This document shows, piece after piece, positions 1 to 40,600 of a DNA stretch of 40,600 nucleotides. The stretch lies in the IMG/VR virus record IMGVR_UViG_3300037071_001883, positions 1-40,600 of that record. The stretch is one strand, 5' to 3'. A model generated the notes under the pieces. It was given only the letters and a program-made list of their open reading frames with translations. It did not search any database and had not been told where the DNA came from. This DNA comes from a virus. The position numbers and the translations under genes are program-made. How positions within the stretch are numbered: the first letter of the stretch is position 1; the number at the start of each line of letters is the position of its first letter.

Positions 1-1
1 A

Positions 2-520
2 GAGATCGACAGCGGCCTCACATCTGGGCGAGTCACCTTTGCTACAACCTCCGGGCAGCTTACCGACGACGCTGATATGACCTTCGCCACGGACACTCTG
101 ACCGTGACGAAGATCGTCGCCTCGACCAGCCTTGCCGTGGCTGCGGGTGCGGCGATTACGGAACTGGAGAGAACCGCCAGCGGGACCTATACCCCTACGC
201 TCACCAATGTGACGAACGTGTCCGCCTCGACCGCATTCCAGGCTCAGTATATGCGGGTGGGGAATACGGTGACTGTTTCGAGCAAGGTAGAGGTGGACCC
301 CACAGCTGCGGGGCTGGTTCAGCTTGGCATCTCTCTTCCGATTGCTTCTAATCTCGGCGCAGAAGAGGAATGCTGTGGGACCGCTTGTGCCCCCGGAATT
401 GCGGGGCAGTCTGCGGCGATCTTGGGCGATACGGGGAACGACCGGGCTGAGATGGAGTGGATCGCGGTGGATGTCACTAACCAGCGCATGGCATATACCT
501 TCACGTACAAAATTACCTAG
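2..520 (+). CDS. Tail fibre / appendage protein, C-terminal part (5' end outside window)
   Basis: The frame is open from the first bases of the window and ends at TAG 518-520, so only the last 172 residues are present. The stretch rich in SGxVTF, GQLTDD and MTF is the repeated beta-structure wording common in phage tail fibres and appendages. The last ~110 residues (SGTYTPTLTNVTN, a YMRVGNTVTVS strand, LGISLPIAS, then NDRAEMEW and TFTY) match a widespread C-terminal tail-fibre domain. Family assignment is from memory of these motifs. It lies directly upstream of the ejection-protein genes, as expected for a podovirus tail module. A copy of the dispersed GGGCGAGT octamer is at 26-33. Confidence 0.85.
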   Translation, partial: EIDSGLTSGRVTFATTSGQLTDDADMTFATDTLTVTKIVASTSLAVAAGAAITELERTASGTYTPTLTNVTNVSASTAFQAQYMRVGNTVTVSSKVEVDPTAAGLVQLGISLPIASNLGAEEECCGTACAPGIAGQSAAILGDTGNDRAEMEWIAVDVTNQRMAYTFTYKIT

Positions 521-527
521 GAGCCCT

Positions 528-845
528 ATGGCGACGAAACCGCAGGCGAAGGCGGCGATCGACTCGGCCGCCACGGCTGTTAAGGCGGATATCGACAACA
601 TCCTCCCAGTGGGGGTGAATATCTCAGATGGGAAGATCGAATTTGGCCCCATGAAGTGGTACATAAAACTACTCGCGGCAGACGCCACCACAGCCGAGGC
701 ATGGACCGCTACTATGGAAGCCAATCTGGCCGCGGCGGGGAGGCAATTTAGGACTCGCCGAGAAGGGTTTTACGTGGATACAGAGAAGGAGAACGTCATC
801 ACAATCGCAACCACACTAGCCATTTACCAGATCACGGGATTTTAG
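528..845 (+). CDS. Small tail-associated protein, function unknown
   Basis: A 105-residue protein begins at ATG 528. The AGGAG in front of it overlaps the fibre stop (cctaggagcc). The N-terminal third is Ala/Lys-rich and helical (KPQAKAAIDSAATAVKADID). The rest is mixed alpha/beta with an aromatic patch (GPMKWYIKL). No family is recognised. The 7-nt spacing after the fibre gene and the following ejection genes suggest a virion or assembly role, possibly a fibre chaperone; that is inference only. Confidence 0.75.
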   Translation: MATKPQAKAAIDSAATAVKADIDNILPVGVNISDGKIEFGPMKWYIKLLAADATTAEAWTATMEANLAAAGRQFRTRREGFYVDTEKENVITIATTLAIYQITGF

Positions 846-853
846 GCTATAAT
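824..853 (+). promoter_or_regulatory. Sigma70-like promoter candidate before the ejection genes
   Basis: There is a perfect TATAAT at 848-853, with TTACCA (4 of 6 matches to TTGACA) 18 bp upstream at 824-829. It overlaps the end of the preceding gene and lies 23 bp before the next ATG, which has its own AGGAGGG site. It could give extra late transcription of the internal virion genes. No transcript evidence is available here. Confidence 0.45.
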
Positions 854-876
854 CTAATTCTCACAGGAGGGCAAGG

Positions 877-1446
877 ATGCCATTTCCTCTAGCAGCAGTC
901 GGAGCAGGACTAGGCGCGCTCGGCGGCCTATTCGGCGGCGGGAACAAGGGGCCGACTGGACTCGACGCGAAGACTCTCTCGCGCCTATTCGGCACGGGAG
1001 CCCTTGGCGGCGACATCACCCAGCTCTATCAACTCCTCTCCCGCTCGCCCCAGTTCCAGCAGATGATGCTCCAGAATTCCATCCAAGGGCAGCAATTCCA
1101 AGGAGACCTCTCGGCAGGACTCGCCCAGCGCGGGCTGAACACAAGTGGGATTGGGACAATCGCCAATGCCGCGGGGCAGTCCGCGATTTCCTCTGGCGAG
1201 CTAGGGCTTCGCGGCGGACTATTCGGCACCGCAGGCAATCTCGCCCAGCAGAATCTCATGCAGCGTCTCCAGTCCTACACCCAGGGCCGACTTGGGCAGC
1301 CTAACCAGCCCTCGTTCCTTAGCCAGATCGGCGGAGACCTGCTGGGGTCAAGTATTCCTAGCCTATTTAAAACAGGCCAGAAGGGAGGAAGCACATATGG
1401 CTCGCCAGCACTGGGTAATCTACCTGGCATATTTGGTGGGGGTTAA
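877..1446 (+). CDS. Internal virion / DNA ejection protein, small (gp14-like position)
   Basis: This 189-residue protein starts at ATG 877 after a strong AGGAGGG. The N-terminus is a hydrophobic Gly/Ala segment (AAVGAGLGALGGLFGGG), and the centre is Gln-rich and helical (FQQMMLQNSIQGQQFQ). That composition is typical of small podovirus ejection proteins that insert in the cell envelope. It heads a set of three overlapping genes of rising size, the same order as T7 genes 14, 15 and 16. The role is inferred from composition and order; no diagnostic domain was recognised. Its stop overlaps the next start (TAATG). Confidence 0.65.
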   Translation: MPFPLAAVGAGLGALGGLFGGGNKGPTGLDAKTLSRLFGTGALGGDITQLYQLLSRSPQFQQMMLQNSIQGQQFQGDLSAGLAQRGLNTSGIGTIANAAGQSAISSGELGLRGGLFGTAGNLAQQNLMQRLQSYTQGRLGQPNQPSFLSQIGGDLLGSSIPSLFKTGQKGGSTYGSPALGNLPGIFGGG

Positions 1447-2474
1447 TGATGCCCGAGACCTCCTACACGACAGACCCTAGCGAAGCCATCAAGCGGCGAT
1501 TCTCCGTCTCTACGTCTGGCACCTCGGGCGAGCCGGGGAGTCCTGTCGAGATTCCTCCCATTAACACAGCCGACTTGGCGAGCCAGCCTATCCCACAGAC
1601 TGGGCCGAGCCCGGAAGAGATCGCGGCATTCTATCAGCCCATCCTCGACCAGATTCAGAACGAGGCAGTTCCTCTGTCTCGCCCGGTTCCGGCCGAGATT
1701 TCTCCCACTGGGACTTTTCTCGGTCTACTCGCAGGCAATCTCGCTACAACCTTCACGAACAATCCCGCCTTCGCCCAGCAAGCCCAGAGGGAACTCGCCC
1801 AGCAGCAGCAACAGCGGCAGGCGATTCAGGAGCAGAATTACGCGGACGAGCTCGCTTTCTCGGCGGAGAAGAGGAACAAGCTTATCTCGATCCGCGGGAA
1901 GATTCTGGAGACCCAACTCGATAAGGCGATCGCAGATGGGAACCAGGAGCAGGCCCTCGCCATCTCGACCGAACTCGGGAAGATGCAGGAGGGTCTCAAG
2001 CGAGAGTCCCAGCGTCAGGAAGCCCAGCAGCGCCAGGCACTCATTCAGGAAGAGGGCCGCCAGCAGAGACTCACCAATGCCCAGAAGGCCACGCTCACAG
2101 CTGAAGAGGAGAAGTCCGCGGCGAGCAAGCCCCTCACGACCAAGCAGTATCTTGACGCCCGGAATGCTGTGGCGAGGAATAAGGAACTCGACGAGCAGAC
2201 AGTCAGTCGATGGAAGATTAGGGGTATCACTCTCCCATTTGGTCCCCGCTCTGCCACGCCCACCGAGCGCGAGGAGCAGATGGAGCAGATTGACGTGGCG
2301 ACCATCAAGAATGGGGAACCTACAGCAGTTAATGCGGCCAAGGCAAATCTCAAGCGGTCAATTGCGAAGCGGCTAGATGTTCTTGGGAAGCCTGTCACAG
2401 CGGAGATACTTGAGAGCATCCGGGTGGAGCTTGAAAATTACGGGCTGACCCCAGCGGATGTTCGAGATAAGTAA
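1446..2474 (+). CDS. Internal virion protein, medium (gp15-like position)
   Basis: A 342-residue protein starts at ATG 1446 (or the adjacent ATG 1449), sharing a base with the upstream stop. The first ~90 residues are Pro/Ser-rich and probably disordered. Residues ~100-240 are strongly Gln/Glu/Lys/Arg-rich with long helical or coiled-coil character (AQQAQRELAQQQQQRQ). The C-terminus is a compact helical region. Position between a small Gly-rich and a very large membrane-active protein suggests the middle ejection protein of a podovirus. No enzyme motif is visible. It overlaps the next gene by one base (TAATG). Confidence 0.6.
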   Translation: MMPETSYTTDPSEAIKRRFSVSTSGTSGEPGSPVEIPPINTADLASQPIPQTGPSPEEIAAFYQPILDQIQNEAVPLSRPVPAEISPTGTFLGLLAGNLATTFTNNPAFAQQAQRELAQQQQQRQAIQEQNYADELAFSAEKRNKLISIRGKILETQLDKAIADGNQEQALAISTELGKMQEGLKRESQRQEAQQRQALIQEEGRQQRLTNAQKATLTAEEEKSAASKPLTTKQYLDARNAVARNKELDEQTVSRWKIRGITLPFGPRSATPTEREEQMEQIDVATIKNGEPTAVNAAKANLKRSIAKRLDVLGKPVTAEILESIRVELENYGLTPADVRDK

Positions 2475-5368
2475 TGCCAAATCTCGACGACTACTTCGCC
2501 GACTCTCTAGCCTCCCCAAAAGCGCAGGAAGCCCCGCCACCTACTCCAACTGAAACTTCGGTAACTGGGCTAGATGCTTACTTTCAGGATGCTCCCCCCT
2601 CGGGCGAGCCAGTCCGCCCTCAGTTAAGCGCCACTCCGCCTAACCCCCTCGAATCCATCGCTACTGACTTCTACGAGGGCGCGACGGGGCCGTTTGTTGG
2701 GGCGTGGCACGCGGGAATGGGACTTCTGGCGGATCCTGCGATTGGGGTATTTCCTGCCGCCGAGCAAGACGCCCACCTGAAACGAGCGGAGGAATTAGGA
2801 TGGAAAGGAGCGGCGTTCTGGGGAGGCCTTCTTGCTGGGGGAGGAGCAGCCAGCCTCGGAAGGGGATTCCTAGCCAAGTCTGTCCTAGGTGGTGCCGCAG
2901 GAGCGGGGGCCTTTGAGACAGCAAAACATACGCCAGCCGTGATTCATCAGGAGTTATCGCCCGTCGATGCGGCCAAGGAAATCGGCACGGCCACCGCATA
3001 CGGCGCTCTCTTCGGCGGGGCATTAGGGGCGATTCCAGGTGCGGCGAAGGTCGCGGGCAAAACGATAGGTGGCACCGGACGGTTCACCGGCTCGGTAGCA
3101 AACAAGATCATAGATGTGACTCCTGGTGGACCGCAGATGCGGGAAGGAGCGAGTAAGTTCTACCGCGATCACTTTGCTGTTAACTGGGATAAGTTTTTTA
3201 CGAGCGGGCAGGAGCTTCTTAAGAAAGTCCAACTGGCTCCCCTGGCGATGCAACTCCGTATGGCCTCCTCGGTAGCCGCCCTCACGGGCGGGAAGTGGAA
3301 TGCAGACTTCGCAAAAAACGTAGGATGGATCGGTCGTACAAAGCTGCCGGGAGCGATGACTGATGAGGAGATACGTCAAACGGCATTCCTGATGATTGGT
3401 CGCAACATGCACGAAGTAACACCAGGGACAGCCATTCCTGGCTTCCCGCAAAAAGTTGTAAATGCGGCGATCGGCGAAGCTCGTCGGCTACGTGAAATAG
3501 GTCTTCGCCTACAACGCGCTGGAGTACAGGTATTCGATCCAGAGTCGGGGAACTCACACACATTCATCCTCCGCAAGGATTACGGAATTCCTATCCGGTA
3601 CAATAATCCCGACGCCTATAGAGTAAATGGGGAATTCCGGGAAGCGGGGCTCTCTAAGGTTAAGCAAAAGCTGGACATGACCACGGAGCGCGCCGAGGAG
3701 TGGTTGGATTCTTTCGCCGATCGCCTCCAGGCGGAGCAGGATGGCATCGTTTCTGGGCAACCCATAAGTGCCGGTACGAACCACTTCATGATGGGCCGCT
3801 CCCTTGAACTTCCTGGGTACGAGACTGACCTTCGGGACATTCTTCCGCAATACTACGAGTACGCTGCGAGGCGTCTGAGTAATCATGTCTTCTTCGGTCC
3901 CGTCTCAAAGGTTGAGGACGCCACTCGCCAAGCCGTCCAGCAAGAGCTATTCGCTCCCGAGCAGATCGCAAACCAGCAAGCTGCCGCACAGACCGCCTCG
4001 CCCCAGGCGGAGCAGATGTTCATTGAGGGGTTCAAGAATGTCAAGGGAAGAGGCATTCCCAAAGAACCCGTGGAAAGGAAGTTAACCGCCGCACAAACCG
4101 TCCGCGCTCGCCAAGAACGGGCCATGAAAGAAGTACGCCGGGAATATGGAATTGAGCAACGCTATCCAAGAGCATTCTCCCAGCTCGAACAGGTCGAAGA
4201 CCCTCAATACAAATCTCTCGCAACCCGGATCGTCCGTCGTCAGCTTGGCTCAATCGACCGTCCCACTGTTGGCGAGGGCCTGTGGCGCAAGGCCGCTCAG
4301 TTTGAAGTTGTGACCAAGCTCGCCCTGGGCGCAATTGCCCAGCCGAGCCAGATCTTATCTGCTGTCACCCGCACGGGCTACCGCGGGGCGATTAAGAATC
4401 TCTTCCGGACCCTCTCGGGCGATCCCGAGGCGATGGATTTTGCCCTCCGCTCGGGAGTTATCCTTCGTGGCGTGGTGCGTCATGCCGAGCAATCTCTTAC
4501 TGGTGGATCGACGGACTTTCTTGAGAAGGTCTTCTTCACTCAGGCAGACATGAAATCGAGAATCTTTGGAGCACTCCAGGGAGCCTCTTTTGCAGAACAC
4601 CAAGCTCAAAAACTTTACTCCCTATCCCGCGCCGGAACTCCCCAAGCCCGCGCCCAAGCAGCCAGAATTGAGCAGCGGCTTGTTGCCCTGGGGCTGGATA
4701 CCAAAGAGATCGTACAAAATGGCGGTCAGCTCTCCCAAGAACAACTCCTACGGGCAGCCCAGAAGGTGTCCTCAGATGTGAATTTCTGGGGAGACGCTCT
4801 AAGCCTACCCGAGTTCTTCCGCTCTCCGGCCGGACGCTATCTGACAATGTTCAAGTCCTTCGGCTTCCAGCAGGGGAAACTATTCAAGGATACCATCGCC
4901 AAGCCCGCTGCGGACTGGCTCGCCAGCGACGGGAAGCGGGGGGACATCGGCCCCATGCTCCGGTTCGCCACGCTGACCCCACTGGGCGGGGAGATCATCG
5001 CGGATGTGAAGAAGTTCGCCCGCGGGAAGGATCCTCGCCGAACGGACCGAGCCTTGGCCGAGCGGGTCTTCGAGAATATCTCTAATGGCGCGGGTTTTGG
5101 ACTCGCCGCAGACGCGCTCGAATCTACCAAGTACGGCCTCTCTGGGACTCTTGGCTGGGCTGGCGGTCCCATCGTGTCCGAGGCAGGTAAACTCGCCACG
5201 AACGTAGCCGCCGCTGGGCGAGGCAACCCGAGAGCTCTGGCGAAGCAGACGATTGAAGCCATCATTCCTGGGGCGGTTGGACTCGCCGCACCCAGGCTGG
5301 CTCCGGCTGTGGCTGCTGCCGCCCCGGCCGTATCGAACCTCCTCCTCCCTCCGGAGAAGAAAAGATGA
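2474..5368 (+). CDS. Large internal virion / ejection protein (gp16-like position)
   Basis: A 964-residue protein that would enter the cell with the DNA. The N-terminal ~80 residues are Pro-rich with two similar short motifs (LDDYFADS and LDAYFQDA), perhaps a docking repeat. Residues ~90-210 are alternating Gly/Ala-rich hydrophobic helices (GLLAGGGAASLGRGF, GALFGGALGAIPGAA), plausible membrane-inserting segments. The middle and C-terminal parts are helical and charged. No lytic transglycosylase motif (Glu-Ser plus GLMQ) was seen, so any peptidoglycan activity must come from elsewhere. The C-terminal ~60 residues are again Ala/Pro-rich and hydrophobic. The stop overlaps the next start (ATGA). 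Confidence 0.65.
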   Translation: MPNLDDYFADSLASPKAQEAPPPTPTETSVTGLDAYFQDAPPSGEPVRPQLSATPPNPLESIATDFYEGATGPFVGAWHAGMGLLADPAIGVFPAAEQDAHLKRAEELGWKGAAFWGGLLAGGGAASLGRGFLAKSVLGGAAGAGAFETAKHTPAVIHQELSPVDAAKEIGTATAYGALFGGALGAIPGAAKVAGKTIGGTGRFTGSVANKIIDVTPGGPQMREGASKFYRDHFAVNWDKFFTSGQELLKKVQLAPLAMQLRMASSVAALTGGKWNADFAKNVGWIGRTKLPGAMTDEEIRQTAFLMIGRNMHEVTPGTAIPGFPQKVVNAAIGEARRLREIGLRLQRAGVQVFDPESGNSHTFILRKDYGIPIRYNNPDAYRVNGEFREAGLSKVKQKLDMTTERAEEWLDSFADRLQAEQDGIVSGQPISAGTNHFMMGRSLELPGYETDLRDILPQYYEYAARRLSNHVFFGPVSKVEDATRQAVQQELFAPEQIANQQAAAQTASPQAEQMFIEGFKNVKGRGIPKEPVERKLTAAQTVRARQERAMKEVRREYGIEQRYPRAFSQLEQVEDPQYKSLATRIVRRQLGSIDRPTVGEGLWRKAAQFEVVTKLALGAIAQPSQILSAVTRTGYRGAIKNLFRTLSGDPEAMDFALRSGVILRGVVRHAEQSLTGGSTDFLEKVFFTQADMKSRIFGALQGASFAEHQAQKLYSLSRAGTPQARAQAARIEQRLVALGLDTKEIVQNGGQLSQEQLLRAAQKVSSDVNFWGDALSLPEFFRSPAGRYLTMFKSFGFQQGKLFKDTIAKPAADWLASDGKRGDIGPMLRFATLTPLGGEIIADVKKFARGKDPRRTDRALAERVFENISNGAGFGLAADALESTKYGLSGTLGWAGGPIVSEAGKLATNVAAAGRGNPRALAKQTIEAIIPGAVGLAAPRLAPAVAAAAPAVSNLLLPPEKKR

Positions 5369-5604
5369 CTAAGAAGAACGGAGAAACTCTTGCGGTTTGG
5401 GGCCGATTCGCTCTGGAAGTTGGTATAATTATGGCTACGATCTTCGCCGCCTACGGGGGGATCGACAAGCGGCTGGCTGTGATCGAATCCAAGGTCAATG
5501 CCGCGAACGAGGCCCAAAAGGATTGGGCGACCAAGGCGACCGTGGACGACCTTCGTCGGCGGCTCGAACGACTCGAACAAGGAGGTTCGCGTGGTAGACT
5601 TTAG
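5365..5604 (+). CDS. Small single-span membrane protein with coiled coil (lysis-associated candidate)
   Basis: A 79-residue protein. One hydrophobic segment (residues ~14-30) is followed by a helical, charged tail (KRLAVIESKVNAANE and DDLRRRLERLEQ) typical of a coiled coil. This layout fits an i-spanin-like or XhlA-like accessory lysis protein. It is translationally coupled to the large ejection protein (ATGA) and overlaps the holin-like gene. No matching o-spanin is adjacent. The assignment is by topology and context only. Confidence 0.55.
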   Translation: MTKKNGETLAVWGRFALEVGIIMATIFAAYGGIDKRLAVIESKVNAANEAQKDWATKATVDDLRRRLERLEQGGSRGRL

Positions 5605-5869
5605 CCTCATCACAGTAATCGGTATGGCCGTGGCCCTCGTCGTGGGCAAGGTTCTCAAGGAGAACATCGCGGTCAAGAACAAGCTCATTCCCTGGGCGAC
5701 CCTGCTCATCTCGATCCTCACGCAGATTTTCGAGGCAACCCCAGCTGTCGCAGGATTCTCCCTTGGAGGCTTTCTCGGGGGATCGTTTGGACAGTTTGTT
5801 GTGCAGACGCTTGCACAGTGGTTGCTGACGACAGGAACCCACTCGACTGTGAAAAACCTCTCCCAGTAG
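5591..5869 (+). CDS. Holin-like two-span membrane protein
   Basis: A 92-residue protein. The start chosen is GTG 5591 because AAGGAGG lies at 5579-5585 with ideal spacing; in-frame codons further upstream lack such a site. There are two hydrophobic spans (residues ~4-20 and ~31-45) separated by a Lys-rich linker, then a Gly-rich amphipathic stretch (FSLGGFLGGSFGQF) and a polar C-terminus. Size and topology fit a class II-like holin. It is the last rightward gene before the convergent terminator, and the endolysin candidate lies just beyond on the opposite strand. Confidence 0.6.
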   Translation: MVDFSLITVIGMAVALVVGKVLKENIAVKNKLIPWATLLISILTQIFEATPAVAGFSLGGFLGGSFGQFVVQTLAQWLLTTGTHSTVKNLSQ

Positions 5870-5897
5870 AGAGTTGCGGGTAGTAGAAGTGAGACAT

Positions 5898-5952
5898 AAA
5901 ATCTCTCGCAGAGAAGAATGGTGAAGAAAATCTCTGCGAGAGAATTCTTTTT
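5898..5952. terminator. Bidirectional intrinsic terminator between convergent operons
   Basis: There is a perfect 13-bp inverted repeat: TCTCTCGCAGAGA at 5902-5914 and its complement TCTCTGCGAGAGA at 5931-5943, with a 16-nt A-rich loop. On the plus strand the stem is followed by attcttttt; on the minus strand it is followed by a short T run (complement of 5898-5901). It sits between the last rightward gene (stop 5867-5869) and the last leftward gene (stop at 5959), where a terminator serving both directions is expected. Confidence 0.88.
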
Positions 5953-5958
5953 GCTGGG

Positions 5959-6339
5959 CTAGTAGAGCCACGCAACCTGCGGAGGTTTGCTGGTATCCGC
6001 GTCCAGATGAACGAAGCCCTTGGCGATGCCGATACGCGAGATTCCCACGTTGAGAGCGGCTTGTAGGATAAGGAATCGTAGTCGAGACTCTCGACAGGCA
6101 ATATCGACTCCGAGGCCGTCTGTATGAGCTGACGAATCGACCCCACCGACCTCGGCATTGTGTTCATCGCTCCTCCACCCGCTCAGGACTATCAGGGGTC
6201 GGCCAATCGTCGAGCGGATCGAGTCCAGCTTGCTCACGATCTCCCATTGCATCTTCTCCGCTGCCGTCCCCAGTTGGTCGGGCGAGTCGAACTCGCTCGG
6301 GCGGAAGTGCTTGATCTGGCTCCATTCGGCTTTCGTCAT
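5959..6339 (-). CDS. Endolysin: M15-family peptidase (L-alanyl-D-glutamate / D-Ala-D-Ala type)
   Basis: A 126-residue zinc peptidase that would cut the peptide part of peptidoglycan at lysis. The M15 signature SxHxxGxxxD is present, with His72 and Asp79 (SAHTDGLGVD), and the third zinc ligand is His111 (FVHLDAD). The upstream GWRSDEHN is also typical. The N-terminus (HFRPSEFDSPD) matches the usual family start, and AAGGAGG sits just before ATG 6339, so the start is firm even though it lies inside the preceding ORF. There is no signal peptide, so a holin would be needed for release. Confidence 0.9.
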   Translation of the reverse strand: MTKAEWSQIKHFRPSEFDSPDQLGTAAEKMQWEIVSKLDSIRSTIGRPLIVLSGWRSDEHNAEVGGVDSSAHTDGLGVDIACRESRLRFLILQAALNVGISRIGIAKGFVHLDADTSKPPQVAWLY

Positions 6340-6916
6340 TTTGCGCCTCCTTGCGCTGTCTTGCTCTTATGTTCCCCTTGTCTCCGTTCCAGTCTCGGTA
6401 GTGCCATCCATGTTTTGCGATGTAGTCCTGCCGTGTGATGAAGGCGACAAACTTGGCGATTCGCTCTGCGGCTGGGAGTCTCCGGTTGAGAGAGCATGCA
6501 TCCCATAAAGCATCGAGTACGCTATATGCCTCAGAAAATGTGGTGACTGCTTCCAAGTTCCCAGCGCGTATGGCTCGCAACCTAGCTTGAAAAAACGCCA
6601 CAATTGCATCTCTCTCCCGCATGAACGTTTGAACCTCACGCTTCTCCTTCCAGTCGGCGGGCTTGAACTTCCTGAGCAGCCCCTCCTTGTAGAGGCCCTT
6701 TCGGATGTAATGCGGCAGGCACGCCTGGCCTTCCCAGACTGGATCACCGCAGAGGATGGTTCGAGCTCGGTCTAGGCAGAAGCGGCAAGTTGCGGGGACA
6801 GTTTCTCCATCTGGCCCCAGTTGGGTCCTATCTTCATATCTACGGGCACTCGGAATCCCGGCCCGATCTGTGGAAATTCTGTCTCTAGTACCTCGCGTAA
6901 GCCGCCAAGTAGGCAT
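6164..6916 (-). CDS. Hypothetical Cys-containing protein overlapping polymerase and endolysin
   Basis: An open frame of 250 codons from ATG 6916 that overlaps the polymerase 3' end by 145 nt and the endolysin 5' end by 176 nt. The central part (residues ~43-170) is protein-like: a CRFC...C...C cluster followed by a charged helical region with RERDAIVAFFQARLR. There is no ATG, GTG or TTG between the polymerase stop and the Cys cluster, so the true start is either ATG 6916 or a rare codon. The last ~60 residues are low-complexity and Pro/Asp-rich, as expected of double-coding sequence. Family not recognised. Confidence 0.6.
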   Translation of the reverse strand: MPTWRLTRGTRDRISTDRAGIPSARRYEDRTQLGPDGETVPATCRFCLDRARTILCGDPVWEGQACLPHYIRKGLYKEGLLRKFKPADWKEKREVQTFMRERDAIVAFFQARLRAIRAGNLEAVTTFSEAYSVLDALWDACSLNRRLPAAERIAKFVAFITRQDYIAKHGWHYRDWNGDKGNIRARQRKEAQNDESRMEPDQALPPERVRLARPTGDGSGEDAMGDREQAGLDPLDDWPTPDSPERVEER

Positions 6917-9021
6917 GGCGTGATTGCCTCCTTCGGGAACTCCATCAGGAACGAGTCATGCACCGTGGCAAGGATGGCCCCGCCATGTGCCGAGCAGAAC
7001 GAGTCTAGCGGAACGAGCCTGTCCCATACGATGTCTGCGGCGTTGGACTGGGGGAGGTAGTCGATCATCTGAGGGGCTGCCGAGTCACCGCCGTAGAAAT
7101 ACCGCCGACGACCGAAACTATTGACAAGATGTCGCGCTGCCAGCCCTTCGGAAACCACCTGCATGCGCCATCTCCAGAGACCCGGATATGCTTGGGCCAG
7201 GGCGTTTTGGAGAGCACGACATTCTTGTTCACTGGTTTCCACACCACGAGTCCTGAGAAGAATGGACAATTTGCGCGGTCCAGCCCCATAAAGGGATCCA
7301 TAGACCACGTTCTTCGCTCGCACACGATCACATCGAAGGAGTTCTTGGGTTCGAGCATGAACGTCACCTTTCAGGGCTTCGAGAAGTGCGCCATCATTCG
7401 AGAGCGTAGCTGCCACGCGAAGCTCAATTTGGCTGTAGTCTGATTCTACCAAACAAAACCCTGCTCTCGATGGAACGAATAGCAAGCGAGCTTCATTGGG
7501 TTGATTTTGTATGTTAGGGTCCGAAGATGCCAACCGTCCGGTCGCCGCGGCTCCAGAATCAGATTCCTTTCCTGCCGGAAGATAGTGCGGGTGGACACAG
7601 CCGTCGCCTCCTATCTCGACTTCGGAGTAGGTTCCCTTAAGTTTTGCAACCTTCTTAAAAGAAAGGAGAGTTCGGATTGCATCTCCAAGAGGTCCTGCTC
7701 CAACTCGTCCAGCGATCGCTTTGAGGGCGGATTCGTCGGTGGTGGGCTTTCCGCCCTTGGCGCGGTAGGGCGGTATGCCATTGTCGCGGTAGAGCCATTT
7801 CGCAATTTGGCTCGGGCTATTTGGATTAACCTGGGGTGCTTGGGCATTCCACTCCCTCATTAGGCGGTTAGACTCGCCAGCCAGCTCGATCTGCCACTGG
7901 GCGAGTCGGACTTTATCTACCTTCAGGCCCCGCTCCGTCATGCGGATCAAGACGGGCAAGGCGGGCATCATCGTTTCGTGGAAGAGGTTCGCTTGCCCCG
8001 TTTCTTGGAGGTGGACTTCTTCCGCTTCCGCGAGCTTCCAGGCGTAGAAGGCGTCTTTCGCGTTGTATTCCTCGGGCTTGTCATCGTTAGTATGCTTCCA
8101 TGCACTAAGGTCGAGGTATAGGGAGGCTGCGCGACCAAGACCCTTGTATAGATCAGGCTGGAGAAGGTGTGCCGCGACCATTGTATCGAAAATCTTCCTG
8201 CCTGCCCCCAGTCCCAGTCTAGGTCCTGCCAAGGATGGTATTTCTCTGGACAGATAGCGCAGATCAAATCCAAGATTGTGCCCCACGATTGTTCGACCGG
8301 ACTCAAATATCTCTGTAACACGCGCTGCGGCACGCCAATCCCACGGAGCCGTCCACGTGCAACGGCCGTCGGAAACGCCGATGCGCGAAATCGACTCCCC
8401 AACGGTTTCAATGTCGATGGCCACGGGGCCTTCATTGGATCCTAGTGCGACCGGGAAAGAGAGGAAAGAGCAGCCCGTAGGTCGAAACGAATCTGCAAGA
8501 GATCGTTGAACTCGCCCCAGATCAGCCTTGAGCGCAACAATGGTGCGTAGACCGGACTTCTGGACGGAGAGAGGATCAAGGCAAGGGATAATCCAACGGA
8601 CACTGGTAGGGAGGTCGGCACGGACTTCATGGGTTACCCATCCCCACTTGGGATCGCCAACTTTGCGAAGACTTCCGTCCTTGTTCTTTCCAGCAGTTTT
8701 GTACTCTCCAATGATGCTATGCGCCTTGCTCGCCACTGGCTGGCAATCTGAGTTAGTAAAGATGTACCCGCGCCCATCTTCGATAGGCAATTTGGATCCA
8801 GTGAGTCCACGGAAAGCCATTCCGCCCACACATACCACCGTGCAAATTCTTGTTCCATCATCCGATTCGTTCGAGGAAGAATATTGTCGTGTCTCACAGC
8901 AACTTCTTGGAAGACCCGCTTCGGCAGCGACAGCCCAGAATAGCTTATGCCCTGGGAAGGTTCCGTCTGGCGCGAGGTCATTGACAAGGACTAGGACTGA
9001 AGGCCCAGTGTGCGCAGAAAT
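6772..9021 (-). CDS. Family A DNA polymerase with N-terminal UDG-like domain and 3'-5' exonuclease
   Basis: The main replicative polymerase. From codon 9021-9019 it has 749 residues. Exonuclease motifs are AIDIETVG (Asp203, Glu205), GHNLGFD (Asp253) and YNAKDAF (Asp323). Polymerase motifs are SDYSQIELR (Asp528), RAKNVVYGSLYG (Lys570, Tyr574, as in T7) and VHDSF (Asp689), where the usual HDE is HDS. Residues ~10-170 resemble uracil-DNA glycosylases: VLVND near the start, VCVGGMAFRGLTG, a following RGYIF, and WIIPCLDPLSV where active enzymes have an HPS-type loop. The domain may therefore be inactive. The frame has no ATG, GTG or TTG before GTG 8838, which would delete a third of that domain; ATT 9021 has AAGGAGGT six bases upstream and is the preferred start. 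Confidence 0.85.
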   Translation of the reverse strand: MSAHTGPSVLVLVNDLAPDGTFPGHKLFWAVAAEAGLPRSCCETRQYSSSNESDDGTRICTVVCVGGMAFRGLTGSKLPIEDGRGYIFTNSDCQPVASKAHSIIGEYKTAGKNKDGSLRKVGDPKWGWVTHEVRADLPTSVRWIIPCLDPLSVQKSGLRTIVALKADLGRVQRSLADSFRPTGCSFLSFPVALGSNEGPVAIDIETVGESISRIGVSDGRCTWTAPWDWRAAARVTEIFESGRTIVGHNLGFDLRYLSREIPSLAGPRLGLGAGRKIFDTMVAAHLLQPDLYKGLGRAASLYLDLSAWKHTNDDKPEEYNAKDAFYAWKLAEAEEVHLQETGQANLFHETMMPALPVLIRMTERGLKVDKVRLAQWQIELAGESNRLMREWNAQAPQVNPNSPSQIAKWLYRDNGIPPYRAKGGKPTTDESALKAIAGRVGAGPLGDAIRTLLSFKKVAKLKGTYSEVEIGGDGCVHPHYLPAGKESDSGAAATGRLASSDPNIQNQPNEARLLFVPSRAGFCLVESDYSQIELRVAATLSNDGALLEALKGDVHARTQELLRCDRVRAKNVVYGSLYGAGPRKLSILLRTRGVETSEQECRALQNALAQAYPGLWRWRMQVVSEGLAARHLVNSFGRRRYFYGGDSAAPQMIDYLPQSNAADIVWDRLVPLDSFCSAHGGAILATVHDSFLMEFPKEAITPCLLGGLREVLETEFPQIGPGFRVPVDMKIGPNWGQMEKLSPQLAASA

Positions 9022-9287
9022 TGATCGACCTCCTTGTTGATCTCATCCCAACTCGTCGGTTTCGGGGCATGCTTCGAGACCTTGCGAAGCCTCTGGATTT
9101 CATCATAGAACGCCTTCAATCCCCGGCTCGCCCCCAGCCCAGCCATCTTCGCGCAATCCGCGCACATGCCAGAGGAGGTGAAGACGATCGGCGGCTTCGA
9201 GGCATCGCGGAATACGATGTCCGAGGTAGTCTCGGCCGCGACTACATTTCGCCTCTTGCAGTAGGAGCAGTTAATCCTTTCTTCCAT
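8991..9287 (-). CDS. Small zinc-finger protein
   Basis: A 98-residue protein with CSYC near the N-terminus and CADC at about residue 43, a CxxC...CxxC zinc-ribbon arrangement loosely like the ClpX zinc-binding domain. The C-terminal half is a charged helix (KAFYDEIQRLRKVSK). The start is ATG 9287, inside the end of the methyltransferase gene. Its 3' end carries AAGGAGG, which probably serves the polymerase, so the two genes are coupled. The function is unknown; replication-linked DNA binding is a guess from position. Confidence 0.7.
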   Translation of the reverse strand: MEERINCSYCKRRNVVAAETTSDIVFRDASKPPIVFTSSGMCADCAKMAGLGASRGLKAFYDEIQRLRKVSKHAPKPTSWDEINKEVDQFLRTLGLQS

Positions 9288-9669
9288 TGGCCCAGTTCTC
9301 GTAGATCACGATTGCGCTTGGGAATGGGGCGTTAATCTTAGCCCCATTAAATCGTAGGCGGCCACGAATGAATCTAATCTGGGTTGCCTTTAGGACGTGA
9401 TCGTGCCACCAGGCGGTGTCTGTTCTAGACGGAACGAGGTATACGGATAGAATCGCTTCGTGGCGCTTTTCAAACCAAGCTCCAACCCGTCTTCCGTAGG
9501 GCGGATTACAAAAGACTCGCTCTCCAGCCCAGCTTCGCTCCAATCCGTCCACACCACCCAAAGGACAAGGATCGAGAGTAAATATAAACTCCCGATTAAG
9601 CTCATCATATAAAGCCTCCGGGGTTCTCCAATGTGGAGAGGCGCTACTAAACAGGCCCGTGTTAAACAT
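9271..9669 (-). CDS. dam: Orphan DNA N6-adenine methyltransferase (phage Dam family)
   Basis: A 132-residue protein of the short phage DNA N-6-adenine-methyltransferase family. The opening SPHWRTPEALYDEL, the DPCPL segment and the catalytic NPPY (residues 55-58) are characteristic, and a strand-helix pattern follows to VIYENW. These enzymes methylate adenine in short motifs, often GATC, to evade host restriction. No restriction partner is seen nearby, so it is an orphan. It is coupled to the upstream gene by TAATG. The target site cannot be read from the sequence. Confidence 0.88.
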   Translation of the reverse strand: MFNTGLFSSASPHWRTPEALYDELNREFIFTLDPCPLGGVDGLERSWAGERVFCNPPYGRRVGAWFEKRHEAILSVYLVPSRTDTAWWHDHVLKATQIRFIRGRLRFNGAKINAPFPSAIVIYENWANGRKD

Positions 9670-10103
9670 TACTCTGGCTTTGCCTCGGGCGAGTCTTTGA
9701 AGAGGTCTAGCTGAACCGAACGTCCGTGAGTGTCTGCAACCGCTCCGAGAGACCGTGTAAGGTGCAGTTTAAGCTCGCCGAGGAGGATGTCAACGCACGC
9801 TGCAATAGCGTAGTCAGACACTGGGATAATGGCTCCCCCGGAAAGTCCGACCAGCTTATGTTCAATATCGAGACCGAGGAACCTAGGGGGACCGGGATCC
9901 TCTGGAGTCGTCCCAGGATTAGGCCCTCCGCCTTCTCCCTCGGGCGAGTTGTCCGCGGTGGGTTTCTCGGAGCTCGCCCCGATTTCCTTCGGATCACCGA
10001 TCACCCCTTGTGGTCCTGGCGGATCGCTCCGCCTGAATCCGTGCTTCCGATTTACTTGTTCTAGTTCGGCTCGCGCCGCTTTGAGTTCGTCCAATGAGGC
10101 CAT
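9669..10103 (-). CDS. Hypothetical protein with Pro/Gly-rich linker
   Basis: A 144-residue protein. An N-terminal charged helix (LDELKAARAELEQVNRKHG) is followed by a disordered Pro/Gly/Glu region (~25-75) and a C-terminal mixed segment ending in LDLFKDSPEAKPE. No family is recognised. Three copies of the GGGCGAG octamer lie within the gene and are read in different frames (as SPE twice, and as part of GAS once). It sits between the SSB-like gene and the methyltransferase and probably acts in replication or DNA modification. Confidence 0.65.
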   Translation of the reverse strand: MASLDELKAARAELEQVNRKHGFRRSDPPGPQGVIGDPKEIGASSEKPTADNSPEGEGGGPNPGTTPEDPGPPRFLGLDIEHKLVGLSGGAIIPVSDYAIAACVDILLGELKLHLTRSLGAVADTHGRSVQLDLFKDSPEAKPE

Positions 10104-10117
10104 CCTTGGCTCCCTTC

Positions 10118-10708
10118 TTACTGGTCAACGATCTGCGCGATCTCGTAGTTCGTGAACTTCCGCCCGTCCTTCTTGCCGTCGGATTCCGTCTTCCGCACCT
10201 CGAACCAGAAACTATTCCCGATCAGCGGCGAAGGCTCGCCCGAGAAATTCCCCACGTCGGGGAAGCACTCGGAGAGAAGGGTCTGTGAGTACCCTCCGTC
10301 TTCCGTATCCGGCTCGATCCGGCAGGCCTTCATAACCATCTTGAGCTTGTGGATCGACATCTGGCTCATGGTGTGTTGCTTCTTGAGCGGCGAGCCTGCC
10401 GTGGCCATCTTGCCAGTTTGGAGCGCGATCTTGTTGATTCGGATTTGGTTCCTGAACGTGTTCCCCGCATTCACGTTCGAGCCTTCCGCGTCGATCTCCA
10501 TCTTCACGGTCAGGACGAGGTTGTCCATCTTCCGCCCCTCGATCTCCACGTCGAAGGTCTCGCTGAAGGCTTCTGTGACTCGCCCGTGTTCGGTCCAGCT
10601 GGCCGAGCCGTCCTTCCCCATCTTCGCCGTTGCCGGGATGACGAGCTGGAAGCCCGCTGCGGCCTCGGCTTGCTTGATAACGTCCCCCGAGATGTCGAAG
10701 AAACCCAT
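10118..10708 (-). CDS. Probable ssDNA-binding / recombination accessory protein
   Basis: A 196-residue protein starting at ATG 10708, coupled to the ATPase gene (TAATG). It is rich in beta strands (DVEIEGRKMDNLVLTVKMEID, shortened here as the core motif) with a C-terminal GNSFWFEVRKTESDGKKDGR segment and an acidic tail. This layout, directly downstream of a Sak4-like ATPase, resembles the DUF669-type OB-fold proteins that accompany phage single-strand annealing systems. The family call comes from context and general strand pattern, not from a catalytic signature. Confidence 0.55.
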   Translation of the reverse strand: MGFFDISGDVIKQAEAAAGFQLVIPATAKMGKDGSASWTEHGRVTEAFSETFDVEIEGRKMDNLVLTVKMEIDAEGSNVNAGNTFRNQIRINKIALQTGKMATAGSPLKKQHTMSQMSIHKLKMVMKACRIEPDTEDGGYSQTLLSECFPDVGNFSGEPSPLIGNSFWFEVRKTESDGKKDGRKFTNYEIAQIVDQ

Positions 10709-11574
10709 TACGTCTCCTTTCCTACGGGTTGGGCTGCGAAATTCTTGTCATACTCGCGCCAGAAATTGTTCGGGTCCGGTTCGAGATCCAGTTTCGGCAT
10801 TGGGTTGACGGCATGTCCAGAACGAATTCCAGCAGACCAAATGCCGTGTCGTTCTGTCCAAGCCGTGACTGCTGAATTAGGTCCCGTTCCGGTACTTTGC
10901 GCTCCACCGGCCCTACGCGTAAGGTGAATGACAGTGTCGAAACGTCCCGGAAAACTTCGCACAGTAGCCTTCCCTGCGGTGGCAGGCCCGCCTTCAACAT
11001 TACCTCCCTCCCGCGGTTCGTCGTAGACGGCATGACAGACCACGATGAGATGGAGCGGCTGCTTGAAGAGGAAGTCAACGAGCCGGGAGATGATATTGTG
11101 GGTCGCCATGTAGTCGCCCTGCATGGGAAGTTTCTGATGCTCCACTCCTCCTGGCTGGCCGAGCCCGATGTGGGCCTTGTCCGAGAACTGGCCCGAGGTG
11201 GCGACGTAGGAAAGGATGTCGGAGGCGGTCGCGGTCATGGTGTCCCATACTATTGTCCGAATCGGCTCCTTCCCCTTCCATTCCACAGGCGGCTTGCCAA
11301 TCCAGTCATTGCATGCGATAAGAAAGGCATCACGATGCGGATTATCTTGAACTGTTGGTGTTGCTGTTGCGGGAGACACACATCGTATACGATCCCTATA
11401 GTTCCCAAGCACTGAGGCAAGGCCATCTGCACCGGGATCAGAAGCGACGTATAGAATGTCTCCGAAACGCCCGGTAAGAGAGGTGGCGAGACGAGTCTTG
11501 CCGGTTTTGGGATCCCCGTAAATGAGTATCCGCTCGAACCTCTCCGCGGTGGGGGAGCCGATTTTAAGCGCCAT
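10708..11574 (-). CDS. Sak4-like RecA-fold ATPase (AAA_24)
   Basis: A 288-residue P-loop ATPase. Walker A is GDPKTGKT (residues 20-27) and Walker B ends in IVWD (Asp111), in the arrangement of phage RecA-like single-strand annealing ATPases of the Sak4/AAA_24 type. A later LIVVCHAVY strand fits the sensor-like position. The neighbours (SSB-like protein downstream, primase upstream) support a role in recombination-dependent replication. The start ATG 11574 overlaps the primase 3' end by 11 nt. Confidence 0.82.
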   Translation of the reverse strand: MALKIGSPTAERFERILIYGDPKTGKTRLATSLTGRFGDILYVASDPGADGLASVLGNYRDRIRCVSPATATPTVQDNPHRDAFLIACNDWIGKPPVEWKGKEPIRTIVWDTMTATASDILSYVATSGQFSDKAHIGLGQPGGVEHQKLPMQGDYMATHNIISRLVDFLFKQPLHLIVVCHAVYDEPREGGNVEGGPATAGKATVRSFPGRFDTVIHLTRRAGGAQSTGTGPNSAVTAWTERHGIWSAGIRSGHAVNPMPKLDLEPDPNNFWREYDKNFAAQPVGKET

Positions 11575-12505
11575 CCGAACTCCTTTCTAGGGCGTTCCTT
11601 ATGCACCTCTTCGCCTCGTATTCCTCAAGTGGAGGGATCGAACGACTCGCCCCCCGCAAGACTAACCGCTCGATGTCCTCTTCGCCTACGCCTATTTCGG
11701 CAAGGCTGGCTGCCGTGGCGAACGCCGCGGAATGACGGCCAGGCTCTTCCCATCCCAGGGCGAGGAACCGCTTGGCTCGACCTGTGAGGAGATGATAGTT
11801 ACGTCGCCAATCTCCTGCGGTGGGCCTAGGAATGTGTCCTGATGGGGATGATAGCCCGAAACGCCGGAGTAGCTCTGAGTGGATTCGCTGGTCTGGCTCG
11901 CCGACCCCGAGGAACTGGGCGAGTCTGCCTGTCTTGGTGTTGATCGTTCCGGGGAGCCTGACGAGTCGGGGAAGGTCTGAGCAACTGGAATCCAGACGCA
12001 TATTTCCGACGACTCCGAGGTCTTGGTCAAGTCGATGGAGGAAATTTCCAACAGCAGTCCTCCATCCGACCTTTTCTTCTTTCGAAATAATTGGGGTCGG
12101 TTCAAAGCGAAACCAAAGTTGGCGGCCTCTGCCGCTGTCAATTCGATCTGGATTGAGCCTGAAACCAAGGAGACTTTCGGCATGTTCGATTACGCTCCTT
12201 TCGATTACATCAGGCGATACATTCTCGCCCTGCCTCCCGTAAACTGGATCGAGATCAATGATGACAATACGAACATGGGAAACGTGGTGCGTCGCAGGGC
12301 GGGAAGTGAAGTCTCCCTGCACGGGATTGGGAGTGAAGTAACAATCGGCGTTCCTACCATATTTTTCTGCAAAGCCACGCAACCCCTGAATTCCGGCCAA
12401 TCTCCCGCCCAAAAATCTGGGAGTACGCGCACCCCAAGCCAAGACTGATTCCATGGGGGGCTGAAACAGTGCCCACACGGTTTCAATTGGGTCCATTTCT
12501 GGCAT
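11564..12505 (-). CDS. Archaeo-eukaryotic-type primase with PriCT-like tail
   Basis: A 313-residue primase that would lay primers for the family A polymerase. The catalytic DxD is IIDLD (Asp84, Asp86). The next motif is SGRGRQLW (residues 124-131), where AEP primases usually have SGxGxH; here Gln stands in for His. A third part, DLPRLVRLPGTIN, matches the R-x-PG-T-N segment of plasmid and phage AEP primases. The C-terminal ~90 residues resemble the helical PriCT module. It overlaps both neighbours. Confidence 0.78.
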   Translation of the reverse strand: MPEMDPIETVWALFQPPMESVLAWGARTPRFLGGRLAGIQGLRGFAEKYGRNADCYFTPNPVQGDFTSRPATHHVSHVRIVIIDLDPVYGRQGENVSPDVIERSVIEHAESLLGFRLNPDRIDSGRGRQLWFRFEPTPIISKEEKVGWRTAVGNFLHRLDQDLGVVGNMRLDSSCSDLPRLVRLPGTINTKTGRLAQFLGVGEPDQRIHSELLRRFGLSSPSGHIPRPTAGDWRRNYHLLTGRAKRFLALGWEEPGRHSAAFATAASLAEIGVGEEDIERLVLRGASRSIPPLEEYEAKRCIRNALERSSDGA

Positions 12506-13253
12506 TCCTCACGGCGTGAATCCGCTCGGCTAGAAGCTCGAAATAATTCCTCACCCATTCGCCCTCCGAGTAGGAGTTCTGCTGACAGAGCTCGGTTAAT
12601 AGTTCATGGGGGGACTCGCCCAGTATCGCCATCCCGAGGCCGCTGGAGTGGTAGAAGTCGAAGCAGGGGATCTTATCCTGCTTGAGTTCCTTCCAGAACT
12701 TATGCACCCCGAACCCTTCGAACACGGCTTGGGTATCATGGAACAGGACTATCCCATCCTTCGCCAGCTTGGGCCGCCACATTTCCACGTCCCGGCTCAC
12801 GGCCTCGTAGGTATGGCAGCCGTCCACATGGAGGAGGCCGATCGAACCGTCTTGGAACTTCTCGACCGCCGTCTCGAATCTCTCCTTGAGGAGAGTTGAG
12901 AAGGGAAAGAGGCTCTCATTGATCTGCTTGAGATCTTCATACACCTTGGGCGAGTAGGACCCGGAATGCTCATCCCCCTCGAAAGTGTCGATGCCGAAAG
13001 CCTTAGCGAATTTAGCCTCGCCCAGACCCTGGCAGAAGGCGCAGTAGGAGTCCCCCGCATGGACGCCGAGTTCGACGAATAGCTTGGGCTGGAGGAGCTC
13101 GGTTATGAAGAAGGCGAATGGGACATGGCCATGCCAGGCGCGGACGTTGGAGAGGTAGACGGGGTGCATGGTCGCGTTCTGGTACTCAGTGATTCGGAAG
13201 GTCAGCCCGGTCTCGCTCACAACACGGCTCCCTCGGTATGGTATTTCCACCAT
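12483..13253 (-). CDS. Class I SAM-dependent methyltransferase (Methyltransf_24-like)
   Basis: A 256-residue protein. ATG 13253 is chosen over the longer frame because the extra residues lie within the aminotransferase gene and look random. Motif I is FVELGVHAGDS (SAM binding), with an acidic GIDTFEGD after it. Residues around LLHVDGCHTYEA and GIVLFHDT match the family of small-molecule O-methyltransferases linked to sugar and antibiotic pathways. With the aminotransferase and glycosyltransferase directly upstream, the likely substrate is a sugar or glycan; this is inference. Confidence 0.82.
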   Translation of the reverse strand: MVEIPYRGSRVVSETGLTFRITEYQNATMHPVYLSNVRAWHGHVPFAFFITELLQPKLFVELGVHAGDSYCAFCQGLGEAKFAKAFGIDTFEGDEHSGSYSPKVYEDLKQINESLFPFSTLLKERFETAVEKFQDGSIGLLHVDGCHTYEAVSRDVEMWRPKLAKDGIVLFHDTQAVFEGFGVHKFWKELKQDKIPCFDFYHSSGLGMAILGESPHELLTELCQQNSYSEGEWVRNYFELLAERIHAVRNARNGPN

Positions 13254-14293
13254 AAGACGCTCTCTGCGATATGTTCTACCTCGGCGTCCGTGAGCCACCA
13301 GCCGCAGGGGATTGCACAATACGTTCGATCGAATGCGTCAGTCTTAGGAAGTCTTGTGCTTGAACTCCCGAATACGGGGTGCCGATCGTTCCGAGAATGT
13401 ACGAGGGAGGTGGCGATATTCCGCTGGGCCATGTGGCGCTGGAACTCGGGCCGATCCTTGACGTGCAGGAACGCCACCCAGTGATGTGATTCGGGCGAGC
13501 CGGTGATGGGGATTTTCTTGTCTTTGTAGAACCCCACGATCTGTTGGTGACGAACCACTCGCTCATATAGGCCCTCTAGGTTGGCGAGACCGATGGCGGC
13601 GGCGATATCGTTCATGTGCCATTTAGACCCCCGGAGCGAAATAGACTGAGCGCAGCGAAAGTCGGAGCTCGATAGGCGATCAAGACCGAACCATCGTTGT
13701 AGTCTGGCCCGTTCGAGATGGTGAGGGGGCGTGATGAGACATCCTCCATCTCCTGTTGTAAGAAATTTGATCGCCTGGAAAGAGTAGGCGATAAAAACGT
13801 CGCCTCCCCGATTGCTGCGATCATCCACCGAAGGCGCTCGATGGGCTGAGTCGATAATGAGAGGAATCCCCGTTCGTAGGAGTCCCAATGACAGTTCCAC
13901 TTTTTCCCCGGCCCAGTCCACACAGACAATCGCCCTAGTTTTCTCGGTAATCGCTCTAGTGACAGACTCTGCGGAGATGAGACCTGTGATGGGGTCGATG
14001 TCAGCCCAGACAATGGTGGCTCCTGTGTTGTTGATCGCGTGGTTCGTGGCGGAGCAGGTCATGGGGGTTGAGATGACCTCATCCCCAGGACCTATCTCAA
14101 GACAGGCCAGGGCTAGGTCGAGAGCCGAGGTGCCAGAATTGACAGCCAGCACATTGCGAGTCCCCACTCTCTGCGCCAGCTTCTCCTCGAACTCTTCGAC
14201 CTTTTCGCCCTGTCCTAGATAGCCGCTAGCCAAGACTTCGGCGACTCGTTCAGTCGCAGTTGCCCCAACAAAAACTTTGAAGAGAGGAATCAT
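13217..14293 (-). CDS. DegT/DnrJ/EryC1/StrS-family PLP aminotransferase
   Basis: A 358-residue sugar aminotransferase that would convert a keto-sugar nucleotide to an amino sugar. SGTSALDLAL (residues 53-62) binds cofactor, DSAH (148-151) is the Asp/His cofactor site, and SFQAIKFLTTGDGG carries the PLP lysine at Lys176. Length is close to the family norm and the fold is complete from IPLFKV to the C-terminal helix. It is coupled by ATGA to the GT2-GNAT gene. No sugar dehydratase is visible in the window, so the substrate must come from the host or from missing sequence. Confidence 0.92.
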   Translation of the reverse strand: MIPLFKVFVGATATERVAEVLASGYLGQGEKVEEFEEKLAQRVGTRNVLAVNSGTSALDLALACLEIGPGDEVISTPMTCSATNHAINNTGATIVWADIDPITGLISAESVTRAITEKTRAIVCVDWAGEKVELSLGLLRTGIPLIIDSAHRAPSVDDRSNRGGDVFIAYSFQAIKFLTTGDGGCLITPPHHLERARLQRWFGLDRLSSSDFRCAQSISLRGSKWHMNDIAAAIGLANLEGLYERVVRHQQIVGFYKDKKIPITGSPESHHWVAFLHVKDRPEFQRHMAQRNIATSLVHSRNDRHPVFGSSSTRLPKTDAFDRTYCAIPCGWWLTDAEVEHIAESVLWWKYHTEGAVL

Positions 14294-15339
14294 GCGGGGG
14301 GATACTCATGCTTCAGGTAGACCACCCCGTTCTTACTCTCCTCCGAGACCCAGCCCATTTCCCTATGGATGTGCAGGCTCGCCGAGTTCGTCTCTAGGAC
14401 CTCGGCATACGCATCCTGCTGGCACCCATCCAGAGCGAACTGGAATATCTGCTTAGCGAGGCCCCTCCCTCGGAAGGACTCGCCCAGCCCGTAGGAGACC
14501 AGCATTTTCTCCCCCTCCCGCCGAAGAAGCATCCAGCCACAGTAGGCGAAGGGGATTTCCTCGCGGATGGAGAAGAGGAAAGGCCAGTAGCTCTCACTCC
14601 CCGCTACCATCTTGGCGAAGCCTTCCTGCTGGGCTGGAGTGATCTCGTCCCTGTTCCGGGTCATGGTCTCGCGGCACTCGTTCCGCAGGACTCGCAGGGC
14701 CTCGAACTGCTCAGGCGAGCGAACCGACCACCAAGCGAGCTCGCGCTCGGGGCGCTGTCTCGTCAGGATCTCCGGCCGCCACTTCCACTCGCGCTTAGGA
14801 TAGGAGTCGAGAACGGACTTGGCCCAGTCATAGTCCCCGCGGTATCGGGATGTCCAGTCTCCCACTCCCATGTATCCAACCTGTCTCGGCGTCACGATGT
14901 TATGCCCGCCGATCAGGGTCTCGGTCACGTTCCCGCCATCGCCCTTACGCCAGACGAGATACTTGTCGTTGGTGTAGAAGCGGAACAGATGCGGCGCGAG
15001 GCTGCCCTTCCCTAGTTCTGCTCGCACCACCTCGAACGCCCGCGGGAGGAAGCCGTCGTCGTCATCCGTATACATGACCCAATCGCCCTTGGCGAGTTGG
15101 AGCCCCTGGTTGATCTGGCTATGGCCCCAGTCGTTTGTATGCTCGCCTTCGATATACCGGAATGGCTCGCCCAGCGCCTCGACCTGCATCTCGACTTCCT
15201 TCTGGGCTCCATCCCCGACGACGAGGATTTCGTCGCCTGGGGTGAGGGCTTGCTGGGAAATTGTCTGGAGGCAGTAGGGGAGCGTGTCCCTACCTTGCGT
15301 CGGAATAATGCAGGTAATCGAAGGCGTCTTCAATTCCAC
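14290..15339 (-). CDS. GT2 glycosyltransferase - GNAT acetyltransferase fusion
   Basis: A 349-residue two-domain protein. The start is GTG 15339, just before the glycosyltransferase core; the frame is open further upstream but that part overlaps a different small gene. The N-terminal ~200 residues are a GT-A fold: SITCIIPTQGR, EILVVGDG and a VMYTDDDDGF donor-binding Asp cluster. The C-terminal ~100 residues are a GNAT domain with the acetyl-CoA motif ESFRGRGLAKQIF and the family ending NSASLHIHREMGW. The fusion, next to an aminotransferase, suggests that an amino sugar is transferred and N-acetylated by one polypeptide. Confidence 0.87.
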   Translation of the reverse strand: MELKTPSITCIIPTQGRDTLPYCLQTISQQALTPGDEILVVGDGAQKEVEMQVEALGEPFRYIEGEHTNDWGHSQINQGLQLAKGDWVMYTDDDDGFLPRAFEVVRAELGKGSLAPHLFRFYTNDKYLVWRKGDGGNVTETLIGGHNIVTPRQVGYMGVGDWTSRYRGDYDWAKSVLDSYPKREWKWRPEILTRQRPERELAWWSVRSPEQFEALRVLRNECRETMTRNRDEITPAQQEGFAKMVAGSESYWPFLFSIREEIPFAYCGWMLLRREGEKMLVSYGLGESFRGRGLAKQIFQFALDGCQQDAYAEVLETNSASLHIHREMGWVSEESKNGVVYLKHEYPPA

Positions 15340-15506
15340 CCCCCGCCTCGCTTGGTGGTCCGAATCCCCGTCTTCTCCTTGCGGTCTTTCTCGGCGTCTT
15401 CCTTCGACATGAACGTCCGGCGCTTCTTCCCGACTTTGGATTTCTTCTTCCCGCCTACCCTTGCCGTGCGGCCCGAGTCGGAGATTTCCTTGTAATGCTT
15501 CTTCAT
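15330..15506 (-). CDS. Small very basic protein
   Basis: A 58-residue ORF from ATG 15506, coupled by ATGA to the MazG-like gene, ending at TGA 15332-15330 just inside the GT2 start. It is dominated by Lys and Arg (GKKKSKVGKKRRTF, then KEDAEKDRKEKTG) and ends GGGWN. The tight overlaps on both sides favour a real gene. It may bind nucleic acid; the function is unknown. Confidence 0.65.
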   Translation of the reverse strand: MKKHYKEISDSGRTARVGGKKKSKVGKKRRTFMSKEDAEKDRKEKTGIRTTKRGGGWN

Positions 15507-15688
15507 TTCCCATCCCTTTCGTAGAGAGCCTTCCGAACATACTGCACGGCGTCGAGGAGTTCTTCGTATAGGTCCGTCAGGGAGTCTCGTCCATCATGGG
15601 ATTCAAAGGCTCGGCCGTACTTGGCGAGTCCCTTCCGGGTTCGCTCCTCTAGGTCCGCATGAACTAGGGCTGTGATGGGCTCACCCAT
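15503..15688 (-). CDS. MazG-like nucleotide pyrophosphohydrolase fragment-size protein
   Basis: A 61-residue protein. RKGLAKYGRAFESHDGRD followed by YEELLDAVQYVRKAL resembles the helical core of phage MazG/dATP-pyrophosphohydrolase-like proteins, in which an EExxD-type Glu/Asp set binds metal. It is shorter than full MazG domains and may act as an oligomer. It would adjust nucleotide pools or stress alarmone levels. It overlaps its neighbours at both ends. Confidence 0.6.
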   Translation of the reverse strand: MGEPITALVHADLEERTRKGLAKYGRAFESHDGRDSLTDLYEELLDAVQYVRKALYERDGK

Positions 15689-16569
15689 TATTCAGCCTCA
15701 ACAACTTCCGTGTCGTAGCGCGACTCCGATGCCATAAAGAGTCTCTCGTCTGAAATAGACGCATGACCACGCTTGACCTCGAAGTACGGAGAAAGTCGAT
15801 TGCCAAAGCGTCCCTTGTCTGTATCTCGGTTTTGAATCGCATCTCGTCGGCCCTCAATGATGGCCACCATATCGTCGGCCACCCTAATGATGTCTTCAAC
15901 GGCAAGGGCCACTTGATGCTTGTCGATCGGAATGAACTCTTGGACGTAGGCTGCATCGGGGTCTTCTGCGAGTTTCTTCTTGCTGACTTTCCTGACGATA
16001 TTCATCAGAGTCCCGCCGTACTGGTCCGCGTGGATTTGGAAATGCCGCTGGATCAGATACGCATACGCGAGCTCATGGAGGTCTCGCTCGGCAGCCGCAA
16101 GGTAAACCGGCATGACGGTCCGATCAGAAAGAGTGCGATTTTGGACATGCCATAGCTTGCCCTGATAGCGCACAACCCGGTCTGGGCGTCCTACCAACAC
16201 ATGCGGTCCGCCGAGCAACTGAACTTCGAGGGGTGCTTCGATGAGGAGGGTTTCGTCGAACTCATGGCGTTCCTTGTAGCCATCGAACAGGTCGAGGAGA
16301 TGTTCAACCGATTTCTCGTAGTCCGAGACGAATTCTGGAGTCATATACTCGTTCGGCTCGCCCAGAAATGTCTCGACCGCTTTCCTTGCTTTCTCCTCCG
16401 CCACCTCCCGCGAGCCGGTCTTGACGAGTTCCTCTAGGAGGAGATGCCAGAGGGATCCTAGCTGAAGCGCCATCTCGGGCCGCCGCGGGACTCGCTTGAG
16501 GATATACGCGAACCACCAATCCTGCTGATCGTAGAGGAAGGTCTTGACTGCGGAGACGTTAACCTTCAT
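15688..16569 (-). CDS. Cas4/RecB-like PD-(D/E)XK nuclease with altered catalytic residues
   Basis: A 293-residue protein with the family layout: LQLGSLWHLLLE near residue 40, GRPDRV with the motif II Asp130, and the next strand LWHVQNRT. At the ExK position active enzymes have D/E-x-K (as in VDYKT); here residues 143-145 are Gln-Asn-Arg. A helical part follows with ERDLHELAYAYL. Phage relatives process DNA ends in replication or recombination. The changed residues suggest lost or altered cleavage. There is no C-terminal Cys cluster for an iron-sulphur site. Confidence 0.72.
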   Translation of the reverse strand: MKVNVSAVKTFLYDQQDWWFAYILKRVPRRPEMALQLGSLWHLLLEELVKTGSREVAEEKARKAVETFLGEPNEYMTPEFVSDYEKSVEHLLDLFDGYKERHEFDETLLIEAPLEVQLLGGPHVLVGRPDRVVRYQGKLWHVQNRTLSDRTVMPVYLAAAERDLHELAYAYLIQRHFQIHADQYGGTLMNIVRKVSKKKLAEDPDAAYVQEFIPIDKHQVALAVEDIIRVADDMVAIIEGRRDAIQNRDTDKGRFGNRLSPYFEVKRGHASISDERLFMASESRYDTEVVEAE

Positions 16570-16840
16570 TAGTCACCACTTTCGTTACAATGCTACGAAG
16601 TATAGATGCCTCGCGGAAATTACGTTTGTTCCGCGCCACAAGGTTGTTGAGGAATCTACTGCCAATCCTTCCATGTTCTCTCAACACTGTTTTATGAATT
16701 CTGCACCACAAGCAGGCGTCCTTTCCTTGCTGATGATCGTGGGGCCACGTCTTTACTTCGTATCCTGTTACTACTCGAATTTTCTTTAGGGGCGTGCCTG
16801 TCTTCTTGGAGACGTGGGCTGCTGAGAGCTTAGTCTTCAT
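16559..16840 (-). CDS. Small hypothetical protein with CxxC
   Basis: A 93-residue protein. ATG 16840 is used because it lies at the upstream gene's end; the longer frame would run through that gene. It is basic, with CLWC at about residue 44 and many Lys/Arg residues (RNKRNFREASILRSIVTK). It overlaps the nuclease gene by 11 nt. It may bind zinc or DNA; no family is recognised. Confidence 0.6.
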   Translation of the reverse strand: MKTKLSAAHVSKKTGTPLKKIRVVTGYEVKTWPHDHQQGKDACLWCRIHKTVLREHGRIGSRFLNNLVARNKRNFREASILRSIVTKVVTNEG

Positions 16841-17150
16841 CGACAAGCTCCACCGCCACACGAAAGCCGAGAATCGAGGCGACCCGGGCGAGTCCACGAA
16901 ACCCACCCTTGCGGATGGCGTACTCAGCTTGCTGCCTGCATGGATTGGACGGCCGCAACTGGCGCGAGATGTCGATGAACCTCACGCCGAGGGCTTCTTT
17001 CCTAGCCAGGATCTTAGCGCGAAGATCATCTAATGCCAGGTCAGCTGGGGGATTTTTGAACTTGTAACTTGCGCGTTTCGGGAACCCATTCGTGGGCACA
17101 CTCCTCAACGGGACAGCGGTAGCCAAGGACCCTCTCTCCTTCCTGATCAT
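16830..17150 (-). CDS. Small HTH-like regulator candidate
   Basis: A 106-codon frame. Residues ~40-100 (LRAKILARKEALGVRFIDIS...GLARVASILGFRV) have the length and hydrophobic spacing of an XRE/Cro-type helix-turn-helix. The start is uncertain: ATG 17150 overlaps the next gene by 110 nt, and TTG 17126 has AAGGAGAGAGGG upstream. No standard start lies after the zinc-ribbon gene's stop. If real it could be the operon's own regulator. The assignment is by pattern only. Confidence 0.5.
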   Translation of the reverse strand: MIRKERGSLATAVPLRSVPTNGFPKRASYKFKNPPADLALDDLRAKILARKEALGVRFIDISRQLRPSNPCRQQAEYAIRKGGFRGLARVASILGFRVAVELVDED

Positions 17151-17265
17151 AGAATACGATCACCGAGTTATAGACCGACTCGCCGCCATGTCGGGCGACT
17201 AGACTTTTCGGCACCGACCGCCAAAATGGAATGCCACAGGCTGGGCACTTGACGGGAGGTAGCAT
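17041..17265 (-). CDS. Small zinc-ribbon protein
   Basis: A 74-residue protein with CPACG near the N-terminus and YRCPVEECAHEW near residue 50, a CxxC...CxxxxC/H treble-clef-like arrangement. It is probably metal-binding and is one of several Cys-rich small proteins in this leftward operon. No further function can be read. Confidence 0.68.
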   Translation of the reverse strand: MLPPVKCPACGIPFWRSVPKSLVARHGGESVYNSVIVFYDQEGERVLGYRCPVEECAHEWVPETRKLQVQKSPS

Positions 17266-17272
17266 TGAGATG

Positions 17273-17521
17273 CTAGTGGGAGTGGATTCGTTTCAGGAAA
17301 TTTCGAGCATCAAGGACGGCTGGGTCATAGACCTCCTCGGGAGTCTCGCGGATGCGGGCTTCGTAAGTTGGGTCGTAGTCGGGGTTTGTGGCTCCGCTGG
17401 GGAGCTGGGCGAGTAGAGCCGACCAATCGGTCTGGTACTCGATCATTAGCGTCGTAACCCTTTCGAGGTGCTGGATTGCCTCGGAGAGTTGGGATGAGGC
17501 AGATGCCTTCTTGACCGCCAT
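17273..17521 (-). CDS. Small helical hypothetical protein
   Basis: An 82-residue protein from ATG 17521. The N-terminal half is helical (SEAIQHLERVTTLMIEYQTDW) and the C-terminal half is acidic and Tyr/Pro-rich (NPDYDPTYEARIRETPEEVYDP). It ends 7 nt before the zinc-ribbon gene. It shares sequence with an overlapping open frame on the same strand; this frame is preferred for its balanced composition. Confidence 0.6.
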   Translation of the reverse strand: MAVKKASASSQLSEAIQHLERVTTLMIEYQTDWSALLAQLPSGATNPDYDPTYEARIRETPEEVYDPAVLDARNFLKRIHSH

Positions 17522-17612
17522 AGTCTTCCTCGATGAGATCGACCACGGCTTCTCGTCGAATGGGTACATGATAGCGGATCCTCTTGGCGATTTCAATGGC
17601 TCGCGTCCGCAT
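17325..17612 (-). CDS. Overlapping open frame, possibly a short gene at its 5' end
   Basis: From ATG 17612 the first ~36 residues (RAIEIAKRIRYHVPIRREAVVDLIEEDYGG) look like real helical protein. After they enter the neighbouring gene the product turns into Pro/Arg-rich text typical of an off-frame read. Upstream, the same frame stays open back to the TAG that ends the 47-residue membrane protein. A frameshift into the neighbour, or a readthrough product, is possible but unsupported. Confidence 0.3.
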   Translation of the reverse strand: MRTRAIEIAKRIRYHVPIRREAVVDLIEEDYGGQEGICLIPTLRGNPAPRKGYDANDRVPDRLVGSTRPAPQRSHKPRLRPNLRSPHPRDSRGGL

Positions 17613-17666
17613 CCCGGCAGCAAGGAGTCGGGTGGACGACCGGCTCGCCGCGAGCCGTTGCCTTAG

Positions 17667-17810
17667 CTAGTCTCCGTAGTACGTCGGCCTTTCCTGGCCC
17701 GGTTGAAGCGGGCCTGGCATTGGGGTTCCGTTACGGCTGAGAAGCATGTAGGCCGCCATGCCTCCCAGAATTAATGCTGCGATGATCGAGGCCATCGCAA
17801 AACGACGCAT
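17667..17810 (-). CDS. Tiny single-span membrane protein
   Basis: A 47-residue ORF that starts at ATG 17810 after an excellent AAGGAGG. One hydrophobic helix (residues ~5-24, AMASIIAALILGGMAAYML) is followed by a short polar, Pro-rich tail ending TYYGD. The product probably sits in the inner membrane with the tail outside or in the periplasm. Function is unknown; tiny membrane proteins of this form can be superinfection, lysis-timing or host-takeover factors. Confidence 0.68.
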   Translation of the reverse strand: MRRFAMASIIAALILGGMAAYMLLSRNGTPMPGPLQPGQERPTYYGD

Positions 17811-17816
17811 TAGAGA

Positions 17817-17948
17817 TCACCTCCTTTTTCTTGTGACTTGCTTCTCCTCCTCTCGGTTGGTGCTACGGGGGCGGCAAAGTCGGATTATTATCTGCACTTC
17901 GATAACCCACGTCAGCGCGGCCTTCTGCTCCTCATGGGTCGGGGTCAT
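17817..17948 (-). CDS. Small basic ORF, 43 residues
   Basis: From ATG 17948, coupled by ATGA to the upstream gene, to TGA 17819-17817. The N-terminal half is helical (EEQKAALTWVIEVQIII) and the end is Arg/Lys/Glu-rich. Its last codons supply the AAGGAGG that serves the next gene. The overlaps at both ends favour expression. No family recognised. Confidence 0.55.
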   Translation of the reverse strand: MTPTHEEQKAALTWVIEVQIIIRLCRPRSTNREEEKQVTRKRR

Positions 17949-18184
17949 GGCTTGAAGTAGTAACACTGGCATCCCAAAACTTGGCAGATACCGTCGTGGT
18001 CATGGTCCTCTTTGGCGTGCTGGCACCACGGAGTAGTGCAAGGCGTGTGGCTGCGAGCAATCCACTTTCGTTCATAAGACTTAAATCGTCGATCCATTTC
18101 GATTGCCTCCCGCGCCAGCCAGCCAATACAGCCCCCGGTCACAAGTGCGCCAACAAAGACAGCTAGAAGTCGCCACTCGCTCAC
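17945..18184 (-). CDS. Small membrane-anchored Cys/His-rich protein
   Basis: A 79-residue protein. One N-terminal hydrophobic helix (LLAVFVGALVTGGCIGWL), possibly a lipoprotein-like segment, is followed by a basic linker and a C-terminal cluster with four Cys and several His (CTTPWCQH, DHDHDG, CQVLGCQC), likely to bind metal. Coupled by ATGA on both sides. Unknown role. Confidence 0.65.
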   Translation of the reverse strand: MSEWRLLAVFVGALVTGGCIGWLAREAIEMDRRFKSYERKWIARSHTPCTTPWCQHAKEDHDHDGICQVLGCQCYYFKP

Positions 18185-18435
18185 TCTCCCTCCCCTAGCG
18201 CAGCGCGGAGTCGGGCGGCGATTTGCGCTCGCGTATAGTTCCAGACCGTTCCAGTATCGCTCATAGTCTCATGTAGAGCATCACGAACGGCCTCGTCCCG
18301 CTTCGCAAGCTCGGCGCGGATGGCGCGGAGCTTATCCTGCTCATCCATCAGTAGGTTGTAGCTCGGGGCGTCGCAAGCCTCGCCTATCTTCTCGATTCGT
18401 TCTGCCACCGCATCCAGCCTATCGAGCAGGGTCAT
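18181..18435 (-). CDS. Small coiled-coil protein
   Basis: An 84-residue protein. ATG 18435 is chosen because it overlaps the upstream stop as ATGA; the longer frame runs through the upstream gene. It is almost entirely helical and charged (LDRLDAVAERIEKIGEA, QDKLRAIRAELAKRDEAVRD). Probably dimeric. No family recognised. Confidence 0.62.
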   Translation of the reverse strand: MTLLDRLDAVAERIEKIGEACDAPSYNLLMDEQDKLRAIRAELAKRDEAVRDALHETMSDTGTVWNYTRAQIAARLRAALGEGE

Positions 18436-18653
18436 GGTCTGTCTGCCTCCGCCTTCGCCTCTCTTGGGTCCAGTTCGTCGGCCAATTGGTTGAATTTCTC
18501 TTCCCACATGGACCAGGCCACATTGGGTACATAACAGTCTCGCCATCCGCGTAATATAACTGCCGCCTTCTTCATGGTCTTTTCCTGCCGCCCGAAGACA
18601 GAGAGCAGGGCGGCGAACTTCCGCTCCTCCGAGGCTAGGGCATCATTGGTCAT
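18432..18653 (-). CDS. Small hypothetical protein
   Basis: A 73-residue protein from ATG 18653 with charged helices and an aromatic patch (GWRDCYVPNVAWSMWEEKFN). An internal ATG (MKKAAVIL) is an alternative start. Coupled to the next gene by ATGA. No recognised family. Confidence 0.58.
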   Translation of the reverse strand: MTNDALASEERKFAALLSVFGRQEKTMKKAAVILRGWRDCYVPNVAWSMWEEKFNQLADELDPREAKAEADRP

Positions 18654-18673
18654 GGTAGTTCTACTCGCCCAAG

Positions 18674-19057
18674 TTACTTCATCACCGCTGGAGAAGGCGA
18701 TTGAATAACGGTACGGCTAGCAAGATTAGAACGGCAGCTACGATTCCCGATGTTGTCGAATAGAACCGCCCAGTAAAACGCGACGCCTTCCTGCTGCTGA
18801 ACTACCACAGAATCCGGCGAAGCCTCCTTCCCAATCGCCCCGCGGTCGAGGACGAGGGTCGAGTCGGACTGCCCGGTGGACTGTCGCCAAAGCTGGACTC
18901 GCGCCAGGTCCTTCAGCGTGTCCGGCGAGACGGCGCAGGGAGTTCCCTCGACGGCGTTGAAGCGGGGGTAGCTCCAATTCAACTGGACTGGGCTCGCCGC
19001 AGCACAACCGGCGATGAGAGGCGAGGTGAGGATTAGGGCGATTAGAGCTCGACGCAT
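18674..19057 (-). CDS. Lipoprotein with an Fn3-like domain
   Basis: A 127-residue protein. ATG 19057 follows AGGAGGT and gives a clear lipoprotein signal: basic RR, hydrophobic ALIALILTSPLIAG, then Cys in the lipobox IAGC. The mature part has an Fn3-like strand pattern (PVQLNWSYP ... DLARVQLWRQ ... GVAFYWAVLFDN). A phage-encoded envelope lipoprotein may act in superinfection exclusion, or as the outer part of a spanin pair, although its beta-rich form is unlike typical spanins. Confidence 0.72.
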   Translation of the reverse strand: MRRALIALILTSPLIAGCAAASPVQLNWSYPRFNAVEGTPCAVSPDTLKDLARVQLWRQSTGQSDSTLVLDRGAIGKEASPDSVVVQQQEGVAFYWAVLFDNIGNRSCRSNLASRTVIQSPSPAVMK

Positions 19058-19068
19058 TTTGCGACCTC

Positions 19069-20097
19069 CTAGGTCTCTACTTCTGGGTGGTAGGAATTCT
19101 CTTCTTGGGCGAACGTCCATGCGACACTCGCCCTGGCGGTGTTAAGGCTCGGCGGCGTGCGGATCCAGTAATCCTTGTGGGTCCCATCTGGTTCTGGGGT
19201 CGAGTTGACTACCTTGACCATGTGCAGGGGCTCGTCATCTGGGATTTCCTTCCGGTACAGGATCCCCCAATCGTCCTTGTGAATCTCCACCGCTCCCGAG
19301 TCGATGAGGAATCGGGACTGGCCGTATTTCTCCATCATCACTCGGCGAACCTCGACGTTCTGCTCGGACTCGATCTCCTTGACGGTTATCTTGGCGGGTT
19401 CGAGGACGACATGCTCTGGTACTTCCACGCCGTGCACGAGGCAATATCCAAACCCGTCGGGGTAGAGAATAGCCCAGTCCGAGTCCGCATGGAGCCGACC
19501 CCTATCATCCAGCGAAAGCCTCTGTGGGCGTTCCGTAAGTATTGCCACAGAGTCATAAGCCCACCACCATCCGCAGGATTGTGCCACAAGGTTGAGCCCT
19601 TCAAGTTTCCGACACTCCTCAACGCCGCAGACTTGGGCGAAGAAATCGTAGAAGCACAAGATCGAGGCATCATGCTGCCCATAGGCCGCGTTATGCAGCT
19701 GGAGATCGGAGAGACAGGATATGACGAATTCACGGGTGATTCTCCTCTTCTTCAGGTCCGCCACGTTCGCGTTGAAGATTTCGATGAGGGGCATGCAAGA
19801 GTCAACCACGTCTAGGATCCGCTTGGGGTAGGTCGTTTTGGTGGTTCTACTCGCCCGAGGAGGACTAGCCCCTGCGGCTTCGGTGACTTTGGATATCACG
19901 GTATCTACGATGGCTCCCGCGAGCGGCGATCCCAGCCAGAAGATATGCTCGGGCGGGGCTAGTCCCGCGGCTTGGTAGGCTAGGGCGATGCCTTTCTCGG
20001 CGGTGGTTCGGTCCGCGGCCTGGGTCGCCAAGCCTATCTTCATCCATCGGTCGAGGAACTGGGGGAATTGGTCCTTCTGTGCTTGGGTTAGTTCCAA
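19069..20097 (-). CDS. DUF6745-like protein
   Basis: A 342-residue protein. The C-terminal half carries the marks of a family known from phages and actinobacterial or other genomes: WAILYPDGFGYCLVHGVEVPE, then VEVRRVMMEKYG, and a closing NSTPEPDGTHKDYWIR followed by a TARASVAWTF segment. I recall this as DUF6745. No biochemical role is established. The N-terminal half is helical and less conserved. It is one of the larger genes of the accessory stretch. Confidence 0.75.
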   Translation of the reverse strand: MELTQAQKDQFPQFLDRWMKIGLATQAADRTTAEKGIALAYQAAGLAPPEHIFWLGSPLAGAIVDTVISKVTEAAGASPPRASRTTKTTYPKRILDVVDSCMPLIEIFNANVADLKKRRITREFVISCLSDLQLHNAAYGQHDASILCFYDFFAQVCGVEECRKLEGLNLVAQSCGWWWAYDSVAILTERPQRLSLDDRGRLHADSDWAILYPDGFGYCLVHGVEVPEHVVLEPAKITVKEIESEQNVEVRRVMMEKYGQSRFLIDSGAVEIHKDDWGILYRKEIPDDEPLHMVKVVNSTPEPDGTHKDYWIRTPPSLNTARASVAWTFAQEENSYHPEVET

Positions 20098-20098
20098 T

Positions 20099-20299
20099 CT
20101 AGTCTCCGATCCATTGAGACAGCAGGCGAATGCGGTCCTTTATCCGCTTAGTAATTCCGGCCTCCCGTTCCTCGGTTAGATTTGATTCGGCGCGAAGGGT
20201 GGTCAACAAATCGGCAAGTGAGTGGGCGGCATTCTCGGCCGCCGCATGAAGCTTTGTCGGAATGACCATGCCGTTTGTTCGCTGCACTAGGTTGGACAT
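20099..20299 (-). CDS. Small helical protein
   Basis: A 66-residue protein from ATG 20299, which has AGGAGAACC just upstream; the extra upstream codons of the longer frame are not needed. Mostly helical (LHAAAENAAHSLADLLTTLR, then ITKRIKDRIRLLSQWI). It ends one base before the DUF6745-like gene. No family recognised. About 90 bp between it and the HNH gene upstream hold no clear gene. Confidence 0.62.
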   Translation of the reverse strand: MSNLVQRTNGMVIPTKLHAAAENAAHSLADLLTTLRAESNLTEEREAGITKRIKDRIRLLSQWIGD

Positions 20300-20389
20300 G
20301 GGTTCTCCTGGGATTTCCCCTCGCCAGGCCGCCGTCAATATCCGCCATCCCCTGCGGAGGTCACGGGCGGCCCAGCTTGAGAGATTGGA

Positions 20390-20845
20390 TTAGCGGCTAA
20401 TCAGAAATTTATCTTTCTGTGCTTTCCGACACGTACGACATTCTCGGCTTCCTCTTGGTCGGAAATAGGTGTTTTCTTCGTTGAATGGGTGCCCCCGTTT
20501 ACAGCGTGTTTTAAGGCTATTTATTTTTGATATTCCTTCTCCACGCATGATGTTTTCTCGGCGCGTAACTGGTTCGAGATGGGTGGGATTCACACAGGCA
20601 CGATTCCGACAGAGATGGTCGATTTCTTTTCCTGCCGGAATCGGCCCGATGAATTGTTCGTAAGAAACTCGATGGGCACAAGTTACATATTTCTTCCCAG
20701 CAAGCCTCTTTGAAATTCCGAAAGCCCCATAACCGCCTATCAATTTTGCGCCGAGCCAAACCCAACAACTTGTTTTCGGATCAATTTTAATCCGATTTAG
20801 GATTCGGTCTTTCACCGGCACTAATTGGTGGTGGTTAGTTCCCAA
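20390..20845 (-). CDS. HNH homing endonuclease, free-standing
   Basis: A 151-residue nuclease of the HNH_3 type: CWVWLGAK, a GYGAFG turn, AHRVSYEQFIGPIP, then the catalytic EIDHLCRNRACVNPTHLEPV and NIMRG. A C-terminal CKRGH ... CRTCRK pair adds a zinc knuckle. It is noticeably more AT-rich than its neighbours, which suggests recent acquisition. Free-standing HNH genes in phages spread between genomes by cutting and repair. It lies in an intergenic spot and breaks no visible gene. Confidence 0.9.
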   Translation of the reverse strand: MGTNHHQLVPVKDRILNRIKIDPKTSCWVWLGAKLIGGYGAFGISKRLAGKKYVTCAHRVSYEQFIGPIPAGKEIDHLCRNRACVNPTHLEPVTRRENIMRGEGISKINSLKTRCKRGHPFNEENTYFRPRGSRECRTCRKAQKDKFLISR

Positions 20846-20846
20846 T

Positions 20847-21185
20847 TTAGTCCATTACCTGCCGAGGAGCTTCGGGTGTGTACTCCACCTGTTTGCGAAC
20901 GCGGTACGTCCCTCTCTCAATCGTGATCGTTCCATGCTCTTGGTGAGTAAGAGGAAGTGGCTCAGCCACTCGCAAGAACATGGTTCCATCCTTTTCCGCG
21001 ATCTCAAGCGGGAAGGCAGTTCCATCCGTCTTTCCACCGAGAGACTGAGCACAACTTAAGACATGTGCGTGTCCAGTTACCTCTCCTTCAGCCAGTACGA
21101 TGTTCTTAACTGGCTTCCATTCAAGCCCTTCCGGCAGATCGGCACAGACCTCAACGCCTACATCACCTTGGCGGTACTTCAGCAT
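20847..21185 (-). CDS. Conserved phage protein of unknown function (GEVTGHAH family)
   Basis: A 112-residue beta-rich protein. RQGDVGVEV near the start, LAEGEVTGHAHVL in the middle, and a C-terminal THQEHGTITI and GTYRVRKQVEYTPEAPR match a small family often met in phage and actinobacterial genomes. The His residues in GHAH and HQEH could bind metal. No activity is known to me. Its end lies one base from the HNH gene, and its start overlaps the small ORF upstream. Confidence 0.75.
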   Translation of the reverse strand: MLKYRQGDVGVEVCADLPEGLEWKPVKNIVLAEGEVTGHAHVLSCAQSLGGKTDGTAFPLEIAEKDGTMFLRVAEPLPLTHQEHGTITIERGTYRVRKQVEYTPEAPRQVMD

Positions 21186-21351
21186 TGCGGACTCCTTTCG
21201 TGGGGTCTAGCGCGGTCATTCCAAGAAAACAGACGTACAGGATTCGTTCCTTCTCGCTACCGAGGAGTTGGGCGAATCCGTCATACGCCCAAAACAATTG
21301 CTCTCTTCCCAGTCTCCTCCTTTCGATTCGCTTGGGCAAGCGGGAAATCAT
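21163..21351 (-). CDS. Small hypothetical ORF
   Basis: A 62-residue ORF from ATG 21351 (ATG 21396 is an alternative that overlaps the upstream gene by 23 nt). It is basic at the N-terminus (SRLPKRIERRRLGREQ) with an aromatic/hydrophobic middle (LFWAYDGFAQLL, ILYVCFLGM). It fills an otherwise empty gap and overlaps the next start by 23 nt. No good ribosome site was seen, so it is only moderately supported. Confidence 0.45.
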   Translation of the reverse strand: MISRLPKRIERRRLGREQLFWAYDGFAQLLGSEKERILYVCFLGMTALDPTKGVRNAEVPPR

Positions 21352-21373
21352 AGGGTGGTTCGGCTCGCCCAGG

Positions 21374-21571
21374 CTAGTCCGCATAGTTCGGCTCATCCCG
21401 TATGGCGAGTCGGAGCAGGGCCGATTCTATGTCCTGCATGAGCGACCGCGCATGGTCCATGTCCAGGGTCATGGTGAAGTCCTCGACGCGGATCTTGACC
21501 CGCCCGGTAGTGGTTGGGACCACCTCGGGGCGATGGCGGGTGTAGGTGCAATGGGTGATGGTTGAGCTCAT
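21374..21571 (-). CDS. Small hypothetical protein
   Basis: A 65-residue protein, coupled to the helicase by ATGA. Beta strands (GRVKIRVEDFTMTLD) are followed by a helix (DHARSLMQDIESALLRLA). The octamer just upstream of its start lies in the helicase gene. No recognised family. Confidence 0.6.
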   Translation of the reverse strand: MSSTITHCTYTRHRPEVVPTTTGRVKIRVEDFTMTLDMDHARSLMQDIESALLRLAIRDEPNYAD

Positions 21572-22653
21572 GCCTTCTCAGATGCTCCTTTCGGGGTGGG
21601 GGATTCGGATAAAGTGTAGATGCCTCGCTCGACCTTCCTAACTAGCTGCTTCGCTTCGAGATAGGCTAGGGAATTCGTGGTTCGGCGCTGGAGTTCTAGC
21701 TCTGACCAGGAGGGATAGGCAGCTCTGAGCGCAGCCACGACCGCCTTTCGGGGGGTCTGACCGCCCTTGAGGGCCGCTAAGATGGTCTCCTGTCTCTCCG
21801 AGTAAAGCTCGCCCGAGTATTCCAAGCGCAGGGACGGGGGCTCGGGAGGCTCGCCCGAGATGAACTTAACCACTTGGGAATCATTGGCATGGCTCTCCCC
21901 CCTCGACTTAGGGATCTTGAAGTAGAACCCGTCCGAGCGGGCTGCGGTGTAATGCGGCCGGATGATGATGTGCTGATCGACCGAGCCTGAGATTACGCTC
22001 GCCCCCCGAGCCCGGTAGTTCGCTGACTTCCCTTCGACTGCCTTGGCGGTATGGGTTGAGGCGAAGATGGAGAGATAGAACTTGTCCCGTAAGTGCTTGA
22101 GCAGGCCCATGATGCGCTTCATTTCCATGTTCGAGTTCTCATCCAGGTTATGGAGTTCTAGGAGGGTGTCTAGGATGAGGACGTTCACGTTATATAGGTC
22201 GAGGGCTTGTTCCAATATCTTCTGGCTCGCCGGGTCGAGGAGGTCTAAGCCTTTGTTGAGCAAGAGCATAGAGCCGTTTGTTGTTTTGATCTGCATGGGG
22301 CGGGCTAGCTTCTGGGCCTGGCCGAGATAGTCCCATGTGGGCGAGTCCTGGCCGATGAATAGGACTCTCTGGTGCGGCGCTGGCTGGAATGAGCCAAAGA
22401 GGGGCTCGCCCGAGTCGAGGGATAGGAAGGCTGCCATGAGGAACATGGTCTTGCCCGCGAAGGGCTCGCCCGAAACGAGTGTTAATGAATGGGATAGGAG
22501 GAAATCCTCGAACAGCCAGGGCGGGCGAGTCACTCGGCCCTGGGTCACGTCCATAGCGAAGAAGGGGCGGTTCGCCTTCTCCCAGTCCGCCCGGTCGATC
22601 TGGGCGAGATCAGCTTCTAGGCCAGGATCCTCGGATTCGAAATCGTCGCTCAC
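21568..22653 (-). CDS. RepA-like hexameric helicase / AAA_25 ATPase
   Basis: A 361-residue RecA-fold ATPase. Walker A is GEPFAGKT (residues 62-69), Walker B is VLILDT (Asp162), and an FASTHTAK strand fits the RepA/DnaB-like motif 3 region. The C-terminal ~80 residues are a winged-helix-like module (LAALKGGQTPRKAVVAALR). It probably unwinds the fork ahead of the family A polymerase. It is the first gene of its leftward unit, right after a ~200-bp control region. Eight copies of the GGGCGAG octamer crowd into this gene, far above the rest of the window. Confidence 0.82.
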   Translation of the reverse strand: MSDDFESEDPGLEADLAQIDRADWEKANRPFFAMDVTQGRVTRPPWLFEDFLLSHSLTLVSGEPFAGKTMFLMAAFLSLDSGEPLFGSFQPAPHQRVLFIGQDSPTWDYLGQAQKLARPMQIKTTNGSMLLLNKGLDLLDPASQKILEQALDLYNVNVLILDTLLELHNLDENSNMEMKRIMGLLKHLRDKFYLSIFASTHTAKAVEGKSANYRARGASVISGSVDQHIIIRPHYTAARSDGFYFKIPKSRGESHANDSQVVKFISGEPPEPPSLRLEYSGELYSERQETILAALKGGQTPRKAVVAALRAAYPSWSELELQRRTTNSLAYLEAKQLVRKVERGIYTLSESPTPKGASEKA

Positions 22654-22856
22654 GGGGGCTTAGATGCGGCGGGATAGGAGGGGATTCGGGATAAATATTT
22701 ATGGGGTTTAGGGGGTAGGAATTTTACCTCTATATAGGGGCAGGGAGACAAAGGCGCTCCCTTGCGTCCGCGCCCTTGCCCCCTACCCTGACGGCTGCCC
22801 CCTGGTCGGTGGGGGTAAATATGGTTCCTATATATGGGACGTGATAGAATTCTGGC
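22654..22856. promoter_or_regulatory. Divergent AT-rich control region, origin or operator candidate
   Basis: A ~200-bp region between the leftward helicase start and the rightward HNH start, without a credible gene. It holds a perfect 12-bp palindrome ATAAATATTTAT at 22691-22702, a near-palindromic CCTCTATATAGGGG and a related CCTATATATGGG nearer the HNH start. These AT islands stand out in a G/C-rich setting. TAAAAT preceded by TTGTCT on the minus strand is a weak leftward promoter (19-bp spacer). The location suits a replication origin or operators. Confidence 0.5.
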
Positions 22857-23285
22857 ATGCCATGGAAGGCAGAGGTTTACCATCCCAAGGAAGGGGATAT
22901 GCCCGAGGACTGGGCAGAGATCCGCGAGATAGTGCTTGATCGGGATGGGTATAGGTGCCAGGCATGTTGGATAAGGCACAAGAGGCACCCCAATCGCTTG
23001 CAGGCGCATCACATACTGCCACGGTCCGAGGGCGGGACTAATGACCTTCATAACCTATGCACCCTCTGTCATGTTTGCCACGACTTGATCGAGCCTTATT
23101 CCCGTCAATTGCCCTCCGTTAGAGCTATACGGCGGTTTTGGAAGGACTACGAGACAGGGACGAAAAGCCTAAGCGAATCGCTTGTAGAGGCTGATAGCAG
23201 CCTTAAAAACGGGTTTGGCGAGAATCCCAATCAGACTTGGCAAGCCATGGTTTACGGCGGTCAACGAGCAAACCCAAGAAAATAG
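22857..23285 (+). CDS. HNH endonuclease, rightward gene inside the leftward block
   Basis: A 142-residue HNH nuclease. CQAC (Cys34, Cys37), AHHILPRSEGG (His51, His52), and NLCTLCHVCH (Cys68, Cys71, Cys74, His75) form the metal-finger and catalytic site. Strong HNH signature in the order and spacing of restriction-like or homing enzymes. It is transcribed against the flanking operons, and its stop lies 8 bp from the end of the facing gene unit, which suggests an inserted mobile gene with its own promoter. Confidence 0.9.
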   Translation: MPWKAEVYHPKEGDMPEDWAEIREIVLDRDGYRCQACWIRHKRHPNRLQAHHILPRSEGGTNDLHNLCTLCHVCHDLIEPYSRQLPSVRAIRRFWKDYETGTKSLSESLVEADSSLKNGFGENPNQTWQAMVYGGQRANPRK

Positions 23286-23293
23286 ATCCTCCC

Positions 23294-23359
23294 TTAGTTC
23301 GGCTCGCCCGAGTCGGATAGGATTATGGCGGTTTCGCGTTCGGAGCGGGTTCGGGTCAT
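23294..23359 (-). CDS. Tiny ORF, 21 residues
   Basis: From ATG 23359 (ATGA overlap with the gene upstream) to TAA 23296-23294. The product is Arg/Glu-rich and ends SDSGEPN, where SGEP is read from the GGGCGAG octamer. Only the overlap supports it; it may be unexpressed. Confidence 0.3.
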   Translation of the reverse strand: MTRTRSERETAIILSDSGEPN

Positions 23360-23523
23360 GGCTTGGTGATGTCGCTAAGTTCGGACTCGCGCTCGTTAAT
23401 TAAGTCCAGTACAATGCTTAGGGCCTTTGAGACCTGATAATCGGTAACGCCTTGGGACATAATCCATTCCCGGGCTTTTTGGAGATATCCGATTGTGTCG
23501 TGACGATCTATAGGGTCAAGCAT
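23356..23523 (-). CDS. Small helical protein, 55 residues
   Basis: From ATG 23523, overlapping the upstream gene by 8 nt and with GGAGGAG just before the start, to TGA 23358-23356. Charged helices (IGYLQKAREWIMSQG, VSKALSIVLDLINERESEL). The form resembles a small DNA-binding or regulatory protein. No family recognised. Confidence 0.6.
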   Translation of the reverse strand: MLDPIDRHDTIGYLQKAREWIMSQGVTDYQVSKALSIVLDLINERESELSDITKP

Positions 23524-23722
23524 GGCTCCTCCAGGGGGAATAGACGGCTACCGGCTCATATGCGCTCCAAATGACTGCGCCAGAGCTCGCGTGGTCGGCG
23601 GCTCGCTCCATGGCCGCGGCGAGAAAGACTAGCTCGGCTTGGGGGGATGCCCCTGCGGGAGGGGTGAAATCGCCCAGGATGCGGGTTCCGGATAGGTCAC
23701 GGACGGTTAGGTGGCGGTTCAT
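23516..23722 (-). CDS. Small hypothetical protein
   Basis: A 68-residue protein. The start is ATG 23722 because it follows AGGAGGAAT; the longer frame through the upstream gene is rejected. Residues LVFLAAAMERAADHA form a helix, with a beta tail (GAVIWSAYEPVAVY). Family unknown. Confidence 0.6.
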   Translation of the reverse strand: MNRHLTVRDLSGTRILGDFTPPAGASPQAELVFLAAAMERAADHASSGAVIWSAYEPVAVYSPWRSHA

Positions 23723-23732
23723 GGGATTCCTC

Positions 23733-24173
23733 CTAGAGCCAATTATGGTGAAGGGCATACCCGCCGTCTTTGTGGGGGTGGTCGGGCGAGTAATTGCGGT
23801 CGCCATTCGAATGATCGTTACTTGGGCAGCCACGTTTCCAATGCTGGCCTTGTGGTGCCTCTCCGATACAGTCAAATCCGCTCGGCCAGAGGGTCCAAGC
23901 GAGGTTATAGACAAGGTGGAATCCCATGTCCATACCACAACCGCCCACGATGATGCCGCCTTTGTCACGGTCCCAACGCTTGCCCATTGCAGCAGCCGCC
24001 ATGCCGGTTATAAACATGGGACCATCTAAGGTACGCGCGTATAGGTCAATCCTGCGAGACATGCCGGAGCGGGAGACGTGGCGCAATACGCAATCAATCG
24101 TATCGCCCGGCTTGAGGATGTTGAGGAGCTTAAGCCGCCATTCCTCTTGTTCGGCTTTCTGTTTCTTAGTCAC
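23733..24173 (-). CDS. Conserved phage protein (VRHVSRSGMSR-type)
   Basis: A 146-residue protein from GTG 24173, with AGGAGATATCCC before it. LRHVSRSGMSRRIDLY in the first third and GGCGMDMGFHLVY in the second are hallmarks of a small protein common in phages of many hosts. No function is established. The C-terminal His/Asp-rich part (NDHSNGDRNYSPDHPHKDGG) could bind metal. Confidence 0.75.
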   Translation of the reverse strand: MTKKQKAEQEEWRLKLLNILKPGDTIDCVLRHVSRSGMSRRIDLYARTLDGPMFITGMAAAAMGKRWDRDKGGIIVGGCGMDMGFHLVYNLAWTLWPSGFDCIGEAPQGQHWKRGCPSNDHSNGDRNYSPDHPHKDGGYALHHNWL

Positions 24174-24183
24174 GGGATATCTC

Positions 24184-24417
24184 CTAGGCTAGGTGGAAGT
24201 ACGCGACAACCGCCGAACGGATAGATGCGAACGTGCGGAAGCCGATTCGGACCGCGGTTCCGGCTGGGGGTTCGATGGGATGGGTCTTGAGATAGAACGC
24301 GAACGAGTCTAGCTCTATCTCGGTTGGATCCACCGGCTCCAAGATGCCGATGTAAGACTCGCCCCGATGTAGGATGGGCGGATCGCCTGAGCTCGGATAG
24401 GTTATGGTGTAGGACAT
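24184..24417 (-). CDS. Small beta-rich hypothetical protein
   Basis: A 77-residue protein, TAATG-coupled to the upstream gene. It has a regular strand pattern (SYIGILEPVDP, TEIELDSFAFYLKT, GTAVRIGFRTF). No family recognised. Confidence 0.6.
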   Translation of the reverse strand: MSYTITYPSSGDPPILHRGESYIGILEPVDPTEIELDSFAFYLKTHPIEPPAGTAVRIGFRTFASIRSAVVAYFHLA

Positions 24418-24704
24418 TAGGCACGCTCCAAGCCGTCATGGCAGCATCCGATTTGCCCGCATTCGCCGCAATACTCTTCTCGGGCGAGCGGGGTTATCTC
24501 TTCGGGGTCGAATAGGAAATAGCGGTCGTCGCCGATCATGCGGCACACAACCTGCCCCGTTCGTTCCTCAATGCCGTCCCATTCGGTCTCTTCGGTCGGG
24601 CGGGTCTCCCATCCGAAAACGTACCACGCGACGCCGCGGTAGCCGTCTACGGTGTAGGCTTCGGCGGGGAATGTAGCGTTATCTTCTTCGTAGTTCGGGC
24701 GCAT
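24417..24704 (-). CDS. Small protein with C-terminal zinc knuckle
   Basis: A 95-residue protein from ATG 24704, after AAAGGAGC. It is acidic and aromatic (GVAWYVFGWETRPTEETEWD), and the end carries a YCGECGQIGCCHDG metal site. One of a series of Cys-rich small proteins in this block. Confidence 0.62.
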   Translation of the reverse strand: MRPNYEEDNATFPAEAYTVDGYRGVAWYVFGWETRPTEETEWDGIEERTGQVVCRMIGDDRYFLFDPEEITPLAREEYCGECGQIGCCHDGLERA

Positions 24705-24706
24705 GG

Positions 24707-24946
24707 CTAGGCTCCTTTCTCGGCATGCTCGGCACAGGCTTGGCACATGGGCAACCGCGTTCGGTACGATTCCGCATTCTTGTGCATATATGTACTTGGC
24801 GTAGGTCCCTGGACGGATACAGAGCGCACGGCATCATCGGCACATTGGCCCATGCGCTTGCCGGTTCCACGGCTGTAGTGCCCGCTATACTGGCAATCGT
24901 CGTCATTGCAGGCACACACGCGAACGAAAATCGCCCCTTGGCTCAC
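24707..24946 (-). CDS. Cys-rich small protein
   Basis: A 79-residue protein from GTG 24946 (GTGA overlap). Cys/His residues are spaced as CACNDDDC near the start, one mid Cys, then CQACAEH at the end, suggesting zinc binding. No known family. A 15-bp sequence shared with the next-but-one gene boundary covers its start. Confidence 0.6.
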   Translation of the reverse strand: MSQGAIFVRVCACNDDDCQYSGHYSRGTGKRMGQCADDAVRSVSVQGPTPSTYMHKNAESYRTRLPMCQACAEHAEKGA

Positions 24947-25131
24947 TTGGCACCTGCCTTTGTGGGGTAGTCGTTTATTCCGCCGGGGCCAATAAGGTCA
25001 ATCCAAGCGGCTAGGGCGGAGTTAATCTCGTTTGATAGGTGGACGGTTTCAGTGTGGGAGAAAGAAATTCTGTTAAGTCTCTCCCGAAACGCTATCATCT
25101 CAGCGAGGCACTGTTTCAATTCTGGTTTCAC
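24943..25131 (-). CDS. Small helical protein
   Basis: A 62-residue protein. GTG 25131 is used because it overlaps the upstream stop as GTGA; the frame further upstream runs in the neighbour. It is mostly helical (KQCLAEMIAFRERLNRIS, NEINSALAAWIDL) and ends KAGAK, like the upstream gene. Confidence 0.58.
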   Translation of the reverse strand: MKPELKQCLAEMIAFRERLNRISFSHTETVHLSNEINSALAAWIDLIGPGGINDYPTKAGAK

Positions 25132-25322
25132 TTGGCACCTGCTTTCGCTTCGTGGTACTCGGCGCAGGCGGCACACACGTGGGCAAGGTGGCCCTTGAGG
25201 GTTAGGAACGCGATTCGCTTGAGCATGGCGCGCTCGGATGCGAAGGACTCCGAACGCATGGCGCCGTTATAGGCGATCCACCTAATTATGTGCTTGCGTG
25301 CTTCCATCGTGTTATCCTCCAT
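25128..25322 (-). CDS. Small protein with CxxC
   Basis: A 64-residue protein (ATG 25322, or ATG 25307). Basic helices (KHIIRWIAYNG, ERAMLKRIAFLTLKGH) precede CAACAEYHEAKAGAK. The ending AGAK is the same as in the following gene, encoded by the same 15-bp sequence. Possible metal binding; role unknown. Confidence 0.58.
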   Translation of the reverse strand: MEDNTMEARKHIIRWIAYNGAMRSESFASERAMLKRIAFLTLKGHLAHVCAACAEYHEAKAGAK

Positions 25323-25352
25323 TCTGTCGGATGCTCGATTGCACCGAACGAT

Positions 25353-25568
25353 TCAAAGAGTATCTAGGCCACGTGAAACGAAATACTGCCAGCGCGCATC
25401 GGACATAGGGAAAAGCATGGGACCGTTGGGAGTCTGATATCCTTCGTTGGTTATCAGTTTGCGGCATTCGCTCCCAACGTAAACCCACTGGTCCTCACCC
25501 GTATCGGCCTTACGCGCTGATATGGAGACCGGACGGCCGCATATGAAGCATTTCCGAGTCTTTTTCAT
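25353..25568 (-). CDS. Small zinc-finger phage protein, first gene of the leftward block
   Basis: A 71-residue protein from ATG 25568 (ATG 25586 is possible). KCFICGRPV and VGSECRKL make a CxxC...C metal site, and the end PMSDARWQYFVSRG is a form seen in small phage proteins. It is nearest the 25.6-25.9 kb control region and would be the first gene transcribed leftward from it. Confidence 0.65.
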   Translation of the reverse strand: MKKTRKCFICGRPVSISARKADTGEDQWVYVGSECRKLITNEGYQTPNGPMLFPMSDARWQYFVSRGLDTL

Positions 25569-25661
25569 GTCGTGGAATGGTAGCAAGCGGTAGGCCAGTC
25601 GAAAAAATGTCGTCGTTTGTTGATAGGTGACAACAAGTTAGGACAGTTTGGTGTGCCGTTT

Positions 25662-25690
25662 TGACACACCCTCACCTGCACGTTAGGGTT
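25662..25690 (+). promoter_or_regulatory. Rightward promoter candidate for the packaging/structural operon
   Basis: A perfect TTGACA at 25662-25667 is followed 17 bp later by TAGGGT (25685-25690, 3 of 6 matches to TATAAT; this -10 form is seen in GC-rich hosts). It reads toward the first rightward gene ~240 bp on. The palindrome TGCATGATGCA begins right after the -10, at the likely start site, where a repressor could act. Confidence 0.55.
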
Positions 25691-25726
25691 GCATGATGCA
25701 GGGGCTGCATGATCGAACTGCAATGA

Positions 25727-25759
25727 CTCGCCCGCGGGCATGATTGGCTCGGGCGAGTA
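25727..25759. repeat. Inverted repeat made of two GGGCGAGT octamers
   Basis: ACTCGCCCG at 25727-25735 and CGGGCGAGT at 25751-25759 are perfect 9-bp complements with a 15-nt loop. An 11-bp direct repeat ATGACTCGCCC covers 25724-25734 and 25804-25814. It could be a hairpin, a protein dimer site, or both. Confidence 0.8.
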
Positions 25760-25931
25760 GGACTAGGGCAAGGCGAGGGACGCAGGCTCGGGCTATATGA
25801 TGTATGACTCGCCCAGGGGAGGGAGCATGGGCCAGGATGGAGACGGGGGGACGACCCCCACGCGCGGAAATGGGACGTTCTCTAAGAGCATCCCAATGCG
25901 CGGCAATTTTCGATTTTCACTGGAGGGCTAA

Positions 25932-26183
25932 GTGATTGGCCTGCTTAGTGTTCCCGAACGCACCCACTTCTCCGCCCTAGCGGCTGGCTTCGAGTATTTC
26001 CAGAACGAGCTCCCCCAAGCCTGCACCCGTTGTGACAAGCCGATCAACACCCTGGACATGGCCTACAAAATCCCCGCAGGCGGGCGGTACTGGGATTTGT
26101 GGTGCCCGCGCTGCATCGAGAACGACCTTCCCTCCATCCTGGCCGAGGCCGAGAAGAATGGGCAAGCGCCCCAATTTCGCTAA
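25932..26183 (+). CDS. Small zinc-ribbon protein, first gene of the rightward operon
   Basis: An 83-residue protein from GTG 25932 with GGAGGG upstream. CTRCDKPI and WCPRCIEN form a CxxC...CxxC zinc site. It overlaps the TerS-like gene by 26 nt. It may be a packaging or transcription factor; unknown. Confidence 0.65.
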   Translation: MIGLLSVPERTHFSALAAGFEYFQNELPQACTRCDKPINTLDMAYKIPAGGRYWDLWCPRCIENDLPSILAEAEKNGQAPQFR

Positions 26184-26739
26184 GAGTCGCGCGGTCCGGG
26201 AATTCCTGAAGCAGGATCCCTCACGGATCAACTGGACCTCCGCGGCCATCGCTCGCCACGTCGGCTGCTCGATCGGCCTAGTCCACCGGCTGAAGCGCGA
26301 ATTCGACCCCCACCGTCCCATGCGAACCTACGTCCGCCGGAAGCCGTTGATGCGCGGGAAGAAGGCCGCCTTCACCGAGCCCCCCGTGTCGGGCGAGCCT
26401 GAAATCGCTGCCGTCATCGACAACCCCTACATGACGACGGACGACAAGCGGCGAGCCCTCCGAGGCTTGGTCGAATCGGGCGACGTTCGGGACGAAGCAA
26501 AAATCTCCGCCATCCGCACGCTGCATCACATCGACGAGTCCCAAGGCAAGGCCCAGGAGCTGGGGCCGGGGAAGCCGCTGACGTTCGAGGATATCGTCCA
26601 TCGTCTCTCCCTCCTCATCACCGCCGCTGGTCCCGATGCGGCACGCGAAGCGGTCCGTCTCGCCAAGAAGGAGTGGGGAATCAATGCCAGCGTTGAAGCT
26701 CCCAAGCCCGACCACACCCCCGCAGCCAGCGGTAGTTGA
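26158..26739 (+). CDS. Terminase small subunit candidate (HTH DNA-binding)
   Basis: A 193-residue protein from ATG 26158. An N-terminal helix-turn-helix (residues ~20-50, SAAIARHVGCSIGLVHRLKR) would recognise the packaging site. The middle is helical and the C-terminus is Pro/Ala-rich. The position, two small genes before TerL and just after the non-coding region, supports TerS. There is no family signature beyond the HTH. Confidence 0.65.
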   Translation: MGKRPNFAKSRAVREFLKQDPSRINWTSAAIARHVGCSIGLVHRLKREFDPHRPMRTYVRRKPLMRGKKAAFTEPPVSGEPEIAAVIDNPYMTTDDKRRALRGLVESGDVRDEAKISAIRTLHHIDESQGKAQELGPGKPLTFEDIVHRLSLLITAAGPDAAREAVRLAKKEWGINASVEAPKPDHTPAASGS

Positions 26740-26971
26740 GTGGACGGACGCAGCGATCCATCCCGACTACGAGGGCAAGGCGAAGGATTCCCCTGGGCGA
26801 GTCGTACTTCACACCTGCGGCTTCTTCGTCAAGGCGACCTCGAAGGAGGTGACGCTTGCGGTTGACTACGACCCGGAGACCCAGGACTTCCGCACGCCGA
26901 ACGTCATCTCGCGCCGGGACATCACGCGCTTCACGGTGCTGGCGAGCCAAACCAAGAAAGGGAGGAAGTAA
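26684..26971 (+). CDS. Small hypothetical protein
   Basis: A 95-residue protein starting inside the TerS-like gene (ATG 26684). A Pro-rich N-terminus is followed by a compact beta domain (RVVLHTCGFFVKATSKEVTL, then PNVISRRDITRFTVL). The form recalls small phage proteins that sit near the terminase. No family named. Confidence 0.6.
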   Translation: MPALKLPSPTTPPQPAVVEWTDAAIHPDYEGKAKDSPGRVVLHTCGFFVKATSKEVTLAVDYDPETQDFRTPNVISRRDITRFTVLASQTKKGRK

Positions 26972-26972
26972 G

Positions 26973-27197
26973 ATGCTCAACATCCTAGGAGTAGACATCA
27001 CCGTCCGCTCGGCGCTCCTCGCACTAGTCCACACAGCGATCGAAACCATCGTCATGGTCGTCTGGCTCGCCCTGGCCTTGGATGCCGCTGGGGTCGAGAC
27101 CAAGATGAGCAGCGCAGGAGTGGCCGCCGTGACCGTCCTGTTCGTGGGCCTCTTCATCGAGCATGTCGTGGCGCTCGCTCCGGGGAAGGTTGCCTAG
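26973..27197 (+). CDS. Small two-span membrane protein
   Basis: A 74-residue protein from ATG 26973, after GGGAGGAAG. Two hydrophobic spans (ALLALVHTAIETIVMVVWLAL and AGVAAVTVLFVGLFIEHV, both abbreviated in position to ~14-35 and ~48-65). It could be a holin or antiholin, or a membrane factor for another step; the gene lies away from the lysis genes. Confidence 0.6.
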   Translation: MLNILGVDITVRSALLALVHTAIETIVMVVWLALALDAAGVETKMSSAGVAAVTVLFVGLFIEHVVALAPGKVA

Positions 27198-27199
27198 GG

Positions 27200-28924
27200 G
27201 TGGCGAGTCTAACTACCGAATGGAATCTGGATGCCGAGAAAGAGCTATGGAGACATTTTGCCTCTCGGGAATTTTGGTGGTTTCTGCGAATCGGCTGGGG
27301 CGTCGAGTGGTACATGAAGAACGACCCCTCGAACGCCTGGCTCACCCCGCGGCTCCACAAGCCCATCTGCGAGTGGCTCCAGGCGCGAGTCGAGGAATGG
27401 GAAGATAGGAGAGGACATGGCATCAAACGCCGGACGAAGGTCGCGCTTATCATCCCCCGCTCCTTCGGCAAGACCGTCATCGGAACCAAAGCCCTCACCC
27501 TATGGGCTCAGTTGCGAAACCCGGATGTCTCATCTTTCATCGGTTCGGAGACAGCGACTAAGGCAACCGACTTCCTCTATCCCGTCAAGCTCGTCATGGA
27601 AGGAACGGACCCCAACGCCTGGTTCACCTGGCTCTACGGACTCTGGCGAGCCTATGACAGACCTTGGACCGCAACGAAGCTCGTCCACGGGGCGAGACGT
27701 TCCACCGCTAGGTCCGAGGCCAGCTTCGACACCTGGGCCGTGGAAGGAGGAATAACCGGTGACCACCCCGACTGGGGAGTCTTCGACGATCCCCTCTCAG
27801 AGGAGAAGCTCAAGGAAAGCGGAACCTGGATATACACCGTCAATCAGTCACTTGCCGCGCTCCGTCCCGCCTTCCGAACTGACTCATTCTTTATGCTTAG
27901 TCTTACCCGATACCGAGACAACGATGTGGTGGGAACTTATCTGCCGCTGGAGGGTGTCCGCTCGTGGTCCGGTATGGATCCACCAAACGGTCAGTTTGAG
28001 CCTAAGCCCGATGGTGAGTGGGATGTTTACTTCCTTCAGGCTCTTGATGGCTCGGGCGAGTCAATCTTCCCCGAGATTTGGCCAACCCCCGAACTCAGAA
28101 AGTACGAAGAAACCCGCCCCATCGAATTCGCCGCCCAGATGATGAACGAACCGGGGAGTGGGGAACATATGGCTCTCACTTCCGAGCAGATCGGCCAGAT
28201 GTGGGTCGAGCCGGACGACGTGCCGCGGAATCTCATCCTGACCATCCACATCGACACGGCTTTCAAGACCCCGGATCGCAAGGGCAAGGGGGATGAATCC
28301 GTCATCCTGGTGTGGGGCCATGACCCGAAAGGAACAGGGGATGTCTATTACCTCGAAGGGTATGGAAGCGACAGATGGAGAATCGAGGACTTCACGGACG
28401 AGCTTATCAAGATCGTCCAGAGGCGGAAGCGGGAGCTATACAGGATTAGGTGTATTACCGATGAGAAAGAGATGGGTGGGAAGACCGGCGCATGGACTAA
28501 TTGGCTCCAGAGCGCATTTCATGGTGCGGGACTCGTACTTCCACCAATTATCCAACTCAACCGCACCCGCTCCCGTAAACATACCCGAATTCAAGAGGCA
28601 GCTGGCTTTTGGGTCGATGGCCATGTGCGCTTGGTTAGGGGTGCGCCCGGAGTGCAGAAACTTATTGCTCAGATGGTACGAGCAGGAATTTCAAGTCATG
28701 ACGACTGGTCCGATGCCGCAGCCGATGTCTTTGCACCAGACGTTTACCAACCCATGCTCAACCCCGCCCTCGGCTCAGGAAACGACGAAGGCGGATGGCC
28801 CGCGCAGCCAGGCGACGACATCCTCGGAAGGAGGCTGACGAATGACCAAGCCCGGCAGCTCTACGACATCGCAAACGACCGATTCGTTACCGAGTGGGAA
28901 CTCGATGACAAGCACTCCTATTAA
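27200..28924 (+). CDS. terL: Terminase large subunit
   Basis: A 574-residue packaging motor. ATPase: IIPRSFGKT (Lys91) is the Walker A region and WGVFDDP (Asp196, Asp197) the Walker B region. The nuclease half begins with IHIDTAF (a metal-binding Asp) and ends with a DDWSDAAADV Asp pair, so the two-metal nuclease appears complete. The start is GTG 27200, two bases after the previous stop. It cuts concatemers and drives DNA into the portal. The following exonuclease overlaps its 3' end by 20 nt. Confidence 0.92.
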   Translation: MASLTTEWNLDAEKELWRHFASREFWWFLRIGWGVEWYMKNDPSNAWLTPRLHKPICEWLQARVEEWEDRRGHGIKRRTKVALIIPRSFGKTVIGTKALTLWAQLRNPDVSSFIGSETATKATDFLYPVKLVMEGTDPNAWFTWLYGLWRAYDRPWTATKLVHGARRSTARSEASFDTWAVEGGITGDHPDWGVFDDPLSEEKLKESGTWIYTVNQSLAALRPAFRTDSFFMLSLTRYRDNDVVGTYLPLEGVRSWSGMDPPNGQFEPKPDGEWDVYFLQALDGSGESIFPEIWPTPELRKYEETRPIEFAAQMMNEPGSGEHMALTSEQIGQMWVEPDDVPRNLILTIHIDTAFKTPDRKGKGDESVILVWGHDPKGTGDVYYLEGYGSDRWRIEDFTDELIKIVQRRKRELYRIRCITDEKEMGGKTGAWTNWLQSAFHGAGLVLPPIIQLNRTRSRKHTRIQEAAGFWVDGHVRLVRGAPGVQKLIAQMVRAGISSHDDWSDAAADVFAPDVYQPMLNPALGSGNDEGGWPAQPGDDILGRRLTNDQARQLYDIANDRFVTEWELDDKHSY

Positions 28925-29630
28925 CTACAACCGCTTCTGGACGGACCATCATGATGACCATTACCCCATCCATCTCGCTCGGGCGAGCCAAACCCCCCAT
29001 ACCCTTTACTTCGACCTGGAGGTGAGACGTGGACCGGACGAGTTCGGAGGGGATTGGGAAAGGGTTAGGAAAGAGGGAGGAGTCTCCGTTCTCTGCATCT
29101 GGGACGAGAAAGATGGGCGTCCCTATTTCTATGATGACCACAATCTTGCCCTGGGAGCTGAAAAACTATCAAGCTGCGATCTGGCGGTCTCCTTCAATGG
29201 CGCTTGGTTTGATATCCCACTACTGGAGAATCACCTTTACCAAAATTTGCCGATCTGCGAACACCTCGATCTATTCGCCCTCGTTAAATCAGGGCTCGAA
29301 CGTAGCGGTAAGTCTTGGAAGGGGCATGGCCTTAATGCTATCTGCGAGCGGACGCTCGGAAGAGGCAAGAACGGTACTTCTGCACATGCTCCACAGCTCG
29401 CGCACGAAGGAAAATGGGCAGAACTTTTCTCATACTGTCTCGAAGATTGTCTCTTGACCCGCGATCTCGGCCATTTCATCGCTCGGGAGGGCTATGTCAT
29501 CGACAAGGACGGCGAGCGGCTTCTCCTTTCTGTACCCGACTGGTTCCGGGCGAGTCCGACCAGTAAAGATGGTCATACGACCCCCAAAGTTGGTCAAGCG
29601 GCCTCTGAAACTCCGCATTCGGCACCGTGA
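28905..29630 (+). CDS. DEDD 3'-5' exonuclease (RNase H-like)
   Basis: A 241-residue nuclease from ATG 28905. Motifs: YFDLEV (Asp/Glu pair), AVSFNGAWFDIPLL (second Asp) and YCLEDCLLTRDL (third Asp), the order of DnaQ/YprB-like exonucleases. Its place between TerL and the endonuclease VII genes suggests processing of DNA during packaging or recombination. A separate exonuclease domain is already present in the polymerase. Confidence 0.82.
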   Translation: MTSTPINYNRFWTDHHDDHYPIHLARASQTPHTLYFDLEVRRGPDEFGGDWERVRKEGGVSVLCIWDEKDGRPYFYDDHNLALGAEKLSSCDLAVSFNGAWFDIPLLENHLYQNLPICEHLDLFALVKSGLERSGKSWKGHGLNAICERTLGRGKNGTSAHAPQLAHEGKWAELFSYCLEDCLLTRDLGHFIAREGYVIDKDGERLLLSVPDWFRASPTSKDGHTTPKVGQAASETPHSAP

Positions 29631-30033
29631 GGAGGTCAAGCGGTGGAAGACTCGCCACCCCGAGAAGGCGAGAAAGCTGGCGAGGATCAATTATTCGCGC
29701 AATCGCGCTAAATTCTGCGCGAGAAGCAGAAAGCAATACAGGCAGCACCCGGAAATTCGGCTTCGCGCGGACCTTAAACGGCGCTATAATGTTACTCTTG
29801 AAGAGTATAAGGCGCTTCTGGCGAGCCAAAACGGGCTCTGCGCCATCTGTGGCGAGGCGGAACGAGGAAAATTCACCCGACTCTCGGTTGACCATGACCA
29901 CGGCGACGGGAAAATCCGCGGTCTTCTATGTTCGGCGTGCAACTCGGGGCTCGGAAGGTTCAAAGACAAGGAAGAGCTCTTAATAAGGGCGCTAGAATAC
30001 CTCCGTAATGCAAAGATAGCGCCTAAAAGTTAA
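29569..30033 (+). CDS. Endonuclease VII-like resolvase, copy 1
   Basis: A 154-residue protein. ATG 29569 overlaps the exonuclease by 62 nt. The first ~70 residues are very basic (RHREEVKRWKTRHPEKARK). The core has CAICG, LSVDHDHGDGKIRG and CSACNSGLGRF, the T4 endonuclease VII (PF02945) zinc/HNH signature. These enzymes resolve branched DNA before packaging, which fits the position after TerL. Confidence 0.88.
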   Translation: MVIRPPKLVKRPLKLRIRHREEVKRWKTRHPEKARKLARINYSRNRAKFCARSRKQYRQHPEIRLRADLKRRYNVTLEEYKALLASQNGLCAICGEAERGKFTRLSVDHDHGDGKIRGLLCSACNSGLGRFKDKEELLIRALEYLRNAKIAPKS

Positions 30034-30058
30034 TAATCGGATAAGGAAAGGGCACTAG

Positions 30059-30568
30059 ATGATGGAATCGGGGGCTTCTACCGAGAAAAGGTGGTGGGCG
30101 CAGAAAAACCCCGAAAAGTACCGCGCATACATGGAGAAAAACAGAGAAAAATTCAACGCATGTAGGCGCAAGTGGAGAGCAGAGAATAAGGAAAAGGTTC
30201 ACGAGTACAACAAGAGGAGTGGGAAGAAAAAGTACCTAAAGAACAAAGAGAAGATACTTGGACAACACTTCCGAAAAATGTACGGCATCTCTCGTGAAGA
30301 ATACTTTAGGAGACTATCGGACCAAGGTGGGGTCTGCGCCATATGTAAGAAAGAGGAGTCGCAATATCGTGGAGGAGAGAAGATAAAGCTCGCTCTTGAT
30401 CATTGCCACAGGACAGGGATGCTCCGTGGCATACTGTGTTCTAGCTGTAATAACGTGTTAGCACGCGCTAAGGATGATTCAGAAGTACTTAGGAAGGCAG
30501 CAGAGTACTTAGATCACTACGCCAAGGACGGCATGAATGGCAGGGATACAAACAGTAGAGAGGGCTGA
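30059..30568 (+). CDS. Endonuclease VII-like resolvase, copy 2
   Basis: A 169-residue second homologue (ATG 30059 or 30062, after AAGGAAAGGG). It has CAICKKEES, LALDHCHRTGMLRG and CSSCNNVLARA in the same spacing as copy 1, with a long Lys/Arg/Glu-rich N-terminus. It is more AT-rich than its neighbours, so it probably came by transfer, perhaps as a mobile HNH-type gene, rather than by recent duplication. Its end overlaps the portal start by 32 nt. Confidence 0.87.
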   Translation: MMESGASTEKRWWAQKNPEKYRAYMEKNREKFNACRRKWRAENKEKVHEYNKRSGKKKYLKNKEKILGQHFRKMYGISREEYFRRLSDQGGVCAICKKEESQYRGGEKIKLALDHCHRTGMLRGILCSSCNNVLARAKDDSEVLRKAAEYLDHYAKDGMNGRDTNSREG

Positions 30569-32423
30569 TTCTCCGGTTGGATTTAGAGATCAGATCGTTA
30601 ACTTGGTCTCGGACCGAAAAACTCAGTCGGAGAGGTACTATCAGGGAATAAGAAGGCAGGTAGGGGACCTTTATAATCTCTACCGTGGGACTGTAAGAGG
30701 AAGAGGCACCCCATACAAAAACTCAGTCCACATACCTCTGCTGATGTCCATTATACAATCCGACGTAGCCCGGAAGACCCAAGCGAGCTTCTCTGGCTGG
30801 CCCGTAGTGAGTTTCGTGGGGTATGGTCCCGACGATGCGCCTATCGCAAGAAAGCGCGAGGCGTTGATTCACGCCCAGATGAAGGATTGCAAGAGCTTCC
30901 AGAAAGCGTACAAGCTATTCCTCACCGCAGATCTCTATGGAACCTCCGTGGCTCGCTGGGGTTGGACGCACCGCGAGCAGGAGATGATGATCTCCCAGCA
31001 AGTCCCCCTGCCAGTCGCAGACGTGATGACCACGATCTCACGGCGTCAGAACGTAATCACATTCGACGGCCCCGACTGGCAAGTCTTGGATCTTCTCGAC
31101 TTCTTCCCCCAGCCAGGGGTGCCGGATATCCCCTCGATGGCCTGGGTGTGCGAGAGGGAATACCTCGACCTAGACGAGGTGCGAGCCCTTGCCGAGCCCG
31201 ACGAGGATGGCCGGACCGTCTTCGACGCCGCGGAGGTTGCCCGCATGGAACGCGAAGGCATCGGAGCGACCAAGGTCACGGATGACTGGAAAACTTGGCG
31301 TTCCCAAGGGCCTACGATTGAGGATGAATCCAGCAGATGGTCCGAGAAGTATGCCCGTCCCATTGAGATCATCCATATGTGGGGAAGATTACCCTCCGAG
31401 TTGGCTACGGATGGCGTCGTCGATCGGGTCATTTCGGTGGCAAATGGAAACTATCTCCTTCGAAATAGGGCGATCCCGTTTTGGTCTGGACTTAAGCCCT
31501 ATGGATCCTATTCACCGATGCCGGACCCACATTTCTTCTATGCAGCTGGTAAGGCTGAAATCTCTGCAACCCTCCAAGTAATCGCCAACCGCTTCACGAA
31601 CCAGCAGCTCGACGCACTCGACATCTTCATCGACCCGGCATTCTTCTACAACACGAACACGAACCTGAACACGCGAAATCTCCTAATGCGCCCCGGCAAG
31701 TTCATCCCGGTGCAGGGCAATCCCCAAGACGGCATCATGCCGGTCGTCCCGAACCTCCAGGGCGTACAGATGGGCGGTCAGATGACCCAGATGGTCTGGA
31801 ACTGGATGCAGCAGGGGACCGGGATCATCGAGGATACCGTCCAAGGCGGCCCAGGCTCGCGCCAGACCGCGCGGGAATACATTGGGCGAGCCGAAGCAGT
31901 TGCGACACGCTTGATGATGGAGAGTCGCCACTTCGAGGAGAACTTCCTAGAACCGCTGGCGGACTCGTTCGTTGACCTGAATCGACAATTTATGACCGTC
32001 TCCCGCGAGGTCTTCATCCTAGGCCCGAACGCGACGACGGACCCAGTTACCGGCCTGCCCGTTCCCGAATCCTCAAGGCAGACGATCACGGGATGGGACC
32101 TAGTTCCCAACTACGAAGCGCGAGCGGTCGGAGCCTCGACACGGCTCGGGCGGGCCGCAAGACAGCAGAACCTGACGTTCCTGCTACAAGCTGCCGCTGC
32201 CAATCCCATCGCCGCTGCTGCGGTCAATTGGATCAACTTCTTCCGAACGATATTCCGAGAGTTTGAGATCGAGAACGTAAATGAGTTGATCCAGTCGGCT
32301 CCAGAGATGCAGAGAGCTCTCGCCCAAACTGGCGCTGGCCGAGCCGATCAGGTTCCCGAGGTGGGCGGGGCACCGGGAGGAGTTAATGAGCTCGCCAACT
32401 TCCTTGGGCAGGGAACTCAGTAA
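30537..32423 (+). CDS. Portal protein (P22-like / podovirus)
   Basis: A 628-residue protein. Length, the opening SERYYQGIRRQVGDLYNLYRG, the HIPLLMSIIQSDVARK helix, the FIDPAFFYNTNT segment and the Gln/Ala-rich C-terminus fit podovirus head-tail portals. It is followed directly by scaffold and capsid genes. It forms the DNA entry ring and docks TerL. No single catalytic motif exists in the family, so the call rests on form and order. Confidence 0.82.
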   Translation: MAGIQTVERADSPVGFRDQIVNLVSDRKTQSERYYQGIRRQVGDLYNLYRGTVRGRGTPYKNSVHIPLLMSIIQSDVARKTQASFSGWPVVSFVGYGPDDAPIARKREALIHAQMKDCKSFQKAYKLFLTADLYGTSVARWGWTHREQEMMISQQVPLPVADVMTTISRRQNVITFDGPDWQVLDLLDFFPQPGVPDIPSMAWVCEREYLDLDEVRALAEPDEDGRTVFDAAEVARMEREGIGATKVTDDWKTWRSQGPTIEDESSRWSEKYARPIEIIHMWGRLPSELATDGVVDRVISVANGNYLLRNRAIPFWSGLKPYGSYSPMPDPHFFYAAGKAEISATLQVIANRFTNQQLDALDIFIDPAFFYNTNTNLNTRNLLMRPGKFIPVQGNPQDGIMPVVPNLQGVQMGGQMTQMVWNWMQQGTGIIEDTVQGGPGSRQTAREYIGRAEAVATRLMMESRHFEENFLEPLADSFVDLNRQFMTVSREVFILGPNATTDPVTGLPVPESSRQTITGWDLVPNYEARAVGASTRLGRAARQQNLTFLLQAAAANPIAAAAVNWINFFRTIFREFEIENVNELIQSAPEMQRALAQTGAGRADQVPEVGGAPGGVNELANFLGQGTQ

Positions 32424-32776
32424 TGCCCCTCTCGCGGGAACATGAACTCCTTGGCGATCTGCTTCGGCATCCCGCATGGGAGGGAATCCTCAAACCTGTG
32501 ATTGTGGAGAGAGTTCAGGGCTACTATACTTGTCTTCTAAACCCATCGGCGGCTCGTAAGGATGCGACCAATGATGATTTTCTCCGCGGGGCGATTGTAT
32601 CCCTGAAATGGGTGGTCGAATACCCCCAAGAAGAGATCAATGCGGCCAGACTAGAAGCGGAGAAAGAAGAAGCCTTGGTCAGGGAGACCGAGGCAGAAAT
32701 ACCCCTGTTCGGGGGCGGACGACCCGCACCCGAGAATGGAGATGGTCATGGAAGACCAGAAGGATTCAGCGGCTAG
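32423..32776 (+). CDS. Small hypothetical protein between portal and scaffold
   Basis: A 117-residue protein coupled to the portal gene by TAATG. Helical with an acidic region (NAARLEAEKEEALVRETEAE), ending Gly/Pro-rich. The gene position is common for small head-assembly proteins. No family recognised. Confidence 0.6.
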   Translation: MPLSREHELLGDLLRHPAWEGILKPVIVERVQGYYTCLLNPSAARKDATNDDFLRGAIVSLKWVVEYPQEEINAARLEAEKEEALVRETEAEIPLFGGGRPAPENGDGHGRPEGFSG

Positions 32777-33674
32777 GGCATTCGAAGCACTCGACCGGAT
32801 TGCTCAGGAAGCATATGACAAGACCGGGGGAGATGTCTTCGGGACCGAGCCACCGCCAGTAGAGAGCCAACCTCCTACTGAGCCCCCGCCTTCGGATGCC
32901 TCATCCGAGACGGATCCCGCAGAGCCCCCGGCAACGGAGCCTACCTCCGAACCGGCCAAGCTCGTATTCGGGAAATACAAAACCCTAGAGGAAGCGGAAC
33001 GCGGCTATTGGGAATCGGCTAATGCCATGAACTTGGCAAAGGCCGAGGCCGATGCAGCCAAGGCACGTCTCGCGGATGTTCAGAAGGTCGCCACGGGGAC
33101 TGCCCCTGCTGGCGAGTCTGACCCGCTCGACGAGATCGAGAATTACGGTGTGCCGAAGGCTGTCATCGCCAAGGCAATCCAGAAGGTTGCACGGGACGAG
33201 ATCAACGCGATGTTCGCTCCGGCTATGCAGCGGGCCGAGGCGGATAAGCAGATCATCCAGACCCATCCTGAGTACCAAGAGAGGTTTGGGGAGATCGAAC
33301 GGTTCGTCGAGGGGTCGCCTGAGATTGCTCAACAGGTGATCCAGCTGAACAACTCGGGGAACTACCTCGCGGCTCGGCAGATTGCCTATCTCAATTGGAA
33401 GGTCTCGGAAGGTGCGAAAGCGGTCGAGACCAAAGTCGCGGCTGAGTCGGCTCGGAAGGAGGAGGTCAAGGATGCTCGCAGGGATGCGGGCGTCGGATCG
33501 ACTCGCCGAGCGGACACCCGGACAGCAGGAGAGAAGCCGGTGAAGACACCGGAAGAGGAGAAGCGGCTGCTCGACCTTTACAAGTCGGGACACCCTACTC
33601 CTTATCTCAGGCACAAGCTGGATGGGTTGCTTCCTTCGAACTTCGATGATCTCTCTGCTCAAGTTCTGAGCTAG
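32736..33674 (+). CDS. Scaffolding protein
   Basis: A 312-residue protein (ATG 32736, or ATG 32748). A helical opening, a long acidic Pro/Ser/Thr-rich stretch (~40-75), then coiled-coil helices (SANAMNLAKAEADAAKARL) and a Lys/Arg-rich C-terminus: the composition and place directly before the capsid gene are typical of scaffolds. It should guide shell assembly and leave before packaging. A PAGESDPLDE run contains the GGCGAGTC form of the dispersed motif. Confidence 0.75.
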   Translation: MEMVMEDQKDSAARAFEALDRIAQEAYDKTGGDVFGTEPPPVESQPPTEPPPSDASSETDPAEPPATEPTSEPAKLVFGKYKTLEEAERGYWESANAMNLAKAEADAAKARLADVQKVATGTAPAGESDPLDEIENYGVPKAVIAKAIQKVARDEINAMFAPAMQRAEADKQIIQTHPEYQERFGEIERFVEGSPEIAQQVIQLNNSGNYLAARQIAYLNWKVSEGAKAVETKVAAESARKEEVKDARRDAGVGSTRRADTRTAGEKPVKTPEEEKRLLDLYKSGHPTPYLRHKLDGLLPSNFDDLSAQVLS

Positions 33675-33684
33675 GAGTTTTTAG

Positions 33685-34725
33685 ATGACTGCACCCGGCG
33701 ATATTGGCGTCTACGGCTATGGTATTACGGCCGGTACAGGCGCTAACCGGGAGGATTTGCTGGATCTCATCAGCAATATCTCTCCCTACGATACCCCGTT
33801 CGTTACCTCGGCCCCCAAGGTCAGGGCGAGCGCGGTGCTTCACCAGTGGTTAGTCGATACGCTCGCTGTAACTTCTACGGCAGGCGCGATCGAAGGTGAC
33901 GACTGGCAAACGGTTGGAACAGCATCAACAACCCGGCCAACCCGTCTGACCAACGTGACTCAGATTTTCCGCAAGGACATTGCGGTCTCGGAGACGCAGC
34001 GGGCGGTGAACTCGGCTGGATTCAGGGATGCTTACCAGTATGAGTTGATGAAGGGGATGCGAGAAATTGCTCGTAACATGGAAGTCCGCGTCTTCAACGG
34101 CAACGGGAACGCGACGGCAGGCCCCACGACCTCGACTGGTGCCACGGGCACAGGCCGACTCATGGGGAACCTCCAGAACTTCCTGACAGCCTCGGCCAAT
34201 GCGGGTACGTACCCGACGCAGGCATCGGCCCTGACGCTTCTCTTTGCCAATGCGAGTTCTTCGGCGGCGCTGCTTACGGTCTCCATGTTTAATGATGCGC
34301 TAGAGCAGGCATTTGATAATGGCGGAAACCCGGAGCAGGCGTTTGTTTCGCCGAAGATCAAGCGGCAGATTTCTAACTTCACCGCTTCATCGCAGAATCG
34401 GAACATCGCGGCGGTGGAGAAGAAGATCGTCGCGGCACTGGACCTCTACTTCTCCGACTTCGGTCTCATCGAGATCGTGTTGGATCGGTGGATTCCGGAG
34501 GCCACGAATACGGTCACGACCACGGCGGCTTCGGACGCTTCGGGGCAGATTTTCTTCCTCGAACGGGCGAAGAATCGGCTCGCTTGGCTGCGGCCGATGC
34601 AGCACACGCTGATTGGGAAGCGCGGCGATTCGGTCGCTGGCACGGTCTTGGGCGAGGTGACTCTCGAAGTCCTCGCTCCGGCAGCCAACGTTCGGCTCGC
34701 GGGCGTTAGGAATAACGTAACGTAG
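33685..34725 (+). CDS. Major capsid protein (SU10-like, DUF5309)
   Basis: A 346-residue capsid protein. NISPYDTPFVTSAP near residue 32, HQWLVDTLA, then EGDDWQTVG and a C-terminal LGEVTLEVLAP strand correspond to the SU10 major capsid family (PF17236). Its N-terminal arm and the following beta domains fit an HK97-like fold. Placed after portal and scaffold. High confidence. Confidence 0.9.
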   Translation: MTAPGDIGVYGYGITAGTGANREDLLDLISNISPYDTPFVTSAPKVRASAVLHQWLVDTLAVTSTAGAIEGDDWQTVGTASTTRPTRLTNVTQIFRKDIAVSETQRAVNSAGFRDAYQYELMKGMREIARNMEVRVFNGNGNATAGPTTSTGATGTGRLMGNLQNFLTASANAGTYPTQASALTLLFANASSSAALLTVSMFNDALEQAFDNGGNPEQAFVSPKIKRQISNFTASSQNRNIAAVEKKIVAALDLYFSDFGLIEIVLDRWIPEATNTVTTTAASDASGQIFFLERAKNRLAWLRPMQHTLIGKRGDSVAGTVLGEVTLEVLAPAANVRLAGVRNNVT

Positions 34726-34740
34726 TCTATGTCCTGAGTA

Positions 34741-34775
34741 GGGGGCTCGTCGTCGTGCAGGCGGCGAGTCCCCCC
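34741..34775 (+). terminator. Strong hairpin after the capsid gene (attenuator or mRNA stabiliser)
   Basis: GGGGGCTCGTCG at 34741-34752 pairs with CGGCGAG-T-CCCCC at 34762-34775 (one G-U pair and one bulged T), with a 9-nt loop. The position immediately after the capsid stop suggests partial termination or 3'-end protection, keeping capsid mRNA above the downstream genes. There is no T run, so full intrinsic termination is unlikely. Confidence 0.6.
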
Positions 34776-34794
34776 AAAGGGACTAGGAGAAGAC

Positions 34795-35139
34795 ATGGCG
34801 GCTAAAGGACATATCAATCCGAATGCTGGCGGGAATACCTCCAGCAGCAGGAAGGGCTACCAGCACATGAAGGGTGGTGGGCAGGGAGCGCATGACGTTA
34901 AGACGCTGAATGCGACCGAGGCGTTTGCCGACCCCAACAACCTCATGTGTGATGAGCCATACCTTGGCGATGAGTCAGATCGCCAGTTCGGCTACAACTA
35001 CGACATCCTGGGGAATCCTGGGAATTCGGAAGACACGCAGGGAACCTCGGGCTGGAAGATGGCCCATCCGGGGCCTGGCATCACTCGCCCGCGGAAGGTC
35101 TCGGGGAGTAAGGATCCTACGCCTGGGGGCGGGTGGTAG
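34795..35139 (+). CDS. Small Gly/Asn-rich protein, possibly head-associated
   Basis: A 114-residue protein with AGGAG before ATG 34795. It is rich in Gly, Asn, Ser and Asp (NAGGNTSSSRKGYQHMKGGGQG, shortened; later GNPGNSEDTQGTSG) and has little hydrophobic core, so probably extended. Likely a head decoration or head-tail accessory. No family recognised. Confidence 0.6.
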   Translation: MAAKGHINPNAGGNTSSSRKGYQHMKGGGQGAHDVKTLNATEAFADPNNLMCDEPYLGDESDRQFGYNYDILGNPGNSEDTQGTSGWKMAHPGPGITRPRKVSGSKDPTPGGGW

Positions 35140-35140
35140 T

Positions 35141-35434
35141 GTGGCTAGGAAGTCTCCTGGGGAAGAGCGGAAAAAGCGCACTCGCCACATGGAAGAACCG
35201 ACGACTGTGCTACAGCATGGGATCGTAGGACCAGAGGCGACAGAGCGTAATCCGCTCCGTGAGAGGGTTGCGGCGGAGGAGAAAGCATTCCTAAAGAAGG
35301 GAAGTACCCGTAGGGGAGGGACCTACACAGCGCGGGAGACTGGCGCTCAGGGGCTTGCGGTGCGGCATTTCGAGGAATTCGTTAAGAACGTTCGGAAGGA
35401 AGAAACACGGCGCAAAGCGAAGAAGATGATCTGA
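35141..35434 (+). CDS. Basic hypothetical protein
   Basis: A 97-residue protein from GTG 35141, after a G-rich stretch (GGGGGCGGG) with weak Shine-Dalgarno likeness. Very basic and helical (GEERKKRTRHMEE, EEFVKNVRKEETRRKAKKM). May bind DNA or act in head completion. The frame is open further back within the preceding gene but that part is not used. Confidence 0.52.
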   Translation: MARKSPGEERKKRTRHMEEPTTVLQHGIVGPEATERNPLRERVAAEEKAFLKKGSTRRGGTYTARETGAQGLAVRHFEEFVKNVRKEETRRKAKKMI

Positions 35435-35446
35435 AAGGATGGCCTG

Positions 35447-35608
35447 ATGCCGCTTAAGAAAGGGAAGTCGAAGGAGACGATCAGCCAGAACATTCGCACC
35501 GAGATCGCGCATGGCAAGCCCCAGAAACAGGCCGTGGCGATTGCGCTGAACACCGCTCGCAAGTCGGGGGCGAGCATTCCCAGACGGGGTACTCGGAGAG
35601 GCGGATGA
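35447..35608 (+). CDS. Small conserved basic protein (DUF6496-like)
   Basis: A 53-residue protein from ATG 35447 to TGA 35606-35608. The opening [15 protein letters not shown], then [23 protein letters not shown], matches a short family (I recall DUF6496) seen in phages and bacteria. Function unknown. Coupled to the next gene by ATGA. Confidence 0.68.
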
Positions 35609-35781
35609 ACGAGCCGCTATGCCCCATGTGTGGGAGTCCATTACTCGAATCGAAGGGAAAGCTAACCTGCCCCTCGCGGGATCATATGCCCTACTCCGAG
35701 ACCTGTTCGGATGGGGCGTGTGGGTGCGTTGAGGGCGCGGATTGGGAGGAGCCAGAGGATGGCACGGAAGAAACCAGCTGA
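35605..35781 (+). CDS. Small Cys-rich protein
   Basis: A 58-residue ORF from ATG 35605. CPMCGSP at the start and further Cys at LTCPS, ETC and ACGC give a zinc-ribbon-like set, followed by an acidic tail ([14 protein letters not shown]). It overlaps both neighbours. Probably metal-binding; unknown. Confidence 0.62.
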
Positions 35782-35956
35782 CGCGATGGAAGGAAGGTTC
35801 AAGTTCGATAAGGCGGCGGATGTGGCTGCCCAGGAAAAGTTCCAGCCGATCTTCGACACCGAGGGACGGCGAATCGTCATGCCGGGGGCGCATCGGGCGC
35901 GTATCAAGGCCCAGATGGAGTCGCATAAGAAGTCGAGGAATCGAGCGGGATACTGA
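35759..35956 (+). CDS. Small basic hypothetical protein
   Basis: A 65-residue protein from ATG 35759 (23-nt overlap with the Cys-rich gene). [15 protein letters not shown] at the start and a basic helical end (RARIKAQMESHKKSRNRAG). No family recognised. TGATGG links it to the next gene. Confidence 0.58.
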   Translation: MARKKPADAMEGRFKFDKAADVAAQEKFQPIFDTEGRRIVMPGAHRARIKAQMESHKKSRNRAGY

Positions 35957-36288
35957 TGGCCATCTACAACCTCAACATGGCGGACGAGAACCTCATCGAG
36001 GAGATCACGAATCGGGAGGAGCTGGAGCGGCGCATTCCCTGGCTGAACCAGCAGCTCGACGCGGTTCAGGAACTTAAGGCGCTTCAGGCCGAGGCAAGTG
36101 TGATCGGAAGATTCACTAAGCAAAGTGGGTTCACCAAGTGCCGCACGATGCAGAGAATTGCTTCGATTCCGTGGCCTGTGGCGGTGGCAATCAAGGAGAT
36201 TGACCCTGGATTCTTCCAGAACCCCGACAAGGTAGGGCGTTTCCTCAAGAAGCACCCGGAGTATGCGGTCGTAGCCACAATCAAGTAA
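35956..36288 (+). CDS. Small helical hypothetical protein
   Basis: A 110-residue protein. Helical N-terminal half (EEITNREELERRIPWLNQQLD, then AVQELKALQAE) and a C-terminal part ending with PDKVGRFLKKHPEYAV. No family recognised. It precedes the glycosyltransferase by 15 nt. Confidence 0.62.
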   Translation: MAIYNLNMADENLIEEITNREELERRIPWLNQQLDAVQELKALQAEASVIGRFTKQSGFTKCRTMQRIASIPWPVAVAIKEIDPGFFQNPDKVGRFLKKHPEYAVVATIK

Positions 36289-36303
36289 GAGAAAGGGGCA
36301 TGG

Positions 36304-37560
36304 ATGCCGCGTCCATTAGAGAATGTCAATTTCGGAATCTTCGGGGTGGATCACACCAAGAAAAGCGCCTGCACGTACTACCGTGTCCAGGTTCCGCTGC
36401 GAGCCTTATATGACTTAGGGCTCTCGAATCACTACATCGGGGAGAAGGAAGACGCAACCGAGGATAAGCATATCGCCATGCTCACGGCGGATATCGTCCT
36501 CCTCTTCTCCATGTTCGGATCAGGATTGGAAAACACGATCGAAACGATCAAGGGCATGAAGCCAGGGTGGAATAACACCAAGACCGAGCGAATCTACCCC
36601 CCGAGTATGGTTTTTGATGTAGACGACAACTTTGATTATGTCCACCCCTTCAACGAAGCCTTCATCCGTCTCGGGACGCGAGACTACTCCGGCCGAATGC
36701 TCAAGAAGGGGGATATCCTGACGACCACCTTCGAGAAGGATGGGACGATTGTCCCTCTCTGGGAGGATGAGAAGACTCGCCGAGGACCAGACCTGTTCGA
36801 TATCGAACGGAATCTCAGAACGAACATCGAAATCCACCGCACGGCCAAGCGATGTGATGGCGTGACCGTGCCGAGTCCTACTTTGGCGCGGTATCTTCGA
36901 GAGACACATAACTATTCAAACGTCTATGTCTACCCCAACTCGATCATTCCCGAAGACTATCCCCAGCCTAAGCTCATGCCGCATGAGGGAGTGAGAATCC
37001 TATGGCAAGGAGGCGGGAGCCATATGATCGACTGGTTCCCTCTGAGGGATGCTCTGCGAGAGGTCTCGCTAAAGTACCCACAGGTAAAGTGGGTTATCTG
37101 GGGATCAGCCTTCAAGTGGATACATGACAACATCCCAGAGAAGCAACTTGAGTATGTTGAGTGGGTGCCTTACGAGGCATACAAGGTCCAGCGGACCATC
37201 ATGGACTGCGACATTTCGCTCTGTCCGCTAAAGGGGAATGACCGGTTCAATGAGTCGAAGAGTGGCATCAAGTTCTACGAGGCCTGCATGCCTGCCGAGC
37301 CAGAAGTGACCCTAGCCTCGAATGCCGTTCCGTATTCGGACGAGATTACGGACGGCGAGACGGGGCTGCTGTATAACGATCCCAAGGAGTTCGTCGAGAA
37401 GCTGGGCATCCTGATCGAGAACGCCGAACTACGGAAGAAGCTCGCTCATGCAGGGCGCGAGTGGGTCCTGACCCACAGACACTACAAAACCACGGCTCCC
37501 GGGCTGATGGAGTTCTACAAGGAGATTCGGGCGAGGAAGACGATCGCTCTGGAGGCTTAG
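36304..37560 (+). CDS. GT4-like glycosyltransferase
   Basis: A 418-residue GT-B glycosyltransferase. The C-terminal half has the family marks: GVRILWQGGGSHMIDW, KWVIWG, YVEWVPYEAY, and the donor-site CPLKGNDRFNESKSGIKFYEACM region with Glu; a final GETGLLYNDPKEFVE is typical. It sits inside the structural operon, so it probably decorates a virion protein or works on host glycans at late times. The donor sugar is unknown. It complements the GT2-GNAT gene of the leftward half. Confidence 0.87.
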   Translation: MPRPLENVNFGIFGVDHTKKSACTYYRVQVPLRALYDLGLSNHYIGEKEDATEDKHIAMLTADIVLLFSMFGSGLENTIETIKGMKPGWNNTKTERIYPPSMVFDVDDNFDYVHPFNEAFIRLGTRDYSGRMLKKGDILTTTFEKDGTIVPLWEDEKTRRGPDLFDIERNLRTNIEIHRTAKRCDGVTVPSPTLARYLRETHNYSNVYVYPNSIIPEDYPQPKLMPHEGVRILWQGGGSHMIDWFPLRDALREVSLKYPQVKWVIWGSAFKWIHDNIPEKQLEYVEWVPYEAYKVQRTIMDCDISLCPLKGNDRFNESKSGIKFYEACMPAEPEVTLASNAVPYSDEITDGETGLLYNDPKEFVEKLGILIENAELRKKLAHAGREWVLTHRHYKTTAPGLMEFYKEIRARKTIALEA

Positions 37561-38481
37561 TTGGCCATTACCTACACAAACGCTCAGACCGCAGTCGCCC
37601 GAATCATGGGCGCATCTGGCGATACAGTTCAACTCGCCGCAGCGGCAGATGCGATTCTAGAGGCGATCGAGGAATGGAATATCAGGCATGACTTCTCCTA
37701 CCTCCTCATGGACACCTCGGGCGGCTTCTCCGTGGCGAGCTCGACCATCGCCGTGGATGGGATCACCGTCACGACGAGTGTGGCGAATGGGTTTGCTGGG
37801 GTTAACGTAGGCCAGACCGTCACGGGCTCGGGCGTCCCTGCAAGTACGACTGTGGCGAGTATTACCAGCACGACAGTTATTGTGCTTTCGGCCGCCTCTA
37901 CCCCTGCCACAGTGACGCTGACTTTCGGAGCGGACATCCCCGTCATCTCTGGCACGGATACCTACAATCTGCCGAGCCCTATCGGCCGCCCATACTCGGC
38001 GAGGCTTCTGACCAATGAAGACACGCTCCTCTACAAGGAACAGCGCGAGATCGACCGGTCCTACGAAATCCAGAGCCACTCGGGCACGCCGATCTTCTAC
38101 AATCTCTTCAATTCCTCCTCCTTCTCCACGGGCCGCCAGAATGGAAAAGTCCGGCTCTTCCCCATCCCTGGCTCGACCGACACCCTTCGTGTGCGGTATT
38201 ACCGGCCTATCGCTCAACCATCCTCTGGCTCCGACAACCTCGACGTTCCCGATCCCTATGTTTATGCGCTTCTGGCGCTTGCTAAGTACGTCTTCCTCCG
38301 AGACCATGATGCGGAGACGACCCGGCTTCAAGAGGTGAAGGAGCGAGCGGAGATCCAGTTCCGTGCGGTTGTGGCTCGGGACGAGCAAAGGACAGAAGAC
38401 AACGACATGGCCCTAGTCGCCCAGATGGAGCATTCGTCCTTCCGGCATATCGACCCTGACGATATTCGCTTCCTCATCTAA
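37561..38481 (+). CDS. Tail tubular protein A / head-tail adaptor with inserted Ig-like domain
   Basis: A 306-residue protein from TTG 37561, directly after the previous stop. The opening (TYTNAQTAVARIMGASGDTVQL) and the C-terminal part (DVPDPYVYALLALAKYVFLRDHDAETTRL) match gp11-type adaptors of podoviruses. Residues ~60-135 hold an inserted beta-rich, Thr/Val/Ala/Gly-rich domain with VGQTVTGSGVPASTTV, a form shared with other virion proteins. It would bind the portal and hold the nozzle. Confidence 0.75.
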   Translation: MAITYTNAQTAVARIMGASGDTVQLAAAADAILEAIEEWNIRHDFSYLLMDTSGGFSVASSTIAVDGITVTTSVANGFAGVNVGQTVTGSGVPASTTVASITSTTVIVLSAASTPATVTLTFGADIPVISGTDTYNLPSPIGRPYSARLLTNEDTLLYKEQREIDRSYEIQSHSGTPIFYNLFNSSSFSTGRQNGKVRLFPIPGSTDTLRVRYYRPIAQPSSGSDNLDVPDPYVYALLALAKYVFLRDHDAETTRLQEVKERAEIQFRAVVARDEQRTEDNDMALVAQMEHSSFRHIDPDDIRFLI

Positions 38482-40600
38482 TGGCCAATACTCAGCCCAT
38501 CCCTGAGCCCCTCAACGGCGGGCTGGTCACGGCACGGGATCCGGCGCTGCTTGAGCCGGGCGAGCTAACCCAGTCTGATGATGCCGTCTATTACCCGAAC
38601 GATCCTGCGGTGCATAAGGTCAAGGGTCGGACGAAGTACAACTCGGTCGCGGTAGTTGGTGGGCAGACCGTAAAGGGCCTTCGTTTCCTAGAAGTAGATT
38701 CTGGGAACTCCTTTCTAGTTGCTCTCTCCGAAGGTTCCTCCACTACAGATGATCTCTACTTCTCCATCTTCTCTGACGAGACTGGGACCTTTGGCTCCAT
38801 CTCGGCTATAACCAACGTAGGCACAGGCAGAACACTCGATACAGTTCACCACGGAAACCGCTACGTTGCACTCATCGGGGATACCTCGAACTATCTCCTA
38901 AATCCAAATGCAACTGGCAGGGCGCATGGGCTAGCCCCCATTACGAGGCTGCCTACTGGGGCGGAGACTGGAGCTCCGGCAATTGGCGCGGGAACTTTCA
39001 ATGCAGAACTAGGGACTGGGTTCTTCCACTTCATTACGACCGAGGTCGTGGATGATGGGCAGAACCCGCCTATCGAAAGCACCTTTACGGGGACCCCCGC
39101 AACTGCCTCGACCGCGCTCACGACCCCGACAAGCCAGGTCTACACGATCACCAAGCCCGCAACGGTCAATTCGAACGCTACGCGCTGGCGAGTCTATATG
39201 TCCCAGGTCCCCCAGACCAACCCGACACCCGTGCCGAATCTCAACGCATTCCGCCTAGTGGCCGAGGCGAACATCTCGGATGCGACAGTCACAATCGGAA
39301 ACGTCGCTGGCTCGTCGGGGCGGTTCCCCACGGTAAGTATCGCCACGGTAGCTGGCTGGTCGAACCCCTCGAACGCCTTCACGGACAATGGGGTCGGGGC
39401 AAGGAATTCGACGGATGGGGCAACCGAGGACTACACCACTTTCGGCTTCGACGGGACTCTCTCTGGGACCGTGAAGGGAATCCAAGTATTCGTGAAGTTC
39501 AAGATCCCCGACTATACCCCCCTAAAGAGGAAGCCCAAACTATCCATCCAAATTTCCCCCGACTCTGGTGCGAACTACTTCGGGAACGAATACACCATCA
39601 CCGCAGATGTAGCTGGGGCCGTAGCGGCATACCAGCTTACCTACTTCGGGAGTCCTGATAATCTATGGGGCAAATCGTCGTGGGCAACCACAGACTTCAA
39701 CGATGCTAACTTCCGCGTCAGGATGAACTACACCCTAGCAAATACCTTTGCTGGGGCGACCAACGCCATCCTCGATGTGGACTATATCCAAGTCAGGGTC
39801 TTCACGACCTCCACGACCCCCTCGGTCAACGTCCTAGGCCGCCCCTTCCGAACGGTTAACGTCTCGGTCGCGGGGATCACCTCCACCTTCGGCGCAGATG
39901 GCCAGCCCCCCGTGTCCTCGACGGGAGATATGTTCGAGGGGCAGCTAGTCCTGAACGATGTGGAGGACCAGTCTATCATCCGCTATTCTCTCCCCGAGTA
40001 TATCGAGTCCTTCCCCTCAATCTACTTCCTCAACTTCGAGTCGAAGGTGCAGGATTTCGTGACCTGTATCCGACGGCTGGGCAACAAGTTAATCGTAGGC
40101 TTGAAACAGCAGCTATATAGGATAAACTACCTCCCGAGGGAGACGGATGCCGAATTCGACCGCGGGCGAGCCTATGAAGCTATCTCGGAAACAGAAGGCA
40201 TTGTCGGGACTCAGGCGGCCTGCCTCTTCTCTCCGGATGGGGGTGCCCTTCTCCTCGCTTATATCAGCCACTCGGGGCCAAGATACACTGACGGCTTCCA
40301 ATCCTTTAGTCTTTCAGACGACCTCGATTGGGCCGCAACTGTACGGCTGCCTGTCTCGGGATCCGCGACTAACTACCTCCAGAACGCAGTCTTCGTAAAC
40401 TATGCCAATCTCTCCCAGCTCTGGCTCTACTACACCCCGCCGGGGCAGACGACAAACACGAAAGCTCTCGTCTTCCACTACAACCAAGCCCATCGCAAGA
40501 GCGGCGGGACCTACAAGGTTACCGGTCCCATCACGGTTGTCGGTCTGGCAGCCACAACAGGACGCATTGGAGGTAACGAGATTCTCCTCACCGGGCAATT
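38481..40600 (+). CDS. Tail tubular protein B / nozzle protein, N-terminal part (3' end outside window)
   Basis: From ATG 38481 (TAATG-coupled) the frame is open to the window edge, over 700 residues. The start QPIPEPLNGGLVTARDPALLEPGELTQSDD is the usual opening of gp12-type nozzle proteins, and the rest is beta-rich with many repeated turns, as in propeller-like tail tubes. It follows the adaptor as in T7-like viruses. The remaining part should continue beyond the window and then lead to the fibre gene whose end opens this window. Confidence 0.8.
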   Translation, partial: MANTQPIPEPLNGGLVTARDPALLEPGELTQSDDAVYYPNDPAVHKVKGRTKYNSVAVVGGQTVKGLRFLEVDSGNSFLVALSEGSSTTDDLYFSIFSDETGTFGSISAITNVGTGRTLDTVHHGNRYVALIGDTSNYLLNPNATGRAHGLAPITRLPTGAETGAPAIGAGTFNAELGTGFFHFITTEVVDDGQNPPIESTFTGTPATASTALTTPTSQVYTITKPATVNSNATRWRVYMSQVPQTNPTPVPNLNAFRLVAEANISDATVTIGNVAGSSGRFPTVSIATVAGWSNPSNAFTDNGVGARNSTDGATEDYTTFGFDGTLSGTVKGIQVFVKFKIPDYTPLKRKPKLSIQISPDSGANYFGNEYTITADVAGAVAAYQLTYFGSPDNLWGKSSWATTDFNDANFRVRMNYTLANTFAGATNAILDVDYIQVRVFTTSTTPSVNVLGRPFRTVNVSVAGITSTFGADGQPPVSSTGDMFEGQLVLNDVEDQSIIRYSLPEYIESFPSIYFLNFESKVQDFVTCIRRLGNKLIVGLKQQLYRINYLPRETDAEFDRGRAYEAISETEGIVGTQAACLFSPDGGALLLAYISHSGPRYTDGFQSFSLSDDLDWAATVRLPVSGSATNYLQNAVFVNYANLSQLWLYYTPPGQTTNTKALVFHYNQAHRKSGGTYKVTGPITVVGLAATTGRIGGNEILLTGQ

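Follow-up and report, generated by a model that had tools for sequence, protein, structure and literature searches.

The window, by which we mean the whole 40,600-bp IMG/VR virus record on which all coordinates are given, carries on its minus strand a gene for a family A DNA polymerase that is preceded and overlapped by a small gene encoding a protein with two C-x2-C pairs (referred to here as the Cys4 protein; Table 1). The initial annotation had described the polymerase frame as open upstream of GTG 8838 as far as a TGA at 9045-9043, with no ATG, GTG or TTG in the added part. Both descriptions were exact: the frame runs uninterrupted from this TGA through GTG 8838 to 6772, and GTG 8838 is the first of these three codons within it. 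The encoded protein matched the polymerase profile PF00476 in Pfam over residues 373-736 with 156.8 bits (cut-off 34.3), and the exonuclease profile PF01612 scored under its own cut-off (19.8 versus 23.6). Polymerase motifs A, B and C (DYSQIELR, R...K......YG and VHD) and the exonuclease motifs D-x-E, N..FD and Y...D were all present in the alignment; judged by these residues, both sets of motifs are intact.

Table 1. Features of the polymerase locus (coordinates on the window).
Feature	Coordinates	Strand	Remarks
UDG-like domain + 3'-5' exonuclease + family A DNA polymerase	6772..9021	-	749 aa if read from ATT 9021
In-frame TGA	9043..9045	-	Upstream limit of the polymerase frame
Putative ATT start codon	9019..9021	-	Sole near-cognate codon in the stretch from the TGA to the first core strand; kept in L002
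AAGGAGGT Shine-Dalgarno	9028..9035	-	6-nt spacer (CGATCA) before ATT
UDG-like domain, about residues 1-181	8479..9021	-	A long beta-hairpin is inserted at about residues 93-133
UDG His loop remnant I-P-C-L-D-P, residues 145-150 (D149)	8572..8589	-	Family 4 enzymes have H-P-S/A/T; aligned with L029 FPTLHPT and L024 IPTVHPA
Exo I motif A-I-D-I-E-T (D203, E205)	8404..8421	-	Start of the 3'-5' exonuclease domain
Cys4 protein gene, 98 aa, C-x2-C ... C-x2-C	8991..9287	-	Overlaps the polymerase gene, read from ATT, by 31 nt at its 3' end

The polymerase gene is also overlapped at its other end. The downstream gene at 6164-6916 (minus strand) starts inside it at ATG 6916, giving a 145-nt overlap at 6772-6916; AAGGAGG lies 10 nt upstream of this gene, which in the related phage contig L002 starts with GTG at the same place. 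Within the overlap, the synonymous divergence of the polymerase relative to L002 falls from about 0.7 to 0.30-0.39, and because of this drop we consider both frames probably coding there. The product of the downstream gene had no Pfam or PHROG match. Elsewhere in the window, a gene at 19069-20097 (minus strand) gave a strong match (1.1e-65) to DUF6745, a domain of unknown function.

To judge the residues upstream of GTG 8838, we compared the polymerase with that of L002, which shares 64-67% identity with it across all 749 residues. Across codons 11-40, which the preceding gene does not overlap, the two phages differ at 8, 4 and 19 first, second and third codon positions, respectively (pS 0.72, pN 0.22). 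Neither of the remaining forward frames of this region showed a codon-position bias against L002, and both contained stops. This pattern indicates that the added residues are genuinely coding and that the frame is under protein-level selection. The extension is present in eight phage contigs beyond L002. Searches with DNA patterns found relatives at roughly 53, 48, 37, 37, 36, 32 and 30% identity, among them L008/L017 (53%), L018 (48%) and L019 (37%), and one more distant relative, L003/L024, stood at 26-30%; scans of viral contigs with other queries returned L002 again and nothing else, and searches of genome contigs found no relative. Seven of the eight (L017, L018, L020, L021, L024, L028 and L029) begin with ATG and one (L019) with GTG, and their proteins start at the first core strand of the N-terminal domain or some residues earlier. 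Since all of them start at or before the same strand, a full N-terminal domain is the rule among relatives.

These comparisons bear on the simplest alternative, in which translation truly begins at GTG 8838, leaving the residues upstream untranslated or rarely translated. GTG 8838 is a legitimate start codon, and it is the one that gene callers limited to ATG, GTG and TTG would pick. However, it has no Shine-Dalgarno sequence, the part that it would leave out shows the selection described above, and a start there would strip the domain of strands 1 and 2 and of helix 1 in the AlphaFold model. The initial annotation would have been overturned by relatives starting at the equivalent of GTG 8838, and we found none: in all nine relatives examined, the frame begins ahead of the first core strand. 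Because the full domain is the rule in relatives and no Shine-Dalgarno sequence precedes GTG 8838, a start at this codon is largely refuted and can be set aside for practical purposes; we regard it as the least credible of the readings considered here.

If translation begins further upstream, there is exactly one near-cognate start codon between the TGA and the first core strand, the ATT singled out in the initial annotation, and it does follow AAGGAGGT at the six-base distance reported there. L002 has the same arrangement at the same place, with TGA, the same 8-nt Shine-Dalgarno sequence, 6 nt and ATT, and the first canonical start in its open frame comes only at position 44. Since this independent contig shows the same arrangement, we rejected a sequencing error as the source of the missing canonical start. 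In a phylogenetic tree, the window and L002 form one clade (support 100/100) nested among relatives that start with ATG or GTG, so the ATT is a derived state. We infer initiation at this ATT from elimination together with its conservation in one close relative, which is how the proposal of an ATT start in the initial annotation is now supported.

The Shine-Dalgarno sequence contributes less to this argument than we had assumed. Among the window's starts that we examined, AAGGAGGT is the longest Shine-Dalgarno match, and we at first took it as decisive. It lies within the Cys4 gene, where it encodes Lys-Glu-Val. When the Cys4 gene was randomly recoded with synonymous codons, using the window's own codon usage, AAGGAGGT appeared in range in 42% of recodings, and in 15% it was accompanied by a correctly spaced start or near-start codon. 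We dropped the sequence as decisive evidence after this test: because synonymous recoding of the overlapping gene often yields AAGGAGGT, the motif may help the ATT to work but is not by itself proof of a start. The conservation of ATT in L002 is ambiguous for a related reason: the start nucleotides sit within another gene, and their conservation could stem, partly or wholly, from the Cys4 gene. RNA from the start region folded no more stably than shuffled sequences (z = +1.89), and we therefore claim no structured regulatory element.

A serious alternative is to read the same overlap as a site of programmed -1 frameshifting, by which ribosomes would pass from the Cys4 gene into the polymerase frame to make a Cys4-UDG-exonuclease-polymerase fusion, with AAGGAGGT as the stimulator. 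Shine-Dalgarno sequences stimulate -1 frameshifting in dnaX and IS911. The polymerase frame does lie at -1 relative to the Cys4 frame, and the overlap contains a Shine-Dalgarno-like sequence in the window and L002 alike. However, the 55-nt overlap contains no X XXY YYZ slippery heptamer, the polymerase of L008 has its own ATG and stands in a different register to its Cys4 gene, and L018 also uses an ATG of its own, with no Cys4 homologue detected on its short locus. Frameshifting is thus improbable, if slightly less so than a start at GTG 8838.

Considering that the putative start lies inside another gene, we examined what that gene demands of the start codon. The Cys4 gene adjoins the polymerase gene in the window, L002 and L008; none was detected on the short locus of L018 (L007), where the polymerase directly follows another gene. 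Its 98-residue product had no significant family match. Within the Cys4 gene, the Gln89 codon (CAA) contributes its last base to the ATT and the Phe90 codon (TTT) its first two; in L002, the counterpart of the Gln89 codon is TCA, encoding Ser. Any NTG at this site would require TGT in place of the Phe codon and so introduce a Cys; the Phe is shared by all three Cys4 proteins (window, L002 and L008). The use of ATT in place of ATG would then follow from the second and third positions of the start being the first two positions of a conserved Phe codon. Gene order is the same in L008, and there too the Cys4 gene overlaps the polymerase gene, but in a different register (mod 3 = 1 versus 2) and with an ordinary ATG. 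Constraint from the overlapping Cys4 gene is therefore probably the simplest reason for ATT, its causal role being our reading of the codons.

A further proposal, which would add to constraint by the overlap and does not contradict it, is that ATT is kept as regulation: the initiation factor IF3 rejects AUU, so polymerase output would be low or tied to host IF3. ATT is shared by two phages whose polymerases differ at about a third of residues. Repression of non-canonical starts by IF3 is documented for infC of E. coli (AUU) and sigR of Streptomyces (GUC) (PMC5472188), and coupled re-initiation in E. coli is sensitive to IF3 (PMC2268962). The likeness to infC and sigR lies in a protein-coding gene beginning at a non-canonical codon that IF3 rejects. 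These two, however, are cellular genes in which initiation was tested, whereas the window has a phage replication gene with a putative start and a codon bound by an overlapping gene. The open literature searched contained no match for AUU starts in phages or for a comparable phage polymerase, which is no proof of absence. Against a regulatory role, the overlap accounts for ATT without one. Relatives of the same architecture use ATG or GTG, so ATT is not an essential control of this type of polymerase. Control through ATT and IF3 is thus speculative, and we would give it a minor chance. We hold in the same low regard the broader idea that this lineage keeps ATT as an IF3-sensitive, overlap-coupled throttle together with a catalytically dead UDG that reads the template for the polymerase or supports its structure.

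We next consider the N-terminal domain itself, for which the initial annotation had proposed a uracil-DNA-glycosylase (UDG)-like fold with a changed HPS-type catalytic loop. Profile and sequence searches with the UDG part of the window alone returned nothing, and searches of Pfam, NCBIfam, PHROGs and PDB sequences matched no UDG domain in the window protein itself. AlphaFold, run for the N-terminal domain on an alignment of eight sequences, produced a model with a pLDDT of 81.5 and a pTM of 0.72. All 33 of its Foldseek matches in the PDB at E<=0.001 were family 4 UDGs or UdgX (E down to 1.1e-05, probability 1.00), and its best matches among viral models were UDGs and DNA polymerases, including phage polymerases. 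TM-scores to UDGs were moderate, at about 0.5, probably in part because of the long hairpin insert. The full-length model (pLDDT 85.2) found its best viral matches in phage polymerases of 800-1050 aa, which it matched over most of its own length. The homology is also visible through relatives that match the Pfam UDG profile: L029 (1.7e-23), L028 (4.5e-17), L024 (2.7e-17) and L019 (0.0012). The structure prediction, which could have failed to give a UDG fold, thus returned one, and with this chain of homology it assigns residues 1-180 to the family 4 UDG/UdgX fold.

The catalytic residues point to loss of function. Family 4 enzymes are marked by the motifs GE(A/G)PG and HP(S/A/T), neither of which is present in the window domain. 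L029, which is 36% identical to the window protein and has the same insert, keeps both in near-intact form (GMAPGKDE and FPTLHPT). At the motif sites, the window has VNDLAPDG and CLDPLS, and both the window and L002 lack the GExPG loop. In the alignment with L029, the catalytic His corresponds to the Asp of CLDPLS, in line with the changed loop noted in the initial annotation; the position reads LDP in the window, L002 and L028 and LSP, with Ser, in L017 and L018. Because the His and the GExPG loop are gone while L029 keeps them nearly intact, we conclude that the domain descends from a UDG and has decayed. Two relatives differ in other ways. In L028 (2850-3539, minus strand), the hairpin insert of the UDG-like domain contains a Cys4 zinc-ribbon-like piece (CAACGG...CRKCEG). 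In L003 (4113-7079, plus strand), where the UDG motifs are intact, the polymerase is encoded by two ORFs of 542 aa and 304 aa. About 420 bases separate them ahead of palm motif A, which may reflect an intron, a split gene or an error.

Could the domain still act as a uracil or modified-base glycosylase, or bind uracil-DNA ahead of the polymerase in the manner of UdgX? UdgX binds uracil-DNA, the UDG fold is present, and the clade member L029 retains GMAPGKDE and HPT. However, replacement of the His by Asp in the window and L002 and by Ser in L017 and L018, together with the missing GExPG loop, makes this unlikely, although it is less remote than frameshifting. Judged from its residues, uracil excision by the window domain is very unlikely. 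Our best guess is that the decayed UDG-like domain serves as a structural module or one that contacts DNA or the template.

A fusion of UDG, exonuclease and PolA has been described for gp205 of Pseudomonas phage PaBG and for 'Lupandier' jumbo phages (PMC7412058). The window protein has the PaBG-type order, with a UDG-like domain, exonuclease and polymerase in one chain. In contrast to these larger jumbo-phage proteins, it is encoded on a contig of about 40 kb, and it differs from them in its degenerate UDG, long hairpin insert and non-standard start. Family 4 UDGs and UdgX (PDB 1ui0, 4zby and 6ail; TIGR00758 and TIGR03914) have an alpha/beta fold in common with the window domain and are linked to it by homology via L029, L028 and L024, whereas the window domain has lost the His and GExPG loops, is fused to a polymerase and carries an insert of about 40 residues. 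Residues 9-78 of 9qhs_A, a 'putative DNA-directed DNA polymerase I' of 1142 aa, match the UDG domain of L029 (E=2.4e-05). This match suggests that 9qhs_A is a fused UDG-polymerase with a solved structure, although it is a weak sequence match to a relative and 9qhs_A is absent among the matches listed for the window protein. In the PDB, UdgX-type proteins go by 'Phage SPO1 DNA polymerase-related protein', a name suggesting that the link between UDGs and polymerases was recognised long ago. The fusion itself is therefore already known, and what is new is the decayed clade with its conserved, putative ATT start.

Taken together, we consider it likely that the polymerase is translated from ATT 9021, coupled to the Cys4 gene, with ATT forced by the overlap and with a UDG-like domain that no longer excises uracil. 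The gene would encode a 749-aa protein in which a family 4-type UDG-like domain (about residues 1-180) is followed by a 3'-5' exonuclease and a family A polymerase. Initiation would occur at the strong Shine-Dalgarno sequence in the terminal part of the Cys4 gene, and ribosomes on that gene may expose or re-use the start site by translational coupling. ATT would be used in place of ATG since an NTG would convert the conserved Phe of the Cys4 protein to Cys. The UDG-like domain, its catalytic residues lost, would serve the polymerase structurally or contact DNA or the template.

Standard gene callers, which consider ATG, GTG and TTG, would truncate this polymerase at GTG 8838 and lose the first strands of the domain core. 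Phage annotation may thus systematically miss conserved non-standard starts that overlapping genes impose. Moreover, the polymerase-fused UDGs form a graded series, from near-intact motifs in L029 to none in the window, which would allow the role of the fused domain to be tested.
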